Source of the DNA: Desulfocapsa sp.
GTDB taxonomy: Bacteria > Desulfobacterota > Desulfobulbia > Desulfobulbales > Desulfocapsaceae
Reading direction: 5' to 3'
Assembly (NCBI GenBank): GCA_013792135.1
Contig: VMSP01000004.1
Span: forward strand, 1 to 64,000
DNA: 64,000 nucleotides
Of this stretch, positions 1 through 64,000 are shown one piece after another; within the stretch, counting starts at the first letter, position 1; each line of letters opens with the position of its first letter. The translations under genes were made by a program, and so were the position numbers. The notes below the pieces were generated by a model that saw only the letters and a program-made list of their open reading frames with translations, did not search any database and was not told the origin of the DNA.

Positions 1-13
1 AAAATCAGCACGG

Positions 14-56
14 GTCAGGGACAAATGACTGGATAAATGGGTCATTTGCCTCTGAC
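14..56. repeat. imperfect palindrome near the window edge
   Basis: The arms at 14-29 and 41-56 are 16 bases each and pair at 14 positions; the inner 8 bases (CAAATGAC / GTCATTTG) are perfect and the loop is 11 bases. No T-run follows on either strand, so it does not look like an intrinsic terminator. Its shape resembles dispersed palindromic repeats (REP-like), but only one copy is visible here, so membership in a family is a guess. The remaining sequence to about 250 shows no convincing gene. A short frame open from the left edge to 104 could be the tail of an upstream gene but has no recognisable content. Confidence 0.4.
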
Positions 57-252
57 ATCTGTCATCTTGGCCTCAAGGACGGAAATTTGGTTCGTCGGTT
101 ATGATTTTTTGATGGAATTTGGGGCTAATGAGAAATGCGGGCTAGGTCTCAACCTATGGTCGTAACTTGAAACCCGACAGGCTCCTAGAATTCCTTACCT
201 CCTTAATATTCAAATCTTATCTGTCTGATATTTTTATTTTGACCTTCTTGTA

Positions 253-281
253 TTAATGTGAAAGAGTTAAGTAGATATAAT
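253..281 (+). promoter_or_regulatory. possible promoter of the tolC-lapG-lapD region
   Basis: A perfect TATAAT lies at 276-281 in a very AT-rich stretch. The base run 17 positions upstream (TTAATG, 253-258) is a weak -35. Transcription from here would give a leader of about 180 bases before the tolC start, containing the stem-loop at 361-396. Inference from sequence only. Confidence 0.35.
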
Positions 282-360
282 TTTTTTATAAAATTGTGAA
301 TATTTATCATTAGTTTATTTCTATTTAAAACAATTGAGTTCACTTCAAAAATGCCTGTTT

Positions 361-396
361 AGATGAGTAACAGTTAGCAAACAGTGTTACTCATTT
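361..396 (+). promoter_or_regulatory. stem-loop in the tolC leader
   Basis: ATGAGTAACA (363-372) is perfectly complementary to TGTTACTCAT (385-394); two outer pairs, one a G-T wobble, extend the stem to 12. The loop is 12 bases and a short run of four T follows. It could be a weak terminator or attenuator in the leader, or a protein-binding palindrome. It sits about 75 bases before the chosen tolC start. Confidence 0.45.
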
Positions 397-470
397 TCTC
401 CAATGATAGCTGGGGATTTTTTGAAGAACAGCACTCACACATTTATTCCTATTTGATAAGGAGGGTTGCT

Positions 471-1799
471 ATGAAGATCAGTAAAATTTTGAGTACGACA
501 TTAATTGGAGGGGCTTTATTATTTGATGGAAGCTGTCTCCATGCAGAAACACTGCAGGATGCAATTGGTACAATGCTTCAGACAAACCCTGAAATTAGAT
601 CTATGGCCCACAATCGCCTTGGTCGCGATGAAGAGGTCAGGCAGGCAAAATCCGGTTATTTACCAGAGATTAATTTTTCTGCAGGAGTCGGTGTACAGGA
701 TATCCAAGAGCCTACGAATGACAACCTCACCCCCCAGCAGTACACCCTTAGCTTGAGACAGAATGTTTTCACTGGTTTGGCGACTAATAACGAGGTGGGC
801 CGTCAAAAGGCCCGCGTTCAATCCCAGGCCTACAGCCTTCAGGGTGCCTCTGAAAATACAGCATTAAGGACGGCAGAGGTATATCTGAATGTCTTACGAC
901 AGCAAGAACTCCACCGCCTTTCCCAGGAAAATCTTGATTCCCATGTACGAATTGCTGATCAGATCAATCTGCGAACTGAATCCGGTGTTGCCAGTAAGTC
1001 AGACAGCGATCAAGTAGCTGCCCGACTTTCTCTGGCTCAGGCAAACGTTGTTGCCACCAATACCAATCTTGTTGATGCCCACACCAATTATCTAGCTGTT
1101 GTCGGCCATCTTCCGACTGATCTGCAAGAGCCTACACCGCCAGATTCCCTGATGCCCGCTTCTCTTCAAGATGCAGAAGCTGAAGCTATAAAAATGCATC
1201 CGACCCTGAAGTCGGCAGGAGCCGACCTTGAAGCCAGACAGAAACAATCTGAAGTAGCAAAAGCCCCTTATTGGCCCATTATTGATTTGGAAGTGGATCA
1301 GAATTGGGAGGAAGATTATGATACGGTAGGGAAAAAAGAATCCTTGATTGCAATGGCCAGGCTACGTTACAACCTTTTTCGTGGATTTAAGGACGAAGCA
1401 CGTCGGGCTGAGACCGTTGAACTTGTAAGTGAAGCGCGAGAAATAAGGAATAATACTCACAGGCAGGTAGTTGAATCCATGCGACTTTCATGGATGGCCT
1501 ATCAGGCGGTCAAAGATCAGATTAAATATCTGGAACAACGAGTCGATTTTTCCATAGGTACTATTGATGCATATACCAAACAATTTAATCTTGGCAAACG
1601 GACTCTGCTGGATGTTCTTGACAGTGATGCAGAGGTCATTGACGCTAAACGAGCTCTGGTCGCTGCCAGATATGACGGGTTGTATGCCCAATACCGTATC
1701 CTGAATGGTTTGGGGCAGCTGGTTAAGTCGTTTGATAAAGAGTGGCCGAAAGAAAGTCAGGTGACTATTGGCTCTCTCGTCGAATCGGAAAAACAATGA
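471..1799 (+). CDS. tolC: TolC-family outer-membrane efflux/secretion channel
   Basis: An outer-membrane channel of the type I secretion kind: it forms the trimeric beta-barrel and periplasmic tunnel that an ABC or RND pump docks onto. I start it at the ATG at 471 because GGAGG lies 7 bases upstream and the protein then opens with a clean signal peptide (MKISKILSTTLIGG through LHA, cleavage before ETLQDA). An upstream GTG at 384 would put extra residues before the signal. The 442-residue length and the two internally related halves, rich in heptad-like Ala/Leu helices with the usual LRQNVFTGLATNNEV and LRYNLFRGFKDEARRA strand/turn signatures, match the type I secretion TolC subfamily. It is followed by lapG-like and lapD-like genes, which suggests service to a large RTX-type adhesin. 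No inner-membrane ABC protein or membrane-fusion protein is in the window. Confidence 0.9.
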   Translation: MKISKILSTTLIGGALLFDGSCLHAETLQDAIGTMLQTNPEIRSMAHNRLGRDEEVRQAKSGYLPEINFSAGVGVQDIQEPTNDNLTPQQYTLSLRQNVFTGLATNNEVGRQKARVQSQAYSLQGASENTALRTAEVYLNVLRQQELHRLSQENLDSHVRIADQINLRTESGVASKSDSDQVAARLSLAQANVVATNTNLVDAHTNYLAVVGHLPTDLQEPTPPDSLMPASLQDAEAEAIKMHPTLKSAGADLEARQKQSEVAKAPYWPIIDLEVDQNWEEDYDTVGKKESLIAMARLRYNLFRGFKDEARRAETVELVSEAREIRNNTHRQVVESMRLSWMAYQAVKDQIKYLEQRVDFSIGTIDAYTKQFNLGKRTLLDVLDSDAEVIDAKRALVAARYDGLYAQYRILNGLGQLVKSFDKEWPKESQVTIGSLVESEKQ

Positions 1800-1825
1800 G
1801 ATAAAATAGATCCTGTGGATTGAAA

Positions 1826-1880
1826 CGGGATACAATGAGTGGCCAGTCGGAAGGCCATCTTTATTGTGTCCCGTTAATTT
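1826..1880 (+). terminator. stem-loop between tolC and lapG
   Basis: CGGGATACAAT (1826-1836) pairs with ATTGTGTCCCG (1863-1873) through one G-T wobble, with an inner GGCC/GGCC pair. TTAATTTT follows. It may partly terminate tolC transcripts or separate tolC from lapG. Confidence 0.4.
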
Positions 1881-1946
1881 TAAGCGAACTTCTCAATACT
1901 TGGAGGCTGGTGAGCTAGCCGACCCATCAACGGATACGGCGTCATT

Positions 1947-2684
1947 ATGTCAAATCTTGTTGACGCAACTTCAGTAATTATTCAATTAGTCCTCTCCCGC
2001 CGTGTTCCTGTCCTCAATTTTGTCAACAACACTATGCTACTGCCCTTAGGAATTGTGCTCTCGCTTTTCTTTTTTGTGGGACACATTGTTTCAGCCAGCG
2101 GGAATTTTACCCTTGATTCATCCGTACTTAATGCTGCCGAGAAAGAATATGGTGTTGGTGCACGAAAAAGACTCGTGGCTTGGCAACAGTTTGTTCGCGA
2201 AGATACGAGTCGTACCGATATGGAAAAGCTGGAGAAGGTAAACAGTTTTTTTAATCAAGTTAATTTTGTCAGTGACGCAATACATTGGTCAAAAAAAGAT
2301 TACTGGGCCACACCGGTAGAGTTTCTGGCCAGTGATGGCGGAGATTGTGAAGATTTTGCTCTTTCAAAATATTTTACTCTGAAAATGCTGGGAGTACCGG
2401 AAAAAAAACTTAACCTGACCTATGTCAAGGCTTGGAAATTAAATCAAAGCCATATGGTGCTTACCTATTATAAAACACCTGATGCTGTGCCGCTGGTTCT
2501 CGATAATCTTATCAATGCTATTAAACCAGCAACACAACGACCAGACCTGCTTCCTGTGTACAGTTTCAACGGATCAGGATTGTGGCTGTCAAAAGAGCGA
2601 GGTAGAGGTAATCTGGTTGGAAAAAGTGACAGACTCAAATTATGGAATGATCTGCTCGAGAGAATGCCTGTCAGTTTACAATAA
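1947..2684 (+). CDS. lapG: LapG-like periplasmic cysteine protease (BTLCP family)
   Basis: A bacterial transglutaminase-like cysteine proteinase of the LapG type (Peptidase C93). In Pseudomonas, LapG cleaves the N-terminal retention module of the LapA adhesin and releases the biofilm when it is not held by LapD. The protein has 245 residues with a hydrophobic segment around residues 28-50 (export signal or anchor). The triad is visible: Cys134 in GGDCEDFA, His169 in SHMVLTYY and Asp186 in LVLDNL; the spacing is close to that of characterised LapG. Acidic residues before the Cys fit the known calcium site. The start at 1947 has a poor ribosome site, so an alternative start cannot be excluded. 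It is followed after 15 bases by the LapD-like gene, as expected of a co-regulated pair. Confidence 0.88.
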   Translation: MSNLVDATSVIIQLVLSRRVPVLNFVNNTMLLPLGIVLSLFFFVGHIVSASGNFTLDSSVLNAAEKEYGVGARKRLVAWQQFVREDTSRTDMEKLEKVNSFFNQVNFVSDAIHWSKKDYWATPVEFLASDGGDCEDFALSKYFTLKMLGVPEKKLNLTYVKAWKLNQSHMVLTYYKTPDAVPLVLDNLINAIKPATQRPDLLPVYSFNGSGLWLSKERGRGNLVGKSDRLKLWNDLLERMPVSLQ

Positions 2685-2699
2685 CGTGAGGTTCAATCT

Positions 2700-4658
2700 A
2701 TGACACTTTACAGACAACTGCTCATATTTACATTAATACTCTTTTTGGTTCTGTTCACCTGTACATGGATCATCAAGCTTCAAACGACACGTTCCTTTCT
2801 TGAAGACCAACTTGAGTCCCATGCCCAGGATACTGCAACCTCTCTAGGATTGTCGATCACCCCCTATATTGCTGAAAATGATATTGCTACGATCGAAACC
2901 ATGATCAATGTTGTTTTTGATCGTGGGTATTATCGTACAATTCGGCTCACTGACCTTAATGATAAAGTCCTCATCGAGCGAACTCTTGAGGTTGTTATCA
3001 ATGATGTTCCTGTCTGGTTTATACATGCTATCCCTTTAAAGACTCCAAGTGCCAGCACGCTCATAACAGCAGGGTGGACGCAGAAGGGCAGTCTGTATGT
3101 GGAAAGTCACCCGGGGTATGCCTATAAAACCCTCTGGGAAGCCATATATAATATGACAAAGGTCTTTGGTATTACAGGTGTCATTGTGTTAGTGCTGGGC
3201 GCCCTTGGTTTGCGAGCCCTGCTCCTGCCTCTACGGCGTGTTGAACAGCAGGCAGAGGACCTCTGTAAAAAACTGTACACATTCCAAAATAAACTCCCGA
3301 GAACTCGTGAATTGCGACGGGTTGTTGTAGCTATGAACAGTATGACAGCTAAAGTTAAAAAGATGTTTGATGAACAGGCGCGGGTGGCAAATAGATTGCG
3401 GAAAAATGCCTACAGTGATGCATTGACCGGATTAGGTAACAGGCGCTATCTGCAGGGGCAAGTTGCGGCCAGAATGAACAGGAATAATGGCATTTCTGTC
3501 AAGGGCGCATTTCTGTTGGTTCAGGTTCATAATCTCCTGGAAATCAACCAGGAAAAAGGGTATCAAAGTGGAAACCAGCTGCTCCAGAAAATGGCGAACA
3601 GTATTCGTGAGTCGACACGGAATCTTAAGAATTCCGCACTCTCCCATCTTTCCGGAGGCAACTTCGCAGCTTTCTTACCGAACGTCACAGAGGAAGACGC
3701 CCGACATGTTGCGGCTGCAATAGCCGGAGGTTTTGCCGGCTTGGCAAATGAAGACGTAGGGTTCTCTGAAAACGTTGGGCATGTTGGTGGAGTCAGTTAT
3801 GAACAGGTGACATCCCTTAAACAACTGCTCTCCGAAGCTGATCGGATTTTGAGATCAGCACAAAATCAGGGGCCAAATACTTGGATCGTTGAATTACTTT
3901 CCTCTGAACCAACCATCACCCCACGTGGAGAGCGCGAATGGAAGCAGCTTCTGGACCAGGTACTGAACAATAAAGAGATTACTCTGTTCAGCCAATCCGT
4001 TGTTATGAGCAGCAACTTGAAACAGCTTATGCACAAGGAAATTTTAGCACGGATAACCTTGCCTACAGGTCAGATGCTTAATGCCGGCATTTTTATCCCG
4101 CTGGCAGAACGACTACGGTGTATATCCTCCATTGATAGAATCGTGATTGAAAAAGCGATGCTTGTTGATAGCGGAAAGCTGAAGTCCAATGAACTTGCTG
4201 TCAATATCTCTCCTTCCTCCCTTAAAGACGTCTCGTTTACAACCTGGCTTTTATCCAAACTCAAACAAATGCCTTCGGGAGCACCGAAGATTATCTTTGA
4301 ATTTGCAGAATTCAATGCCACTCAGGAACTGGGTATTGTCCAGGATTTTGCAAAAGAAGTAAAATCCTTGGGACATTTTATCGGTCTCGATCATTTTGGG
4401 CAGAGCTTTGCTAATTTTGGGTATTTAAAATCCCTACAGCCCAAGTACGTTAAAATAGATCGAGCCTTCATCGACGAACTCAAAGAAGAAGACAGTGATA
4501 GTCATTTTTTCATTGGTTCTTTGACCAGTGTGGCTCACAGTCTCGATATCCTTGTTATTGCTGAGGGTGTAGAAGAAGAAGTGCAGTATCAAACATTATG
4601 TGATCTCAATATTGATGGCATTCAGGGATACTATCATGATAAACCCAGAGAGCTGTGA
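2700..4658 (+). CDS. lapD: LapD-like c-di-GMP receptor with degenerate GGDEF and EAL domains
   Basis: An inner-membrane c-di-GMP receptor that would sequester the neighbouring LapG-like protease when c-di-GMP is high. Layout: TM1 near residues 7-26, a periplasmic LapD/MoxY N-terminal domain (about 27-150) with the Trp-containing loop typical of LapG docking, TM2 near 154-176, HAMP to about 230, GGDEF-like (about 235-400) and EAL-like (about 410-650). Both catalytic signatures are lost: the GGDEF site reads SGGNF (318-322) and the EAL site reads HKEILARI (445-452). Loss of both activities with retention of the fold is the hallmark of LapD. It starts 15 bases after lapG. Homologues with active domains exist, so the receptor role is inferred from the motif loss plus context. 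Confidence 0.87.
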   Translation: MTLYRQLLIFTLILFLVLFTCTWIIKLQTTRSFLEDQLESHAQDTATSLGLSITPYIAENDIATIETMINVVFDRGYYRTIRLTDLNDKVLIERTLEVVINDVPVWFIHAIPLKTPSASTLITAGWTQKGSLYVESHPGYAYKTLWEAIYNMTKVFGITGVIVLVLGALGLRALLLPLRRVEQQAEDLCKKLYTFQNKLPRTRELRRVVVAMNSMTAKVKKMFDEQARVANRLRKNAYSDALTGLGNRRYLQGQVAARMNRNNGISVKGAFLLVQVHNLLEINQEKGYQSGNQLLQKMANSIRESTRNLKNSALSHLSGGNFAAFLPNVTEEDARHVAAAIAGGFAGLANEDVGFSENVGHVGGVSYEQVTSLKQLLSEADRILRSAQNQGPNTWIVELLSSEPTITPRGEREWKQLLDQVLNNKEITLFSQSVVMSSNLKQLMHKEILARITLPTGQMLNAGIFIPLAERLRCISSIDRIVIEKAMLVDSGKLKSNELAVNISPSSLKDVSFTTWLLSKLKQMPSGAPKIIFEFAEFNATQELGIVQDFAKEVKSLGHFIGLDHFGQSFANFGYLKSLQPKYVKIDRAFIDELKEEDSDSHFFIGSLTSVAHSLDILVIAEGVEEEVQYQTLCDLNIDGIQGYYHDKPREL

Positions 4659-4698
4659 ATGGCTAGGTTTCCTTTGTGCGTCTCAATGCTATGATATT

Positions 4699-5289
4699 TT
4701 AGAGAAAGGATTTTGTTGAAACCTTGTCTGCCAGATCATCCGTGGCAAAATTTATATGGGAAAAAAGGTGGTATTCTAAGATTTGGCAGCGTTTGAAATT
4801 TTCCTGGATAGTAAGGTGGCGCTTTTGATCATTGTTGCCATAGCGTTCTATGATATAGGTCATCCGTTCATCTAAAGAGACAATGCTGTCATGGCGTACA
4901 CGTTTATCAGCATAATAGACAATTTCCTTGGCAAAAAAGATCCCTTGAGCATAACGATCGGTCGAGAACTCTTTGAGCACCACATGCTCACGAACAATTT
5001 CACCAATAGCCTGGAAGCCATGTTCAAGACAGATGTCGCGCCCTTTTCTGGCATGGTCGCATTCGCTGTTCAGGCAGATCGTTTTGGCAATGTCATGTAG
5101 CAGGGCTCCGGCCAAGACCAGATGTGGGTCCGGCAGGTTTGTTTCATTTGTTTTTGTTGGAGTCAAGCCAGCCAATAGCGCTTCCGCCACCTTGGCCACG
5201 GTCAGTGAGTGGGCCCGGATATTGTCGAACATGTCATATCTATCCATCAAGGCCAGACATTGGGCTATGGAAGGAACCTTCTCGCTCAT
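4699..5289 (-). CDS. HD-domain metal-dependent phosphohydrolase
   Basis: A 196-residue HD/HDIG domain protein. The metal ligands are visible as His27 (RAHSLTVAKVAEAL), the HD pair in LLHDIAK (His65, Asp66), and later histidines in EHGFQAIGEIVREHVVL. The family hydrolyses phosphate esters of nucleotides; the substrate here is unknown. The start lies 6 bases after the hemE stop, so it is the last gene of an ahbD-hemE-HD transcript. It converges with lapD with 40 bases between. Confidence 0.8.
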   Translation of the reverse strand: MSEKVPSIAQCLALMDRYDMFDNIRAHSLTVAKVAEALLAGLTPTKTNETNLPDPHLVLAGALLHDIAKTICLNSECDHARKGRDICLEHGFQAIGEIVREHVVLKEFSTDRYAQGIFFAKEIVYYADKRVRHDSIVSLDERMTYIIERYGNNDQKRHLTIQENFKRCQILEYHLFSHINFATDDLADKVSTKSFL

Positions 5290-5295
5290 CCTTAT

Positions 5296-6315
5296 TTATC
5301 TGGCGCTTAACTCATGCACGGCATCGATGGCAATTTTGGCCTGATCCGGCGGGGTGAACTGATGGATGCCATGTCCGAGGTTAAAGATATGGCCATGGGC
5401 GTCTTTGGCACCATTCAGCAGGTTTTGGATGCGCTGACGCAGTCTGTCTTTGGGCAGCATCAGAGCAAAGGGGTCAATGTTGCCCTGGACGGCCTTCTTC
5501 CCCACCTGTTTTATGGCATCTCCTATGTTGATCCGCCAATCCAGTCCCAGGACATCGGCGCCGGATTGGATGGAGAGATCAAGCAGGGTTGCTCCGTTGT
5601 TGGCAAAATAGATGATGGGTAGACCGGTCTCTTGCAGGTCACTGATAATTCGCTGCACATAAGGCAGGGCAAATTCTTTAAAGTCACAAGGGGCCAGTAC
5701 TCCAGCCCAGGAATCAAAGATCTGAAGGGCCTGGGCGCCAGCCCTGGCCTGGGCCTGGAGGTAGAGGCTGGTGCATTCTGTGATCTTCTCCATCAGCTTA
5801 TGGAAGAGGTCTGGCTTGGTGAACATCATCTTCTTGGTCTCCCAGAAGACCTTGGAAGAGCCGCCTTCGATCAGATAAGTGGCCAGGGTAAAGGGCGCAC
5901 CGGAAAAACCAATCAGGGGAACTTTCAGCTCTTTGCGCAGGAGACGGATGGTTTCCATGACAAAACCAGTGTGGATATCCGGGTCGGGTATAATGAGTCG
6001 GTCAAGGGCGGCCTGGTCGCGGATGGGTTCTGGGAAGATGGGCCCATGTCCCTCAGAGAAGGTGAGCGGGGTGCCCATGGCTTCCATGGGGATGAGAATG
6101 TCAGAGAAGAGAATAGCCGCGTCTACATTGAGGATGTCAACGGGTTGCAGGGTTACCTCTACGCAGAGCTCCGGCGTTTTACACAGTTCCAGAAAGGTCA
6201 CGTTGCCTCGTACCTTTTGATATTCAGGAAGGTAGCGTCCAGCCTGACGCATCATCCAGATGGGAGTGTAGTCGGTCTTTTCACCGCGGCAGGCTTTGAG
6301 AAAGGTATCATTCAT
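5296..6315 (-). CDS. hemE: uroporphyrinogen decarboxylase
   Basis: Decarboxylates the four acetate side chains of uroporphyrinogen III to give coproporphyrinogen III in the cytoplasm. The protein has 339 residues, normal for HemE. The N-terminal substrate-binding signature YTPIWMMRQAGRYLPEYQ is intact, as are the central GFSGAPFTLATYLIEGG segment and the C-terminal NLGHGIHQFTPPD. It lies between an AhbD-like radical SAM gene and an HD gene on the same strand. In organisms that make haem through sirohaem (the Ahb route) this enzyme would not be needed for haem b, so the pairing is notable. A near-palindrome (6372-6389) sits in the 128-base gap upstream. Confidence 0.95.
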   Translation of the reverse strand: MNDTFLKACRGEKTDYTPIWMMRQAGRYLPEYQKVRGNVTFLELCKTPELCVEVTLQPVDILNVDAAILFSDILIPMEAMGTPLTFSEGHGPIFPEPIRDQAALDRLIIPDPDIHTGFVMETIRLLRKELKVPLIGFSGAPFTLATYLIEGGSSKVFWETKKMMFTKPDLFHKLMEKITECTSLYLQAQARAGAQALQIFDSWAGVLAPCDFKEFALPYVQRIISDLQETGLPIIYFANNGATLLDLSIQSGADVLGLDWRINIGDAIKQVGKKAVQGNIDPFALMLPKDRLRQRIQNLLNGAKDAHGHIFNLGHGIHQFTPPDQAKIAIDAVHELSAR

Positions 6316-6443
6316 AATTGAGTCGTAGGGTGATGGGTGATTTTATTTGTTACGCTGAGAGGATTTTTTATTAACGCTTCTAAGCGTTATTGCGCCTCTA
6401 CGCGTGAAATTGTTTGCTTCGGTATAATATGTGAATAGTTAGG

Positions 6444-7505
6444 CTACGCGATCCTTGTTCCAGGCACATAGCTGCAAAATGGTTCCTGGGCTAGATAGTC
6501 GCCGGTCATGGCATAGGCCCGTGCTCGGCAGCCCCCGCAGACATTGACATATTCACAGCGTCCGCAGTTGTCTTTGTAGCTTTTGAAATCACGCAACTCA
6601 TGGAAAAGGGAAGAATCCTCCCAGATCTCTTTGAAGGAGAGCTCCTTCAGATTGCCCGCAGACTTGGGGAAATAGCTGCAAGGCAGAATGTTTTCGTCCA
6701 CGTCAATTAAACAGATGAGCTGACCGGCAAGACAGCCCTTGGAACCACCTGTTGAAAATTTCAGATTGCGCCGTTTGAAAGTGCTCCCCTCTTCTTTGGC
6801 CTTCTGCCTGACGATCCGGTAATAATGGGGGGCACAGGTTGGACGCATCAGAAGTTCGTTTTCTTCCTTCTCAACCTGGTAATGCCATTCCAGAATTTCA
6901 TCGTACACCTTTTCGGGGATTAATTCTTCCATAATGTCCTCGCCTCGACCGGTGGGTACGATCATGAACATATACCAGGCAGAAGCGCCAAGAGATTTGA
7001 CTAGTTTGTAGATTTCAGGAATCTCTTCTCTGTTGCGGATAGTAAAGGAGGAGTTGATCAGAAAGGGAATCTTGTTTTCATTAAAGAGACGAATGGCGTT
7101 CATGGTTCCCGCAAAGGCCCCTTTCTGATTTCTGAAGTTATCGTGGGTTTCTGCCTTGGCCCCGTCCAGGCTGAGGGATACCATCTTGATACCGGCAGCC
7201 TTGATTTGTGTGCAGATATCCTGCGTCACCAGAGTGCCATTAGTAGCGAGGCACATACGCAGCCCTTTGTCGGTGCCGTATCTGGCAATCTCAAATATAT
7301 CTTTACGCAACAGCGGCTCTCCGCCGGAGAGTACAATAACTGGGTTGGCATAGGAGACGATATCGTCGAGGATACGGGTGGCTTCACTGAAAGGGAAATC
7401 AGGATGATCATCTGCCTCAAGGGTCGATGAAGAGCGGCAGTGGACGCATTTCAGGTTACATCTTCTGGTTGTCTCCCAAGCTATCCATTTAGGGTCAAAA
7501 TCCAT
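6444..7505 (-). CDS. ahbD: radical SAM/SPASM protein, AhbD-like haem b synthase
   Basis: A radical SAM enzyme of 353 residues. The cluster motif is CNLKCVHC (CxxxCxxC), preceded by IAWETTRR, which is typical of AhbD and related haem-maturation enzymes. The GGEPLLR SAM-binding motif is present, and a C-terminal SPASM region binds extra 4Fe-4S clusters ([23 protein letters not shown] and a final C in EPFC). AhbD oxidatively decarboxylates the propionates of iron-coproporphyrin to give haem b in sulfate reducers and archaea. The adjacent hemE supports a tetrapyrrole role. The alternative is a peptide-modifying SPASM enzyme; no precursor peptide gene is visible nearby. Confidence 0.75.
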
Positions 7506-7559
7506 ACTGCTGCTCCGTTATAATGTGGCGTCATTGCTAAAAAGATATCCCATATATTA

Positions 7560-7588
7560 TTGACACTATATTGTCTTTTGTTTTAAAT
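7560..7588 (+). promoter_or_regulatory. possible sigma-70 type promoter upstream of grpE
   Basis: TTGACA (7560-7565), a 17-base spacer and TTAAAT (7583-7588). It lies in the 341-base divergent gap between ahbD (-) and grpE (+), about 260 bases before grpE. I see no CIRCE element and no clear sigma-32 promoter in this gap. Confidence 0.4.
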
Positions 7589-7685
7589 CTCAAGGGAACC
7601 ATATAAAAATTGTCTTGGAGTCCAGTATCATTAAATTGGTGAGTCCAATATTTTCGGTGGGTAAATCGCTTTTTTAAAAAAATGA

Positions 7686-7730
7686 GTCAAGACAGGAAAC
7701 AGAAAATGTACATCTTTTTCCTGTCTTGAC
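7686..7730. promoter_or_regulatory. perfect 14-bp inverted repeat upstream of grpE
   Basis: GTCAAGACAGGAAA (7686-7699) and its exact complement (7717-7730) flank a 17-base loop. On the minus strand the stem is followed by TCATTTTTTT, resembling an intrinsic terminator, yet no minus-strand gene ends here. On the plus strand it would lie in the grpE leader. The right arm also supplies a TTGACA (7726-7731). Confidence 0.55.
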
Positions 7731-7846
7731 AATGAAGATGGGCTACTTATTGTTCGCACATGTTGTAAGTCAATAAAAGCAAGCATTCATGAAAAATTGG
7801 ATAGTTAGGGCCGTACATTTGTAATGTTTTGAAAATGGAGGAATAG

Positions 7847-8419
7847 GTGGGGAAAGAGCAAGAGAAAGAGGTAATTCTGGAACAGATGGAAGAGCGTGCT
7901 GTTGAAGAAATTAGCACGCACGATGCAGAGAAGTCTATAGAAGAAAAGTTGGTTGCAGTCCAAGAAGAAATAGCTGGATACCAGGATAAGATGCTGCGTG
8001 CTGCTGCTGAATTTGACAATTATAAAAAACGGATGGAGCGGGATCGCAATGCGGCCATGAAGTATGCTGGCGAACATATTTTGCGCGAAATCTTGCCCGT
8101 TGTTGACAATCTGGAACGAGCACTTAATCAGGGCGTGGTGTCCGGAGTTGATGCAGAGATGAAGTTGGCGGCCCTGCTGGAAGGGGTGCAGCTCACCCTG
8201 AAAAGTCTGCTGGCGGTATTGGAGAAGTTTGAGGTAAAAGCTATTGAGAGTGTTGGTCTGCCCTTTGATCCCAATATCCAGGAGGCTTTGGTCATGGAGC
8301 CCAGTGATGTGGTTCCGGCCAGTCATGTGTTGGGTGAGTTTGAAAAAGGATATTATTATAAAGATCGTTTATTGCGTGTCGCTAAGGTTATTGTCTCATC
8401 GGGTAAGGCCGCGTCCTGA
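7847..8419 (+). CDS. grpE: nucleotide exchange factor GrpE
   Basis: Co-chaperone that releases ADP from DnaK. The protein has 190 residues: an acidic N-terminal tail, a long helix (about 35-85, with AAAEFDNYKKRMERDR) that dimerises, and the C-terminal beta domain ending YYYKDRLLRVAKVIVS. The start is a GTG at 7847 preceded by GGAGGAAT, a good ribosome site; no better ATG lies nearby. dnaK follows after 234 bases. hrcA and dnaJ, common partners, are not adjacent. Confidence 0.95.
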   Translation: MGKEQEKEVILEQMEERAVEEISTHDAEKSIEEKLVAVQEEIAGYQDKMLRAAAEFDNYKKRMERDRNAAMKYAGEHILREILPVVDNLERALNQGVVSGVDAEMKLAALLEGVQLTLKSLLAVLEKFEVKAIESVGLPFDPNIQEALVMEPSDVVPASHVLGEFEKGYYYKDRLLRVAKVIVSSGKAAS

Positions 8420-8653
8420 GTTCTCTTTTGAACCGGGAAAGAATGTGCTCTTCTCTTGACAAATGCTGGATGATGCACATTTTTTAAACCTGTCTTACGA
8501 ATCAGAGTTTTGTGTCGGGAGCAGGGGCAGGCACGGAAATGAGTTTGTGCGGGTAACTCCTGCGCCATTGAGAGAAAATTGAAATTAACAACAACAAGGG
8601 TCATTTGTGCAAAGTGACATCTATTATATTTTGAGACGAGGAGAGATACTATC

Positions 8654-10567
8654 ATGGGAAAGATAATCGGAATAGATCTGGGAACAACCAACTCATGTGT
8701 GGCAATTATGGAAGGGGGCGATCCCAAGGTAATTACTAACGTCGAGGGGAATCGGACAACCCCTTCGATTGTGGCCTTCAGTGATAATAATGAACGTATT
8801 GTGGGGCAGGTTGCCAAACGTCAGGCCGTCACTAATCCCGAGCGTACCCTTTATGCGATCAAACGTTTGATCGGGCGTAATTTTACCGATGCCGAGGTGA
8901 AAAAGTCTGTTGAGATCAGTCCCTTCAAGATAGTGTCAGGCAAAGGCGGGGCTGCAAATATTAAAGTGGATGGTAAAAGCTATACCCCGGCCGAGGTTTC
9001 AGCCATGATCCTTGGCAAGATGAAAAAGACTGCTGAAGAATATCTGGGAGAAGAAGTGACCGACGCCGTGGTTACCGTTCCTGCCTATTTCAATGATGCC
9101 CAGCGTCAGGCGACCAAGGATGCCGGCAAGATCGCAGGCCTGAATGTGTTGCGGATCATCAACGAGCCGACAGCAGCCGCTCTGGCCTATGGACTTGACA
9201 AAAAAGGCGAGGAGAAAATTGCGGTCTTTGACCTTGGCGGCGGCACATTTGACATCTCCGTCCTAGAGATTGGCGACGGTGTCTTTGAGGTAAAATCCAC
9301 CAATGGTGATACATTTCTCGGCGGTGAAGACTTTGATATGCGGATTGTCAACTGGCTGGCCGATGAGTTTAACCGGAGTCAGGGCATTGATCTGCGTAAT
9401 GATAAAATGGCCCTCCAGCGCTTGAAGGAAGAGGCGGAAAAGGCCAAGATGGAACTCTCTACCACCATGGAGACTGATATCAATCTCCCCTTTATCACCG
9501 CCGATGCCTCAGGCCCCAAGCATCTGAATATCAAGCTGAGCCGTGCCAAACTTGAGAGCCTGGTTGATGACCTGATTGAGCGGACAGTTGCTCCATGCCG
9601 CACGGCGTTGAAGGATGCCGGCCTGACTGCCAAGGATATCGACGAGATCATCCTGGTGGGCGGCATGACCCGCATGCCCAAGGTTCAGGCCAAGGTCAAG
9701 GAAATCTTCGGCCAAGAGCCGCATAAGGGCGTGAATCCTGATGAGGTCGTTGCCATCGGGGCGGCTATCCAGGGCGGTGTCCTGGGCGGCGATGTGAAGG
9801 ACGTGCTGCTGCTTGATGTGACCCCCCTCTCCCTCGGCATCGAGACCCTGGGCGGGGTGACCACCAAACTGATCGAGAAGAATACCACCATTCCCACCAA
9901 GAAGAGCCAGGTTTTCTCGACTGCGGCTGATAATCAGCCGGCCGTATCCATCCATGTCCTGCAGGGTGAGCGGGAGATGGCCCAGGATAACAAGACCATC
10001 GGTCGTTTTGAGCTCTCCGAGATCCCCATGGCCCCTCGTGGTGTTCCGCAGATTGAGGTCTCATTTGACCTTGATGCCAACGGCATTCTTCATGTCTCTG
10101 CCAAAGACTTGGGCACCGGCAAGGAACAGTCCATCCGTATCACCGCCTCTTCCGGTCTTTCCAAGGAAGATATTGAGAAGATGACCCGCGATGCCGAGAT
10201 GCATGCCGATGAGGACCATAAGCGGCGGGAGCTGGTTGATACCCGAAATAATGCCGATGCCATGATTCACGCGACCCAGAAGAGTCTCAAGGATCTTGGC
10301 GACAAGGTGGATGCCGAGACCAAGGGCAATGTGGAAAAAGAGATTGAGAAGGTAAAGGCTGCCTCTGCTGGGGATGATATTGAGGCGCTGAAGAGTGCGG
10401 TTGAGGCGCTGACCACGGCCTCGCATAAGCTGGCTGAGCTCATGTATGCGCAGGCCTCCCAGCATGCCGATGCAGGCCATGCAGCTGGTGGTGCGGCTGA
10501 TTCTGCTCCAAAGGATGACGATGTGGTTGATGCCGATTTTGAAGAGGTCAAAGACGACAAAAAGTAA
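8654..10567 (+). CDS. dnaK: chaperone DnaK (Hsp70)
   Basis: ATP-driven Hsp70 chaperone. The 637-residue protein opens with [19 protein letters not shown], the phosphate-1 motif. It carries the [16 protein letters not shown] and [13 protein letters not shown] nucleotide-binding signatures and [12 protein letters not shown], then the substrate-binding domain (from about 385) and a helical lid. It ends in the usual acidic tail ([17 protein letters not shown]). GAGGAGAG precedes the ATG. The 234-base gap after grpE includes a TTGACA at 8456-8461 without a good -10, so a separate dnaK promoter is possible. A strong terminator follows. Confidence 0.98.
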
Positions 10568-10616
10568 TTCGGCTGTATTTTAGCCAAATCGACTTGGTAA
10601 CAAAGTCTGAAAAATG

Positions 10617-10659
10617 AAGGGGAGTGAGGAAAGAGGATTTTCTCACTCCCCTTTTTTTT
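10617..10659 (+). terminator. intrinsic terminator after dnaK
   Basis: GGGGAGTGAG (10619-10628) pairs perfectly with CTCACTCCCC (10642-10651), followed by eight T. It ends the grpE-dnaK transcript. Confidence 0.9.
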
Positions 10660-10734
10660 GTTTTTACTGTATTGTACATTGTTTCAATGTCCCTGTAGTT
10701 GTTGTATTAATCCTTTTTCCCCTCTGTTATTGTT

Positions 10735-11700
10735 ATGAAAATTTTATCTGGAATCCAACCCTCCGGTCAGCTCCATATCGGAAATTACTTTGGTATGATG
10801 AAGTCCATGATTGCTCAGATGGAGAGTTCTGAGCTCTATGTATTCATCGTTGACCTGCACGCCATGACCTCTGTCCATGACCGTGATCGTCTCGCTGCCG
10901 GTACCCTTGAGGCCGCCGCCGATTTTTTGGCCTTGGGGCTTGATCCTGAAAAATGTATCTTCTGGGTGCAGTCGGATGTGCCGGAGGTGTGTGAACTGAC
11001 ATGGGTACTTTCCACCATCGCTCCTATGGGCCTTATTGAACGCTGTCATTCCTATAAAGATAAAGTGGCCAATGGTATTGAGGCCAGTCATGGTCTTTTT
11101 TCCTATCCCGTACTCATGGCCGCTGACATCCTGCTCTATCAGGCGGACCAGGTTCCTGTCGGGCAGGACCAGAAGCAGCACCTGGAGGTGGCCCGTGATC
11201 TGGCTCAGAAGTTTAACAAAACATTTGGCGAGACCTTTGTCGTACCTGAACCAGCCATCAATAAGGAAATGGCCATCGTTCCTGGTCTGGACGGCCGCAA
11301 GATGTCCAAATCCTATGGCAATACTATTCCGATTTTTCTGGAGGGAAAGGCTCTTAAGAAAAGGGTCATGGCCATTGAGACCGATGCCACACCAGTGGAA
11401 GATCCGAAGGATTCCGATAAGTGTAACCTTTTTGCCATGCTGAAACTCTTTGCCACACCTGAACGTCTGCAGGACATACGTGATCTCTATGTGGATGGGG
11501 GCGCGGCCTATGGCTATATAAAACTGGAGCTGCTTGATCTTATCAGTGATCATTTTGCCGATGCCCGGAGGAAAAAGGCTGAGTATCTTGCTGATCCTGC
11601 TATGCTGCGGGAGATCCTGAAAAAAGGTGCTGATAAGGCGCGTGCCAAGGCCATTGTGACACTTGATCTGGTGCGTGATCGGGTGGGATTGAAATACTGA
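10735..11700 (+). CDS. trpS: tryptophanyl-tRNA synthetase
   Basis: Charges tRNA-Trp. This class I synthetase has 321 residues, a normal bacterial length. It has the HIGH-like motif HIGN in PSGQLHIGNYFG near the N-terminus and an exact KMSKS near residue 193. The start is the ATG at 10735, where the conserved ILSGIQPSG begins at once. It is bounded by terminators on both sides, so it is probably transcribed alone. Confidence 0.97.
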   Translation: MKILSGIQPSGQLHIGNYFGMMKSMIAQMESSELYVFIVDLHAMTSVHDRDRLAAGTLEAAADFLALGLDPEKCIFWVQSDVPEVCELTWVLSTIAPMGLIERCHSYKDKVANGIEASHGLFSYPVLMAADILLYQADQVPVGQDQKQHLEVARDLAQKFNKTFGETFVVPEPAINKEMAIVPGLDGRKMSKSYGNTIPIFLEGKALKKRVMAIETDATPVEDPKDSDKCNLFAMLKLFATPERLQDIRDLYVDGGAAYGYIKLELLDLISDHFADARRKKAEYLADPAMLREILKKGADKARAKAIVTLDLVRDRVGLKY

Positions 11701-11726
11701 AAGGTTCGACGGACATTGACAGAGCT

Positions 11727-11774
11727 AAATGACAAAAGGCCCTATCTGTTTTCAGATAGGGCCTTTTGTCATTT
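11727..11774. terminator. 22-bp perfect hairpin terminator after trpS
   Basis: Arms at 11727-11748 and 11753-11774 are exactly complementary over 22 bases with a TTTT loop. The GC-rich core (GGCCCTATCTG) is flanked by AAAA on one side and TTTT on the other, so it can act in both directions. Confidence 0.88.
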
Positions 11775-11827
11775 GAATTGCCAGGAATGACTCATTGCAT
11801 GTTGTGTTATACGTTATCTTGCAAGGC

Positions 11828-11918
11828 GCCGCCTCCAAGAACCAGCCGAAAAGATGGCTGGTTCTTGGAGGCGGCATAAGGTTCCGTTACAAAAAGAGCC
11901 TTACTCTTTTTGTAACGG
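11828..11918. repeat. two tandem perfect palindromes between trpS and the isomerase gene
   Basis: First hairpin: arms 11828-11847 and 11856-11875, 20 perfect pairs, 8-base loop. Second: arms 11884-11898 and 11904-11918, 15 perfect pairs, 5-base loop. Neither is followed by a clear T-run. They lie 3 bases beyond the stop of the minus-strand isomerase gene and follow the trpS terminator, so the convergent gap holds three perfect hairpins in about 190 bases. They could be a bidirectional terminator cluster or a palindromic repeat insertion. Confidence 0.7.
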
Positions 11919-11921
11919 TAT

Positions 11922-12956
11922 CTAAAAATCAACCAGTTCCACTTCAAAGACCATGGTGGCGTTGGGGGGAATCGGGCCACGTCCAGATGGACCATAGCCA
12001 AGATCTGCAGGGATGATGAGGACCCGTTTTTCGCCTTTGGTCATGCTTAAAAAAGCCTCATCCCATCCTTTGATCACCCTGCCTTGGCCAACAGGAAAGC
12101 TGATTGGTTCACCGCGGTCAAGGGAACTGTCAAATTTGGTGCCGTCCAGAAGCTTGCCGGTATAATGGGCCTTGACCATGGTGCCGGAAGATGGGGTGTC
12201 GGTACCAGCACCTTTCTGGGTGACTACATATTGGAGTCCGGAAGGAGTGGTGATGGCATCTGGCCATTGTTGTTTAATCTTTTTGACACTGGACTCTAGG
12301 GCTTCCAGCTCTTTTTCTCTGGCTCGTTTATCCATGCTGCCAAGCAGCGCGTCAAAGGCTGCCTGGTCACTTTTGAAGGCTTGAGCTTTCGCACCTACAC
12401 GAATAATCTCCACCGATTTCAGCTGGTCATTGCCCTGGATTTTATTGACAACGTCTTGACCCTCAATCACATGGCCAAAGACCGTATGTTTACCGTCCAG
12501 CCATGGAGTGGCAATATGGGTGATGAAAAACTGGCTGCCATTGGTTCCGGGTCCGGCATTGGCCATGGAAAGGATGCCCGGACCGCTGTGCGTCAGGGTG
12601 GGGTCAAACTCGTCGGGGAAGGTGTAACCGGGGCCGCCTGTGCCTGTACCCAAAGGGCAGCCGCCTTGAACCATGAAGTCGGGGATAACCCTGTGGAAGG
12701 TCAGGTTGTCATAGAATCTGGCTCCTCCTTTGCCGGCACCACCACCAAGCTCTTTGGTGCCCTCGGCCAAGCCTATAAAATTGGCTACAGTGAGTGGGGT
12801 TTTTTCAAATTCCAAGGTACAGGTGATATCGCCTTTGGCGGTGATAAATTTGGCGTACAGGCCTTCTTTCAGTTGCGTTTCTGCCATGAGTGTTTCTCCA
12901 GATAGAATAAATAAAAGGGTAAATGTGTAGAACCATAAAAGGTTAATTTTGCGCAT
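11922..12956 (-). CDS. secreted dual-family peptidyl-prolyl isomerase (cyclophilin-FKBP fusion)
   Basis: A 344-residue protein with two unrelated proline isomerase domains in one chain. A signal peptide (about 1-25, ending ETLMA) is followed by a cyclophilin domain (about 35-190) with [15 protein letters not shown] and [23 protein letters not shown] short charged helical linker carrying EKELEALES comes next. A C-terminal FKBP domain (about 235-344) follows, with [33 protein letters not shown] and the terminal [15 protein letters not shown]. Both domains keep the core active-site residues. Expected role: periplasmic folding of exported proteins. Dual-family immunophilins with this domain order are known in some bacteria but are uncommon. 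It is divergent from carA across 383 bases. Confidence 0.93.
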
Positions 12957-13192
12957 GGTTTCTCCTGTTTGTAAGGGTAATCCAATGTTAATAATACCTG
13001 TAGCCTTGTGCAGACCGTGATCGCAGTAAGACTCTAAGGGAAGGCCGAAAACCCATTGTTCATTACTTAATGATCGCTAAGTACAAGAATTAAAGATAAA
13101 TAATCAGGAGGGCACGACTTGTCAATCATAAATTAGGATGCTGTGGTTGCGCAGGCACTGTTTCCCGGTTCTTCATCCCGATTCTGATTGAC

Positions 13193-13221
13193 TTGAAGTG
13201 GTATTCCGGGTTAAATATTCT
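13193..13221 (+). promoter_or_regulatory. possible carA promoter
   Basis: TTGAAG (13193-13198), 17-base spacer, TATTCT (13216-13221), 118 bases before carA. It is the best sigma-70-like match I see in the 383-base divergent gap 12957-13339, which holds no gene that I recognise. Confidence 0.4.
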
Positions 13222-13339
13222 GGTTTTGTCTTTTTGACTTGCGTTTTTTGGAAATGACGAGGTCCTGCAAGTTTTTAAAGAGTCATGAGCCTTCAAGGAT
13301 AATATAATTCTCTCCCTTGGGAGAAGGATAGGAAAAGAT

Positions 13340-14470
13340 ATGAAAGCATTGATAGCCCTGGAAGATGGGACCATTTTTGAAGGTCAATCCTTTACCGGAA
13401 GAGGCGAGGCCATCGGTGAGATGGTGTTCAATACCTCCATGAGTGGATATCAGGAGATCCTTACTGATCCTTCCTATACTGGTCAGATTGTGACCATGAC
13501 GTATCCTCTCATAGGAAATTATGGAGTGAATAGCGAGGATATGGAGTCGGCTGCTGTGCATCCCAGAGCCTTCTTGGTGAGGGAGTATAATGCCACGCCA
13601 TCTAATTTTCGCTCCGAGCAGACCCTTGCCCAGTTTCTTAAACACTATGGTGTTCTTGGGGTAGAGGGGTTTGACACCCGGGCGTTGGTACGTCATATCC
13701 GGACAGTGGGGGCCTTGAAGGCTATTGTCTCCACTGAGGATCTGAATAAGGAGTCCCTGGTTGCACGGGCTAAGGCCTGGGTTGGTCTGGTTGGTCAGGA
13801 TATGGTCCAGAAAGTGACCTGTGATCAGCCCTATGGCTGGGCGGATAACAGGCCGGTTCCCGGTACCAGATTTTCCACCGTCCAAGCGGGAATGAGCAAT
13901 CCTCTGAAGGTTGTTGCCCTTGATTGCGGAATCAAATTTAATCAGCTTCGCATCATGACCGAGAAGGGGTGTCAGGTTCAGGTGCTTCCGGCTACAACTG
14001 ATGCTGACACCATCCTGGCCATGGAGCCGGATGGTGTCTTCCTGTCAAACGGTCCAGGGGATCCCGCCGGTATTCCGGGGGTGGTTGAGATGGTGCGCGC
14101 CCTTCTTGGCAAAACGCCTATTTTCGGGATATGTCTTGGACACCAGATCCTGGGACTTGCCTACGGCGGTTCTACTTACAAAGTGAAATTTGGCCATCGC
14201 GGCGGAAATCAACCGGTTAAGGATCTGGCCACAGGGCACGTAGAGATCACTTCGCAGAATCATGGTTTTGCTGTGGATTCTGACAGTTTGGACAAAGAGG
14301 TTATTGAAGTAACCCATATTAATCTGAACGATGGCAGCCTCGAAGGGATGCGGCATCGGATTTGTCCTGCATTCTCCGTTCAGTATCATCCAGAGCATGC
14401 CCCCGGACCTCATGATTCTTTGTATCTTTTTGACCGGTTTGTCGCGATGATGCGGAGTGAAAAAGCTTAA
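13340..14470 (+). CDS. carA: carbamoyl-phosphate synthase small subunit
   Basis: Glutaminase subunit that feeds ammonia to CarB for arginine and pyrimidine synthesis. The protein has 376 residues, the standard length. The N-terminal small-subunit domain has GEMVFNTSMSGYQEILTDPSY. The C-terminal class I glutamine amidotransferase has the nucleophile Cys in FGICLGHQILGLA and the His/Glu pair in YHPEHAPGPHDS. GGGAGAAGGATAGG precedes the ATG. carB follows after 87 bases. Confidence 0.97.
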   Translation: MKALIALEDGTIFEGQSFTGRGEAIGEMVFNTSMSGYQEILTDPSYTGQIVTMTYPLIGNYGVNSEDMESAAVHPRAFLVREYNATPSNFRSEQTLAQFLKHYGVLGVEGFDTRALVRHIRTVGALKAIVSTEDLNKESLVARAKAWVGLVGQDMVQKVTCDQPYGWADNRPVPGTRFSTVQAGMSNPLKVVALDCGIKFNQLRIMTEKGCQVQVLPATTDADTILAMEPDGVFLSNGPGDPAGIPGVVEMVRALLGKTPIFGICLGHQILGLAYGGSTYKVKFGHRGGNQPVKDLATGHVEITSQNHGFAVDSDSLDKEVIEVTHINLNDGSLEGMRHRICPAFSVQYHPEHAPGPHDSLYLFDRFVAMMRSEKA

Positions 14471-14557
14471 TCCGTAGTAATTATTCAGCATAACATCTTT
14501 TTCCTCTGATATTTTAAGGCCTCAATCCCTAAAACCTAATATTTTTTTGATGATCCC

Positions 14558-17500
14558 ATGCCAAAACGAACCGATATCCATAAGATCCTCATCATTGGCT
14601 CTGGTCCCATTATTATCAGTCAGGCCTGTGAATTTGATTATTCGGGTGCACAGGCGGTCAAGGCACTGAAGGAAGAGGGGTACGAAGTTGTTCTCATTAA
14701 CTCCAATCCTGCCACCATCATGACCGATCCGGAGCTTGCTGACCGTACCTATATTGAGCCCATTACTCTGGAGATGGTGACAAAGGTCATTGAAAAGGAA
14801 CGGCCTGATGCCCTCCTGCCTACCCTCGGCGGGCAGACGGCGCTCAATGTTGCTATTAAGCTGGCCGAGTCTGGTATCCTTGATAAGTATAAGGTGGAGA
14901 TGCTGGCTGCCAAGGTTGATGTCATCAGAAAGGCGGAGGGACGAGAAGAGTTCAGGGCGGCCATGCAGGCCATTGGGCTCAAGGTGCCTGAATCAGCCAT
15001 TGTTCATACTTTGGAAGATGCTATGGTTGCCGGTGATGCCATTGGCTTCCCGGTTATTGTACGTCCCAGTTTCACCCTTGGCGGAACAGGCGGTGGTGTG
15101 GCTTATAACCGCCAGGAATTGGAAGCTCTGTCTTCGTCCGGCCTGGATTTGTCGATGACCACCGAGATCATGGTCGAACGCAGTCTTCTTGGTTGGAAGG
15201 AGTTTGAGCTTGAGGTGATGCGCGATTGCAAGGACAATGTGGTTATCATCTGCTCCATCGAGAATATGGACGCCATGGGGGTCCATACCGGTGACTCCAT
15301 TACCGTGGCCCCAGCCCAGACCCTGACTGATCGTGAGTATCAGGAAATGCGGGATGCTGCCATTGCCATTATTAGAGAGATCGGGGTTGAGACCGGCGGT
15401 TCCAACGTTCAGTTTGCGGTCAATCCTCAGGACGGCGAGCTGATGATCATTGAGATGAACCCCCGGGTCTCCCGGAGTTCGGCCCTGGCCTCCAAGGCCA
15501 CCGGCTTTCCCATTGCCAAGATTGCCGCCAAGCTGGCTGTCGGTTTTACCCTCGATGAGATCAAGAATGATATTACCCGGGAGACCTATGCCTCCTTTGA
15601 GCCAACCATTGATTATTGTGTGGTCAAGATTCCCCGTTTCACCTTTGAAAAATTTCCAGAGGCTGAGGATGTACTGAGCACGGCCATGAAATCCGTGGGT
15701 GAGACCATGGCCATTGGCCGAACCTTCAAAGAGGCCTTTCAGAAGGCCATGCGTTCGCTGGAGACCGGTCGGGCCGGTTTCGGGGCTGACGGCAAGGAGA
15801 GGCTTGATCATCTCGAGCTCTTTGAACTGGAGACGGGCCTGCGGGTTCCAAGCTCCAAGCGGGTATCCTATCTCCACGAGGCGCTCATGCGGGGGATGAC
15901 CGTTGAACGTATCTACGAGATGAGTCAGATTGACCCTTGGTTCCTGCGTAACCTTGAACAGATCGTGGCCCTGGAACAGGAGATCCGGCTGCAGGATCTG
16001 CCGGGGATGAATCGTGAATTTTTGAAACAATGCAAACAGTACGGTTTTTCGGATACTCAGCTTGCCTTTCTTACCGGTACCTCCGGCAATGAGGTTCGTG
16101 CGCTGCGGAAGCAACTGGGGGTCGTGCCGATCTATAAACTGGTTGATACCTGTGCCGCTGAGTTTGAATCCTATACCCCCTATTATTATTCCACCTACGA
16201 GCAGGAGAACGAGGCCAGCAGGTCGGACCGGAAAAAGGTGATGATCCTTGGCGGCGGGCCTAACAGGATCGGCCAGGGGATAGAGTTTGATTATTGTTGT
16301 GTCCATGCGGCCTTTGCCTTGGCAGAGATCGGTGTTGAGTCGATCATGGTCAATTCCAATCCCGAGACCGTCTCCACCGACTATGATACCTCGGACAAGC
16401 TCTATTTCGAGCCGCTGACCCTGGAAGATGTGATGAACATCATTGATCTGGAAAGGCCGGATGGAGTTATCGTCCAGTTCGGCGGCCAGACCCCGTTGAA
16501 TCTGGCCGTGGCCTTGGCAGAGGCTGGTGTGCCCATTATTGGAACTACTCCGGATTCCATTGATCGGGCGGAGGATCGTAAACGTTTTCAGCAGTTTCTG
16601 CAGAAGTTGAATCTGCGTCAGCCCAATAATGATACGGTTTATACCTTGGATGAAGCCCTCAGTGTTGCAGGCCAGATTGGCTATCCCGTGGTGGTCCGGC
16701 CTTCGTATGTCCTTGGTGGCCGGGATATGCGGATTGTCTACAGTGAGCAGGGCATTCGTGAATTCATGGCCAAGCCGGGCATGGCAGACAACAAGCACCC
16801 TGTATTGATAGATAAGTTTCTGGAGGATGCTATCGAAGTGGATGTTGATGCCATCTGTGATGGGAAAAAAACCATTATCGGTGGGATTATGGAGCATATT
16901 GAAGAGGCCGGCATTCATTCCGGCGATTCTTCCTGTGTTTTGCCGCCGCATACCCTGTCTCCGCAGCTCATTGAAGAGATTAAGCAGGCTACTCGGGCCA
17001 TGGCCGAAGAGCTGGGTGTGATCGGTCTGATGAATGTGCAGTATGCGGTCAAAGATGAGGATCTGTATATCCTTGAGGTGAACCCCCGTGCCTCCAGGAC
17101 GGTTCCCTTTGTCAGCAAGGCAACCGGGGTGCCTCTGGCCAAACTGGCCACCAAGGTGATGATGGGCATGACCCTGGATCAGCTTGGCCTGACCACTGAG
17201 GTATCGATCAAACATTGGGCGGTCAAGGAGGCGGTCTTTCCTTTTGATCGATTCAAGAACGTGGATACCCTGCTCGGGCCAGAGATGAAATCTACCGGTG
17301 AGGTGATGGGAATTGATGATAACCTGGGGCTGGCTCTTGCCAAGGCACAGCTTGCTGCTGGAGTAACTCTGCCTGTCTCAGGTACGGTATTTCTTAGTGT
17401 GCGTGATGGAGACAAAGAAGGAATTCTTGAAGCGGCTAGGCAACTGGTGGAAATGAAATTTACACTTCTTGCCACCAAGGGGACTGCAAGCTATCTTGCG

Positions 17501-17770
17501 CAGCATGGTGTCCCCTGCGATCAGGTAAATAAAATTTCTGAAGGACGACCCCATATACTCGATAAATTACAGGATAAACAGGTGGCCTGGGTGGTGAACA
17601 CCTCTTTGGGGAGAAGGACTACCGAGGATTCCTATCGGATTCGTCGGGCAGCACTCGAGCTCCGTATCCCCTATACGACAACGAGCAGCGGGGCTGTATC
17701 GGTGGTCCTGGCGATGCAGGCTTTACGTAAAAGTTCCCTTGGGGTTCAGCCCATTCAATATTTCATATGA
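14558..17770 (+). CDS. carB: carbamoyl-phosphate synthase large subunit
   Basis: Makes carbamoyl phosphate from bicarbonate, ATP and ammonia delivered by CarA. The 1070 residues carry the duplicated ATP-grasp layout: carboxyphosphate half (1 to about 400, opening [22 protein letters not shown]), oligomerisation region, and carbamoyl-phosphate half (about 555-935, opening [21 protein letters not shown]). A C-terminal MGS-like allosteric domain ends with the usual [19 protein letters not shown] segment. It is complete and intact. Long open frames on the opposite strand are composition shadows. Confidence 0.98.
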
Positions 17771-17828
17771 GAAAAAGGTGAAAAAGGTCTCTTTGTCGAA
17801 AAAGAATAATCATCTCTCGACAATATCC

Positions 17829-17858
17829 TGTTATGCCTTACTGTGGTAAGCCATAACA
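17829..17858. promoter_or_regulatory. stem-loop between carB and ftsH
   Basis: TGTTATGCCTTAC (17829-17841) and GTAAGCCATAACA (17846-17858) pair at 12 of 13 positions around a TGTG loop. No T-run follows, so an operator-like or mRNA-structure role fits better than termination. It lies 79 bases before the ftsH start. Confidence 0.4.
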
Positions 17859-17936
17859 AAATACAGAAATGAATTTTTATCGTATCCACGATAGAGATGT
17901 CAATGAGAAAAATATCAGGAGCCACCGGAGGTTTCG

Positions 17937-19889
17937 TTGAATACTTTTTATAAAAATTTATCTATGTGGCTGGTGATTGGTTTGACCATGATCCTGCTCT
18001 TTAATCTTTTCAACAAACCTCAGACCGGCATGAATACTCTGACCTACAGTGATTTCATGTCTCAGGTGGAGGATAAGGCCATTACCAGGGTCTCCATTGA
18101 TGGTGATACCATGTCAGGTGTCCTTCAGGATGGAAAACCCTTTAAGGCTATCTATCCGGCCAACGATAATGAGCTGATCTCCATTTTACGAAAAAGTGGA
18201 GTGGATATAACAGTCAAGGAAGTGCAGAAAGATTCATGGTTTATGACGATCTTTGTCTCCTGGTTCCCCATGCTCCTTCTCATTGGGGTCTGGGTCTTCT
18301 TCATGCGCCAGATGCAGATGGGCGGTAAAGGGGGAGCCATGTCCTTTGGCAAGAATAAGGCCAAGCTCAAGGAGAAAGGGGATAATAAGGTTACCTTTGC
18401 CGATGTTGCCGGTATTGATGAGGCCAAAGAAGAACTGGAAGAGATCATTGATTTTTTGCGGGATCCACAGAAATTTACCAAACTTGGTGGTCGCATCCCC
18501 AAAGGGGTGTTGCTGGCTGGTGCCCCAGGCACCGGAAAGACCTTACTGGCCAAAGCCATTGCCGGTGAGGCTGACGTTCCTTTTTTCACCATATCCGGCT
18601 CAGATTTTGTGGAGATGTTTGTGGGAGTCGGTGCTTCACGGGTGCGTGATCTGTTCGAGCAGGGAAAGAAGAACGCCCCCTGTATCATCTTTATCGATGA
18701 AATCGATGCTGTAGGCAGGCACCGTGGCGCCGGCCTGGGTGGAGGCCATGATGAACGTGAACAGACCTTGAATCAGTTGCTGGTGGAGATGGACGGCTTT
18801 GATAAAAATGAGGGCGTGATCATCGTTGCGGCAACGAACAGACCTGATGTCCTTGATCCTGCCCTGCTGCGTCCCGGTCGCTTTGATCGTCAGGTGGTGG
18901 TGCCGCTACCTGATGTAAAGGGCAGGCAGAAGATCCTAGAGATCTACGGCAACAAGACAAAGAGTATGGATGAAAATGTCGATATGGCTGTTATTGCCCG
19001 GGGAACTCCTGGTTTTTCCGGTGCCGATCTGGAAAATCTTATAAATGAAGCAGCACTTATGGCGGCTCGGGAAGGCGCCAGCAATATCGACAAGGATAAG
19101 TTGGATCGGGCCAAAGATAAAATTATGATGGGAGCGGAACGGCGTTCCATGGTTATTACTGATAAGGAAAAAGAGGTTACCGCCTACCATGAGGCTGGTC
19201 ATGCCCTGATTGCCAGGTTGCTCCCTGATACTGATCCGATTCACAAGGTCACGATCATTCCCCGGGGCCGAGCCCTTGGCCTGACCATGCAGTTGCCCAC
19301 TGAAGAGAGATATACCCATTCTAAGAGTTTTCTTGAACATACCCTCTGCATCCTCTTTGGTGGACGGATTGCCGAAAAGCTTGTCTTTAATGAGATCACC
19401 ACCGGTGCCGGCAACGATCTGCAGCGGGCCACGGACATGGCTCGGCGCATGGTCTGTGAGTGGGGAATGAGTGATGAATTGGGGCCACTTACCTATGGCA
19501 AGAAGGAAGAACAGATCTTCCTTGGCCGGGAGATTGCCCAGCACCGCGATTTCAGTGAGGATACCGCCCGTAAGATTGATGCGGCGGTAAAAAATATTAT
19601 TGATGAGGCCACGACCCAGACAGTTTCGCTTCTCACTGAGAATCGTGATGTCCTTACGCGTATGGCAGAAGAGTTGCTGGAGAAAGAGACCATTGTTCTT
19701 GATGATATCGAGCGGATTCTGGCTGATCTGCGCCCCGGACAATATGAGCCGGTGGTTGTGGAGCCTGTAAAGCCGGTAATAAAAGGTGAAGAGATAAAAC
19801 CCGCCACTGATGAGACGGTCGGAAGTGAACCCGCCGGGGATAAATCAACCAGAGTGGAAACTCCAGCTCTGGTTGCGGGCAAGGAGTAA
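17937..19889 (+). CDS. ftsH: ATP-dependent zinc metalloprotease FtsH
   Basis: Membrane-anchored AAA protease that degrades misfolded membrane proteins and regulators. The protein has 650 residues: TM1 about 8-25, a periplasmic domain, TM2 about 102-124, the AAA domain with Walker A GAPGTGKT, Walker [13 protein letters not shown] and the second region of homology ([21 protein letters not shown]), then the zinc motif HEAGH. A Pro/Glu/Val-rich tail of about 45 residues follows. The start is TTG at 17937 with GGAGGT at 17927-17932; the peptide then begins [15 protein letters not shown]. folP begins 5 bases after the stop and uses a ribosome site inside the ftsH tail, so the two are translationally linked. 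Confidence 0.97.
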
Positions 19890-19894
19890 TTCTG

Positions 19895-20692
19895 TTGGCT
19901 GCAGTACGGATTATGGGGATCATCAATGTGACCCCTGATTCATTTTCTGATGGTGGTTGGTATCAAGACGAGGTTAGCATCGTGGCTCAAGCTGATGCGT
20001 TGGTTGCGGCTGGTGCTGATCTTCTTGATGTGGGTGGCGAGTCCACCCGCCCTTTTGCCCAGCCTGTTTCTGAAATAGAAGAGCTTCGCCGGGTCATCCC
20101 AGCCATTCAGGCTATTCGCAGGAAATATTCTCTACCCATCTCCATTGATACCCGCAAAGCGGAGGTAGCGCGTCAGGCCCTTATGGCCGGGGTCAATATG
20201 ATCAATGATATTTCGGCATTACGTCATGATCCGGCCATGATTGAGCTGCTGCGTACTACAGAGGTCCCGGTTGTCATCATGCATATGCAGGGGACGCCTG
20301 GTGATATGCAGGTAGACCCTGTGTATCAGGATGTGGTGGCTGAGATACTTGATTTTTTCAGGGAAAGGCTTGACTGGTTGCAAGGCCAGGGGGTTGATCG
20401 CCGTCGTATTATCCTTGATCCCGGAATTGGTTTTGGTAAGACCCTTATCCATAATCTGCTCATACTCAAAAATCTGTCTGCCTTCTCCTCATTGGGACAA
20501 CCCATCCTGCTCGGTCATTCTCGTAAGAGATTCCTGGGTGAGATCACTGACAGGCAGGTGGAGGAGCGTGATTTCGCAACTGCAGTTGTTTCAGCCCTGG
20601 CGGTGACAAAGGGAATTTCCATTGTCCGAGTTCATGATGTCTCTTCCAGTCGGCAGGCAATCCAGATAGCTGAGGCCATTGACGCGGTATAA
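19895..20692 (+). CDS. folP: dihydropteroate synthase
   Basis: Joins p-aminobenzoate to the pterin pyrophosphate in folate synthesis; the sulfonamide target. The 265 residues include the pterin-site motifs MGIINVTPDSFSDGG at the N-terminus and LLDVGGESTRPFA, DIS, VVIMHMQGTP, LDPGIGFGKT and GHSRKRFLG. The start is TTG at 19895; AAGGAG (in the ftsH tail) lies 8 bases before it and the conserved region begins within seven residues. ftsH-folP neighbourhood is common in bacteria. Confidence 0.95.
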   Translation: MAAVRIMGIINVTPDSFSDGGWYQDEVSIVAQADALVAAGADLLDVGGESTRPFAQPVSEIEELRRVIPAIQAIRRKYSLPISIDTRKAEVARQALMAGVNMINDISALRHDPAMIELLRTTEVPVVIMHMQGTPGDMQVDPVYQDVVAEILDFFRERLDWLQGQGVDRRRIILDPGIGFGKTLIHNLLILKNLSAFSSLGQPILLGHSRKRFLGEITDRQVEERDFATAVVSALAVTKGISIVRVHDVSSSRQAIQIAEAIDAV

Positions 20693-20735
20693 GAAAAACA
20701 TTCAGCCTGTTAACCTAACCTTACACGCGCGGATT

Positions 20736-21413
20736 TTACAGCAGTGATGGCTTACGCCTACCTGACTTGCTAGTGATGAGACCGATTAGCCAACCGATAA
20801 CGAGTACTCCGCCTCCTGCCAGGAACCATTTAATCCGTTCATCTTTCCGCAGTGCCTGGTTTTCCAGTGTTACTTCTGTTAACTTGTCTCTGAGTTCCTT
20901 AATTTCATTTTCTCGGTCTTTCTGCGATTGTCCGACTTGCGGGAGGATTGTATTATTAGCTTGGGGTAACGGGATTTCTTCTGGGAGGACATTTGTTTCA
21001 GCTTTGGGAGGGGAAAACTGTTGTTCGGCTGGAGGGCTACTCTTCTCGGTTTGCATGTCTGACTGATTGCTGTTGGCAGGTAGGGAAGAGGCATCATCAA
21101 CAACGGAAGGTGTGCTGCTCAGATATCGTTTCAGCATCCAACCTTCACGGCCTGTTGCGGTACGAATCTTGATCCAATAGCCGTTTTCCTCTAGGGAAAC
21201 AACTGTATCTCCATTTTGCAGGAGGGAGACGATTTTGTAATCAGTTCCCTGGCCACTTCTGACAGGTACCTCTGAATCATTGGCGACAGAGTAGGTATCA
21301 GCTATGGCTGTTGGTGCATAGGTCAGAAAGAGCAGTAGGAAAATAATAAGAAGGAGGAAAGAAGAGAATTCTGTGAGAGTGGTTGAGAGCCCGTTTTTCT
21401 TGATGGTAAACAT
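20736..21413 (-). CDS. membrane-anchored SH3-domain protein (TIGR04211-like)
   Basis: A 225-residue envelope protein. An N-terminal signal or anchor is followed by a bacterial SH3 domain (about 40-100: VPVRSGQGTDYKIVSLLQNGDTV and IRTATGREGWMLKRYL). A Pro/Gln/Ser-rich linker leads to a coiled coil (about 165-195, KDRENEIKELRDKLTEVTLENQALRK in two halves) and a C-terminal TM helix (WFLAGGGVLVIGWLIGLI). This layout matches the YgiM/TIGR04211 family found widely in proteobacteria, whose function is not settled; cell-wall binding is inferred from the SH3 fold. It is convergent with folP and no terminator hairpin is evident in the 43-base gap. Confidence 0.8.
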   Translation of the reverse strand: MFTIKKNGLSTTLTEFSSFLLLIIFLLLFLTYAPTAIADTYSVANDSEVPVRSGQGTDYKIVSLLQNGDTVVSLEENGYWIKIRTATGREGWMLKRYLSSTPSVVDDASSLPANSNQSDMQTEKSSPPAEQQFSPPKAETNVLPEEIPLPQANNTILPQVGQSQKDRENEIKELRDKLTEVTLENQALRKDERIKWFLAGGGVLVIGWLIGLITSKSGRRKPSLL

Positions 21414-21597
21414 TTGTCTGCTGTCTCCTCACTATGGGGATATGAAATATAAAGCGGAATAAAGTGGAATCTATGGCAGTGGGAATGCACAAATCTTATT
21501 TCATTATTTTATAATATATACCTTACTAAGGTAAATTGTGCATGTGCTTTTCATGCTGAAGGTGCAGTGGCAGTAAGAGAATAATTCAATAAAAGGC

Positions 21598-21984
21598 ATG
21601 AACAAAATGGCTGCTATACAGATGGATGGTTTTGATTTTGTTTTTGATCCCGGCGCCTGTGAGACATGTCCTGGGCAGTGTTGTTGTGGAGAATCCGGAA
21701 ATGTCTGGGTGAATTTACAAGAGATCAATCGTATCTGTTTGTTCCTGCAGATACACTTCATTGATCTTGTGGAGGCTTATCTCCATCGTGTCGGAAATAG
21801 ATTTTCCTGTAAGGAACGTGTTACCGAACAAGGTATGGAATGTATTTTTTTTAAAGGGGCTGAAAAAAAATGTTCCATTTATGCGGTGCGACCAACTGGA
21901 TGTCGATCTTATCCCTTCTGGGATCATTTTAAAACCCATACAGAACAGCTTGTCCAAGAGTGTCCCGCTATAAAGAAGAAATGA
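21598..21984 (+). CDS. YkgJ-type cysteine-cluster protein
   Basis: A 128-residue protein of the YkgJ family (Fe/Zn-chelating cysteine cluster). Eight or more cysteines occur as CETCPGQCCCGE near the N-terminus, then CKERVTEQGMECIFF, CSIYAVRPTGCRSYPFW and a final C in VQECPA. The spacing is the standard CxxCxxxCC - C - C - CxxYxxRPxxCRxxPF pattern. The start may be the ATG at 21598 or the one at 21607. The biochemical role of the family is not established. The stop codon (21982-21984) is one base before the target duplication of the MITE-like element. Confidence 0.85.
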   Translation: MNKMAAIQMDGFDFVFDPGACETCPGQCCCGESGNVWVNLQEINRICLFLQIHFIDLVEAYLHRVGNRFSCKERVTEQGMECIFFKGAEKKCSIYAVRPTGCRSYPFWDHFKTHTEQLVQECPAIKKK

Positions 21985-21985
21985 A

Positions 21986-22153
21986 TTGTGAGAAGTGGGT
22001 ATGCAGTTAGCTCAACTAAATCATGCTTAACGTGCTGTATTTACGACACTTAATTGCTGCAGGCAAAAAGCTAGTGACTTGCCATGTTTTCACATAATTT
22101 CAAAATGGTTACATTCACTCTGGTTGAGCAAACTGCATACCCAGTTTGTGAGA
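21986..22153. mobile_element. MITE-like element, 152 bp, with terminal inverted repeats and 8-bp target duplication
   Basis: Terminal inverted repeats of 25 bases (21994-22018 and 22121-22145) match at 22 positions; the core TGGGTATGCAGTT is perfect. The element is flanked directly by an exact 8-base repeat, TTGTGAGA, at 21986-21993 and 22146-22153, as left by transposition. The 152-bp body has no coding capacity, so it would need a transposase supplied in trans; none is in the window. It inserted right after the stop codon of the YkgJ-type gene. Eight-base duplications are typical of several IS families (for example ISL3, IS66, ISAs1), and I cannot assign one. The inverted repeats could also form a large hairpin in the transcript. 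The rest of the 21985-22308 gap is AT-rich and holds only the leader of the next small gene. Confidence 0.8.
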
Positions 22154-22308
22154 TTTCATGAAAGCAACGAATACGAACATGAATAAATTATTTTTTGGTT
22201 AGTTGTTTGACTTTTGTAATTGTCTGTTGAATACTTAATAAAAACAAATTGTTTTTTTGCAATTATACAAAAGACAATAATAAAACATTTCAGCAAAGGG
22301 GTGTCAGG

Positions 22309-22488
22309 ATGGTTGTTAAAGAAATCAGAAAGATTGCAAAGGAAATGGGGATTAATGGCGCCAAGATGTTAAAGATGGATTTGATCCGGGCTATTCAGGT
22401 TAAAGAAGGCAATACACCCTGCTTCCAAAGTGGAGTTACTGCCTGTCCCCAGACTGGATGCTGCTGGTGGGGTGATTGCCAGAAATAG
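22309..22488 (+). CDS. small SAP/Rho-N-like protein with C-terminal cysteine motif
   Basis: A 59-residue protein from the ATG at 22309. The first 35 residues (MVVKEIRKIAKEMGING through MDLIRAIQ) form a helix-turn-helix of the SAP/Rho N-terminal type, which binds nucleic acid in other proteins. The last 22 residues carry four cysteines: TPCF, then CPQTGCCWWGDC. Similar short proteins with the NTPCF...C...CxWxxDC ending occur in other Desulfobacterota and Geobacter-type bacteria, from memory. An upstream in-frame start at 22249 adds residues with no similarity. Function unknown; a metal-binding nucleic-acid protein is a fair guess. Confidence 0.75.
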   Translation: MVVKEIRKIAKEMGINGAKMLKMDLIRAIQVKEGNTPCFQSGVTACPQTGCCWWGDCQK

Positions 22489-22504
22489 GAGAGCCATTTA
22501 GAGA

Positions 22505-25500
22505 TTAAGGGTGTGCCTTTGGCATCTCCAGGTTGGAAAGTTCTACTTCCACCTCTTTTTCTTCGGTTTGTTGGCGTTCGTTCTGGTGCTGGATGCGTAA
22601 TCTGACATGGTCTCCTGCCTGCCTATCCATGAGAATAATGCGTACATCCTCCATTGAGCTGATGGTAGCGTTGTTTATGGCAATCAGGATATCATTTTTT
22701 TGCACTCCAGATTGACTAGCCTTGCCCAACGGGCTGATATCATTGATCTTCAGCCATTTCTTCTCACCTTCCTGCATCTCCGTCAGCACTAGACCCATCT
22801 TGCCCACTGGCTCAAGGTCAACAGGGTCTGCCAGAAAGAAGAAATCCGCGGTCTGATGAAGGTCTCTCCCAGTATCTTCGGCGTTGATATTGACTATCGA
22901 TGCTTGTCTTGCCTCTATTCTACTAGCCACCCGTGGTGGAATCCCCGAATCTTTACGGGTGTGCTGGGTCCCTGCCAGGATCACCATCCGGGTGGCGGGG
23001 TGATCAGTTAAAAATTTGGCTGCTGTCTCGGCCATGGTTTCGTCCCATATGGCCTGAGCCTGGATAAAACCGGTCAGCATCCCTTTTTCTGCTTGCTGGT
23101 TGCTGGCATGAAATCCATGCACTTCACTCAATCGTTCTGTGTATCCGGGAAGGTCCAGGTTCCGGTTCCCGGCTAAACTCTTTTTTTGTTCCGCGTTCAA
23201 GGAATCAGTATGGCCGTCTTTAAAGATCTTGCTGACAATTTCTCTTTCCAGGTTGAGGCCGATCACCGGGATCTTGTGTCTGCGGGCATAATTGAAGATA
23301 TCACGAAAATAGCGCCAGTCATAGCTCCATACCTTGAAATAGTGCGAGGAGCGGAGGAAATCCTCCTCGCTTATGGTGTCGTCATTGATATAGGCGTCAA
23401 GGGCAGCTTGACTACTTCTGGGAAACATCTCCATGCCAATAGCTAGATTTGGATTTTTCTGGTGCAGGGCCTGGATGATCTTGAACTGGAGCCGATGGTC
23501 AGCCATTGAGGTATGGTTTTCTCCCACGTAGATAACTCGGCGCTGGTTCAATTGGTCGATGATGTCGCTAAAAGAGTTCAGTAGGGGGACCGATCCACCT
23601 GAGGGTAAGCGTTCCAGGATGAAATGGATGCCGGATTCGCTTTCTCGGATTTTTTTTTCTTGAATCCGTCCTTCTTGAAAATAGAGCCAGGAATATTTTC
23701 CGTAGTGGGAGAGCTTTGGTAGAGCGGCGGTTGTTTCGGCAGCACTGCTGCTGCTCATGAGGACGGCCACTTGGGCCTGACTCAGGGGGTTGGTGCGCAC
23801 GTCCACGGTGAATCCCTGTTGTGGATGATCAAGTTTGGCAAAAAGTGAGCGGCTGGCTGGGCTGTTGATGCCAAGAAAGAGGAACGTCCCTTTACTCAGA
23901 TCCTGGTTGCGTACCTGTTCTGCGGTCATGATCTTCCAGGAAGGTTCAGCAAGTCTTTGCAGTAGTGGCGCAAAGACTTTGGCCGCAGCGTCAGATTCCA
24001 ATACGACTCTCTTCTCAGGGGCTCCGAGAAAACGGGACCAGACAGGCGGGAACTCTTTAGGGGTTAAGACTCGCAGCAGATCGTAATCGGGATCGATGAT
24101 CAATTCTGTAGGATGTCCATCTACCGGCAGTTCAATGGTTGTTTGTACCTGTGAGAGTGTATGCGAAAACCGCTGTTCACCCTGCGGAGTTCTGACCAGT
24201 ATGGGCAGGGCCAGGGTGAAAGGTTTTTTACTCTGTTGTTGCACAGTAAAACTGAGCACGGTCTGAGGCTTGCGGTTGTCTGTCTTGATATGAGAAATGG
24301 AAAAATTGGGAATATCTGGAGATTCAAGTCTTTCTTGGAAGAATTTATGCAAATCCTGTTTTGCAATCTGCTCAAAACTTTCCCTGATCTCGTTCCACGA
24401 AACAGCCTGGCCACGGTGGCTCTGGTAGAATTGACGTAGTCCCTCCGAAAAGAGTTCCGGGCCCAGTAACCTTTTCAACTCGTGAAAAAACATTGCACCT
24501 CTGTTGTAGCCAACGGCACGTATCGTCTGGGCCATGGCCTGATTGTGGCTTGCGGATCTGAAATCGCCCAAGGGTAATGCTGTTTGCGGAGAGACATGGC
24601 TCTGATAATTTATAATGGCTTCTTTCCGGTGGGTCGTACCCTGGCCATTGTCTTCATCATAGGCGTAGTCGGCAAGATAGCTGGTTAACCCCTCACACCA
24701 GTTACCTGAGTTCGAACGAACCTCGATGCTATTGCCAAACCAGGAGTGTAGGATCTCGTGCCCCAATGAGGTGTCCTTGATGAAAGGCAGGCGGAGTACC
24801 TTTTGGCCCAGGAGAGAAAAGGTGGGCATGCCAGAACCGCTTGGTAGGCGGTTGGCAATAATGGCATAGTGATGGTAGGGAAAGGTACCTATCTCCTGTT
24901 CGTAGCGCCTGATATATTTAACGGCCGCTTCCAGGTATTCGTGGCTTAAAGATGCATCCTCTTTGAAGAACCAGGTGGAGACCAGGAGGTCCTTCCGTAT
25001 CTTGAGCGTTTTTATGCTGTAGGGACCAGCAGCAAAATGAATGGATTGTACCGGTTGTGAAAATGAAAAAGAATGTTCTTTGTCCTTGGCTGTATAGCCA
25101 AGGTTATCTGATTCTGCTATTGCCTTGAATCCTTTGGGCACCATGGCCGTGAGGCTGAACCGCATGTTTCGGTCGGGGATGGGGTGCCACATGCTGGAGA
25201 GAATGATGCCCTGGTCACTGATCATGTTGTCAAAGTCGTTATCGGGGATCTGTTTGCTATAAGAGATGAAAACTTCCAGTGGGTTATCTGTAGCCGGGAA
25301 ATGGAGATGACCATCGTTTGGGATGGGCACGGGGATTGTCTCCTGCCCCATCGTGTTGATGATGATAGCGGAAGCTGATATCCCCTCGAGTGCCAGGGAG
25401 AGCTCCTGACCGGCCGGCACCGAGATATGAGCGGTACCGCTCATCGTCTGCTTTTCAGGCTGAAAGGAAATGGCAAGTTCGTAGGAGGGGACGCTGGCTG

Positions 25501-25594
25501 CGGCGGGAGCTGCCAGGAGCAGGAGAAAAAGCGGCAGGGACGTGAGTAGAAAGAGAGAAAGAGAAGGTGGTGAAGTGGTAAATGATGAGGACAA
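22505..25594 (-). CDS. secreted M1-like metallopeptidase / ChaN-like / PDZ fusion protein
   Basis: A 1029-residue exported protein with three parts. (1) After a signal peptide (about 1-33) comes an M1 aminopeptidase-like region. Its zinc motif is HEILHSWFGN (His279, Glu280, His283), with Glu301 in NWCEGLTSY as the likely third ligand, one residue nearer than usual. The GAMEN exopeptidase motif is replaced by SGMPTFSLL. (2) About 660-900 is a ChaN/DUF399 domain (haem- or iron-handling lipoprotein family): VIYVGENHTS, IGMEMFPRSSQ, VWSYDWRYFRDI and AGTQHTR. (3) About 925-1015 is a PDZ domain (KNDILIAINNATISSMEDVRIIL). The short N-terminal part before the fold suggests a compact peptidase. An extracytoplasmic haem/iron-linked proteolysis role is an inference from the domains. 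Divergent from the radical SAM gene. Confidence 0.88.
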   Translation of the reverse strand: MSSSFTTSPPSLSLFLLTSLPLFLLLLAAPAAASVPSYELAISFQPEKQTMSGTAHISVPAGQELSLALEGISASAIIINTMGQETIPVPIPNDGHLHFPATDNPLEVFISYSKQIPDNDFDNMISDQGIILSSMWHPIPDRNMRFSLTAMVPKGFKAIAESDNLGYTAKDKEHSFSFSQPVQSIHFAAGPYSIKTLKIRKDLLVSTWFFKEDASLSHEYLEAAVKYIRRYEQEIGTFPYHHYAIIANRLPSGSGMPTFSLLGQKVLRLPFIKDTSLGHEILHSWFGNSIEVRSNSGNWCEGLTSYLADYAYDEDNGQGTTHRKEAIINYQSHVSPQTALPLGDFRSASHNQAMAQTIRAVGYNRGAMFFHELKRLLGPELFSEGLRQFYQSHRGQAVSWNEIRESFEQIAKQDLHKFFQERLESPDIPNFSISHIKTDNRKPQTVLSFTVQQQSKKPFTLALPILVRTPQGEQRFSHTLSQVQTTIELPVDGHPTELIIDPDYDLLRVLTPKEFPPVWSRFLGAPEKRVVLESDAAAKVFAPLLQRLAEPSWKIMTAEQVRNQDLSKGTFLFLGINSPASRSLFAKLDHPQQGFTVDVRTNPLSQAQVAVLMSSSSAAETTAALPKLSHYGKYSWLYFQEGRIQEKKIRESESGIHFILERLPSGGSVPLLNSFSDIIDQLNQRRVIYVGENHTSMADHRLQFKIIQALHQKNPNLAIGMEMFPRSSQAALDAYINDDTISEEDFLRSSHYFKVWSYDWRYFRDIFNYARRHKIPVIGLNLEREIVSKIFKDGHTDSLNAEQKKSLAGNRNLDLPGYTERLSEVHGFHASNQQAEKGMLTGFIQAQAIWDETMAETAAKFLTDHPATRMVILAGTQHTRKDSGIPPRVASRIEARQASIVNINAEDTGRDLHQTADFFFLADPVDLEPVGKMGLVLTEMQEGEKKWLKINDISPLGKASQSGVQKNDILIAINNATISSMEDVRIILMDRQAGDHVRLRIQHQNERQQTEEKEVEVELSNLEMPKAHP

Positions 25595-25705
25595 GGCTTT
25601 CTCCTGAGTGTTGCTTATGGTTCTGTTTCCTGTTAAAAATGATCACTTATATTATGCATACTATCATAGTAGAGAAACAACCTTCAACCTTTAAGAAAGA
25701 GTCTA

Positions 25706-27424
25706 ATGCAGATCAAAATTGTGGCTCTCAATGCCCGTTTTACCCATTCCTGTCTTGCCTTGTTCCATGTTCGTAATGAATTGGAGAAAAAATGTCCAGG
25801 GATGGAGATAGAGTTGTGTCAGTTAACCATCAATGACTCCTATTATGAAACCCTGCTGCGTCTAAGCCATGGGGATCCGGATTACATCTTTTTTTCAGCT
25901 GCTGTCTGGAATTCCGATCGGGTGGAACAGTTAATTCACGATCTGAAAGGGTGTCTTCCTGATTGTGGTGTGGTGGTAGGCGGCCCCCAGGCCGTGGTCA
26001 TTGGCCGCAATCTTTCTCCAGCGTCATGTACTGTGGTCAGTGGTGATATGGAGGCCGTGTGTGATACTTTTTATCGGGATCTGGAAACAAGAACCCTGCA
26101 ACCTCTGTATGGAGGCTCCTTTCTTCAGATGCAGGATCGTGTCCTCTTGTCGCCGTATCGTGAAGAAGATTTTAGCTTACACTTGAGAAACAGAAATATC
26201 TATTATGAGAGTTCCAGAGGCTGTCCATTTTCTTGCAGCTACTGCCTTTCTTCGGCGGAAAAAGGAGTGTATCATAAGGAGCTTGGTCAGGTTCAGCAGG
26301 AGCTCGCACAGATATTGCGTCATAGGCCAGCGACGCTGCGTTTTGTGGATCGGACCTTTAATGACAGGCCGGAACGGGCACTGGCCATCTGGAAGTTTCT
26401 CGTGGGGATAGAAAGCGAAACCTTGTTTCATTTTGAGATAACTCCTGATCGTTTTACTGAAGAGATGTTTGTTTTTCTCCAGAGTGTGCCGGTGGGGCGT
26501 TTTCAGTTTGAGATCGGGGTTCAGTCCACCCACTATCACACCCTGCAGGCCGTTGGTCGTATGGTCGATCTGGCAAGCGCCTTACAGAATATCAAAAGAC
26601 TTGTGCTCCTTGGCTCCATCCATCTCCATGTGGATCTGATCCTTGGTCTTCCTTATGAAACCAAGGAGGACTTTTATCGCTCATTTGCAGAGCTTTTCGC
26701 CACCGGTGCGCATTATCTACAGATGGGGTTATTGAAGCTGCTTCCCGGTACGGCGATCAGTAGAGATGCAGAAAGCTGCTCATATGTGAGTTGTAAACAG
26801 CCACCTTATGCGGTGTTGGCCAATCATTGGCTGGGTCATGCTGCATTGCGGGAACTTTACTGGTTCTGCGAGTGTGTGGAAAAATTTGTCAATAACCGTT
26901 ATTTCCCCTCACTCTGGGAGTATCTGCGGAGGAAAGGAGAGGATGTGGCCTCATTTTTCCAGGAACTGCTGCGGATCTGCCAGAAGGATAATTTCTTTGC
27001 TCTGGCGGCCACCCAGGAATTTATGGGACAATTGCTCAGTTGGTTGATTCAGGGGAGGGAAGATGGTCCTTTGCTCCTGGAAATCCTGCGTTATGACTGG
27101 CTGCGTTGCGGGCATCGTTTCTTGCCTTCATACCTGCAGGTCGAGCTCGAAGAAGAACAGCCACTGGTGGTAAGGAATGAACTCTATCAGCAAGCAGGTT
27201 CTGAGCTTGCTGGTGTTTTTGATCAAGGGAGCAGGAAGCAGTTTTTGAAAAAAGGTTTTTGCTTACGTTTTTCAGGGCAGTGTCTCAGTGAACTTGGGCT
27301 CACCCAGGACGGAGAGCGGGCCGTGATCATATTTCTACCGGAACGGGAGGTAAGCCTGTATCGTTTGAATAAAACGGTGGTCGTTACAAGTTCAAAAATT
27401 CACAAGAGTTGTCAGTTAAAATAG
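25706..27424 (+). CDS. B12-binding radical SAM protein with DUF4080 domain
   Basis: A 572-residue protein in the cobalamin-dependent radical SAM group. An N-terminal Rossmann-like B12-binding domain (about 1-140, with YIFFSAAVWNSDRVEQLI and VVVGGPQAVVIG) is followed by the radical SAM core with the cluster motif SRGCPFSCSYCLSS. A C-terminal helical DUF4080 region (about 370-560) follows. Substrate unknown; relatives include methyltransferases acting on unactivated carbon. It is monocistronic as far as visible and convergent with the roadblock gene. Confidence 0.85.
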   Translation: MQIKIVALNARFTHSCLALFHVRNELEKKCPGMEIELCQLTINDSYYETLLRLSHGDPDYIFFSAAVWNSDRVEQLIHDLKGCLPDCGVVVGGPQAVVIGRNLSPASCTVVSGDMEAVCDTFYRDLETRTLQPLYGGSFLQMQDRVLLSPYREEDFSLHLRNRNIYYESSRGCPFSCSYCLSSAEKGVYHKELGQVQQELAQILRHRPATLRFVDRTFNDRPERALAIWKFLVGIESETLFHFEITPDRFTEEMFVFLQSVPVGRFQFEIGVQSTHYHTLQAVGRMVDLASALQNIKRLVLLGSIHLHVDLILGLPYETKEDFYRSFAELFATGAHYLQMGLLKLLPGTAISRDAESCSYVSCKQPPYAVLANHWLGHAALRELYWFCECVEKFVNNRYFPSLWEYLRRKGEDVASFFQELLRICQKDNFFALAATQEFMGQLLSWLIQGREDGPLLLEILRYDWLRCGHRFLPSYLQVELEEEQPLVVRNELYQQAGSELAGVFDQGSRKQFLKKGFCLRFSGQCLSELGLTQDGERAVIIFLPEREVSLYRLNKTVVVTSSKIHKSCQLK

Positions 27425-27452
27425 CTGCCAGCAGTAGATTGTGATATCTCGG

Positions 27453-28127
27453 TCAGAATAATGGCCGAATCTGGCTCATGAATTCTGTTTCCAGTTCTTT
27501 GTCGTTGATCTCCTGGCAGAGCAGAGTGGCTAGGGACGGCAGTTGCTGTTTTGATGTTGGCCCCTGCTGTGCCCATACTTCAATAATATCTTTCATGACC
27601 TGTCCGGCAATTGGTCCAATGGCATAGGCTAAAGCGTTTTTTATCTGTTCCAGTATCGGCGCCAGTGCGGCGTCAATCTCGGCCTCTTGGTGTTTTGGTA
27701 CCGCCGCTTGAGAGAGTGCGGGCGCGGTCTGTGCTTGCATGCCACCCTCGGGTTGGGCGGGGGCTTGCGCTATGGCTGCAGGGCCTTTGTTGACTGCGGT
27801 CTGGATATCATTGATCAACATTGAGAGGGTCATGTTGATAAGGGACTTATTAACGGCAGGCTCACAGACCATGACCAGAATTGCTCCCTCTGCCAGAGGT
27901 TTTATAATGAGCAGTGACACATCGAATTTGAACTCAATGCTTGCCATGTCCAGATTGGCCATAGTCCCCATCTTTATAGTACGGGTGAGAAGGTTGCCCA
28001 TGGTCTTTATAGTATTTTCTTTGAAGATCGGTGGAAGTTTTGCGGCTGCCAGCTCTTGATTGCCTGTGTAAACAAAACAGCCAAAAACTCCGGGAAGCAT
28101 ATTGATTTCTTTGAGGAGCGAATCCAT
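27453..28127 (-). CDS. roadblock/LC7-domain protein
   Basis: A 224-residue protein. Residues 1-115 look like a roadblock/LC7 fold (MglB-like): FGCFVYTGNQELAAAKLPP, then VSLLIIKPLAEGAILVMVCEPAVNKSLINM. A Pro/Ala/Gln-rich linker is followed by a C-terminal helical domain (about 145-224, LAPILEQIKNALAYAIGPIAGQ). Roadblock proteins act as dimers that regulate small GTPases such as MglA; no GTPase gene is nearby. It is the third gene after the histidine kinase and the roadblock-tailed response regulator on the same strand. Confidence 0.75.
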   Translation of the reverse strand: MDSLLKEINMLPGVFGCFVYTGNQELAAAKLPPIFKENTIKTMGNLLTRTIKMGTMANLDMASIEFKFDVSLLIIKPLAEGAILVMVCEPAVNKSLINMTLSMLINDIQTAVNKGPAAIAQAPAQPEGGMQAQTAPALSQAAVPKHQEAEIDAALAPILEQIKNALAYAIGPIAGQVMKDIIEVWAQQGPTSKQQLPSLATLLCQEINDKELETEFMSQIRPLF

Positions 28128-28256
28128 GGTGCATTTCCTTTTATAGTCTGTATTCCAGCTGGTTAGTGAGCAGTTTTTGTTGGAGAAGCTAATATATGGG
28201 CTTGCAGGCTGTAATCACAAAAGCCCCTTGCCTTTTATGGCAGAAACGATTTCTGA

Positions 28257-29441
28257 TTATTGCATGCTAATCCTGCTTAATACGGGTCGTAATCCGGCTG
28301 CAACTGGACCGGGAGGGATAGTCTTGCTGATCTCCAGGCCAACCACAACGTCTTTCCCGCTGAGAATAAGAAGATTGTTACCACTGCTCAAGGTGAGCAT
28401 GGTGTATTGCTGTTCCCCTGTTCCCATTGCCTCTTGAAGCTGCTGACTGACAACGGAAATATAGGTTATGAAATTCGATATTTGATCATCAGCTGTCTTG
28501 GCAGCATATACCAGATTGCCATCTTTTGAGACGAGAATGGAATTGCTGATTTCAGGCATTGCGTCCAGCATAGTGATAAATTGCTGCAAGATTGGATTGG
28601 CTGTATGGGTTGAGGCTGTCGTCAGGGTCTCAGCTGTCATAGAGGGAGGGGGAAGAATATCTTCATCTTCGTGGAGGAAGTCGTCAAGTCCCAGGTCCAT
28701 GCCAGTCAGGTCTATGGAGTCGAGAGAGGCGCCGGAAGTGGCGGGCTGGGGTATAGAATTGGTGGGCGATGCGTTTTGCTCGTCTTGCCTTCTGCTCCCC
28801 TCCAGCAGAATAAAACCAAGAGAATCGTGGATTTTTGGTTCAGTGATTTTGCAGGAGTTGTCCAGCACAATCTCTACATTTTTCCAGCTGATGATTGTAA
28901 AGGCGGCATCTTCCCCAGAGAGATCGTCAGTGTCGGCATCCAAGAGATCACCGTTTCTAAAATACATATTACCCTGATGCTTACCAGAGCGAACAGTGAC
29001 GGTGCATGTCTTTTTATCCAGTTCCAGCAACTGGAGAAATGAACTCAGAGAGACTCCGGTGATGAATCCTTTGGAGCGGCCCTCAAGTCCCTTCAGAATC
29101 TTTGTGACCAGCAGGTTGAAGTCGATAGGTTTTTCTATGTATTGAAATGCCCCGATTTCTTTTAGATTTTCTTCAATGTCCGGTGTGCCGAAGGCGGTCA
29201 TGACAATAACGGGGAGCTCGGGATGGTGGGCGCTGAGGTGGGCAACCAGTGCGAAGCCGTCCATCTTGGGCATTTTCAGGTCTGTAAGGACTAGATGGAT
29301 ATCCTGTTCATCCAGGATGGTGACCGCTTCTTCGCCATTATGGGCGGTAATAATGCCAAATTGATCTTCGTAGGACTTAAATCCATCAATCAGGCTGAGC
29401 AAAAAGCTTTCATCATCGTCAACAATAAGAACGGTATTCAT
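28257..29441 (-). CDS. response regulator: REC - DUF4388 - roadblock/LC7
   Basis: A 394-residue regulator. The REC domain (about 1-120) opens MNTVLIVDDDESF and has the phospho-acceptor Asp in VLTDLKMPKMDG and the Lys in YIEKPID. A DUF4388 domain (about 125-230: GVSLSSFLQLLELDKKTCTV, GNMYFRNGDLLDAD) follows. After an acidic linker comes a C-terminal roadblock/LC7-like domain (about 295-385). I start at 29441 because GGGAGTTGCT precedes that ATG; an in-frame start 17 codons upstream precedes no conserved sequence. The output is protein-protein, not DNA binding. It lies between the kinase and a second roadblock gene. Confidence 0.85.
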   Translation of the reverse strand: MNTVLIVDDDESFLLSLIDGFKSYEDQFGIITAHNGEEAVTILDEQDIHLVLTDLKMPKMDGFALVAHLSAHHPELPVIVMTAFGTPDIEENLKEIGAFQYIEKPIDFNLLVTKILKGLEGRSKGFITGVSLSSFLQLLELDKKTCTVTVRSGKHQGNMYFRNGDLLDADTDDLSGEDAAFTIISWKNVEIVLDNSCKITEPKIHDSLGFILLEGSRRQDEQNASPTNSIPQPATSGASLDSIDLTGMDLGLDDFLHEDEDILPPPSMTAETLTTASTHTANPILQQFITMLDAMPEISNSILVSKDGNLVYAAKTADDQISNFITYISVVSQQLQEAMGTGEQQYTMLTLSSGNNLLILSGKDVVVGLEISKTIPPGPVAAGLRPVLSRISMQ

Positions 29442-29624
29442 AGCAACTCCCATACCGGCTTCTGCCGGGTGATAAATGTGACAGTTCATCAAGTGAAAAG
29501 GAGAAGAGGTTTTTCTTTTCTTTCACGCAGTTATTTTGATGAGAAGTGATTTGGTACTATGTATAAATGTAGCTGAATACTTCCTTTTTACCATGCGTAG
29601 TTGGCCTGTGTCCAGAAAAAGCTG

Positions 29625-31874
29625 TCAAAGGCCGGGAATAACAATAAGAACCTTGGTTCCCATGTTATTTTTGCTGCGGATATCGATGGAGCAACTCATC
29701 TTGGAGAGCATTTTTTTGACAATAACCAGGCCTAAACCGGTTCCCTGGGGTTTAGTGGTATAAAAAGGTTTGAATAAATTGCTCTGTTCATGGTCATTGA
29801 TGCCGCAGCCATTGTCGCCAATAATGATATTGATCTGGCCATTTTCTTTCTGAAGCATGGTAAGGGAAATATTTTTTTTTAAGGTTTCAGTAAGGGAGTC
29901 GGCCGCATTGGCGATCAGGTTGAGCAGCACTTGCTGGAAAGCACGGGGGTCGATCATGCCGATGCGTGGTTCTTTAGGGATATTGGTGGTCAGTTGGATG
30001 TCTTTTTGTTTGAGATCTGTTGCGATCAGGGTGAGGAATTTGTTGAGCAGGGCAGTCATATCTGTCTTTTCGATGATCGGGCGTTCAAATATGCTGAAAT
30101 TTTTGAGTGTTTTGAGCAGATATTCAACGCGACCAATATCTGAAAGACCACGATTGATAAAACGTTTGATGTCGCTTTTATCATAGAGTTCGAGGTTGGA
30201 ATCGAGAACCGAGAGAGAGACCTTGATTGAATTGATGGGGTTGCCCAGTTCATGACGAATGCTGGAAAAAATAAATCCGATATTGTCCATGAGGTTTGCG
30301 GCCTCGACAATAGATTCCAGTCGTTTCTTTTCTGTGATATTACGTTTGACGATCACTTGGTGGCTAATGCCTTCCGCTGGATTGAAAGCTGGCGAGATGA
30401 GCATCTCTTCTTCGTAGAGGGCGTGATCTTTGCGATAGTTGGCAAATTGTCCCTGCCATTTTTCTCCATTCTTCAGGGCCGTTGTAATCTCTTTCCATGT
30501 GTTGCTGTCGGTGACGTTCTCAGGATAGAGGGTTTTGATGTGTGTGTTGATGATTTCTGCCTGTGAATAGCCAGTGATGGTTTCACAGGCAGGATTGGCA
30601 TAAAGAATATGGCCTGTAGAGTTGGTTATAAGGGTACAGTCACTTGATTGTTCAATCACTGTTGCTAAGCGGTCTCTTTCTGAACAATCCTGTTGGTTAC
30701 GGATGGTCATGGCCAGGATATTGGCAATAAATTTTAATCCTTGGATCTGTTGCTCGGTAAAAGGAGTTGCATTTGTCAGTCTATCCATGCCGATGATTCC
30801 CCAAAGCTCATTCTTTAACAAAATCGGGATATCAAGAAAGGCCTGGATGCCGAGTTCTTTGAGCCCATTTTGTTCCTGTTCTGACATCTGAGGAGACTGA
30901 TTGTTGATAATATGGCCGTTTTTCAGGAGGGCAACGCAATCAGGATTGTTAAATATCCAGCTATGATCAATGGTTGCCTGGAATTTTTTTTGCTGCCTGA
31001 CTGTCTGTCTGGCGCTTGTATCTGCTTCGACGATGTAGATTCGGTCACTTTCAAGCGGCTGACAGAGGGTGGAGAGCTTGCCGCTGAAACAGTTTTGCCA
31101 GCTGTTTTGGAGATGGGATTGGTCAGTGATTGTCAAAATGGTCTTCCAGATGGCCTCATTGCGGATTAGTCTGTGTGAAGTTTTTTGATCAGTAAATTTT
31201 TGTAATTGTTCCTTGAAGTCGTTAAGAACCTTGAGGGCTGAAAGATTTTGTGATGTCGCAGGATTGTAGTCACTCCTCGGCCTTGTTTTGAGCTTATGGA
31301 GACACCTGTGGGTAGCGGAACGGAGTGTCCTTGAATAAAAATAGATGAAGCCCCCTTGCAAAAATGTGAGTGCAAGCAGACAAAAGGCAAGGGGATTCGT
31401 GTAGGCAGGTGCCTTGAAAACGAGGATGTAAAGCATGGGTATAAGGCCGATGGCGAGAAAACAATAGGCTATTATCGGAATAGCTGCGAGGTAGGTACTG
31501 AAGAGGGTGCAGATACAAAAGAGAAACAGGGTATGTATGGCATAGAGCAGCAAGGTACCATTTGTGATAAGCAGACTGCTGCTTCCCCAACAGAGAGCCA
31601 GTAGTAGACAGATGAAAAGCAGAAGACGATAGGTCTTACTAATCTTTAGCGTTGATCCTCGGTGGGCATGAACAATTAAAAAAATATACAAAAAGGAAAG
31701 ACAGGTGTAGCAGAGTATTCCAGATAAAAGAAGAGCCTTGGGAAGTGTTTTCCAAAAAATGGTTGTTTCCATAAAGACCGCTGCGAGAGCTGTCAGTTGG
31801 ATATGGGGGCCATATAGATAAAGGCCGCGGAGGGCGTTGTGGAGAAATCTGGTAGATCCAGAGATGGGTGGCAT
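29625..31874 (-). CDS. membrane sensor histidine kinase (7TM-like, GAF, PAS)
   Basis: About 749 residues from the ATG at 31874; the frame is open further, to 32000, but neither start has a clear ribosome site. The N-terminal 200 residues contain about six to seven TM helices. A GAF domain (about 225-395), a PAS domain (about 405-520, CTLITNSTGHILYANPACETITGYS), a HisKA domain with the phospho-acceptor His in SIRHELGNPINSIKVSLSVL, and HATPase (NLIANAADSL, IGDNGCGI, GTGLGLVIVKKML) follow. It would phosphorylate the regulator encoded 183 bases downstream. Signal unknown. Confidence 0.88.
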   Translation of the reverse strand: MPPISGSTRFLHNALRGLYLYGPHIQLTALAAVFMETTIFWKTLPKALLLSGILCYTCLSFLYIFLIVHAHRGSTLKISKTYRLLLFICLLLALCWGSSSLLITNGTLLLYAIHTLFLFCICTLFSTYLAAIPIIAYCFLAIGLIPMLYILVFKAPAYTNPLAFCLLALTFLQGGFIYFYSRTLRSATHRCLHKLKTRPRSDYNPATSQNLSALKVLNDFKEQLQKFTDQKTSHRLIRNEAIWKTILTITDQSHLQNSWQNCFSGKLSTLCQPLESDRIYIVEADTSARQTVRQQKKFQATIDHSWIFNNPDCVALLKNGHIINNQSPQMSEQEQNGLKELGIQAFLDIPILLKNELWGIIGMDRLTNATPFTEQQIQGLKFIANILAMTIRNQQDCSERDRLATVIEQSSDCTLITNSTGHILYANPACETITGYSQAEIINTHIKTLYPENVTDSNTWKEITTALKNGEKWQGQFANYRKDHALYEEEMLISPAFNPAEGISHQVIVKRNITEKKRLESIVEAANLMDNIGFIFSSIRHELGNPINSIKVSLSVLDSNLELYDKSDIKRFINRGLSDIGRVEYLLKTLKNFSIFERPIIEKTDMTALLNKFLTLIATDLKQKDIQLTTNIPKEPRIGMIDPRAFQQVLLNLIANAADSLTETLKKNISLTMLQKENGQINIIIGDNGCGINDHEQSNLFKPFYTTKPQGTGLGLVIVKKMLSKMSCSIDIRSKNNMGTKVLIVIPGL

Positions 31875-32212
31875 ATGAGTTCTAGGTGAAGGGGAAAAAT
31901 AAAAAAAAGTCCTATTCTGAAATTGTATAATCTCACAAAGCATAGCAGAAGATGAACGAAACAACAAAAAAATGCTGGATGTTTTTTGGGGCTTTAGCAA
32001 AGCAAGTGTGGTGAGAAGTGCTTGCTGAGATGAAGGTTCAAATAATTGTTGCAGTAATTGGCTGATATTGTAAGTAAAATAATAGTGGCTTGAGTTTTTA
32101 TTGTGAAAAAAGTATAATTTTTTTTATTTTAATGGGCAATTGGCGTAAGCGTTAGTTTGGATTTTTTAACGTAACGTTCTAATATCATGTTTAAAATATT
32201 TTTATATTGTGT

Positions 32213-32229
32213 TTGGCATAAGAAATGCT
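32213..32229 (+). promoter_or_regulatory. sigma-54-like promoter
   Basis: TTGGCATAAGAAATGCT has the GG (32215-32216) and GC (32227-32228) exactly 10 bases apart, as the -24/-12 promoter requires; the flanking T and A also fit, but TGGCAT-N5-ATGCT is not a perfect consensus. It is 100 bases before the DUF362 gene. The 329-base gap 32001-32329 otherwise contains an AACGT-A-ACGTT palindrome (32169-32179), AT-rich stretches, and the hairpin at 32257. Confidence 0.5.
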
Positions 32230-32256
32230 ATGTTTATTGTATCTCTTCTCTCCTGG

Positions 32257-32291
32257 AAAAAGCCGGTCCGCTCTTGTGTGACTGGCTTTTT
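32257..32291 (+). terminator. intrinsic terminator in the DUF362 leader
   Basis: AAAAAGCCGGTC (32257-32268) pairs with GACTGGCTTTTT (32280-32291) through one G-T wobble, ending in a five-T run. It lies between the sigma-54-like promoter and the DUF362 start (32330). A transcript from that promoter would stop after about 50 bases unless antiterminated. Confidence 0.7.
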
Positions 32292-32329
32292 CTATTTCCA
32301 GGGTTCCTGTTTAGCTCTCTTTCTCTCTT

Positions 32330-33265
32330 ATGGTTGCATCTATCTCTGTTGCTCTTGAGCGTTGCCAGGGGTATGAACGTAAGGTTCTGCAGTCTGTGCT
32401 TGAGCGAGTCATTCCGTGTATTGGTGAATTAAACCTGTCGCCTGGTACCAGGGTTTTGCTGAAGCCCAATCTGATCAGCGCCAGCGCTCCCTCTCTTGCC
32501 TGTACCCATGCGGGGTTTGTTGCCGCTGTTGCTGCCTGGTTTCTTGATCATGGTTGTCGAGTCGTGATCGGTGATTCGCCAGCCTTTGGCAGTGCCATAA
32601 ATGCAGTGGAGCGTCAGGGGATTGCCAAGGCCGTCCTGGGGATGAATATCCAGGTTGTCGAATTCGCATCTGTTGTATACAGGCGCTTGCCAAGCGGAAT
32701 CTCCGTTGGTATTGCCGCGGAGGCCCTTGATTGTGATCTTTTGGTGAATCTTCCCAAGATTAAAGCCCATGACCAGATGTATGTAAGTATGGCAGTGAAA
32801 AATATTTTTGGTATAGTGAGAGGGCCACGCAAGTCCTGGCTCCATATGCGCTATGGGGGATCGCATATGGAGTTTGCCAGGATTATCTTGGACCTTCAAG
32901 AATTATTGCCGGAGAACATCACCCTTGCCGATGGTATTGAGGTGATGCACAGGCATGGCCCTATGCATGGAGAGTTGCTGTCTCTAGGGTGTCTTGCCGG
33001 CTCAAAAAGCCCGGTGGCTCTTGATACAGCCATGTTGGCACTTCTTGAGCTTGAATCCGTCAAAAGTCCATTGTGGCGCGTTGCCAGAGAGCGTGCTCTG
33101 TCTGGTGCGCAGCTTTCCGGGATAGAATTTCCTTTGTTGGCACCATCTGACTTCATCGGGTCAGGTTTTATGGCTCCGAAAATTTTAAATCCTGTACGTT
33201 TCAGGCCACTGCGATATGTTTTTAATTCCTTGAAGCGAGTTGTTCTTGGCTTGCATCGGGAATAA
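32330..33265 (+). CDS. DUF362-domain protein
   Basis: A 311-residue protein of the DUF362 family: LKPNLISASAPSLACTHAGFVAAVAAWF near the N-terminus (split by the family's CTHP-like motif), VVIGDSPAFGSA, and LLVNLPKIKAHDQMYVSMAVKNIFGIV. The family is common in anaerobes and often carries a ferredoxin domain; this one does not. The conserved Cys, Asp, Lys and His residues suggest an active site, but no reaction is firmly known. It stands before fabL and maf on the same strand; an operon is possible with a 98-base gap. Confidence 0.85.
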   Translation: MVASISVALERCQGYERKVLQSVLERVIPCIGELNLSPGTRVLLKPNLISASAPSLACTHAGFVAAVAAWFLDHGCRVVIGDSPAFGSAINAVERQGIAKAVLGMNIQVVEFASVVYRRLPSGISVGIAAEALDCDLLVNLPKIKAHDQMYVSMAVKNIFGIVRGPRKSWLHMRYGGSHMEFARIILDLQELLPENITLADGIEVMHRHGPMHGELLSLGCLAGSKSPVALDTAMLALLELESVKSPLWRVARERALSGAQLSGIEFPLLAPSDFIGSGFMAPKILNPVRFRPLRYVFNSLKRVVLGLHRE

Positions 33266-33363
33266 TAATAGTATTAAGTGTGCAGATAAGATCTGGCATA
33301 ACAGATAATGGAAATTACCAAAATAACGCTTTAATTTAATCTATTTTTACTGGGATATATGTC

Positions 33364-34116
33364 ATGTTTGATTTACAGGGAAAAGTCGCTTTGGTAACAG
33401 GTGGATCACGTGGGATCGGCAGGGCAATTGCCATCAGGCTGGCTGAAAATGGTGTGCAAGTAGTGGTGAATTATGTGCGGCATAAGCGCGATGCCGAAGA
33501 GACGGCAAGTGTCATAGAAAAACAAGGTGGTCGTTGTCTTCTGGTTAAGGCGAATGTGGCTGAAGAGGCTGACGTCGAGGCAATGTTTGAGATTATTACC
33601 AAGGAATTTGGCGTACTGGATATTCTGGTTTCCAATGCGGCCTCTGGGGTTCTGAAGCCGGTTATGGAACTTACTCAGCGTCACTGGGACTGGGCTATGG
33701 ATATCAATGCCAGGGCTTTGCTGACCTTGGTGCAGAGGGGCTTTCCGCTGATGAGCCGGGGGAGCAGGGTTTTGGCGGTCTCCAGCCTCGGTGCCACCCG
33801 GGCTATTGAAAATTATACAACAGTGGGTGCCTCAAAGGCCGCCCTGGAGTCTCTTGTGCGGCATCTGGCTGTGGAGTTTGGACCTGAGGGGATCAATGTG
33901 AATACCCTCAGTGCTGGCGCAGTGGATACGGATGCCTTGAAGAAATTTCCCAATCGGGATGAGATCCTTGAGACAGCCTTGCGCCGGACTCCGCTGGGCC
34001 GACTCACCACCCCTGATGATGTTGCTGATGTGGCATTGTTCCTCTGTTCGCATCTGGCGGCAATGATTCAGGGGCAGGTGGTTACCGTTGATGGCGGTTA
34101 TGCTATCAGAGGGTAA
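33364..34116 (+). CDS. fabL: enoyl-ACP reductase III (FabL-type SDR)
   Basis: A 250-residue short-chain dehydrogenase. The Rossmann motif is TGGSRGIGRAIAIRLAENG. The segment NAASGVLKPVMELTQRHWDW and the following DINARALL, and later SLGATRAIENYTTVGASKAALE and SAGAVDTDALKKFPNRDE, closely resemble Bacillus subtilis FabL, which reduces trans-2-enoyl-ACP with NADPH in fatty acid elongation. The active-site Tyr and Lys are in YTTVGASKAA. The alternative is a 3-ketoacyl-ACP reductase, but the NAASGVL and NYTTVG signatures favour FabL. The stop overlaps the maf start (TAATG). Confidence 0.85.
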   Translation: MFDLQGKVALVTGGSRGIGRAIAIRLAENGVQVVVNYVRHKRDAEETASVIEKQGGRCLLVKANVAEEADVEAMFEIITKEFGVLDILVSNAASGVLKPVMELTQRHWDWAMDINARALLTLVQRGFPLMSRGSRVLAVSSLGATRAIENYTTVGASKAALESLVRHLAVEFGPEGINVNTLSAGAVDTDALKKFPNRDEILETALRRTPLGRLTTPDDVADVALFLCSHLAAMIQGQVVTVDGGYAIRG

Positions 34117-34796
34117 TGGGCAAGGAGATTGTCAAAAATGATGGTGGAATAGATAAAAGGTGTCATGTGCACAATTCGTCATGCAAAAGGAAGCTGCAGC
34201 CAATCTATCGTAGCTGTAAATCCTTGGTTCTGGCGTCAGCTTCACCTCGCCGGCAAGGATATCTTCTGGATCTTGGACTGGAGTATCGTGTCCATGTCGC
34301 TGATATTGATGAAACGCCATTCCCGGAAGAAAAGCCGCACGCTTTTGTTCGACGGATGGCTGTGGAGAAGGCCAGGCCGATTATGGATCTTTATCCTGAT
34401 GCTTGGATTGTGGCTGCGGATACGGTTGTCAGCCTTGCGGATGTCATTTTGGGAAAACCAAAAGACAGCGTGGATGCCGTGTCTATGTTGATGCAACTTT
34501 CCGGGATGGAGCATTGGGTGCAGACAGGGATATGTCTTGCCTGCCGTCAGGAAGGGGTTGTTGCTGTGCAGTCGGTGAGTACCCGTGTTGTTTTCAGTTC
34601 TTTCCCCGAGAAAGTGGCGCAGGCGTATGTGGCAACCGGTGAACCTCTTGACAAGGCTGGTTCCTATGGGGTTCAGGGAAAGGGGGCTTTTCTGGTTAAA
34701 GAACTTGAGGGCTCTTATTCAAACGTGGTGGGCTTACCCTTGTGTGAACTGTTGCTTATGCTTGAAGACCATGGTGTCATTGCTGTTGCAGTATAA
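34116..34796 (+). CDS. maf: Maf-family nucleoside triphosphate pyrophosphatase
   Basis: House-cleaning nucleotide pyrophosphatase that hydrolyses modified or non-canonical NTPs. The fold begins about residue 37 with LVLASASPRRQGYLLDLG, followed by FPEEKPHAFVRRMAVEKA, the metal-binding WIVAADTVV, the LGKPKD loop and GSYGVQGKGAFLV. The 226 residues include an N-terminal extension of about 35 residues that most Maf proteins lack; the true start may be internal, though the ATG at 34116 is coupled to the fabL stop. Confidence 0.93.
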   Translation: MGKEIVKNDGGIDKRCHVHNSSCKRKLQPIYRSCKSLVLASASPRRQGYLLDLGLEYRVHVADIDETPFPEEKPHAFVRRMAVEKARPIMDLYPDAWIVAADTVVSLADVILGKPKDSVDAVSMLMQLSGMEHWVQTGICLACRQEGVVAVQSVSTRVVFSSFPEKVAQAYVATGEPLDKAGSYGVQGKGAFLVKELEGSYSNVVGLPLCELLLMLEDHGVIAVAV

Positions 34797-34878
34797 TTTC
34801 TCAGTCGGACAGGCTGGGTAAGCTACCAGGTGAGACCATGTAATGGTATGTTTCAGTCGTTATCAAAAGTGCCTCTAT

Positions 34879-35038
34879 ACAATTCTCAGCAGAATTTACT
34901 GAATTGCCCAGCAATAGGGTTATTCTGTAACAGCGACCTTCTTGGCTACAATCAAGTCTCAATCGCCCCGAGGCTGGCCTCCTTCAACATTTCTTGCTGA
35001 GAATTGTTGAAGGAGGCATATTATCAAATGACTTGATT
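34879..35038 (+). other. intergenic region with competing hairpins, possible structured RNA
   Basis: The gap 34797-35318 (522 bases) has no convincing gene. It contains three pairings that interlock. (a) 34977-34994 with 35000-35017, 17 of 18 pairs, 5-base loop. (b) ACAATTCTCAGCA at 34879-34891 with TGCTGAGAATTGT at 34995-35007, 13 perfect pairs. (c) AATCAAGTC at 34950-34958 with GACTTGATT at 35030-35038, 9 perfect pairs enclosing (a). Pairings (a) and (b) use the same bases and cannot form together. A TTTT follows (c). This could be a leader switch for the large gene at 35319, an sRNA, or remnants of a palindromic repeat. Confidence 0.5.
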
Positions 35039-35318
35039 TTAAGGGCAAGGATTTGTTCAGAATTGATCAGAAAGAGTTTTGTGAGAGGGATTCTAAGCCG
35101 TTGTTCAAAAATAACTGTAACAATGCAGTAACATAACGGCCCCTAAATAAGAGGCCGCATTCCTTGACTTTTACGGTTTATTTATGGTAGGCCAGTAATA
35201 ATAATGATATTAAGAATCTTTTCGCGGTGAGACTGGTGAATAGATGGCAGTTTGTGACTGCAAGAGTTTTGAACAGTGAGTAAAATAAATATCTTGAAAA
35301 AAGAAGATAGGGTATTTT

Positions 35319-38300
35319 ATGGTAAGTGTTGATCGGCAACAACATGCTTTAGAGGTCTTAAAGTGTATCAACAAGGCGATCACTAATCTCCGCCTTTATC
35401 CTGAGCAGTCTGTACAGGTAAGTAATACAGTGGAGAAGGCCTACTCTGAGCTGAAGGTCTTTTTGCGTCTGTATGGAACCCTCAATTTTGGTTTTCACAA
35501 AGGTGTGCCGACTCTCGATGGTGTTATTTTTGAAAGAAAAGGACGGGAACAGTTGGATGACCTGTCCCTGGTTGATTTTCTGGATAAGGCGGGACTTACG
35601 GGTATGACTCTGGCTCAGGGGCTTGATCGTAAGCGATTTAAGCAGGTATTGTCTTTTTTTACCACCCATCATGAGCAGATTCAAAAATCCGGGGGGATTG
35701 CTGCGTTTGTGAAAGACACTGGTCTGGGCGCTGTTTTCCTTGAAGATAGTGATAGCGATGTGGTTCAGGAACAGATTGTTACCCACAGCTTTAGTGATTA
35801 TCTGCAACAAATAATGGTGCTGGGTGTTCGGCAGGATCAGTTTCGTTCTTTACTCCGGCAGGGAGAGGAAAAACCGCAGAACGAGGATATACAACATGAA
35901 TTGACAGGGGCAAAGGGTATTGATGTCTTTGTTGCCGCTGTCTGTTTTGTGCTTCAGGACTTGCAACGGGCAGGTGTTTATGGAGTTTCTTCTGGTTTTA
36001 ACCAGTTGCTGGAGAATATGAGCACTGCGTTGAAAGAAGAAGAAATTCGACAGGTCGCAGTTGGGGCTGCCTCGAAATTGAATGTAAATCTGGACAAGGG
36101 CTCCATGGCGCTGCTCGTCTGTCAGAGCTTTGCAACGCGTTTTGGCGAATTGTTGTTTGCCACTCTTATTGCCGCCATTGACAAAGAACGCTTTCGCTCT
36201 CTGGTTGATTTCCTGAGACAGGAAGGAGAGAGGCTGGATGGATCTCTGAATCAGGTGGATGCAGAGTCCAGCCAGCTAGTGAATGAAACCTGTCAGCGCC
36301 TGCTGGAAACGGGAAAAGGACGGCAGCTGCATGCCATCGAGAACATGGGCATGACAGAAAAACAACGGCAAAGTAAGCGGTTGCAGTCGGGATTAATCGC
36401 GCTTACGCGAGGCAATCTGGATGGATTAAGAAATAAAGAGATATTGCTGCATCTCCCCGTCACTTTTGAGCGACTGTTAATAAATAAAAAAGAAAATGTT
36501 GCTGCTGCCATTATCCAGACCCTTGTGGGGGCGATCAAACTTGAAGATGAGGAGTTGCGTCTTCGTTCAGGGCAGAGTCTTGGTTTAATCGGGGAAAAGC
36601 TGGTTGCCCTGGATTATTGGGGATGGTTGGAAAAATTAACCCCCACATTCCTTTTCTGGGTAAGAAGAGCTGAAGATGTAGATGATGCCTGTACTCTTAT
36701 TGTTAAGGTGTTACAGGAGATTCTGACCCATGCTCAAAAAATAGAAAATGAGGATCTGGTTGATAAGATTCTCCCCCTCTTCTATGCTATTCGCTCCGGG
36801 GCATTAGCGAAAACGATAGAGATTAGGAATCTGGTGGGCCAGATTCAGGATAAGACTGTAGACCAAAGCGTCCTTCAGGCATATCTCGATCAGTCCTTTG
36901 TGAAACCGATTAAGGCGATGTGTTGTCAGAAGATTGTCATGCATGGTCCGCTGGGCATCCAATTTTTGCTGGACGCATTGTTAACGAATAACAGTAGGCC
37001 AGAGCGGATCAGGCTGTTGAAAATTCTGGCTGGCGTCGGCGGCGAGCTCTCCCCACTTCTTCTTGCGCGATTGCAGGAGCCCATGCCTTGGTATGGAAAA
37101 CGTAATCTCATCAGGTTGCTGGCTGCAACTGGTAATGAAGGAGACGTCGTTGCTGTGCAGGGATATCTTACCCATGATGACCTACGGGTTCAAAGTGAGG
37201 CCCTGTCCTGTATTTATAAGCTCAGTGATCAAAAAAAGAAGCAGTATCTTCTTGAAGTGTTACCGCGGATTAGTGAGAAATTGAAATTTCAGGTGGTTCA
37301 AGCCTTGGCCGCAGTGGTGGACGAAGAGGTGGTCGAGGTCCTGGTTGAACTCTTGCAGGATGAAAAGTATTTCTCGGATGATATCAAAACAACACTTCTG
37401 GTCAGTATCTGTGAGACTCTGGGGCGGAGTGGCTCTGCTCAGGCGCAAAAAGTCTTGCAGCTCATGTCAGGAAAAGAAAATGTCCGCTCTAAAAAGATGG
37501 CCAAAGAAGTGTGGCAGGCTGCTCAGCGGGGATTGGCATTGCTTGATGTGAGTCGCAGGCAGCAGAAAGAGCGGCATTCCGAGATTCAGAAGAGCTCAAA
37601 GAACGCGGTCAGGCTGGCTCAGTCCGGGCAGAACAGGTCCGGGACAGTGTATACTCCGGTAACAAATCTGGCCGAGGAGCAGGAAATCTATACATTGCTT
37701 GCTCAAAACAAAAAAGTAGCAGCAAAAGGCCTTCTTTTGGATCTGATCTCTACCATGAGCTATCTCCGGCAGTTTGATCAGGCAGAAGTGCTTTGTCAAC
37801 GTTTGGTTGAGATTGACCCCTTAGCCATGGAAGATATTATAAAAGCTACTGAACTGGTTGCAGAACAGAGAGCTGCCGGTAGTGATCAGGGGCAGAGTCT
37901 GAGTTGGGTGGAACTTTATGATTTTCTGACCACTGAAGAATTCAAAACCTTTTATTCTTCCATGGAGCAGGTGACGTTTAGCCCCGATGAGAAAATTGTG
38001 GATCAGGGTGATCTGCAGCAACGTCTTTTCTTTATTAATAAGGGACGGGTTAAGCTGTTCTCCCGGGATCTTCATGGCAATGATATTCTGTTGAAAACAG
38101 TAGGGCCAGGGGAGATTTTTGGTTTAGATTCTTTTTTTAAGGCATCAGTCTGGACCGTCAATGCGGCAAGTGTTGGTACGGTTGATGTCTTTGTTTTGCC
38201 TCACGAGGCACTCCGCAGATGGCAGAATAGCTTTCCTGATCTGGAGTTCAAACTGCAGAATTTCTGTCAGCAGCTTGTTGAGCATGATGCTCTTAAAGTT

Positions 38301-38684
38301 ATGGCCATTGATCGTCGCGGCACGGAACGATTGAGGTTTTCAGGCCGGCTTGCCATGGCCATCCTTGACGATCAGAATAAGGAGACAGGCACTGTCTTAC
38401 AGGGTGAGAACGGTGATGTCTCGATCGGTGGTATTTCTTCTACGGTTCGCATCTCTCAAAAAAGAAACATCCGTCTACTGTTGGGGCGGAAAATATCTGT
38501 CAGTTTAGTGGATGGGCCAATTGACAGTCAGTTGACGTCTGGGATGACAGGTTTTGTGGTGGCGATCTATGTCGAGAATTCGATCCACGGAGAGTTGACT
38601 GCCTATGTGCATTATTCGATCCATATCCAATTTGATCAGCCCATGCAGGAAGCTGATCTGACAGCAGTCGCCTCTGGTGTTTGA
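35319..38684 (+). CDS. large helical-repeat protein with cyclic-nucleotide-binding and PilZ domains
   Basis: A 1121-residue cytoplasmic protein. Residues 1 to about 800 are predicted helical; the part from about 430-760 contains HEAT-like repeats (paired helices such as RLLKILAGVGGELSPLLLARL, LQALAAVVDEEVVEVLVELL). About 879-990 is a CRP-type cyclic-nucleotide-binding domain (IVDQGDLQQRLFFINKGRVKLF, GPGEIFGLDSFF). About 993-1113 is a PilZ c-di-GMP-binding domain with both signature motifs intact, RGTER (RxxxR, about 1000-1004) and DVSIGG (DxSxxG, about 1033-1038). The CNB domain lacks the usual full phosphate-binding Arg motif by eye, so cAMP binding is uncertain. Likely a scaffold read-out of second messengers. 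The primase-helicase-like gene follows after 77 bases. Confidence 0.85.
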   Translation: MVSVDRQQHALEVLKCINKAITNLRLYPEQSVQVSNTVEKAYSELKVFLRLYGTLNFGFHKGVPTLDGVIFERKGREQLDDLSLVDFLDKAGLTGMTLAQGLDRKRFKQVLSFFTTHHEQIQKSGGIAAFVKDTGLGAVFLEDSDSDVVQEQIVTHSFSDYLQQIMVLGVRQDQFRSLLRQGEEKPQNEDIQHELTGAKGIDVFVAAVCFVLQDLQRAGVYGVSSGFNQLLENMSTALKEEEIRQVAVGAASKLNVNLDKGSMALLVCQSFATRFGELLFATLIAAIDKERFRSLVDFLRQEGERLDGSLNQVDAESSQLVNETCQRLLETGKGRQLHAIENMGMTEKQRQSKRLQSGLIALTRGNLDGLRNKEILLHLPVTFERLLINKKENVAAAIIQTLVGAIKLEDEELRLRSGQSLGLIGEKLVALDYWGWLEKLTPTFLFWVRRAEDVDDACTLIVKVLQEILTHAQKIENEDLVDKILPLFYAIRSGALAKTIEIRNLVGQIQDKTVDQSVLQAYLDQSFVKPIKAMCCQKIVMHGPLGIQFLLDALLTNNSRPERIRLLKILAGVGGELSPLLLARLQEPMPWYGKRNLIRLLAATGNEGDVVAVQGYLTHDDLRVQSEALSCIYKLSDQKKKQYLLEVLPRISEKLKFQVVQALAAVVDEEVVEVLVELLQDEKYFSDDIKTTLLVSICETLGRSGSAQAQKVLQLMSGKENVRSKKMAKEVWQAAQRGLALLDVSRRQQKERHSEIQKSSKNAVRLAQSGQNRSGTVYTPVTNLAEEQEIYTLLAQNKKVAAKGLLLDLISTMSYLRQFDQAEVLCQRLVEIDPLAMEDIIKATELVAEQRAAGSDQGQSLSWVELYDFLTTEEFKTFYSSMEQVTFSPDEKIVDQGDLQQRLFFINKGRVKLFSRDLHGNDILLKTVGPGEIFGLDSFFKASVWTVNAASVGTVDVFVLPHEALRRWQNSFPDLEFKLQNFCQQLVEHDALKVMAIDRRGTERLRFSGRLAMAILDDQNKETGTVLQGENGDVSIGGISSTVRISQKRNIRLLLGRKISVSLVDGPIDSQLTSGMTGFVVAIYVENSIHGELTAYVHYSIHIQFDQPMQEADLTAVASGV

Positions 38685-38761
38685 CGTTTTAGGCGCTGCT
38701 TTCCGGTCCCCATTTTTTTCAGTTTTATCTCTTATTATTCCACCAAAGGAGCTGCCTTGGT

Positions 38762-40540
38762 ATGGATCCAAATGAGGCTGTATCCTTATTTTATCACGGG
38801 TATCTGCAAAACATCTGTGAAGAAAAAAAACATCTCAGTGCTGATTGTCCTTTCTGTCAGAAGCAGGGTAGAGACTATAGTGGCCGCTTGGTGGTGTATC
38901 TCAATAAGGTCGGTTTTTTTTACGGATATTTCCGTTGTCTGAATCATTGTGTGCCTGGAGGGTTTCCGCTCTGGTTTGCCAGATTGATGGGAATCAGCCC
39001 TGTTGATGTGCCAGGATATGACCCTGATCGGGAACTTTTTCTGCGGAAGATAGATTATCCGATAGTCAATATCAATAATGAGATTAAGTTGTATCAGGAC
39101 AGGCTCAGTGGAGAAATTCTGGCTCGCTTTCAGAAGGCGGGAATTGGTCCGGCTGTCCTGGCAGAGTTAACGGTTGGCTATAATGGCCGTTATCTTGTCT
39201 ACCCCTATATTCAAGACGATGGCAATTGCTATGCTGCTCGTTGTGTCTTTCCGGAGCGGAAAGAAGATTTCTTCTGGCATGGCGATGAACATTTTTTTGG
39301 TGATCAGCACCATATCTTTAATATTCAGGATATTCAGCGGTGTGAAAATGGTGCCCTTTTTGTCTGTCAAGGAGAGGAAAATCTTCTTGCCCTGAAGCAG
39401 CTTGGTTTTCCGGGTGTTGCTGTCCCTGACTGTCACAGTCTGGAGGCCCTTGTTCCTGAGCATTTTTCCTTTGTGCACACCGTTTTTATTGTCATGGAGA
39501 ATAACGCTGAAGCAGAGGCTGCGGCGCGTAGTGTTGCTGCCAGAATTGGCTATAAGGCCCGTCTCTTCAGGTGGCCTGCTGCTCTTGCCAGAGATTATAG
39601 TCTTTGGCAATTGGCCTGTGACAAGGGAAAAGATTTTAAGGCTGCTGTTTTGTCGATGATCCAGGTGTCCAGCGCCTTCTCGCCGTTCGCCAGTCCAAGG
39701 CGGGAGTATGATCGTTTTCTGGCGCAACTGGCCTTGGAGTCCGGTTCCGCTTATAGTGCTCTCAGCTCCGGGTTTCCTCAATTTGATCAGGCCCTGGAGG
39801 GTGTTCATGGAATTAATGTTATTGGTGGTGCACCCAAGTCAGGAAAATCCTGTTTTGCCATCCAGATTGCCACCGATATGGCACGGCGAAAGGTACCGGT
39901 GCTCTACTATGATTTTGAGAATGGCAGACAAAAAATCTATCAGCGAACCTTGAGCCGTTTGAGTCGTCTGTCTACAGGCGATATTAAGAATGGTGTTGCA
40001 CCAGGTGTGGCGGGTCAACATCTTGATCGTGCATGTCAGGATTTTCAAGACATGCTCCGTTCTTTCCGGGTGGTAAATGATCGAAAACTCAATTCAGAGA
40101 TCATGCGTCGTCATATAGACTTTATCCGCCATGAGACCCGGAGCGACTATACGGTGGTGGTGATTGACAGTCTGCATAAATTGCCTTTTAAAGATTTTAC
40201 CGAGCAACGCTCCGGGATTGACGCCTGGTTACGACAACTGGAAGCCATCCGGGATGAGCTGCAGGTCTCTTTCCTGATTATCTCTGAATTGTCGCGGGGA
40301 GCTGGTGATGGTTATACGGATATGCCCCATATGGGAGTTTTTAAAGGTTCCGGAGATATTGAGTACAGTGCTGATAATGCCCTGGTCCTTGCCCCTGAGT
40401 GGGATCCGTTGGGGCAAGTGGTTAAAGAGCAACGGCAGAATAAGCTGTGGCTGGTGGCCAGTCGTGAACACAGTCCCGGCCTTGTCGCTAGGTATCGTCT
40501 GGATTATCCCTATTGGGGATTTGTGGAGCTTCACGAGTAG
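38762..40540 (+). CDS. primase-helicase-like protein (zinc ribbon, TOPRIM-like, RecA/DnaB-like ATPase)
   Basis: A 592-residue protein with the layout of T7 gp4 or mitochondrial Twinkle. A zinc-ribbon-like N-terminus has CPFC (Cys29, Cys32) and CLNHC (Cys59, Cys63). A TOPRIM-like region (about 196-265) keeps the Glu in VCQGEENLLALKQLGFPG, but the following Asp site reads VFIVMENNAEAE rather than a DxD. A RecA/DnaB-like ATPase (about 330-590) has Walker A GAPKSGKS (356-363) and Walker B YTVVVIDSLHKL. No phage genes surround it. The primase activity may be lost given the missing Asp pair. It starts 77 bases after the CNB-PilZ gene and is likely cotranscribed. Confidence 0.75.
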   Translation: MDPNEAVSLFYHGYLQNICEEKKHLSADCPFCQKQGRDYSGRLVVYLNKVGFFYGYFRCLNHCVPGGFPLWFARLMGISPVDVPGYDPDRELFLRKIDYPIVNINNEIKLYQDRLSGEILARFQKAGIGPAVLAELTVGYNGRYLVYPYIQDDGNCYAARCVFPERKEDFFWHGDEHFFGDQHHIFNIQDIQRCENGALFVCQGEENLLALKQLGFPGVAVPDCHSLEALVPEHFSFVHTVFIVMENNAEAEAAARSVAARIGYKARLFRWPAALARDYSLWQLACDKGKDFKAAVLSMIQVSSAFSPFASPRREYDRFLAQLALESGSAYSALSSGFPQFDQALEGVHGINVIGGAPKSGKSCFAIQIATDMARRKVPVLYYDFENGRQKIYQRTLSRLSRLSTGDIKNGVAPGVAGQHLDRACQDFQDMLRSFRVVNDRKLNSEIMRRHIDFIRHETRSDYTVVVIDSLHKLPFKDFTEQRSGIDAWLRQLEAIRDELQVSFLIISELSRGAGDGYTDMPHMGVFKGSGDIEYSADNALVLAPEWDPLGQVVKEQRQNKLWLVASREHSPGLVARYRLDYPYWGFVELHE

Positions 40541-40711
40541 GGGCGTACGGAATAATATTATGTTTCGGTGAAGAGAGTGGTCAAAGATCATTGTATTCCT
40601 TTTTATGAAACGATATAGTAAAAAAATGTGTTGTGGGCTGTCTTCTCAATGTCTGTTGTGTTGAACATTGAGTTGGTGAAGGGAATAACGAAAAGAGTAG
40701 AGGAATGAAGA

Positions 40712-41395
40712 ATGCGACGAATAACTACTTGTATTGTGGCTGGTCTGCTCCTGCTAAGTGCTCATCATGCGCAGGCCTTTGATGAAAAGGGGGGGAATGC
40801 GCTTTGGGGTAAATATGCCATCCAAACGTGCCGTTCCTGCCATAAGGAAAAAGGTTTGAGCAGTTTGGCGCCGGAAGAAAAGAGCGGTGCGGAGTGGGAA
40901 TCGTTTTTTGTCGATCGATATAAGAAATTGCGGGATATGAACCATAATTTTTCAGCAATAGGGATTAATGAACGTCAGTTGGAAAATATTCATCGTTACC
41001 TGCTTGAAGATTCAACGAAAAGAGAGGCGGCGGATAAGGCTCCCGATACCACTCCGCTAAAAACCATTGGCGCAAAGTCTAAAAAGGTACTGGCAGATGA
41101 CGAGAAGATGGAGGGGGCTGGTCTGTATAATCCTTCCGCAGGGGATGGTCGGAAGGGGCGCTATGTCTTTCGAAGGTGTCTGACCTGCCATAAAAAAAAT
41201 GATGCGCCGATTATCAGTCCTGCTGATCGGACAAAGGCTGCATGGGAGCGTTATTTTGCCAATGATTTTAAAAAATTAAAAAAAGATATGCCCAAGTTTG
41301 ATACCTATGGGTTTTCTATGGGGCAGATGGAAGATCTGCATCAGTTTGTCCTGCAGTACGCACTGGATGCATCTAAACCTAAGACCTGTGAATAG
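40712..41395 (+). CDS. periplasmic dihaem cytochrome c
   Basis: A 227-residue exported protein with signal peptide (1-22, ending HHAQA). Two CxxCH haem sites are CRSCH (40-44) and CLTCH (156-160). The two halves are alike: each haem site is followed about 20 residues on by WE..F..D.KKL and then a Gln-Met/Leu...LH segment, so the gene arose by internal duplication. Distal ligands may be Met in GQME or His in the LHQF/IHRY segment. Redox partner unknown. A strong terminator follows. Confidence 0.85.
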   Translation: MRRITTCIVAGLLLLSAHHAQAFDEKGGNALWGKYAIQTCRSCHKEKGLSSLAPEEKSGAEWESFFVDRYKKLRDMNHNFSAIGINERQLENIHRYLLEDSTKREAADKAPDTTPLKTIGAKSKKVLADDEKMEGAGLYNPSAGDGRKGRYVFRRCLTCHKKNDAPIISPADRTKAAWERYFANDFKKLKKDMPKFDTYGFSMGQMEDLHQFVLQYALDASKPKTCE

Positions 41396-41487
41396 AGGGA
41401 CTCTCGGAAGTTAGTTGTCTCTTGGAGTAGGCATCCTGGGTTTTCATGATGCCTCGGAAAAATAGTAGTGGGCAGCAGAAGAGCAAT

Positions 41488-41551
41488 GCAGAAAGCGAAA
41501 GGCTTTTTTACCGGTTTGGTAAAAAGGCCTTTCGCTTTCTGCTATTTTTTT
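41488..41551. terminator. 25-bp hairpin terminator between convergent genes
   Basis: Arms 41488-41512 and 41518-41542 pair at 24 of 25 positions around a 5-base loop; TATTTTTTTAT follows on the plus strand. It serves the cytochrome gene, and the long arms may also act on the convergent DUF3373 gene. Confidence 0.85.
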
Positions 41552-41575
41552 ATATGAGCGATGCTCTTGTGTTTG

Positions 41576-43300
41576 CTACCAGCGATATGCCAGATTGACA
41601 TAATAGTTCCACATAGTATCGACCACTGGCATAAAGGCGTCCAGAGACGTCAACTCTGAGATTTTAACCGGATCACCCATGGGGCTGCCGCTGCCTGAAT
41701 AATCATAATCATAATACTGGGCACCCACTGAGAGTACGAGTTTGTTGTCAACAAAGGGCTGGTTGTAGAAGATTTCATACACACTTCCCCGGGTGGCCAG
41801 TTTACTGCCGGCAATGTTGTCCTCGCCACCAGTGAAGCCTAACCAGTATTGGGAGCCCCAGTTGTACTCGAAGCCGATGGTGCCTTCAGTCCAGGAGACC
41901 GGAGCTTTCAAGCCTGCCCAGATGGAGTAACCGGTCCGGTCAAATTGCTCGCCGTTACTGTTAAGTAGTCCGTCTGTTCCGAAAAATTGCATCAAGGGGC
42001 TCATGGATATTCCGGATGGACGGGTATGGCTGAGGGCCATGTCGGCAAAGAAGCCTATGTCCTTATATTCAGATTGACCGAGGAGAGTTACGATATCAAT
42101 GTCGCCGATGTTGGCCGTAGGCTCTGTCCGACTGATATAGCCGCCGGTGTTTGCCGCCATACTGAAGCTGTCATAACGGCCATCCCCATTCATATCCATA
42201 CCAGACATGGTAAAGGGCATGACTACAAGTCCGGTAAAGCCGTCTGTGACATCAAAAGCGTGGGCATACATGTTGGTCACTTTTGTTTTGTCATTTTCGT
42301 AAAGATTGGCAATCCAGCCGGCAAACTGCATGTCATTGACGTCCGAGGAGGATGAGAAAGAGTAGGAGTTTCCAGACCCTGCACCGGATTCAAATCCATT
42401 TCCCCAGCAAATTTTGAAGTCGGATCCTTCTATGCCTGTTGTCTCGGCCAGATTGAAACCCAGGGATGCCCCGTCAAATTGCCAATTGATGCCGTGAGCC
42501 ATGGGAGAGCCGCCGACGGTGCTGGCATTACTGAATTCCGAGGGTGCTCCATCAAGAGCGGGGCGGCGACCGATGGAGAAATGGTAAGGGATTCCAGAGA
42601 TATCGTCAAAATAGGTGAAAAAAGCACGTTCCAGGCGAATGGCTGAATCGCTGCCGGTGGAGTGCACATTGCCATCCATGGTAACGGCATTAGGGCCGCC
42701 ATTATACCATTTGACCCCGGAGGAATCGCCAAAGACTTTGTTAGCGGAAAGCCTTCCCACAAAGGAAAGGGAGTCGGCAGGACGGGCCTTCATGTCAACG
42801 CGGATCCGAGTGTCAAAGATGGTGTTATTGTCGATATCCTGATCTTCCGGTGGGGGCAGAGGGCCGAAAGCGGCTAGGGCAGCCTTGGTGAAAGGAGTGC
42901 CGTTTGCCATGCTCATGATGCCGTTCTGCAAAGACAGCGGCATACCCTTGGCATCCATATGCAGGGAGTTCAGTCTTGTCTCCAGGTCGGCACTTAGATT
43001 CAATTTATCCAGAGTGCTATGTTCTTCCGTGCCTGATACCCGTTTGTCCAAATCGTCAAGCTCGTCCTGCAGTTCCTGCCCATGACCACCTTGTTTGTTT
43101 TGCTGTTCCAGAGAGAGTTGCAGCGTTTCTTCAGCAGTTGCCAGGCGCTCATTGAGATCCATGACAATGGATTTCAGCATCTCGATTTCCTGTACAAGCT
43201 CCTGGCTGGCAACAGGGCTGCCGGCAACGGCATTTCCTGTCAGGCCTTGGAACGATAAAAGTAGTGTAGCTAAACTTGCAAGTCCGTAACGTTTTATCAT
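41576..43300 (-). CDS. DUF3373-type outer-membrane porin-like protein
   Basis: A 574-residue outer-membrane protein. I start at 43300 because GGAAGGGG precedes that ATG and a signal peptide follows at once (MIKRYGLASLATLL...). A coiled-coil segment (about 45-100, LVQEIEMLKSIVMDLNERLA) precedes a long beta-rich region with alternating aromatic residues. The chain ends YYVNLAYRW, a C-terminal aromatic residue typical of barrel proteins. The DUF3373 family is known mainly from Desulfobacterota, Geobacter-type and Campylobacterota bacteria; substrates are unknown. Confidence 0.8.
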   Translation of the reverse strand: MIKRYGLASLATLLLSFQGLTGNAVAGSPVASQELVQEIEMLKSIVMDLNERLATAEETLQLSLEQQNKQGGHGQELQDELDDLDKRVSGTEEHSTLDKLNLSADLETRLNSLHMDAKGMPLSLQNGIMSMANGTPFTKAALAAFGPLPPPEDQDIDNNTIFDTRIRVDMKARPADSLSFVGRLSANKVFGDSSGVKWYNGGPNAVTMDGNVHSTGSDSAIRLERAFFTYFDDISGIPYHFSIGRRPALDGAPSEFSNASTVGGSPMAHGINWQFDGASLGFNLAETTGIEGSDFKICWGNGFESGAGSGNSYSFSSSSDVNDMQFAGWIANLYENDKTKVTNMYAHAFDVTDGFTGLVVMPFTMSGMDMNGDGRYDSFSMAANTGGYISRTEPTANIGDIDIVTLLGQSEYKDIGFFADMALSHTRPSGISMSPLMQFFGTDGLLNSNGEQFDRTGYSIWAGLKAPVSWTEGTIGFEYNWGSQYWLGFTGGEDNIAGSKLATRGSVYEIFYNQPFVDNKLVLSVGAQYYDYDYSGSGSPMGDPVKISELTSLDAFMPVVDTMWNYYVNLAYRW

Positions 43301-43633
43301 GAACGCCCCTTCCCATGTTGAGAAAGCCTGTTGCTGCACAAGCTTTCTTTTTTTATTGAAAAAAAAATTTTTTCTACCTCTTCCTCAATGATTTCTATAG
43401 AGATACGATGGATTTGTCAAGAAGAATCAACAATAAAGTCTTGTGTAATCAGCTAGTAAACATTCTTCTTGCTATCGCTTTTGGGCCAAATATTGTGGAT
43501 TATGTAATTTTCCGATTTCCATTTCGTCTGTAGTCGTGCTATGTTGATAAGGGATATCAGAAGGCTGTAAGGCCAAAAGATGAATGACTGTTGTGATTGC
43601 AGTCTTATTAATGATGCTTCATTGGAGGTAGAA
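43301..43633. promoter_or_regulatory. divergent intergenic region with a possible minus-strand promoter and leader hairpin
   Basis: No gene of its own. For the minus-strand DUF3373 gene, TTGACA (plus 43415-43420 read on the minus strand) and TATAGA (plus 43394-43399) are 15 bases apart, slightly short for sigma-70. A hairpin AGAAAGC (43321-43327) / GCTTTCT (43342-43348) lies in its leader; on the plus strand a seven-T run follows it. No convincing plus-strand promoter for the gene at 43634 was found. Confidence 0.35.
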
Positions 43634-44530
43634 ATGGGAATTCGTGCTAAATTTATTACCATTATCAGTGTGTTGAGTTTGTTGGCGACGCTTGCTATTG
43701 GCTATACCAGTTATATGCTCAGTCGGCAGAATGCCTTGGCTGATGCCAAAAGTAAAGGGGATATGCTTTTTAATTATATCGGGGCCAGTGGGAAATTTTT
43801 TTCTAAATATCAGAAGCCGTTGATTGACGAACTGGTGACCGATAAGGATGTATTTATTCCTGAGCTGATGTCTCGGTTTGTGGTGACGCGTATGGAGTAT
43901 GATATTTTTGCAGAAACCCAGACGGGATATAAGTTCAAACAGGCAACCATTGATCCTCTCTGGCCGGACAATAAAGCGGATGCAGATGAGTTGAAAGTCA
44001 TTAAATATTTTTCTGCCAACCCAAGTTCCAAGCTTCAGGAGGGAATTGTCACCAAGGGTGGTGAACAATTTTTCTATTCGGCCAAGCCAGTGAAGATCGA
44101 TAACGATTTCTGTCTTAACTGTCATGGCGATCCTGCAACTGCCCCTAAAGATCAGTTGGATATATATGGTGCAGATCATGGCTATAATTGGAAGCTCGAT
44201 GATACGGTGGGTGCCTCTATGATCTATGTCTCTATTTCTCCGGCCCTGGTCTTGGCCAAAAAGTCGGCGATGAAGATCTTCTTGATTGGTCTTGGTTGTC
44301 TGCTGGTGACCATCGCCTGTATCTGGGTCTTCTTTGATAAGGCGGTGGTGGGACCTATTGTTCGTCTTTCTGATACGGCTAAGGATATCAGTATCGGCAA
44401 AAATCTCTGCGACAGCGTCCATTCCGATGTCAAGGATGAGATTGGTGTCCTGGCCAATTCTATTGATCGGATGCGAATCAGTGTAAATAAATTGTTGAAA
44501 CGCAGTTGCCCTGATCGAAAACAGGGATAG
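43634..44530 (+). CDS. DUF3365 (Tll0287-like) haem sensor with HAMP domain and no output domain
   Basis: A 298-residue membrane protein: TM1 about 9-29; a periplasmic DUF3365 domain with a CxxCH haem site, CLNCHGD (Cys160, Cys163, His164); TM2 about 225-247 (MKIFLIGLGCLLVTIACIWVFF); and a HAMP domain (about 248-295). The chain ends after HAMP without a kinase, cyclase or methyl-accepting domain. GGAGGT precedes the ATG at 43634; an upstream in-frame start at 43580 has none. Related proteins sense redox state or bind ligands. It could signal through another HAMP protein. Confidence 0.85.
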   Translation: MGIRAKFITIISVLSLLATLAIGYTSYMLSRQNALADAKSKGDMLFNYIGASGKFFSKYQKPLIDELVTDKDVFIPELMSRFVVTRMEYDIFAETQTGYKFKQATIDPLWPDNKADADELKVIKYFSANPSSKLQEGIVTKGGEQFFYSAKPVKIDNDFCLNCHGDPATAPKDQLDIYGADHGYNWKLDDTVGASMIYVSISPALVLAKKSAMKIFLIGLGCLLVTIACIWVFFDKAVVGPIVRLSDTAKDISIGKNLCDSVHSDVKDEIGVLANSIDRMRISVNKLLKRSCPDRKQG

Positions 44531-44554
44531 TCTCCTGCCGAAACGAAAGAGGGG

Positions 44555-44593
44555 AAAAGGTCTGTCAGTATCTTGCTGTCAGACCTTTTTTTT
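44555..44593 (+). terminator. intrinsic terminator after the haem sensor
   Basis: AAAAGGTCTG (44555-44564) pairs with CAGACCTTTT (44580-44589), with further T to 44593. The T-run overlaps the stop codon of the convergent trmFO gene. Confidence 0.85.
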
Positions 44594-45926
44594 ATTGCAA
44601 TTCGTTCTCACGCTGCCATCTGGCCAGCGCTTCCAGGGCTGTGCTTGCTCTGAGATCACCACGTTGGCGCTTTCCCATCTTGGGCATGCTTTTATCCCAC
44701 TCAGGAAAAAGACCAAAGTTGACATTGGAGGGTTGAAAATGTTTTGGATCCGACAGGGTCAGATGGGTGATGAGGGCTCCAAGGGCAGTCTCAGGAGGCG
44801 GAATGACCAGGCTTTTCCCCGTCAGCATCCTGCTGGCATTGATTCCCGCCAGTAGGCCCATGGCAGTTGATTCCACATAACCTTCCACCCCTGAAAGCTG
44901 TCCGGCCAGGAACAGGTCCGGTCTTGATTTGAGTTGCAGGGTCGGCTCCAGAAGCTCAGGAGCGCAGACAAAGGTGTTACGATGAATGGATCCCAGGCGG
45001 GCGAAATCGGCCTCGACCAGCCCCGGGATCATGCGGAAGATACGTTTTTGTTCTCCGTAGGTTAGTTTGGTCTGGAAACCAACAAGGTTGTACAGGCTTC
45101 CCTGCTTGTTTTCCTTACGTAACTGGACTACGGCATAAGGCCATCTGCCGGTTCGCGGGTCGTCAAGCCCTACAGGTTTCATTGGTCCGAAACGCAGGGT
45201 GTTGTCACCGCGGGCTACCATGACCTCGATGGGCAGGCAGCCCTCAAAATATTTGACCTCCTCAAAGTCCTTTAACACAACGGTTTCCGCTTCTTTTAGG
45301 GCTGTGATGAAGGCAAAATATTCTTCTTTGTTCATCGGGCAGTTTAGATAATCTCCAGGCCCGTCGTCGTAACGTGATTTCAAATAGACAATGTTCATGT
45401 CCAGAGATTCGGCATGGACGATCGGGGCTATTGCATCGTAAAAGGCAAGACGTTCACGCCCGGTCAATTGAGCCAGAGAATCTGCCATGGATTCGGAGGT
45501 GAGCGGTCCGGTGGCCAGGATGAGCGGGGCATTAGAAGGAGGTGGAATCTCGGTCTGCTCCTGGCGCACAATCTCCACCAAAGGATGTTGCTCAAGGTGC
45601 TTTGTTATCTCTTGGGAAAAATGATCTCGGTTGACGGCCAGGGCCTTGCCGGCTGGTACGGCAGTTTCTGCTGCCACCACCATGATGAGCGAACCCAGAC
45701 GGCGCATTTCTTCTTTTAACAGTCCGACAGCAGAGTTCTGGGCATCAGAGCGCAGTGAGTTGCTGCAGACCATTTCGGCCAGCAGAGGGGAGCTGTGGGC
45801 GGGGCTGAACCGGTGGGGCTTCATGTCATAAAGGCGAACGGCGCAACCACGATTCGCTGCCTGCCAGGCGGCCTCGCAACCAGCGAGTCCGCCGCCTATG
45901 ATCTGTATTTGGTTTTTTTTTGTCAT
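44592..45926 (-). CDS. trmFO: methylenetetrahydrofolate-tRNA-(uracil-5-)-methyltransferase TrmFO
   Basis: Folate- and FAD-dependent enzyme that makes m5U54 in the tRNA T-loop, the alternative to SAM-dependent TrmA. The protein has 444 residues from the ATG at 45926, where the FAD motif [21 protein letters not shown] begins almost at once. Conserved family segments are visible: [45 protein letters not shown] and [20 protein letters not shown]. The frame continues upstream to 46022 without conserved residues. Confidence 0.96.
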
Positions 45927-46149
45927 GATAAATATGGAATAAAAAAGTTGATTGGTTGAAAATAGCTTGATCGTGATATCAGTGTCGCAACGAACATTCG
46001 TTTTCAGGACTTTGCTTGCCAACGGAAAGAATTATAACGGTTTCTTCAAGAATGAAAATAGGTCAGCGGGGGAAACAAGATTGATATTGGCAGGATGCCA
46101 GCGGAGCAGTAACCTTGATCGTAAGGTGGTTGTTAGAGAAGAAAAGTCC

Positions 46150-48093
46150 TTAGTATTTTTCTTGTTCCCACATTTCTGGTGAGAATCGGACAACCCTGTT
46201 TCTTCCTTCGTTCTTGGCTCGATAGAGGGCTACGTCGGCAAATTTAATTGCCTCCCAGAAACCTTCTGTGTCTCCAGGGAATTCACTGGCGCCAATACTC
46301 AGGGTCTTTTTCAGGGTACCGTCAGGGACATTGATTACCGTAAGTTCCATGGTGGAACGGATTCTTTCGGCCAGGTCCAGAATGTCTTGGCTGTTTTTTA
46401 CATCAATGAGCAGGATTACAAACTCTTCACCGCCATAACGAATCACCATATCTGATGCCCTGACGCAACTTTTCAGTACTTCTGCCGTTTTGATCAAGAC
46501 CACATCCCCGGTCTCGTGGCCATAGGTGTCATTGACTTCTTTGAAAAAATCCATGTCACACATCAGGATGCCAACCGTGGTTGCCCGGCGCATAGTGCTG
46601 GCCACCAAGGTGTTAGAGTAGGTTTCAAGAAATCGTCTGTTGTAGAGATCGGTCATCGGGTCACGCAGGGTGGTTTCCTGCAGGGCCGAAGCAAACCGTT
46701 TTGCCTCAATGACGGGTGTCGCCTCCTTGATATAGCGGGTTGCCCTTTTTACCAGATACTCAAATTCATCCCGTTTTTCTGCAGAGCTCCCCCGCTCAAA
46801 GAGCAATTGTACGACTCCGACGACCTTACCGTTGGCCATCATGGGAATACAATGATGTTCAAAGCGGTCTCCATGTGGAAATTTTTTACAAATCTCAGGA
46901 AATTGGAGGGAGGATATGTCATGCCCCGTGCGCTTTGCCCGGCAATAATTGGCATCGTCAAAAATATCGGGGCTGCATACATTGTCAAAATTCGAGGCAT
47001 AGGCCACGGACATATTGTTTTTTGTGCCGGTAACTTCGTAAATATAAAGCTTATCCAGATGATAGCGATCGCAGAGGAGATGGGCCAGACGTTGATTGAC
47101 CTCAGTGGTCGATTCTTCCTCCTCTATTATGGCCTTGAAGGTGTTGAGGCTGAAGGTGTTGTCCACCATGATGTTGAGCTGATGGGCCAGTTGTCCGACC
47201 TCATCGTTGCTTTTGACTGCAATATGCTGGGAACGTTCACTGTCACCTTTGGCAATCCAGGTAATTTTATTAAGGATATCCTGCATTGGTTTGGCGATAA
47301 GTAAGATATAGAGCAGGGTGGCTATCGTTAAAACTGCAGCAATACAGATACCGATTAAAAGAGAACGGGAAGTTGAGGTGGTGATAATATCGTTAAGTTT
47401 TGTAAATTGATCCGTATGCTGGTTGTTACTTGCAACTGCCATGGTAATAACCAAATTATAGAGCTTGTCAAGGGAGCCGGTCAAGTCCGCGGTCAGCGGT
47501 TCCTTTTTCTCTGCAGGGCACTGACTGACCAGACATTCGGTCAGGGCATGAAAGGCTTGATCGAGAAGGTGTGATTCCTGGGCCAAAGAGGCGACCAGAG
47601 TGTTTACCTCAGGATCGTTTGATTTCTGGACAGTGAACACATCAAGGGTCTTGTTGGCAACCTTGGCCACATCCAATACTGGCCCCCCGTTCTGCAGAGC
47701 GTCGATCATGGTCTTTAGATCGCTTAACCGTCGCTCATTGGCTATGATGTTACGATCGTCTTCTGTGAGTTGTGGGGCATTAAGGATGTAGATAAGTGAG
47801 ATCTTAAAGCCATTGATGTTGCGTAAAATGTACTGACTTATCTTGTATTGAGGGATGGCTATATCTCTGATGATATGGTTTCGGTCTGCAATTTTCTGCA
47901 GGGAGATCGCATTAAAAAAAATCAACAGGGCGAATCCAAAGAGAGATACAATCAGCATGCCTATCAATTTTCCAGTGATACCGGTATCCAGACATTTTTG
48001 GAGAAAACATCCCGGGAGTGTCTCTGATGAGCAGGTAATGCCAAGCAGAGAGAACTTTTTACTCGTAGATGTACCTGTTTTAGGTAAAGACAT
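46150..48093 (-). CDS. membrane diguanylate cyclase (HAMP, GAF, GGDEF)
   Basis: A 647-residue protein predicted to make c-di-GMP. TM1 is about 41-62, a periplasmic helical sensor region follows to about 235, TM2 about 240-262, then HAMP, a GAF-like domain (about 310-455) and GGDEF (about 470-640). The active site is intact, RYGGEEFVILL, and the inhibitory I-site RASD lies five residues before it, so product inhibition is expected. The start is uncertain; the N-terminal 35 residues are poorly conserved-looking. It could feed the LapD-like and PilZ proteins of this window, but that link is inference. Confidence 0.9.
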   Translation of the reverse strand: MSLPKTGTSTSKKFSLLGITCSSETLPGCFLQKCLDTGITGKLIGMLIVSLFGFALLIFFNAISLQKIADRNHIIRDIAIPQYKISQYILRNINGFKISLIYILNAPQLTEDDRNIIANERRLSDLKTMIDALQNGGPVLDVAKVANKTLDVFTVQKSNDPEVNTLVASLAQESHLLDQAFHALTECLVSQCPAEKKEPLTADLTGSLDKLYNLVITMAVASNNQHTDQFTKLNDIITTSTSRSLLIGICIAAVLTIATLLYILLIAKPMQDILNKITWIAKGDSERSQHIAVKSNDEVGQLAHQLNIMVDNTFSLNTFKAIIEEEESTTEVNQRLAHLLCDRYHLDKLYIYEVTGTKNNMSVAYASNFDNVCSPDIFDDANYCRAKRTGHDISSLQFPEICKKFPHGDRFEHHCIPMMANGKVVGVVQLLFERGSSAEKRDEFEYLVKRATRYIKEATPVIEAKRFASALQETTLRDPMTDLYNRRFLETYSNTLVASTMRRATTVGILMCDMDFFKEVNDTYGHETGDVVLIKTAEVLKSCVRASDMVIRYGGEEFVILLIDVKNSQDILDLAERIRSTMELTVINVPDGTLKKTLSIGASEFPGDTEGFWEAIKFADVALYRAKNEGRNRVVRFSPEMWEQEKY

Positions 48094-48221
48094 AGAATAT
48101 CCGGTGTGGAGGGTCGTAAAGGATCTTTTTCGGGAATCTCGAAAATTTTACTTTTTCAGATTTTTTTTATTAATGTATCATTATCGAAATTTTGAAACGC
48201 TTGTCAAGGAAAGAAAGAGCT

Positions 48222-49199
48222 TTATTTCGATAACATATCAATTGTCGCGGTAGAAAAAGAGTTCATGGCAATGTCAATCGCTGCAAGATAGTGTTCCTCT
48301 GTACTGGCTTTTTTGATTTTTTTCCAGATCTTTTGTTGTCCAGGGAATGACGCAGCAAGATAAAACCATATCTGTTTCATCCTGCCGAGCAGGTGACTGG
48401 GGCCGGCGAGGCTTTTTTTGTAGCCCGCATACAGCTCCTGGTGGAAGGATATCAGCATGGCGGTGCGTTGCTCGGGGCTGAACTGTTCGCCCTTGATCGT
48501 TCTGGCCAGAAAGGGGTCGGCTAGAACTCCCCGGCCGATCATCCAGCGCTGCACCGTGGAAAATTGTTTTTGCAGGCCGTGAAAGGTGGCGCTGTCGGTG
48601 ATGTCCCCGTTATAGACCAGTTGATGACGGCTCAGTTCCATACAATGGCCGAAGCTCTCCGGATCGGTTGATCCCTTATAGAGTTGCTTGCCCAAGCGGG
48701 TATGAATAATGATCTCCTTCAGCGGGTAGTCATTGAGTCTTGGCAGAAGTGCTGCCAGCTCATCTTTGTGGTTCAAGCCCAGTCGCGTCTTGATGGAGAG
48801 CTGCATGGGCAGCTTGGGCAGAATCTGGTCGAGGAGGGAGGTAATGGCCTCGGGATAGGGAAGCAGACCGGAACCCCGCCGTTTACGGGTGACCATGGGG
48901 GCCGGGCAACCCAGGTTCCAGTTGATGTGCGTGTACCCCAGATCATGCAGTCGCTGAGCCAGAGAGAGGAGGCCGTTTATCTCAGTATGGAGAAACTGCG
49001 GTACCACCGGCAAACTCTTATTCTCCTCAGGCTGAAGATCGCGAAGCTGCTTCGGGTCGAAGGGTGAGTGCGGCTGCGGATTGACAAAGGGGGCAACCGC
49101 CTGGTCAAAGCCGCCAAAATGGTGCTGAAACAGGTTGCGGAAGAGGCAATCGGTAATTCCGCGAATGGGGGCGAGATAAAGAAACGGCTGGTCAGTCAC
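48222..49199 (-). CDS. dus: tRNA-dihydrouridine synthase
   Basis: FMN- and NADPH-dependent reduction of uridines in the tRNA D-loop. The 325 residues begin LYLAPIRGITDCLFRNLF and contain INWNLGCPAPMVTRKRRGSG with the catalytic Cys in GCP, LSIKTRLGLNHKDE, IIIHTRLGKQLYKG and VYNGDITDSATF. Subtype (DusB/DusC-like) is unresolved. The gene overlaps the preceding thioredoxin-like gene by 8 bases. Confidence 0.93.
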   Translation of the reverse strand: MTDQPFLYLAPIRGITDCLFRNLFQHHFGGFDQAVAPFVNPQPHSPFDPKQLRDLQPEENKSLPVVPQFLHTEINGLLSLAQRLHDLGYTHINWNLGCPAPMVTRKRRGSGLLPYPEAITSLLDQILPKLPMQLSIKTRLGLNHKDELAALLPRLNDYPLKEIIIHTRLGKQLYKGSTDPESFGHCMELSRHQLVYNGDITDSATFHGLQKQFSTVQRWMIGRGVLADPFLARTIKGEQFSPEQRTAMLISFHQELYAGYKKSLAGPSHLLGRMKQIWFYLAASFPGQQKIWKKIKKASTEEHYLAAIDIAMNSFSTATIDMLSK

Positions 49200-49686
49200 T
49201 ATCAGGCGAGACCTCTCGAATCCATCCTTCCACCTGGGCCAGGGTAGGTTTGATCCCTGCGACCTTGATCTGGCCGTTAATCATCAGGGCAGGGGTAGAG
49301 GTAACTCCCAGGCGCCAGATCTCATCCCGATCATGGATCTGTTCGATGTCGGCGGCAACTCCAGCCCGTTCCATGGCATCGATGACCATGGTCTGCAAGC
49401 CGTTACAGCTAATACAGCCAGTCCCCAGGATGCGGATGGTCAGTCCCTGCTCCTTCTCGTCATGTATGCCCAGGAGTTTACGGTATTCCCGGCCTATGGC
49501 TTCCTGGTATTTCTCGACCATGGTGGAAGGGATATAGTTGTGCTCTTTGACAGCTCTGAAAATAAAATCAACTGCCTGATCAATGGGCATCTCTGCGGCC
49601 AATGCCTTGTTTAAAGCAATGTCGACTCCGATCAGGCCAATGGAACTCTTGCCGATCCTGATCATTCGTTGGGTAGGACTATCCAT
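49192..49686 (-). CDS. thioredoxin-like redox protein
   Basis: A 164-residue protein. The C-terminal 80 residues are a thioredoxin fold of the small redox-active disulfide type: RILGTGCISCNGLQTMVIDAM (CxxC) and the cis-Pro segment in VTSTPALMINGQIKVAG. The N-terminal 80 residues are helical and unlike a signal peptide, so it is cytoplasmic. It overlaps dus by 8 bases, implying translational coupling. Confidence 0.85.
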   Translation of the reverse strand: MDSPTQRMIRIGKSSIGLIGVDIALNKALAAEMPIDQAVDFIFRAVKEHNYIPSTMVEKYQEAIGREYRKLLGIHDEKEQGLTIRILGTGCISCNGLQTMVIDAMERAGVAADIEQIHDRDEIWRLGVTSTPALMINGQIKVAGIKPTLAQVEGWIREVSPDSD

Positions 49687-49781
49687 ATTTGTGCTGATGT
49701 GGTAATTGTAAATGGACTTTTGATACGTTAATTTTCAACCTATGTTTCTTTACATCTTACGATAAACCAAAGTGCTGGCAG

Positions 49782-51302
49782 ATGGAAGAAGAAAGAAGCA
49801 ATAACCTTCATGACCTGACACTGTTGCGTCTAAGGATGGGGAGTTATCCGCAACGGCTGATTGCGGGCCTGTTACGGGTGGCGGAGCGACATGTGCTGGA
49901 CTTTTTTGTCATTGGCGGCACAGTGCGGGACTGGTTGTTGGGCAGGACTCCTGCCGATCTTGACATTACGGTGGCCCATGATGCCGTCTCTTGTTGCCGG
50001 GACCTGATTGCCGAGTTGGGCCGGGGGACCTTCGTTCCCCTCGGCTGCTTTGAGGAGGATGCTGGACGGGTGGTGTGGCAGGGACTGACCATTGATTTTT
50101 CCAGCTTTCGGCAAGGGGCGCGAGATATTGAAGCCGATCTTGGCCTTCGGGATTATACGATCAATGCCATGGGAGTTTCCCTTGCCTCCCTGGTGGACGG
50201 CTCGGTTGCACCATGTTTGATTGACCCTCTGCATGGTGTACAGGATCTGGAAGAGGGTCTCCTGCGTGCCTGTCCTCATGCCTTTGTTGCGGATCCTTTG
50301 CGGATGCTGCGTGGATACCGGTTGAGTGCCACCCTGGGTTTCAGAATAGACGAGGCGACGAGAACGGAGATCGCTCAACATGTACTGCTGATCCGTGAAG
50401 TCTCGGTCGAACGGATCAGTCATGAGCTGGATCTGATCATGGATTCTGATCGGGCGCACACAGTGATCGGGGAGATGGCAGGAATAGGGTTGCTCTGGCA
50501 GATTATTCCCGAGCTTGCCAGGGGCATGGGGGTGGAACAACCGGGATTCCATCATCTGGATGTATTCCATCACAGCTTGGCGGCACTTGGATTCATGGAG
50601 GAAATTGTGGCAAGTCCGGACCGATTTTATCCGGAGAGTGCGGCAGAAATTAAGGAGTATATTGCCCGGCCAGGGATGAAGGTGCGGCTGAAATGGGCGG
50701 CCCTGCTCCATGACCTGGGTAAACCTTTGACCATGGATGTCCGTGCTGACAAGGACGGTCGTGTCACTTTTTATGGTCATGATCAGGCTGGAAAGGATCT
50801 GGTATTGAAGTTGGGCTGGGAATGGCGATGGAGCAATGAGAAGCGGGAAAGAATTGCCGGGCTGATCGGGATGCACATGCAGCCTTTTCATCTCTGTAAT
50901 GTCCGGCGGGAACAGCCATTGAGCCGTAAGGCCTGTTTGAATCTCAGCAAAAAGGCTGAAGAGAATCTGATTGGCCTGTTTCTTCTCGCCATGTCTGATA
51001 GTCTGGCGGGAAAAGGGGAAAAAAAGCCGCCAGACATGGAGGCGGAGCTGGCCGGCTTGCTGGGTGAGGTTCTGAAGATTTATGAGCAATATATTCAGCC
51101 TGTTGTCAAAAATCCGCGTTTGTTGAGTGGTCAGGATCTGATTGCATTATTTTCATTATCGCCAGGGCCTCTTTTTGCAAAGATCCTTGACGCGCTTCAG
51201 GTGGCGCAGGTGGAGGGTGAGGTGGTTTCGGTGGAAGACGCGCGACAATGGGTACGGCAGTATCTTGCGCAGGTCCAGGAAGTAGGGGGTAATGAGGCGT
51301 AG
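49782..51302 (+). CDS. cca: CCA tRNA nucleotidyltransferase / poly(A) polymerase family with HD domain
   Basis: Adds or repairs the 3' CCA of tRNA. The 506 residues carry the class II nucleotidyltransferase motif FFVIGGTVRDWLLGRTPADLDITV, the YTINAMGVSL strand, and the RNA-binding segment DPLRMLRGYRLSATLGF. A C-terminal HD domain has LHDLGKP and HMQPFHL. Whether this protein acts as full CCA-adding, A-adding or CC-adding enzyme cannot be told from sequence alone. Confidence 0.93.
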   Translation: MEEERSNNLHDLTLLRLRMGSYPQRLIAGLLRVAERHVLDFFVIGGTVRDWLLGRTPADLDITVAHDAVSCCRDLIAELGRGTFVPLGCFEEDAGRVVWQGLTIDFSSFRQGARDIEADLGLRDYTINAMGVSLASLVDGSVAPCLIDPLHGVQDLEEGLLRACPHAFVADPLRMLRGYRLSATLGFRIDEATRTEIAQHVLLIREVSVERISHELDLIMDSDRAHTVIGEMAGIGLLWQIIPELARGMGVEQPGFHHLDVFHHSLAALGFMEEIVASPDRFYPESAAEIKEYIARPGMKVRLKWAALLHDLGKPLTMDVRADKDGRVTFYGHDQAGKDLVLKLGWEWRWSNEKRERIAGLIGMHMQPFHLCNVRREQPLSRKACLNLSKKAEENLIGLFLLAMSDSLAGKGEKKPPDMEAELAGLLGEVLKIYEQYIQPVVKNPRLLSGQDLIALFSLSPGPLFAKILDALQVAQVEGEVVSVEDARQWVRQYLAQVQEVGGNEA

Positions 51303-51381
51303 GGACGAGTCTGTTCAAGGCTGTCCGTTGTTTTCCGTCTTGTCAAAGAACTGTAAATGGAATAAAGTGCGAGCATAAAAT

Positions 51382-52041
51382 ATGCGTAAAGTAAAAGACT
51401 TTTATTATAAGAAGGCCAAACAGGACAAATATCCTGCCCGCTCCATTTACAAGCTGGAAGAGGCGCAGAAGAAGTATCATTTCCTGCGTCGGGGTGATTC
51501 GGTGCTGGATCTGGGATGCTGCCCCGGAAGCTGGTCACTCTATACCTCAGAGACAGTCGGTGAAACTGGCATCGTGGTGGCCGTTGATCTTCAGGAGAGT
51601 GAAAAGGCCCCGCGCTCTGGTGGTGCTCCTATTCACTGGATTGTTGCGGATATTATGGATCCTGAACTGGTGCAGCAGGTGCGGAAAATCAGGCCGGCCT
51701 TTAAGGTTCTGATCTCTGATCTTGCCCCGAAAACCACGGGTAATCGCTGGGCCGATCATCAACAGTCGTTGAATCTGGCACGTCAGACCTTGTTTATGGC
51801 CGAGACCCTGCTGCACGAGAAGGGGCATTTTTTCTGCAAGGCCTTTCAGGGGGAAGATTTTCCTGCCTTTGTACTGGAGGTTCAGGCCCGTTTTGAGCAG
51901 GTCAAGGTTGTTAAACCCAAGAGCTCCCGAACTGAGAGCAGAGAGGTCTTTGTCCTGGGAATGGGGTTTAAGAAACTAAAAGGTATACCTTGCAAGGAAG
52001 AACAGCAGCCCTTGGCTGTCGATTCAACTTGCACTCCTTAG
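51382..52041 (+). CDS. rlmE: 23S rRNA 2'-O-methyltransferase RlmE (FtsJ/RrmJ)
   Basis: Methylates U2552 in the ribosomal A-loop. The 219 residues show KDFYYKKAKQDKYPARSIYKLEEAQKK split across the N-terminus, SAM motif VLDLGCCPGSWSLY, and the K-D-K-E tetrad: Lys in ARSIYKL, Asp in VLISDLAPKTTG, Lys in FFCKAFQG and Glu in RTESREVFV. It starts with the ATG at 51382, 80 bases after the cca stop. Confidence 0.95.
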   Translation: MRKVKDFYYKKAKQDKYPARSIYKLEEAQKKYHFLRRGDSVLDLGCCPGSWSLYTSETVGETGIVVAVDLQESEKAPRSGGAPIHWIVADIMDPELVQQVRKIRPAFKVLISDLAPKTTGNRWADHQQSLNLARQTLFMAETLLHEKGHFFCKAFQGEDFPAFVLEVQARFEQVKVVKPKSSRTESREVFVLGMGFKKLKGIPCKEEQQPLAVDSTCTP

Positions 52042-52117
52042 CCTTCAACCTTCAGCATTGTCTTTTTAAATTTTAATTATCACTTTATTACTTTTAACTC
52101 TTTTTCAGGAACACATC

Positions 52118-52867
52118 ATGTCAGGACATTCCAAGTGGTCAACAATCAAGCATAAGAAAGGCGCGACCGATGCCAAACGAGGCAAGATTTTTACCCGGTT
52201 GATCAAAGAGATCACCGTGGCTGCCCGGATGGGTGGCGGTGACCCCGATGGCAATCCTCGGTTGCGTTCCGCCATCGCTTCTGCCAAAACAGAAAACATG
52301 CCGAAAGACAACATCGTCCGGGCCATCAAGAAGGGCACTGGCGAGTTGGAAGGGGCCATTTATGATGAGATCCTCTATGAGGGTTATGGGCCGGGTGGGG
52401 TGGCGGTTCTGGTTGAGTGTATGACGGATAACCGCAATAGGACCGTTGCCGATGTGCGCCATTTCTTCGCCAAAAATAACGGTAATTTGGGTGCATCCGG
52501 CTGTGTCGCCTGGATGTTTGATAAGAAAGGCTTGCTGCAGGTGGAAAAGGAAGGGCTGACGGAAGAACAGTTAATGGACATGGCTCTTGAGGCCGGGGCC
52601 GAGGATGTTGTGGAGGACGATGACGAGTTTCAAGTGATCACCGCCCCGGAGTCCTTTGACGCGGTGCGCGATGCCCTTGAGGCCAACAAGGTGCGGTTCA
52701 TTGAGGCCGCCATTACCATGATCCCCCAGAACAATATTGAAGTGACCGACGAGAAGATCGCCATATCCCTGCTCAAGTTGCTGGAAAGTCTTGAGGATCA
52801 TGATGATGTCCAGAATGTGCACGCCAATTTTGATATTGCGGACGATCTGATGGAGAAACTGTTATAG
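52118..52867 (+). CDS. yebC: YebC/TACO1-family protein
   Basis: A 249-residue YebC-family protein beginning [20 protein letters not shown] and containing [17 protein letters not shown] and [21 protein letters not shown]. Members were described as transcription regulators (PmpR) and more recently as translation factors that help ribosomes through proline stretches. It is placed directly before ruvC, ruvA and ruvB, a very common arrangement. Confidence 0.95.
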
Positions 52868-52913
52868 GTGGTGCTGGGGTGGCAGGGAGTTTTCAGTCTT
52901 CAGTTTTTTTCCC

Positions 52914-53381
52914 ATGATCCGCATCCTGGGCATTGATCCCGGTTCCCGGTTGACTGGTTACGGTGTGATTGAGGTTGTTCCCGGCAGGATATGCTTTGTG
53001 GCCTGTGGGGTGGTAAAGACCACTCCGCGATTCCCTTTTGCTCATCGCCTCAATGAGATCTTTGATGGCATCAATGAGGTTATTCAACTTCATAATCCCG
53101 AGGTTGCGGCAGTGGAAGATGTGTTCATGGCCAGCAATGCCAGCTCTGCTCTCAAACTAGGTCAGGCCAGGGGGGCGGCGGTGGTTGCGGCCATGCAGAA
53201 TGGCCTGGGGGTCCATGATTACAGTGCCAAAAAAGTTAAACGATCTGTGGTGGGCTACGGTCAGGCGGAAAAAGGGCAGGTGCAGCATATGATCAAAGTC
53301 TTGCTGGGTCTTTCTTCCTTGCCCAGTACTGATGCTGCCGATGCTCTGGCGGTTGCTATCTGTCATGCCCATCATCTGTGA
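52914..53381 (+). CDS. ruvC: Holliday junction resolvase RuvC
   Basis: Endonuclease that cuts Holliday junctions. The 155 residues show the RNase H fold with catalytic acids in ILGIDPGSRLTGYG (Asp), VAAVEDVFMASNASS (Glu) and DAADALAVAICHAHH (two Asp). The start is the ATG at 52914. ruvA follows after 57 bases. Confidence 0.97.
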   Translation: MIRILGIDPGSRLTGYGVIEVVPGRICFVACGVVKTTPRFPFAHRLNEIFDGINEVIQLHNPEVAAVEDVFMASNASSALKLGQARGAAVVAAMQNGLGVHDYSAKKVKRSVVGYGQAEKGQVQHMIKVLLGLSSLPSTDAADALAVAICHAHHL

Positions 53382-53438
53382 GAGAATAGTGTCTCAAAAT
53401 CACTCTTTCGTCTTTGTCCTTCCCTGAAATGATATGAT

Positions 53439-54071
53439 ATGATTGCCACCCTGATAGGAAATGTGCTGATGACGGGCCCGGATCGGGCCGTTATTGATGT
53501 AGGCGGGGTGGGATATGAGGTTTTCCTCTCCACGGACGGATTGGCCCGTCTGCCCGAAAAGAACAGTCAGGTTTTTCTCCATATCCATACCCATGTCCGG
53601 GAAGATGCCATTGTCCTCTTTGGTTTTCTGGAGGTGGAAGAAAAGGAGCTGTTTCTTATTCTCAAGACGGTATCCGGTATTGGTCCTAAGCTCGGTCTTG
53701 CCATTCTCTCCGGGATGCGGGTGGCTGAATTGTGTCAGGCCATTGTTCGCGAAGATATCGGTCGTCTCACTACCTTGCAAGGGGTGGGGAAAAGGACAGC
53801 CGAACGGCTCTGTGTGGAGTTGAAAGACAAGGTAAGTCATCTTCAGGGCGCGGGGGATGGGCGTGAAGGTGTGGCGGAAAGAGCAACAACCCTGTCTTCG
53901 GCTCCGAGTGGTGCGGTTTTAGATACCCTGTCGGCACTGGTCAACCTCGGCTATCCTGATCCTGTGGCCAGACAGGCCCTGACTGTAGTGAAAAAACGGG
54001 TGGGGGCCGCCTCTTTCGCCACAATGCAGGTTGAAGAACTTATCCGGGAAACCTTGCGGACACTGGCATGA
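53439..54071 (+). CDS. ruvA: Holliday junction branch migration protein RuvA
   Basis: Junction-binding tetramer that loads RuvB. The 210 residues open [21 protein letters not shown] (OB fold), with the helix-hairpin-helix pair [15 protein letters not shown] and [17 protein letters not shown], and a C-terminal RuvB-binding domain (LVNLGY). The end overlaps the start of ruvB by four bases (ATGA). Confidence 0.97.
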
Positions 54072-55129
54072 ATATTGAGGAAGAAATAGGCGTTGGTGAA
54101 CGTTTGGTCACCCCAAGGGCTGTCAGTCGTGAACCCTTGAATGAGTATGATTTGCGGCCCAAAAGGCTGGCGGATTATATTGGCCAGGAGTCCTTGCGCA
54201 AAAGTCTTGATATCTTTATCCGCGCTGCCAAAGGGCGCGGCGAGCCTTTGGATCATGTTTTGTTCCATGGTTTTCCCGGTCTTGGTAAAACCACCCTCTC
54301 TCATATTATTGCCAATGAAATGGATGCCGGGATTAAGGTGACTTCCGGCCCGGTCATTGAGCGCCAAGGTGATCTTGCCGCCATTCTCACCAGCCTGCAG
54401 GAAGGGGATGTCCTCTTTATTGATGAGATTCACCGCTTGAATCATGCTGTGGAAGAGATCCTCTATCCAGCCATGGAGGATTTTCAGCTTGATCTTATTA
54501 TTGGTCAGGGGCCTGGCGCCAGGTCTGTGCGTATGGATCTGCCCCGTTTTACCCTGGTTGGCGCCACTACGCGGACCGGTCTGCTGACTCCGCCGTTGCG
54601 AGATCGTTTCGGGGTCGTTCTCCGCCTTGAATTGTATGCCCCTGAAGAACTGGTCATTATTGTCCAGCGTTCGGCCCTGATCTTAGGGATGCGGATCGAT
54701 GCCAGCGGGGCCCTTGAGCTTGGCCGCCGGTCTCGGGGTACTCCCAGGATTGCCAATCGGCTGCTCAGGCGGGTGCGGGATTTTGCCGAGGTCGGCAACC
54801 ACGCGGTCATTGATGCCGGGGTTGCTGACGCCGCCCTGAATATGTTGAACGTAGACGGCTTTGGTCTGGATGAAATGGATCGGCGGATTATTCTGACCAT
54901 CATCGATACCTTTCAGGGCGGTCCCATTGGTCTCGATACCCTGGCCACTGTGGTCTGCGAAGAAAAAAATACTCTGGAGGATGTTTATGAACCTTTTCTG
55001 ATCCAGTCCGGATTCCTGGCCAGGACCCCTCGGGGACGGATGGCTACAATGAAGGCTTACCAGCACTTTAACCGGACACTTCCACAACAGGGAAGCCGGC
55101 AGCCTTCGCTCTTTGATACCGGAGAATAA
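54068..55129 (+). CDS. ruvB: Holliday junction DNA helicase RuvB
   Basis: AAA+ motor for branch migration. The 353 residues include [15 protein letters not shown], Walker [12 protein letters not shown], Walker [12 protein letters not shown], sensor [20 protein letters not shown], and a winged-helix C-terminus ending with [13 protein letters not shown]. Coupled to ruvA by overlap; panB starts 3 bases after the stop. Confidence 0.98.
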
Positions 55130-55132
55130 TCC

Positions 55133-55972
55133 ATGGCCAAAAGAAAGACCGTAGCTGATATCATTGCCATGAAAGCAGCAGGCAAAAAGATCACCATGCT
55201 TACCGCCTATGACGCCTCCATGGCGGCCCTGCTTGCAGGTTGCGATGTGGATGTCCTGCTGGTTGGGGATTCCCTCGGTATGGTGGTGCTCGGCTATGAT
55301 TCCACTGTGCCGGTGACCATGGATGAGATGATTCATCATGCGGCCGCAGTCAGGCGTGGGGCACCCGGTGGTTTTGTCATTGGTGATATGCCCTTTGGTT
55401 CCTATCAGAGCAGTCCGCGCGATGCCATCATTAATGGCACCAGGTTTCTCAAAGAGGCGGGATGCGATGCGGTGAAGCTTGAAGGTGGGCTGGAGGTGTG
55501 TGCGACGGTGGCAGCCATGGTGGCGGCCGGTATCTCAGTTATGGGTCATATCGGGCTGACTCCGCAGACGGCCACCCAGCTTGGTGGCTATAAGGTGCAG
55601 GGCAAAGATCTGGAGTCAGCCAGGAAGATGGTTGCCGCGGCGAAAGGTCTGCAGCAGGCAGGTGCCTTTGGCCTGGTTCTGGAATGTATCCCTGATCAAC
55701 TGGCCAGGATTATATCTGAAACACTCTCTATACCCACCATCGGCATTGGCGCTGGTCTCCATTGTGATGGTCAGGTACTGGTTACCCATGACCTTCTGGG
55801 GATGTTTGAAAAATTTATCCCCAGTTTTGTCAAAACCTATACCAGCCTCTCTCCTTTGATCAAAGAAAATGTGATTTGCTATGCCAAAGAGGTCCGCAAC
55901 GGTTCGTTCCCTGACGAATTGCACAGCTTTCACTCTCAGTGTGATTTCAGTGAGCTTCTAGGGCCGAAATAA
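55133..55972 (+). CDS. panB: 3-methyl-2-oxobutanoate hydroxymethyltransferase
   Basis: First committed step of pantothenate synthesis: adds the hydroxymethyl group from methylenetetrahydrofolate to ketoisovalerate. The 279 residues show MLTAYDASMAALL, LVGDSLGMVVLGYDSTVPVTMDEM, DMPFGSYQ, GGYKVQGKD and the catalytic Glu in LVLECIP. It begins 3 bases after ruvB, so it is probably the last gene of the yebC-ruv transcript. Confidence 0.96.
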   Translation: MAKRKTVADIIAMKAAGKKITMLTAYDASMAALLAGCDVDVLLVGDSLGMVVLGYDSTVPVTMDEMIHHAAAVRRGAPGGFVIGDMPFGSYQSSPRDAIINGTRFLKEAGCDAVKLEGGLEVCATVAAMVAAGISVMGHIGLTPQTATQLGGYKVQGKDLESARKMVAAAKGLQQAGAFGLVLECIPDQLARIISETLSIPTIGIGAGLHCDGQVLVTHDLLGMFEKFIPSFVKTYTSLSPLIKENVICYAKEVRNGSFPDELHSFHSQCDFSELLGPK

Positions 55973-56111
55973 TCGGTATTTTGAGCATATTCAGTCCTGT
56001 CTGTTTTTGTAGGAGAGAAATCGAGTAGATCTTTTGAATGCTGGTTTTTCATACCGACGGCTTAGGATATTGATATAGTCGATTCCGACGAAAAACAGGT
56101 TTATCGTTGCC

Positions 56112-58046
56112 ATGAAAAAAACTCTATTTACCATGTTATTTCTCGTTCTCCTGTTTGCTTCTTTTCGGGGAGGGACCTGGTACAGTCAGTATTGGACAGG
56201 CGGAAATCATAACCTGGGAGAAGAACGCTCGATTCTTCACTATGTCGATCCCATGAATCCGGGGAATGTCTCTGATCAACCCGGAATTGCGCCGTGTGGC
56301 ATGCCTATGGAACCTGTTTATGGCGATGGAACGGGTGTAGGAGATCTCACAAGTGCCGGAAGAATGATGCCAGCTGGTACCGTGAAAATAACACCTCAGA
56401 AGCAGCAGGTCATCGGTGTACGAATCGGTACAGCAGAGAGGGTATCTGAAACACACGAAATACGAACATTGGGCCGCATAGCGGCGGATGAAAATCGGAT
56501 ATATCCCCTGGTTTCGGCTGCCGATGGCTGGATGTCGTATATCCCTGAGAGTACCATCGGCAGCCTGGTTCAAAAAAATCAACTCATGGCTCTGATCAGA
56601 ATTTACAGCTATGATTTTTTCTCTTGGCAGCAGCGATATCTGACTGAACTTGCCAATACGGGACGCAGGCGGTTGCCCGCAACAAATTTTACCGGAGCCC
56701 GGCAACCAGCGGCGTATCCGTATAGATCGCCTCGTAAAGCGATGCAGCCATCAGTAGGTATGCAGAATGAGATGAATCTGTCGCCTGCAGCCATGTCGGC
56801 TGAAAAAGCGACTTCTGCAACTCTGCCGTCTGAGACATCATCTACAGAGTTGTTGCCGTCCGAATCTCCCCAGACCGAGCCCCCACAGCCAGGAAGCCAA
56901 CCGTCTCTTGGAATGCCGTTTACCGCGATGCGCTCCAGTGTCTCTCCGTCAGCAGTATTACAACCCGATATCCACCAAGCCGAAACACCTCCGTCTGATA
57001 CAATTCCTTCCGTTGAAAAAGCGCGTTCTGCGACTCTGCCGTCTGAGACATCATCTACAGAGATGTTGCCGTCCGGATCCGAACCTCCTCAACCTGGAAG
57101 TCAACCGTCTCTTGGAATGCCGTTTGCTGCGATGCGGTCCAATGTCTCTTCGCCGGCAGCACTTCAGCCTGCTATAATTCCTTCCGGCGAAAAAACGCCC
57201 GTACCCATGCAGAATATGAACGAGCATTCGATGCATGAGGAAGAAGAAAATCCTGCAGACTATGCAGATTTTGCATTCATACGTGAAGATGATATCCTTT
57301 ATGCCAACAAGGCAAAACTGGAACTGTTGAATCTGGGTGTCGGAGCAACGCAGCTCGAGGGGCTTGCCCGTAGCGGCAGATATGTGAAGACCATTGAAGT
57401 TAGATCTCCGGTCACCGGTCTGGTGACCGAACGCAGTATCTCCCCTTTGCAAAAGGTTGATCGTGGCACCGAATGTTTTCGGGTGGCTGATTTGAGCCGC
57501 GTGTGGATTCTGGCGGATGTTTTCAATACTGACGCGCAATATATCCAACCGGGAATGAGGGCCAGGATATCTCTTCCTCGACAGAACAGATATGTTGAAG
57601 CCCATGTGAGTGACGTTATGCCGCCGTTTGATGCCAAGACGCGTACGTTGAAGGTGCGTCTGGAGATGGATAATCCGGACTATGTATTTCGTCCCGAGAT
57701 GTTTGTCGATGTCGAGTTTCTCATTCCTCTGCCGGAGGCCATCACGGTTCCGGTAGATGCGATCCTGGATTCTGGAAGCAGGAAGGTTGTCTTTGTTGCC
57801 TTGGAGGAGGGGCTTTTCGAACCTCGGGAGGTCGTAACTGGTTGGCGGTTTGGTGACCGAGTTGAAATTATCAAAGGACTGGATTCGGGAGAACAGATCG
57901 TTATTTCAGGTAACTTTCTCATTGATTCTGAGAGCCGGATGAAATTGGCAGTAGCCGGACTCATGAAACAGCCCGAAACTGAAGATGTGATTTCGGATAA
58001 ATTAAAACCCGACACTTCCGGTCAGGGTGAGCTCAGGCATGATTAA
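56112..58046 (+). CDS. cusB: CusB-like RND efflux periplasmic adaptor with low-complexity hairpin insert
   Basis: A 644-residue membrane-fusion protein for a heavy-metal RND pump. N-terminal signal/anchor (1-20) precedes a heavy-metal-binding domain (about 42-70: HYVDPMNPG, APCGMPMEPVY). The barrel-sandwich (about 115-165 and 420-445), beta-barrel and membrane-proximal domains (to about 620) are standard for CusB. The alpha-hairpin is unusual: between the descending arm (SWQQRYLTELANTG, 171-184) and the ascending arm (ILYANKAKLELLNLG, 395-409) lies a Pro/Ser/Thr-rich insert of about 200 residues with a duplicated unit and Met/His-rich end (PMQNMNEHSMHEEEE). The stop overlaps the cusA start by 8 bases. 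No CusC-type channel gene is adjacent. Confidence 0.87.
   Translation: MKKTLFTMLFLVLLFASFRGGTWYSQYWTGGNHNLGEERSILHYVDPMNPGNVSDQPGIAPCGMPMEPVYGDGTGVGDLTSAGRMMPAGTVKITPQKQQVIGVRIGTAERVSETHEIRTLGRIAADENRIYPLVSAADGWMSYIPESTIGSLVQKNQLMALIRIYSYDFFSWQQRYLTELANTGRRRLPATNFTGARQPAAYPYRSPRKAMQPSVGMQNEMNLSPAAMSAEKATSATLPSETSSTELLPSESPQTEPPQPGSQPSLGMPFTAMRSSVSPSAVLQPDIHQAETPPSDTIPSVEKARSATLPSETSSTEMLPSGSEPPQPGSQPSLGMPFAAMRSNVSSPAALQPAIIPSGEKTPVPMQNMNEHSMHEEEENPADYADFAFIREDDILYANKAKLELLNLGVGATQLEGLARSGRYVKTIEVRSPVTGLVTERSISPLQKVDRGTECFRVADLSRVWILADVFNTDAQYIQPGMRARISLPRQNRYVEAHVSDVMPPFDAKTRTLKVRLEMDNPDYVFRPEMFVDVEFLIPLPEAITVPVDAILDSGSRKVVFVALEEGLFEPREVVTGWRFGDRVEIIKGLDSGEQIVISGNFLIDSESRMKLAVAGLMKQPETEDVISDKLKPDTSGQGELRHD
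56801..57190 (+). repeat. tandem duplication of about 213 bp inside cusB
   Basis: Two diverged copies, 56801-57013 and 57014 to about 57190, offset by 213 bases (71 codons) at the best-matching part TCTGAGACATCATCTACAGA. Both encode ATLPSETSSTExLPS...PPQPGSQPSLGMPF.AMRS.VS. The second copy is shorter by several in-frame deletions. The frame is kept throughout, so the insert is translated. Confidence 0.85.
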
Positions 58047-61000
58047 CCGCATCATTGATTTATCCGTTAACAACCGGTTTATCATTTTTACTCTGATTGC
58101 TGCAGCCTGTATCGCAGGCTGGTGGTCGATGAACCGCGTTGCTCTGGACGCCATTCCGGATCTTAGTGACACTCAGGTAATTATTTATTCACGATGGGAC
58201 CGCAGCCCGAATATCATCGAAGATCAGGTCACCTATCCAGTCGTGACCGCGATGCTGGGTGCGCCACGGGTAAAGGCGGTTCGTGGTTTTTCCGATTTTG
58301 GTTACTCCTATGTCTATGTCATCTTTGAAGAGGGCACCGACATTTACTGGGCTCGCTCCAGAACCCTGGAATATCTTTCCGGTGTGTTGCCGCGCCTCCC
58401 GAAAGGGGTGCAGACCGAATTGGGACCGGATGCCACGGGTCTGGGCTGGATTTTTCAGTATGCCCTGGTGGATGAGTCCGGGCAGCATAGTCTTGCTGAT
58501 CTTCGATCCTGCCAGGATTGGATGGTGCGTTACCATCTGAAATCGGTTCCCGGTGTTGCTGAGGTTGCTCCCATCGGCGGTTTCAGCAAACAGTATCAGG
58601 TAAATGTGGATCCGAATCGGCTGCAAGCCTACAACCTTCCCATCAGTCGCGTGGTGGACGCGGTTCGGGGGGGCAATAGTGAGACGGGCGGCCGGATGAT
58701 CGAGTTTGGTGGGACCGAGTATATGGTCCGGGGGCGAGGATATGCCAAGTCCATTGCCGATTTTGAAAATATTCTGCTGGCGACCGATGACAGCGGCACC
58801 CCGATTCGTATCAAGGATGTGGGACAGGTGGCTCTGGGGCCGGATTTGCGCAGGGGGATCACTGATCTTGACGGCGAAGGTGAGGTCGTCTCCGGCATTG
58901 TGGTCATGCGGCAGGGACAGAATGCCCTTGATGTTATTGACCGCGTCAAGGCCAAAATCCGGGAAATTGAGCCTGGATTGCCTTCTGGGGTGAAGATCGT
59001 TCCCATCTATGACCGATCTGAGTTGATCCTTCGGGCCATCGACAACCTGAAGTCCACCCTGGTGGAAATCATTGTCACTGTAGCGCTGGTGATCCTTCTT
59101 TTTCTCTGGCACATTCCCAGTGCCATCATTCCTATGATCACCATTCCCATTGCGGTTCTGTTGACCTTTATCCCCTTTCAGCTGATGGGGCTCACCGCCA
59201 ATATCATGTCGCTCGGGGGCATTGCCATCGCCATCGGCGTCATGGTCGATGCGGCGATCGTCATGGTTGAGCAGACGCACAAAAAGCTGGAGGAATGGGA
59301 ACAAAACGGCCGGAAAGAGGATTGCCGGACGGTTATTATCGCTGCCGTTAAACAGGTTGCCGGGCCCAGCTTTTTTGCCATGCTGGTGATTGCAGTCTCT
59401 TTTTTACCGGTGCTGACCCTTGAGGCTCAGGAGGGCCGTCTGTTTAAACCGCTTGCCTACACCAAAACTCTTTCCATGTTTATTGCCGCTGTGCTGGTTA
59501 TCACCCTGGATCCGGCGTTGCGACTGTTTTTTACCCGTCTCCATAACTATGATTTCCGGCCCCGGTGGATGTGTCGGGTGGCGAACGCCGTGGTCGTGGG
59601 AACCATCCATTCTGAAGAAAAACATCCGATCAGCCGGGTGCTGATTCGGTTCTATCAACCCATTGCCGAGTGGACGCTGCGACGAAAATGGATCGTGCTC
59701 GCAGTGGCCTGTATTCTGGTGATCGGGACTGTTCCGGTCTTTCTGCAACTGGGGTCGGAATTTATGCCGCCACTTGATGAGGGGGCAATCCTCTATATGC
59801 CCTCAACCATGCCGGGTATTTCTATCACCGAAGCGCAGCGCTTACTTCAGGCAACGGACCGGATTATCCATCAGTTTCCGGAAGTGGATCGAGTACTGGG
59901 TAAAGCCGGTCATGCCGAGACCGCTACGGATCCGGCACCGCTGTCCATGATGGAAACTGTGATCACTCTCCATCCTAAGGCACAATGGCGGTCCGTGCAT
60001 ACCTGGTATTCTTCATGGGCGCCGGAGTGGGCCAAGGGCATATTGCGCCGTTTCTGGCCTGATCGCATCACCACGGAAGAGCTGATCGGCCTGATGAATG
60101 ATGCCCTCAAACTTCCGGGGCTTGTCAATAGCTGGACCATGCCGATCAAGGGGCGGATCGATATGCTGACCACCGGCGTACGAACGCCGGTCGGGCTTAA
60201 AATTTCCGGGGCCGACCTTACGGTCATTGAGGGGATCGGAACTCAGATTGAAGCCCTTCTACCGGCGGTAAAAGGAACCCGCAGTGTCTTTGCCGAACGG
60301 ACAGGCAGTGGTTATTTTCTGGATTTTGATTGGGATCGTGAGCAACTGGCCTTTTTCGGGCTGAGTATGGACGAGGCCCAGGCTGCAGTTCAGAATGCGA
60401 TCGGCGGAGAAACGGTGACCACGACCGTTGAAGGACGAGAACGCTATTCGGTTAACGTGCGTTACATGCGTGATTTTCGGGCGGATTTGGATTCTCTCGG
60501 CCGTGTTCTGGTTTCAGATCCGACAGGGCAGAAACAGATTCCTGTTGGCCAGATTGCCGATATCAAGGTAAGCAGCGGGCCAGCCATGATTCGCGATGAA
60601 AACGGCTTGTTGACCGGCTACGTGTATGTGGATATGGCCGGACGTGATCCGAACAGCTATATTAAAGAGGCTGGAACCCTGATCAGAGACAGGGTGAAGC
60701 TGCCGGCAGGCTATGTTGTCTCCTGGAGCGGCCAATATGAGGCGATGCAGCGGGTGAAAGAGCGTCTGGGGGTGGTTCTGCCCCTGACTGTGTTCTTGAT
60801 TTTTCTGCTGCTCTATTTGAACACCCGCTCTGCAATCAAAACCTGCATTGTTTTACTGGCAGTACCGTTTTCTGCTATTGGTGCGGTATGGCTGTTGTAT
60901 TTGCTGGGGTATAACATGAGCATCGGAGTCTGGGTTGGATTAATCGCCCTGCTTGGTGTAGACGCGGAAACCGGTGTCTTTATGCTTCTTTATCTTGATA

Positions 61001-61305
61001 TAGCCTATGAACAGGCCAGAAAAGAAGGCCGTCTGCGCAGTCTGGATGAGCTGCGAAAAGCCATTCTTGAAGGGGCTGCCAAACGTCTTCGGCCGAAGTT
61101 TATGACTACGGCCACGATGTTTCTAGGATTGCTTCCGATCATGTGGTCCACGGGTGCAGGGGCCGATGTCATGAAGCGAATTGCGGCGCCCATGATCGGC
61201 GGTATTTTCACCTCATTTTTGTTGGAACTTTTGGTCTATCCGGCGATTTATGAAATCTGGAAATGGAACTTCGAGGTCAAAAAAAACATAAAACGTGAAT
61301 CGTAA
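58039..61305 (+). CDS. cusA: CusA-type Cu(I)/Ag(I) RND efflux pump
   Basis: Proton-driven trimeric inner-membrane pump of the heavy-metal RND group, 1088 residues from the ATG at 58039 (GTG at 58027 is an alternative). The 12-TM plan with two large periplasmic loops is evident. The three methionines that bind copper or silver in E. coli CusA (573, 623, 672) are all conserved as Met587 in AILYMPSTMPG, Met637 in APLSMMETV and Met709 in RIDMLTTG. The TM4 relay motif GVMVDAAIVMVEQTHKK is intact. A short insert (TWYSSWAPEWAKGILRRFWPDR, about 655-676) separates the second and third Met. Coupled to cusB by an 8-base overlap. Confidence 0.94.
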   Translation: MINRIIDLSVNNRFIIFTLIAAACIAGWWSMNRVALDAIPDLSDTQVIIYSRWDRSPNIIEDQVTYPVVTAMLGAPRVKAVRGFSDFGYSYVYVIFEEGTDIYWARSRTLEYLSGVLPRLPKGVQTELGPDATGLGWIFQYALVDESGQHSLADLRSCQDWMVRYHLKSVPGVAEVAPIGGFSKQYQVNVDPNRLQAYNLPISRVVDAVRGGNSETGGRMIEFGGTEYMVRGRGYAKSIADFENILLATDDSGTPIRIKDVGQVALGPDLRRGITDLDGEGEVVSGIVVMRQGQNALDVIDRVKAKIREIEPGLPSGVKIVPIYDRSELILRAIDNLKSTLVEIIVTVALVILLFLWHIPSAIIPMITIPIAVLLTFIPFQLMGLTANIMSLGGIAIAIGVMVDAAIVMVEQTHKKLEEWEQNGRKEDCRTVIIAAVKQVAGPSFFAMLVIAVSFLPVLTLEAQEGRLFKPLAYTKTLSMFIAAVLVITLDPALRLFFTRLHNYDFRPRWMCRVANAVVVGTIHSEEKHPISRVLIRFYQPIAEWTLRRKWIVLAVACILVIGTVPVFLQLGSEFMPPLDEGAILYMPSTMPGISITEAQRLLQATDRIIHQFPEVDRVLGKAGHAETATDPAPLSMMETVITLHPKAQWRSVHTWYSSWAPEWAKGILRRFWPDRITTEELIGLMNDALKLPGLVNSWTMPIKGRIDMLTTGVRTPVGLKISGADLTVIEGIGTQIEALLPAVKGTRSVFAERTGSGYFLDFDWDREQLAFFGLSMDEAQAAVQNAIGGETVTTTVEGRERYSVNVRYMRDFRADLDSLGRVLVSDPTGQKQIPVGQIADIKVSSGPAMIRDENGLLTGYVYVDMAGRDPNSYIKEAGTLIRDRVKLPAGYVVSWSGQYEAMQRVKERLGVVLPLTVFLIFLLLYLNTRSAIKTCIVLLAVPFSAIGAVWLLYLLGYNMSIGVWVGLIALLGVDAETGVFMLLYLDIAYEQARKEGRLRSLDELRKAILEGAAKRLRPKFMTTATMFLGLLPIMWSTGAGADVMKRIAAPMIGGIFTSFLLELLVYPAIYEIWKWNFEVKKNIKRES

Positions 61306-61378
61306 TGAGGCAATGCTTCCATGGCCAGCCGTTACGATTTACGAAAACGTATATTTTTTTAACCAAAAGGAGAATGGT

Positions 61379-61891
61379 ATGAAAAGAGGATTTTTTTTCG
61401 TTATGTTAGTTGTGTTTACGTTGTCCCTGGCTGGAGTTGTAGTGGCTCAGGATGATATGCAAAAGGAGCCATCCTGTAAGCTCTGTGGTATGGACAGGGC
61501 CAAGTTTGCGCATAGCAGGATGTTTGTGACCTATGATGATGGAACAACGATTGGAACCTGCAGTATTCATTGTCTGGCCATTGACCTCGCCGTGAATATC
61601 GACAAAACGCCCAGCTCGCTTGAGGTGGGAGACTTCAACAGCAAAAATCTCATCGATGCGGAAAAGGCATTTTGGGTTATTGGTGGAAACAAGCCCGGAG
61701 TCATGACAACACAGGCCAAATGGGCCTTTGAAAAGAAAGAGGATGCGGAACGATTTATTATGGGAAACAGTGGAACCCTGGCGACCTTTGATGAGGCGAT
61801 GAAAGCGACCTACGAAAGTATGTATGCCGATACAAAGATGATACGGGAGAAGAGAAAAATGAAGATGATGCACGGAGCTGGGCATCACTAA
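61379..61891 (+). CDS. nosL: NosL-family copper-binding periplasmic protein, first copy
   Basis: A 170-residue exported protein. The start at 61379 has AAAAGGAG before it and is followed by a signal peptide ending VVVAQ. Metal-binding candidates are CKLCGMDRAKFAHSRM, then CSIHC, and a Met/His-rich tail (MKMMHGAGHH). NosL is a copper chaperone for nitrous oxide reductase maturation; no nosZ lies in the window. The gene stands 73 bases after cusA and 25 bases before a second NosL gene. Confidence 0.85.
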   Translation: MKRGFFFVMLVVFTLSLAGVVVAQDDMQKEPSCKLCGMDRAKFAHSRMFVTYDDGTTIGTCSIHCLAIDLAVNIDKTPSSLEVGDFNSKNLIDAEKAFWVIGGNKPGVMTTQAKWAFEKKEDAERFIMGNSGTLATFDEAMKATYESMYADTKMIREKRKMKMMHGAGHH

Positions 61892-61916
61892 GGGCTATCA
61901 ATCAGGAGGAATTCTC

Positions 61917-62390
61917 ATGCATGTTGTTCGGCTGATCGCTGTTGCTGTTTTTCTTATATTGGTATTGCCGCTGCCGGGCGGAGCCGCACCCGTTATGGTA
62001 GCAAAAACGGACAAGTGTCCGGTCTGCGGCATGTTTGTAGCAAAGTATCCAGATTTTCTGGCCCAGATCATCTTCGCCGATGGCTCCTATGTGCTTTTTG
62101 ATGGCGCTAAGGATATGTTTAAATATTATTTTAATATTAAAAAATATCAAGCGTCGAAGGATCTGTCCGACATCGCCTTCATTTATGTCACGGATTACTA
62201 TAGTATGACCCCGATCGATGGTCGGACGGCCTGGTATGTCGCAGGTAGCGATGTCTTTGGTCCCATGGGGCGGGAACTCATGCCGTTTGTACAAGAAGCG
62301 GATGCAGCGGAATTCATAAAGGACCATTCCGGGAAAAAACTGATTCGATTTGATGAGGTAGCACCTGACCTGATTCAAGGGCTGGATTGA
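61917..62390 (+). CDS. nosL: NosL-family copper-binding periplasmic protein, second copy
   Basis: A 157-residue exported protein with signal peptide (about 1-23, ending GGAAP) and the NosL motif DKCPVCGMFVAKYPDF followed by AQIIFADGSYVLFDGAKDM and WYVAGSDVFGPMGRELMPF. It has a single CxxC-GM site, unlike its upstream neighbour, which adds CSIHC. AGGAGG precedes the ATG. Its stop overlaps the next start (TGATG). Confidence 0.88.
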   Translation: MHVVRLIAVAVFLILVLPLPGGAAPVMVAKTDKCPVCGMFVAKYPDFLAQIIFADGSYVLFDGAKDMFKYYFNIKKYQASKDLSDIAFIYVTDYYSMTPIDGRTAWYVAGSDVFGPMGRELMPFVQEADAAEFIKDHSGKKLIRFDEVAPDLIQGLD

Positions 62391-62734
62391 TGTTGGAGAG
62401 AAAGTCGGATCTTTTTTTCAGTGCTCTGGTTGCGGGGGCGCTCCTGATTTGTCTGATGTTCATGGATGCGGCCATCAGCCAGCGTCTTGATAGAGAATTT
62501 GTTCAGGAACGGCGTGAGGTCGTCAGGGTACTGACGCTGACTGATTTGTGTCTGTTTACCGAGGCGCGCTACACTCGCCATCCCAGTATGGCGGATTTAC
62601 ATACGCCGTTTCAGGACCATCCGATGTCTTTTGACCATTTTCCATCGGGCGCTATTATGGCGGTACCACCTCATTTGAAACGTAAGGCAGGGACGCTCCA
62701 GCGATGGATAAGCGACCCACGGGAGCGGCAGTAA
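62390..62734 (+). CDS. small membrane-anchored His/Met-rich protein of unknown function
   Basis: A 114-residue protein with one N-terminal TM helix (about 9-27) and a periplasmic tail. The tail contains possible metal ligands Cys54, His64, Met67, His71, His77, Met79, His83, Met90 and His95 within 42 residues (CLFTEARYTRHPS...HTPFQDHPMSFDHFP). I do not recognise a named family. Its place between NosL and an ABC permease, with start-stop overlaps, suggests a copper-handling or assembly role. Not a signal-peptide-only fragment: composition matches its neighbours. Confidence 0.7.
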   Translation: MLERKSDLFFSALVAGALLICLMFMDAAISQRLDREFVQERREVVRVLTLTDLCLFTEARYTRHPSMADLHTPFQDHPMSFDHFPSGAIMAVPPHLKRKAGTLQRWISDPRERQ

Positions 62735-62738
62735 AAAT

Positions 62739-63893
62739 ATGGGAGCCATTGAAAAGCAACGGAATATCCTGGATTTTACCCTTTCTTCTCTGGGGAGGAG
62801 AAAGGGTAAAAATATCGCCTTGGTGGTGGTCTACACGTTTGTAATCTTCCTGTTGGCCTCTGTTTTGTTTTTTACGCATTCTCTGAAGAAAGAGGCGTTC
62901 CTGATCCTTCAGGATGCTCCTGAGATGACGGTTCAAAGACTGTTGGCTGGCCGGCAGGACCTGATCCCAACGCACTATATCGATACCATCAGGCAGATCA
63001 GGGGGGTTCAGTCAGTTGCGCCGCGCCTATGGGGATATTACTACGACGCCATGAGCGGTGCAAATTATACCTTGATGGTCAATGCGGAGTTAAACGACCG
63101 GGCCGGAGAGATCATCATCGGCAATGGCGTATCAATGCGGAGTATGAGCGGGAAACGCAATCAAGCCCTTCGGAGAAATGACATCATCCCCTTTAAAACC
63201 TACGACGGATCTGTCTTGACTTTGAAGGTAAGAGGGCTTCTTCCTTTTGCCTCAGAGCTGGTTACTGCTGATCTGATACTGGTATCCGAGGCAGATTTTA
63301 GAAAGCTCTTTTCCATTGCTAATGATCAGGCCACGGACTTAGTGCTCAATGTCAGAAATGCTAAAGAGCTTTCTACTATTGCCGCCAAGATTACCCAAAT
63401 CCATCCGGATACGCGCCCGATACTGCGGGAAGAGATACTGCGAACCTATGATGCGGTTTTCGACTGGCGTGGAGGGGTTATCTTCATGGTTCTGTCAGGC
63501 GTTTTCTTTGCCTTCATCATCCTGGCATGGGACAAGGCAACGGGATTGAGCGCGGAGGAAAAACGGGAAATCGGCATCCTCAAGGCAATCGGCTGGGAAA
63601 CCTCGGATATTCTGCTGATGAAATTCTGGGAAGGTTCGGCTGTGTCCATGGCGGCGTTTTTCATGGGAATATTTCTGGCCTATCTGCATATCTTCCTGGC
63701 ATCTTCCATTCTGTTTGAACCTGTACTGAAAGGATGGTCGGTTCTCTATCCCAGTTTCAGGCTTACGCCGTATATCAGTGTTTATCATATAGCGACCCTG
63801 TTTTTTTTAACGGTCATTCCCTATACCGTGGTAACTATCGTGCCGTCGTGGCGATCTGCAACGATTGACCCGGATTCTGTTATGAGGATGTAA
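62739..63893 (+). CDS. FtsX/MacB-type ABC transporter permease
   Basis: A 384-residue permease with four TM helices: one near the N-terminus (about 26-47, NIALVVVYTFVIFLLASVLFF) and three near the C-terminus (about 250-380). A large periplasmic domain lies between. The cytoplasmic coupling loop EEKREIGILKAIGWETSDILLMKFWEG is typical of FtsX-like permeases (MacB, LolC). It begins 4 bases after the small His-rich gene and is followed by its ATPase after 4 bases. FtsX-type systems move lipoproteins, antimicrobial compounds or transmit force; here the NosL neighbours point to copper-protein maturation or release. Confidence 0.9.
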   Translation: MGAIEKQRNILDFTLSSLGRRKGKNIALVVVYTFVIFLLASVLFFTHSLKKEAFLILQDAPEMTVQRLLAGRQDLIPTHYIDTIRQIRGVQSVAPRLWGYYYDAMSGANYTLMVNAELNDRAGEIIIGNGVSMRSMSGKRNQALRRNDIIPFKTYDGSVLTLKVRGLLPFASELVTADLILVSEADFRKLFSIANDQATDLVLNVRNAKELSTIAAKITQIHPDTRPILREEILRTYDAVFDWRGGVIFMVLSGVFFAFIILAWDKATGLSAEEKREIGILKAIGWETSDILLMKFWEGSAVSMAAFFMGIFLAYLHIFLASSILFEPVLKGWSVLYPSFRLTPYISVYHIATLFFLTVIPYTVVTIVPSWRSATIDPDSVMRM

Positions 63894-63897
63894 TGTT

Positions 63898-64000
63898 ATG
63901 ATCCGTCTCCAGAATGTCAGAAAGGTCTTTAACGCTGACAAAGCCAATGAGTTTGTGGCCATCGAAGGCGTGAATCTCTCCATCGACTCTCATGGGGCCA
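63898..64000 (+). CDS. ABC transporter ATP-binding protein, 5' part only
   Basis: The window cuts this gene after 34 codons. The visible start reads MIRLQNVRKVFNADKANEFV followed by AIEGVNLSIDSHGA, the first strand and A-loop region of a LolD/MacB-type ATPase, just before Walker A. It is the obvious partner of the permease upstream. The ATG overlaps nothing and follows the permease stop by 4 bases. Confidence 0.85.
   Translation, partial: MIRLQNVRKVFNADKANEFVAIEGVNLSIDSHGA

Follow-up and report, generated by a model that had tools for sequence, protein, structure and literature searches.

NosL is known from nos operons, and the ABC transporters MacB and LolCDE have been proposed to convert cytoplasmic ATP hydrolysis into movement of periplasmic domains. 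To our knowledge, how metal-cycling bacteria supply copper to their giant extracellular multicopper oxidases is an open question. In NosL, CXM is the proposed Cu(I) motif, and a second Met is also conserved (PMC6530538). The available text on Parageobacillus thermoglucosidasius describes a NosL-NosDFY system without nosZ at the locus, which was proposed to serve another copper enzyme (PMC13068155). In Rhodobacter, CutF is a dedicated periplasmic maturation factor for the multicopper oxidase CutO, and the neighbors listed for CutF-like genes include NosL, SenC and Cus genes (PMC8456105, available text). In the OmpB/MofA clusters, the gene of a giant exported multicopper oxidase is accompanied by mofB, which encodes a peptidyl-prolyl isomerase, and the ompB cluster includes SCO1/SenC (PMC5566968, main text). 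Here we describe a cassette encoding NosL, a small protein (Small), an FtsX-type ABC permease, an ABC ATPase and MemC, a polytopic membrane protein rich in Cys; the cassette may participate in copper loading of exported enzymes.

Organization of the gene cluster

The window is the entire stretch of DNA that was analyzed, 64,000 nucleotides long. The first-pass annotation of its terminal part listed CusBA, two NosL, a small protein and an FtsX-type ABC transporter, connected by short gaps and start-stop overlaps. All these genes are present in that order (Table 1), and the two NosL, the FtsX-type permease and the copper RND pump match Pfam or NCBIfam profiles above the cut-offs. The list stopped short, as the end of the window falls within the cluster: following the contig to position 66051 revealed the rest of the ABC ATPase gene and memC (63898-65582).

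Table 1. Genes of the cluster on contig VMSP01000004.1 (window, positions 1-64,000)
Product	Coordinates	Strand	Features and profile matches
CusB-like periplasmic adaptor, 644 aa	56112..58046	+	HlyD_D23 154.4 bits; RND_mfp 108 bits (cut-off 94.9)
CusA/CzcA-family RND heavy-metal pump, 1092 aa	58027..61305	+	GTG start; TIGR00914 1072.7 bits (cut-off 701)
NosL1, NosL family	61379..61891	+	ATG start; PF05573 46.4 bits (cut-off 24)
NosL2, NosL family	61917..62390	+	PF05573 113 bits (cut-off 24)
Small, 114 aa	62390..62734	+	no Pfam/NCBIfam family; ATG 62390 within the NosL2 stop (TGATG)
FtsX-type ABC permease, 384 aa	62739..63893	+	PF02687 35.2 bits (cut-off 25.5)
ABC ATPase, 228 aa	63898..64584 (in window, 63898..64000)	+	ABC_tran 99.4 bits
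MemC, Cys-rich polytopic membrane protein, 333 aa	64581..65582 (past the window end)		no Pfam/NCBIfam match above cut-off

The CusB and CusA genes overlap by 20 bases, the NosL1 ATG lies 73 bases downstream of CusA, and 25 bases separate the two NosL genes. Gaps of 4 bases each separate Small from FtsX and FtsX from the ABC ATPase gene, which overlaps memC by ATGA; a TTG is located at 62387, near the start of Small. A Pfam profile search confirmed the ACR_tran and HlyD_D23 families for CusA and CusB, respectively, and a match of CusB to HMBD fell slightly below the cut-off. No outer-membrane CusC gene is present from CusB through MemC, and a tandem-repeat scan of the CusB gene detected no array. 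Counts of promoter-like sites (12, shuffle mean 8.8) were near the mean and those of terminator-like sites (16, shuffle mean 8.7) above it; neither was used as evidence.

Protein families of the cassette

In alignments, CxxCGM, CSxHC and a second Met are invariant among 12 NosL1 sequences, and CPVCGMF and GPMG among 17 NosL2 sequences. The CXM motif of NosL (here CGM) and a later Met are retained in every aligned sequence of both sets. By eye, NosL1 has a signal peptide without a lipobox, and neither NosL of the window has a lipoprotein anchor Cys, the first Cys (residues 33 and 34) being that of CxxCGM. Small contains a single hydrophobic N-terminal stretch, as judged by eye. Its characterization as His/Met-rich was partly apt (5 His and 6 Met among 114 residues from the ATG at 62390, counted by eye); the feature shared by the homologs is a conserved tail motif, LTDLCLFTEARYTRHPSxADLxTPFQDxPxSxEHFPSG, which weakens in the copies from Campylobacterota. 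Neither Small nor MemC had matches above the curated cut-offs of Pfam and NCBIfam.

The predicted model of the FtsX-type permease (pLDDT 81.1) has the LolCDE/MacB fold with a periplasmic domain (Foldseek E-values of 1.3e-14 for LolCDE chain E, the best match, and 5.1e-13 for MacB); BceAB was matched as well. In the NCBIfam search, the ABC ATPase was closest to the FtsE/LolD/MacB models. With an FtsX-type permease of the LolC/E-MacB fold and a LolD/MacB-like ATPase, the pair has the make-up of a type VII ABC transporter, with scores beneath the NCBIfam equivalog cut-offs seen.

The predicted model of a 92% identical MemC protein (locus L004) contains 8 long helices. Four Cys residues of MemC (C88, C168, C169 and C251) are invariant and located in loops predicted to be periplasmic, on the K/R-poor side (3.1 vs 8.2 K/R per protein). 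A Foldseek comparison of the MemC model with the PDB gave no match at E<=1e-3. VIA Z-scores reached at most 12.2; these matches, to helical bundles, COX3 and CcmF/CcsBA, mostly extended over half of the model and stayed beneath the level at which the tool is informative for helical proteins, and no clear identification by fold was obtained with either tool.

Conservation of the cassette

The gene order NosL2-Small-FtsX-ABC-MemC recurs in named loci of Desulfobacterota, Nitrospirota, Chromatiaceae and Campylobacterota. The arrangement is not a coincidence: FtsX-ABC-MemC follows NosL2 in the same order in 19 of the 25 named loci retrieved with NosL2, and among the other six, at least L018 and L023 stop at or near a contig end. 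Of the genomes searched, 60 of 395 in the window's phylum, 31 of 198 in the phylum of L012 and 11 of 369 in the class of Thiorhodococcus had a match to the MemC profile at E<=0.001; the count includes distant and partial matches, at whose loci some of the parts are missing. A NosL is encoded beside the cassette in 60 of 79 loci, a set that includes the window's own locus and counts three places twice (L006/L049, L011/L052 and L028/L053); some of the remaining 19 are truncated at a contig end or have poorly called genes. Absences in this set are upper bounds because the simple gene caller fails in high-GC genomes (L075, L082).

The conserved unit is NosL-Small-FtsX-ABC-MemC, and CusBA is an optional neighbor. 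Counting matches that score over 100 and lie no more than 12 kb from MemC, CusBA shares the strand of MemC in 19 of the 79 loci and is on the opposite strand in 6. Of the first-pass proposal, the copper-protein module stands, and the tie to the pump does not generalize. A search limited to open-licence PMC literature, which is no proof of absence, found no published account of a NosL and FtsX-ABC-MemC module; the cassette apparently has not been described before.

The fold matches to LolCDE, MacB and BceAB would also fit an FtsX-ABC transporter that targets lipoproteins or else a signal of antimicrobial action or stress, with NosL merely co-regulated. However, NosL2, Small, FtsX, ABC and MemC in the window are 4 bases apart or overlapping, a NosL accompanies most of the cassette loci, as counted above, and copper-gene neighbors recur, and we consider this explanation improbable.

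Relationship to nos genes

The first-pass annotation suggested that NosL might serve a target other than nitrous oxide reductase, unless a complete nos operon followed. None does: the downstream contig sequence, the NosZ search and the syntenic contig C85 all show no nos operon. A search with the nos_propeller profile (PF18764) found no NosZ match in the window genome, and at this locus NosL is not accompanied by NosD-NosF-NosY, the adjoining permease being of the FtsX type. Because no nos operon lies downstream, service to another target is the better reading, in line with the FKBP isomerase and giant multicopper oxidase encoded after MemC in relatives (see below).

The absence of a link to nos is not universal. 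Among the 60 module genomes, 4 contain nosZ, which was detected in none of the 20 searched genomes without the module. Two genomes (G050 and G230) have both systems, with the module located after nosD-nosF-nosL-nosY of a nosZ cluster. Its neighbors there include NosD, an ATPase of the ABC family and an ABC-2-type permease (identified by a scan in G050), and therefore NosDFY is not replaced by the module. The location after nos genes, and the occurrence of NosL in nos operons, would be expected if the cassette were an accessory nos maturation system retained after the loss of nosZ in this lineage, but the presence of NosDFY alongside the module, the scarcity of nosZ among module genomes and the wide conservation without nosZ, which is unlike decay, make such an origin highly improbable.

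Association with multicopper oxidases and other cuproenzymes

In three related genomes (G357, G395 and G396), MemC is followed, in the same order, by an FKBP isomerase and a multicopper oxidase of about 1200 residues, whose gene starts 4.6-4.9 kb after memC. The window genome, in which no COX1 match was found by profile search, encodes the FKBP and the giant oxidase on a separate, syntenic contig, C85; the assembly provides no physical connection between contigs C141 and C85. The giant oxidase of this lineage is closest to the CotA/PhsA-type oxidases and contains FG-GAP repeats. In G097 and G236, the giant oxidase is encoded on the opposite strand, and therefore the linkage is one of proximity only. 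Another arrangement is found in G045, where a single co-directional run comprises an MnxG-like oxidase, a propeller protein, two SCO1, a cytochrome-like protein and the module. At 1835.5 bits against NF041487 (equivalog cut-off 3100), this oxidase of 1807 residues is a relative and not an equivalog of MnxG.

The COX1 profile also catches NO reductases. COX1, multicopper oxidase or NosZ matches, some of them weak, were detected in all 40 MemC-positive but only 15 of 40 MemC-negative Desulfobacterota genomes, uncorrected for phylogeny or habitat. Counted by family, with some families represented in both groups, the comparison gave 19 of 19 against 13 of 35. The positives were the 40 of 60 with a strong MemC match and completeness of at least 91%; the negatives, an unmatched set, were 17 of the 20 first listed plus 23 taken by handle order from G015-G040. 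The NosZ search covered 17 of the 40 negatives, and one of the weak multicopper oxidase matches was that of G006 (9e-4), without which 39 of 40 positives remain. By a count of hand-compiled hit positions, 12 of the 40 genomes have a multicopper oxidase no more than 20 kb from MemC, against about 0.75 sites expected for an assumed genome of 3.7 Mb.

Flanking genes were compared between 60 module stretches (L049-L108), drawn from 56 of the 60 MemC-positive genomes (G000, G094, G124 and G374 were left out), and 40 control stretches at hand-picked places in a subset of these genomes. A multicopper oxidase is encoded in 12 of the 60 module stretches; most have none close, and several are cut by contig ends. 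SCO1 was found in 11 of the 60 module stretches and none of the controls. The queries for multicopper oxidases, SCO, TlpA and others were partly drawn from module loci; with the query loci removed, the counts were 10/58 vs 1/40 for multicopper oxidases and 10/59 vs 0/40 for SCO. FKBP was not significantly enriched (8/60 vs 1/40, P 0.08).

Among copper-export genes, CusA-like matches occurred in 18 of the 60 module and 4 of the 40 control stretches, and a multicopper oxidase, CusBA and the module share a strand in G367, G139 and G257. A CopA-type P-ATPase lies directly upstream of the module in L019 (TIGR01511 above the cut-off) and, split across two frames, in L018; in L057, an outer-membrane efflux protein, an adaptor and a MacB-type permease are encoded immediately upstream. 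Outer-membrane efflux genes (2/60 vs 3/40) and TonB receptors (2/60 vs 1/40) were not enriched. These CusBA and CopA-type neighbors fit equally well with copper detoxification, whereby NosL and FtsX-ABC would gather excess periplasmic or membrane-bound copper for export by CusBA, and the nearby multicopper oxidases would be CueO-like members of the same resistance island; the L057 arrangement, and the fact that MacB-type pumps are exporters, count in the same direction. However, CusBA is nearby, on either strand, in just 25 of 79 loci, every compared module genome matches an exported or membrane cuproenzyme family, and the SCO1 and NosZ neighbors point toward cofactor assembly. On this evidence, detoxification is a less likely explanation than delivery but a serious alternative.

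Proposed function

The cassette adjoins a copper pump here and, most probably, also a giant copper enzyme, a location that suggests a role in loading copper into exported enzymes. The analysis establishes the genes together with their order and conservation, the NosL motif, a permease fold (as a predicted model) and an association with cuproenzymes that is both statistical and positional; copper binding, complex formation, membrane topology, the direction of transfer and the target are inferred. We give about even chances to the unit being an ATP-driven, NosL-fed periplasmic copper-trafficking machine that delivers copper to exported cuproenzymes. The two soluble NosL would carry Cu(I) through their CxxCGM motifs and hand it to an inner-membrane complex of the FtsX/LolCDE-type permease, the ABC ATPase, single-pass Small and MemC. 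Cytoplasmic ATP hydrolysis would then be transmitted as movement to the periplasmic domains, so that copper is released or transferred to the exported cuproenzyme. In this genus, the target is most likely the downstream giant multicopper oxidase; elsewhere, multicopper oxidases (MnxG-like or not), NosZ or oxidases could be served. Surplus copper would be exported by the neighboring CusBA. The first-pass annotation had suggested that the module could divide periplasmic copper between export and enzyme insertion.

More tentatively, with confidence short of even, the cassette might represent a second general class of cuproenzyme assembly parallel to NosDFY, in which NosL, a LolCDE/MacB-type ABC transporter and two new membrane protein families (Small and Cys-loop MemC) would provide ATP-driven metallation of exported cuproenzymes, with giant extracellular multicopper oxidases foremost among them; the hosts would be anaerobes and metal-cycling bacteria from at least four phyla. 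The cassette is a conserved, ATP-driven candidate with named genes that makes the copper-supply question testable. The nosL genes outside nos operons gain a likely role, and nosL by itself is a poor marker of N2O-reducing potential.

Comparison with known systems

As in NosL-NosDFY, which assembles CuZ of nitrous oxide reductase, a CXM-bearing NosL-family protein is encoded beside an ABC transporter, and an exported copper enzyme would be served. In contrast to that system, the permease is of the FtsX/LolCDE-MacB type, the cluster has no NosD, the two NosL lack a lipobox, and there are two extra membrane proteins; moreover, the window genome has no nosZ match, and G050 and G230 carry both systems side by side. 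The P. thermoglucosidasius locus is likewise a NosL-ABC system without nosZ but, in the available text, includes NosDFY where the cassette has an FtsX-type permease (PMC13068155).

The OmpB/MofA clusters resemble the loci described here in the giant multicopper oxidase with an isomerase gene and in SCO1, whereas the oxidase of the window's lineage is closest to the CotA/PhsA type, with FG-GAP repeats; the terms NosL and ABC transporter are absent from the main text on those clusters (PMC5566968). For CutF-CutO, the available text mentions no FtsX-type transporter (PMC8456105). CusA and CusB head the cluster, as in CusCBA copper/silver efflux, but here they are an optional neighbor without CusC. 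With LolCDE, MacB, YbbAP and BceAB (type VII), the cassette shares the permease fold with a periplasmic domain and the separate ATPase but differs in its genetic partners, which are NosL, Small and MemC.

The gene run and its conserved core

Every gene of the copper module proposed in the first-pass annotation, which had joined CusBA, two NosL proteins, a small protein and an FtsX-type permease, was found in place, and the family assignments of NosL, FtsX, ABC, CusA and CusB were upheld by Pfam and NCBIfam. The contig (C141, 66051 bases, of which the window covers 1-64000) continues the run beyond the window. Small, a 114-residue protein, and MemC matched no family above its cut-off in Pfam or NCBIfam. 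By eye, CusB has, ahead of the barrel-sandwich domain, a long insert that is rich in Ser, Pro and Gln and includes two segments resembling each other; the length of CusB varies from 566 to 647 aa in close relatives.

Genes of the run on contig C141
Gene	Coordinates	Remarks
CusB	56112-58046	overlaps CusA
CusA	58027-61305	overlaps CusB; NosL1 follows 73 bases on
NosL1	61379-61891	25-base gap to NosL2
NosL2	61917-62390	overlaps Small
Small	62390-62734	4-base gap to FtsX
FtsX	62739-63893	
ABC ATPase	63898-64584	same run, extends past window end
MemC	64581-65582	same run, past window; 333-residue membrane protein

A single scan of named genomes with NosL2 as the query yielded 25 loci, in 19 of which FtsX, ABC and MemC follow NosL2 in the same order. 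These 19 represent Desulfobacterota and Nitrospirota, Campylobacterota including Sulfurimonas, and two purple sulfur bacteria, Thiorhodococcus drewsii and Imhoffiella purpurea. At E<=0.001, MemC profile matches occur in the window's phylum in 60 of 395 genomes, in Nitrospirota (the phylum of locus L012) in 31 of 198 and in the class of Thiorhodococcus in 11 of 369. Of 79 loci with MemC, 72 encode FtsX upstream of it, 71 ABC, 60 any NosL, 55 Small and 47 all four; in 19 of the 79, CusA or CusB is encoded no more than 12 kb from MemC on its strand, and in 6 on the opposite strand. By these counts, the unit is NosL-Small-FtsX-ABC-MemC, and CusBA is an optional companion.

The NosL component varies among loci. 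A Sulfurimonas protein (L024) appears by eye to be a NosL1-NosL2 fusion. One stretch (L008) encodes several NosL genes, including a 466-residue form that resembles in appearance a fusion of NosL and Phenol_MetA_deg domains in L093 (7000-8352). In six loci (L013, L015, L016, L092, L095, L096), NosL2 has a further ABC ATPase gene, FtsX-type permease gene or both beside it or a short way upstream; NosL may therefore have more than one FtsX-type partner.

Predicted features of the proteins

CxxCGM and CSxHC are invariant in an alignment of 12 NosL1 sequences, as are CPVCGMF and GPMG in 17 NosL2 sequences; inspection by eye found no lipobox Cys in either NosL copy of the window. In the available text of a NosL study, the conserved residues are CXM and one further Met, the CXM pair being the likely Cu(I) ligands (PMC6530538). 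The predicted FtsX model (pLDDT 81.1) matches structures of LolCDE, MacB, HrtBA, YbbAP and BceAB.

MemC was modelled from the 92% identical protein of L004, a locus in a named Desulfobulbaceae genome (pLDDT 86.8, pTM 0.84); the model has eight long helices. Among 19 sequences, M87, C88, C168, C169 and C251 are invariant, and the invariant Cys sit in loops on the K/R-poor side (3.1 versus 8.2 K/R per protein). Under the positive-inside rule the K/R-poor side is the periplasm, and these Cys are assigned to it accordingly. A PDB structure search with the model found no chain at E<=1e-3; a second comparison gave Z up to 12.2 to helical bundles, COX3 and CcmF/CcsBA; at this level, a match between helical proteins may reflect no more than a shared general arrangement.

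A giant oxidase downstream of MemC in related genomes

The NosZ and COX1 profiles had no match in the window's genome, and PF07731 (multicopper oxidase) matched one gene, on contig C85. L004 runs unbroken across the C141/C85 break: its bases up to 11810 align with C141 (81% over the final 150 bases), and those from 11812 onward with C85 (92% over 4.7 kb). Extra bases flank the break after MemC on both sides (5731-6051 of L003, at the end of C141, and 8681-9041 of L109, on C85) where L004 is continuous, which points to inserted DNA at this place in the window's genome, perhaps a mobile element.

C85 encodes, in order, a repeat protein, a 106-residue protein, an FKBP-type isomerase, a 279-residue protein and a 1210-residue oxidase. 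The oxidase contains the motifs HLH, HDH, HPVHFH and HCHILSHEESDMM, is kin to CotA- and PhsA-type oxidases and carries FG-GAP repeats. In three genomes (G357, G395, G396), MemC, isomerase and oxidase occur in this order on one contig, with the 78-96% identical oxidase gene beginning 4.6-4.9 kb past memC. The 622-residue repeat protein between MemC and the isomerase (L109, 6387-8252) combines carboxypeptidase-regulatory-like and InlB-type repeats and differs in length among relatives.

Association with copper enzymes

Within the window's phylum, 40 MemC-positive genomes were set against 40 MemC-negative ones, related genomes being treated as independent. With kinship thus ignored, the multicopper oxidase profile matched 30 positives versus 7 negatives (P 4e-7) and COX1 25 versus 13 (P 0.013). 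COX1, multicopper oxidase or NosZ was detected in 40/40 versus 15/40 (P 2e-10, kinship ignored; NosZ searched in all 40 positives and 17 of the 40 negatives), or in 39/40 positives without the marginal match of G006 (9e-4); by family, the figures are 19/19 versus 13/35 (P 2e-6), some families falling in both groups. A PF07731 match lies within 20 kb of MemC in 12 of the 40 positives, against a rough expectation of about 0.75 sites.

Sixty module stretches were likewise compared with 40 control stretches, related genomes again counting as independent. Multicopper oxidase (12 versus 1; P 0.013), SCO1 (11 versus 0; P 0.003), CusA (18 versus 4; P 0.025) and thioredoxin-like TlpA (11 versus 1; P 0.025) were enriched, kinship ignored; FKBP, outer-membrane efflux and TonB genes showed no significant enrichment in this comparison.

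Some individual loci are telling. In G045, the module comes after an MnxG-like oxidase (1807 residues; NF041487 at 1835.5 bits, short of the equivalog cut-off, 3100), a propeller protein, a pair of SCO1/SenC proteins and a cytochrome-c-like protein that also has a binding-protein domain; no gap from oxidase to NosL1 exceeds 155 bases. In G367, G139 and G257, multicopper oxidase, CusBA and module are arranged consecutively on a single strand; in G097 and G236, an oxidase lies nearby on the opposite strand. G050 and G230 encode NosD, ABC ATPase, NosL, ABC-2-type permease (by a family scan in G050) and a thioredoxin-like gene of the nosZ cluster, then the module; NosZ of G230 is of the Sec-dependent type. 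A copper-type P-ATPase lies directly upstream in L019, and a P-ATPase split across two frames upstream in L018.

Other neighbours were also observed. Directly upstream of the module, L063, L066 and L083 encode a Peripla_BP_6-domain protein, which in L066 and L083 additionally matches cytochrome c. In L057, genes for an outer-membrane efflux protein, HlyD-type adaptor, MacB-type permease, ATPase and TlpA-like protein run into NosL2 along a single strand, which gives the impression of a tripartite pump attached to the module.

Proposed role and relation to known systems

Copper is the common theme, and the genes that recur with the module encode exported copper enzymes and factors for their assembly. 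The module is quite plausibly a copper delivery or maturation system, and because of these partners we favour this reading over pure copper detoxification, a less likely but realistic alternative. For delivery, a mechanism drawn by analogy would have the NosL proteins hold Cu(I), MemC and Small make a periplasm-facing receiving site, and the LolCDE/MacB-type pair spend ATP to power the transfer.

A literature search, its hits judged mostly by listing, found no account of NosL combined with an FtsX/LolCDE-type transporter and the Small and MemC membrane families. CutF is described as a multicopper-oxidase maturation factor, and the available text names NosL among the neighbours of CutF-like genes (PMC8456105). 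NosL with an ABC transporter at a locus lacking NosZ has already been noticed, but there, as far as the available text goes, the transporter is NosDFY (PMC13068155), whereas here it is of the FtsX/LolCDE type. In the available account of the multicopper oxidase clusters mofA-mofB and ompB, the latter includes a SCO1/SenC gene, and in the former, as on C85, a giant oxidase is accompanied by a peptidyl-prolyl isomerase (PMC5566968).
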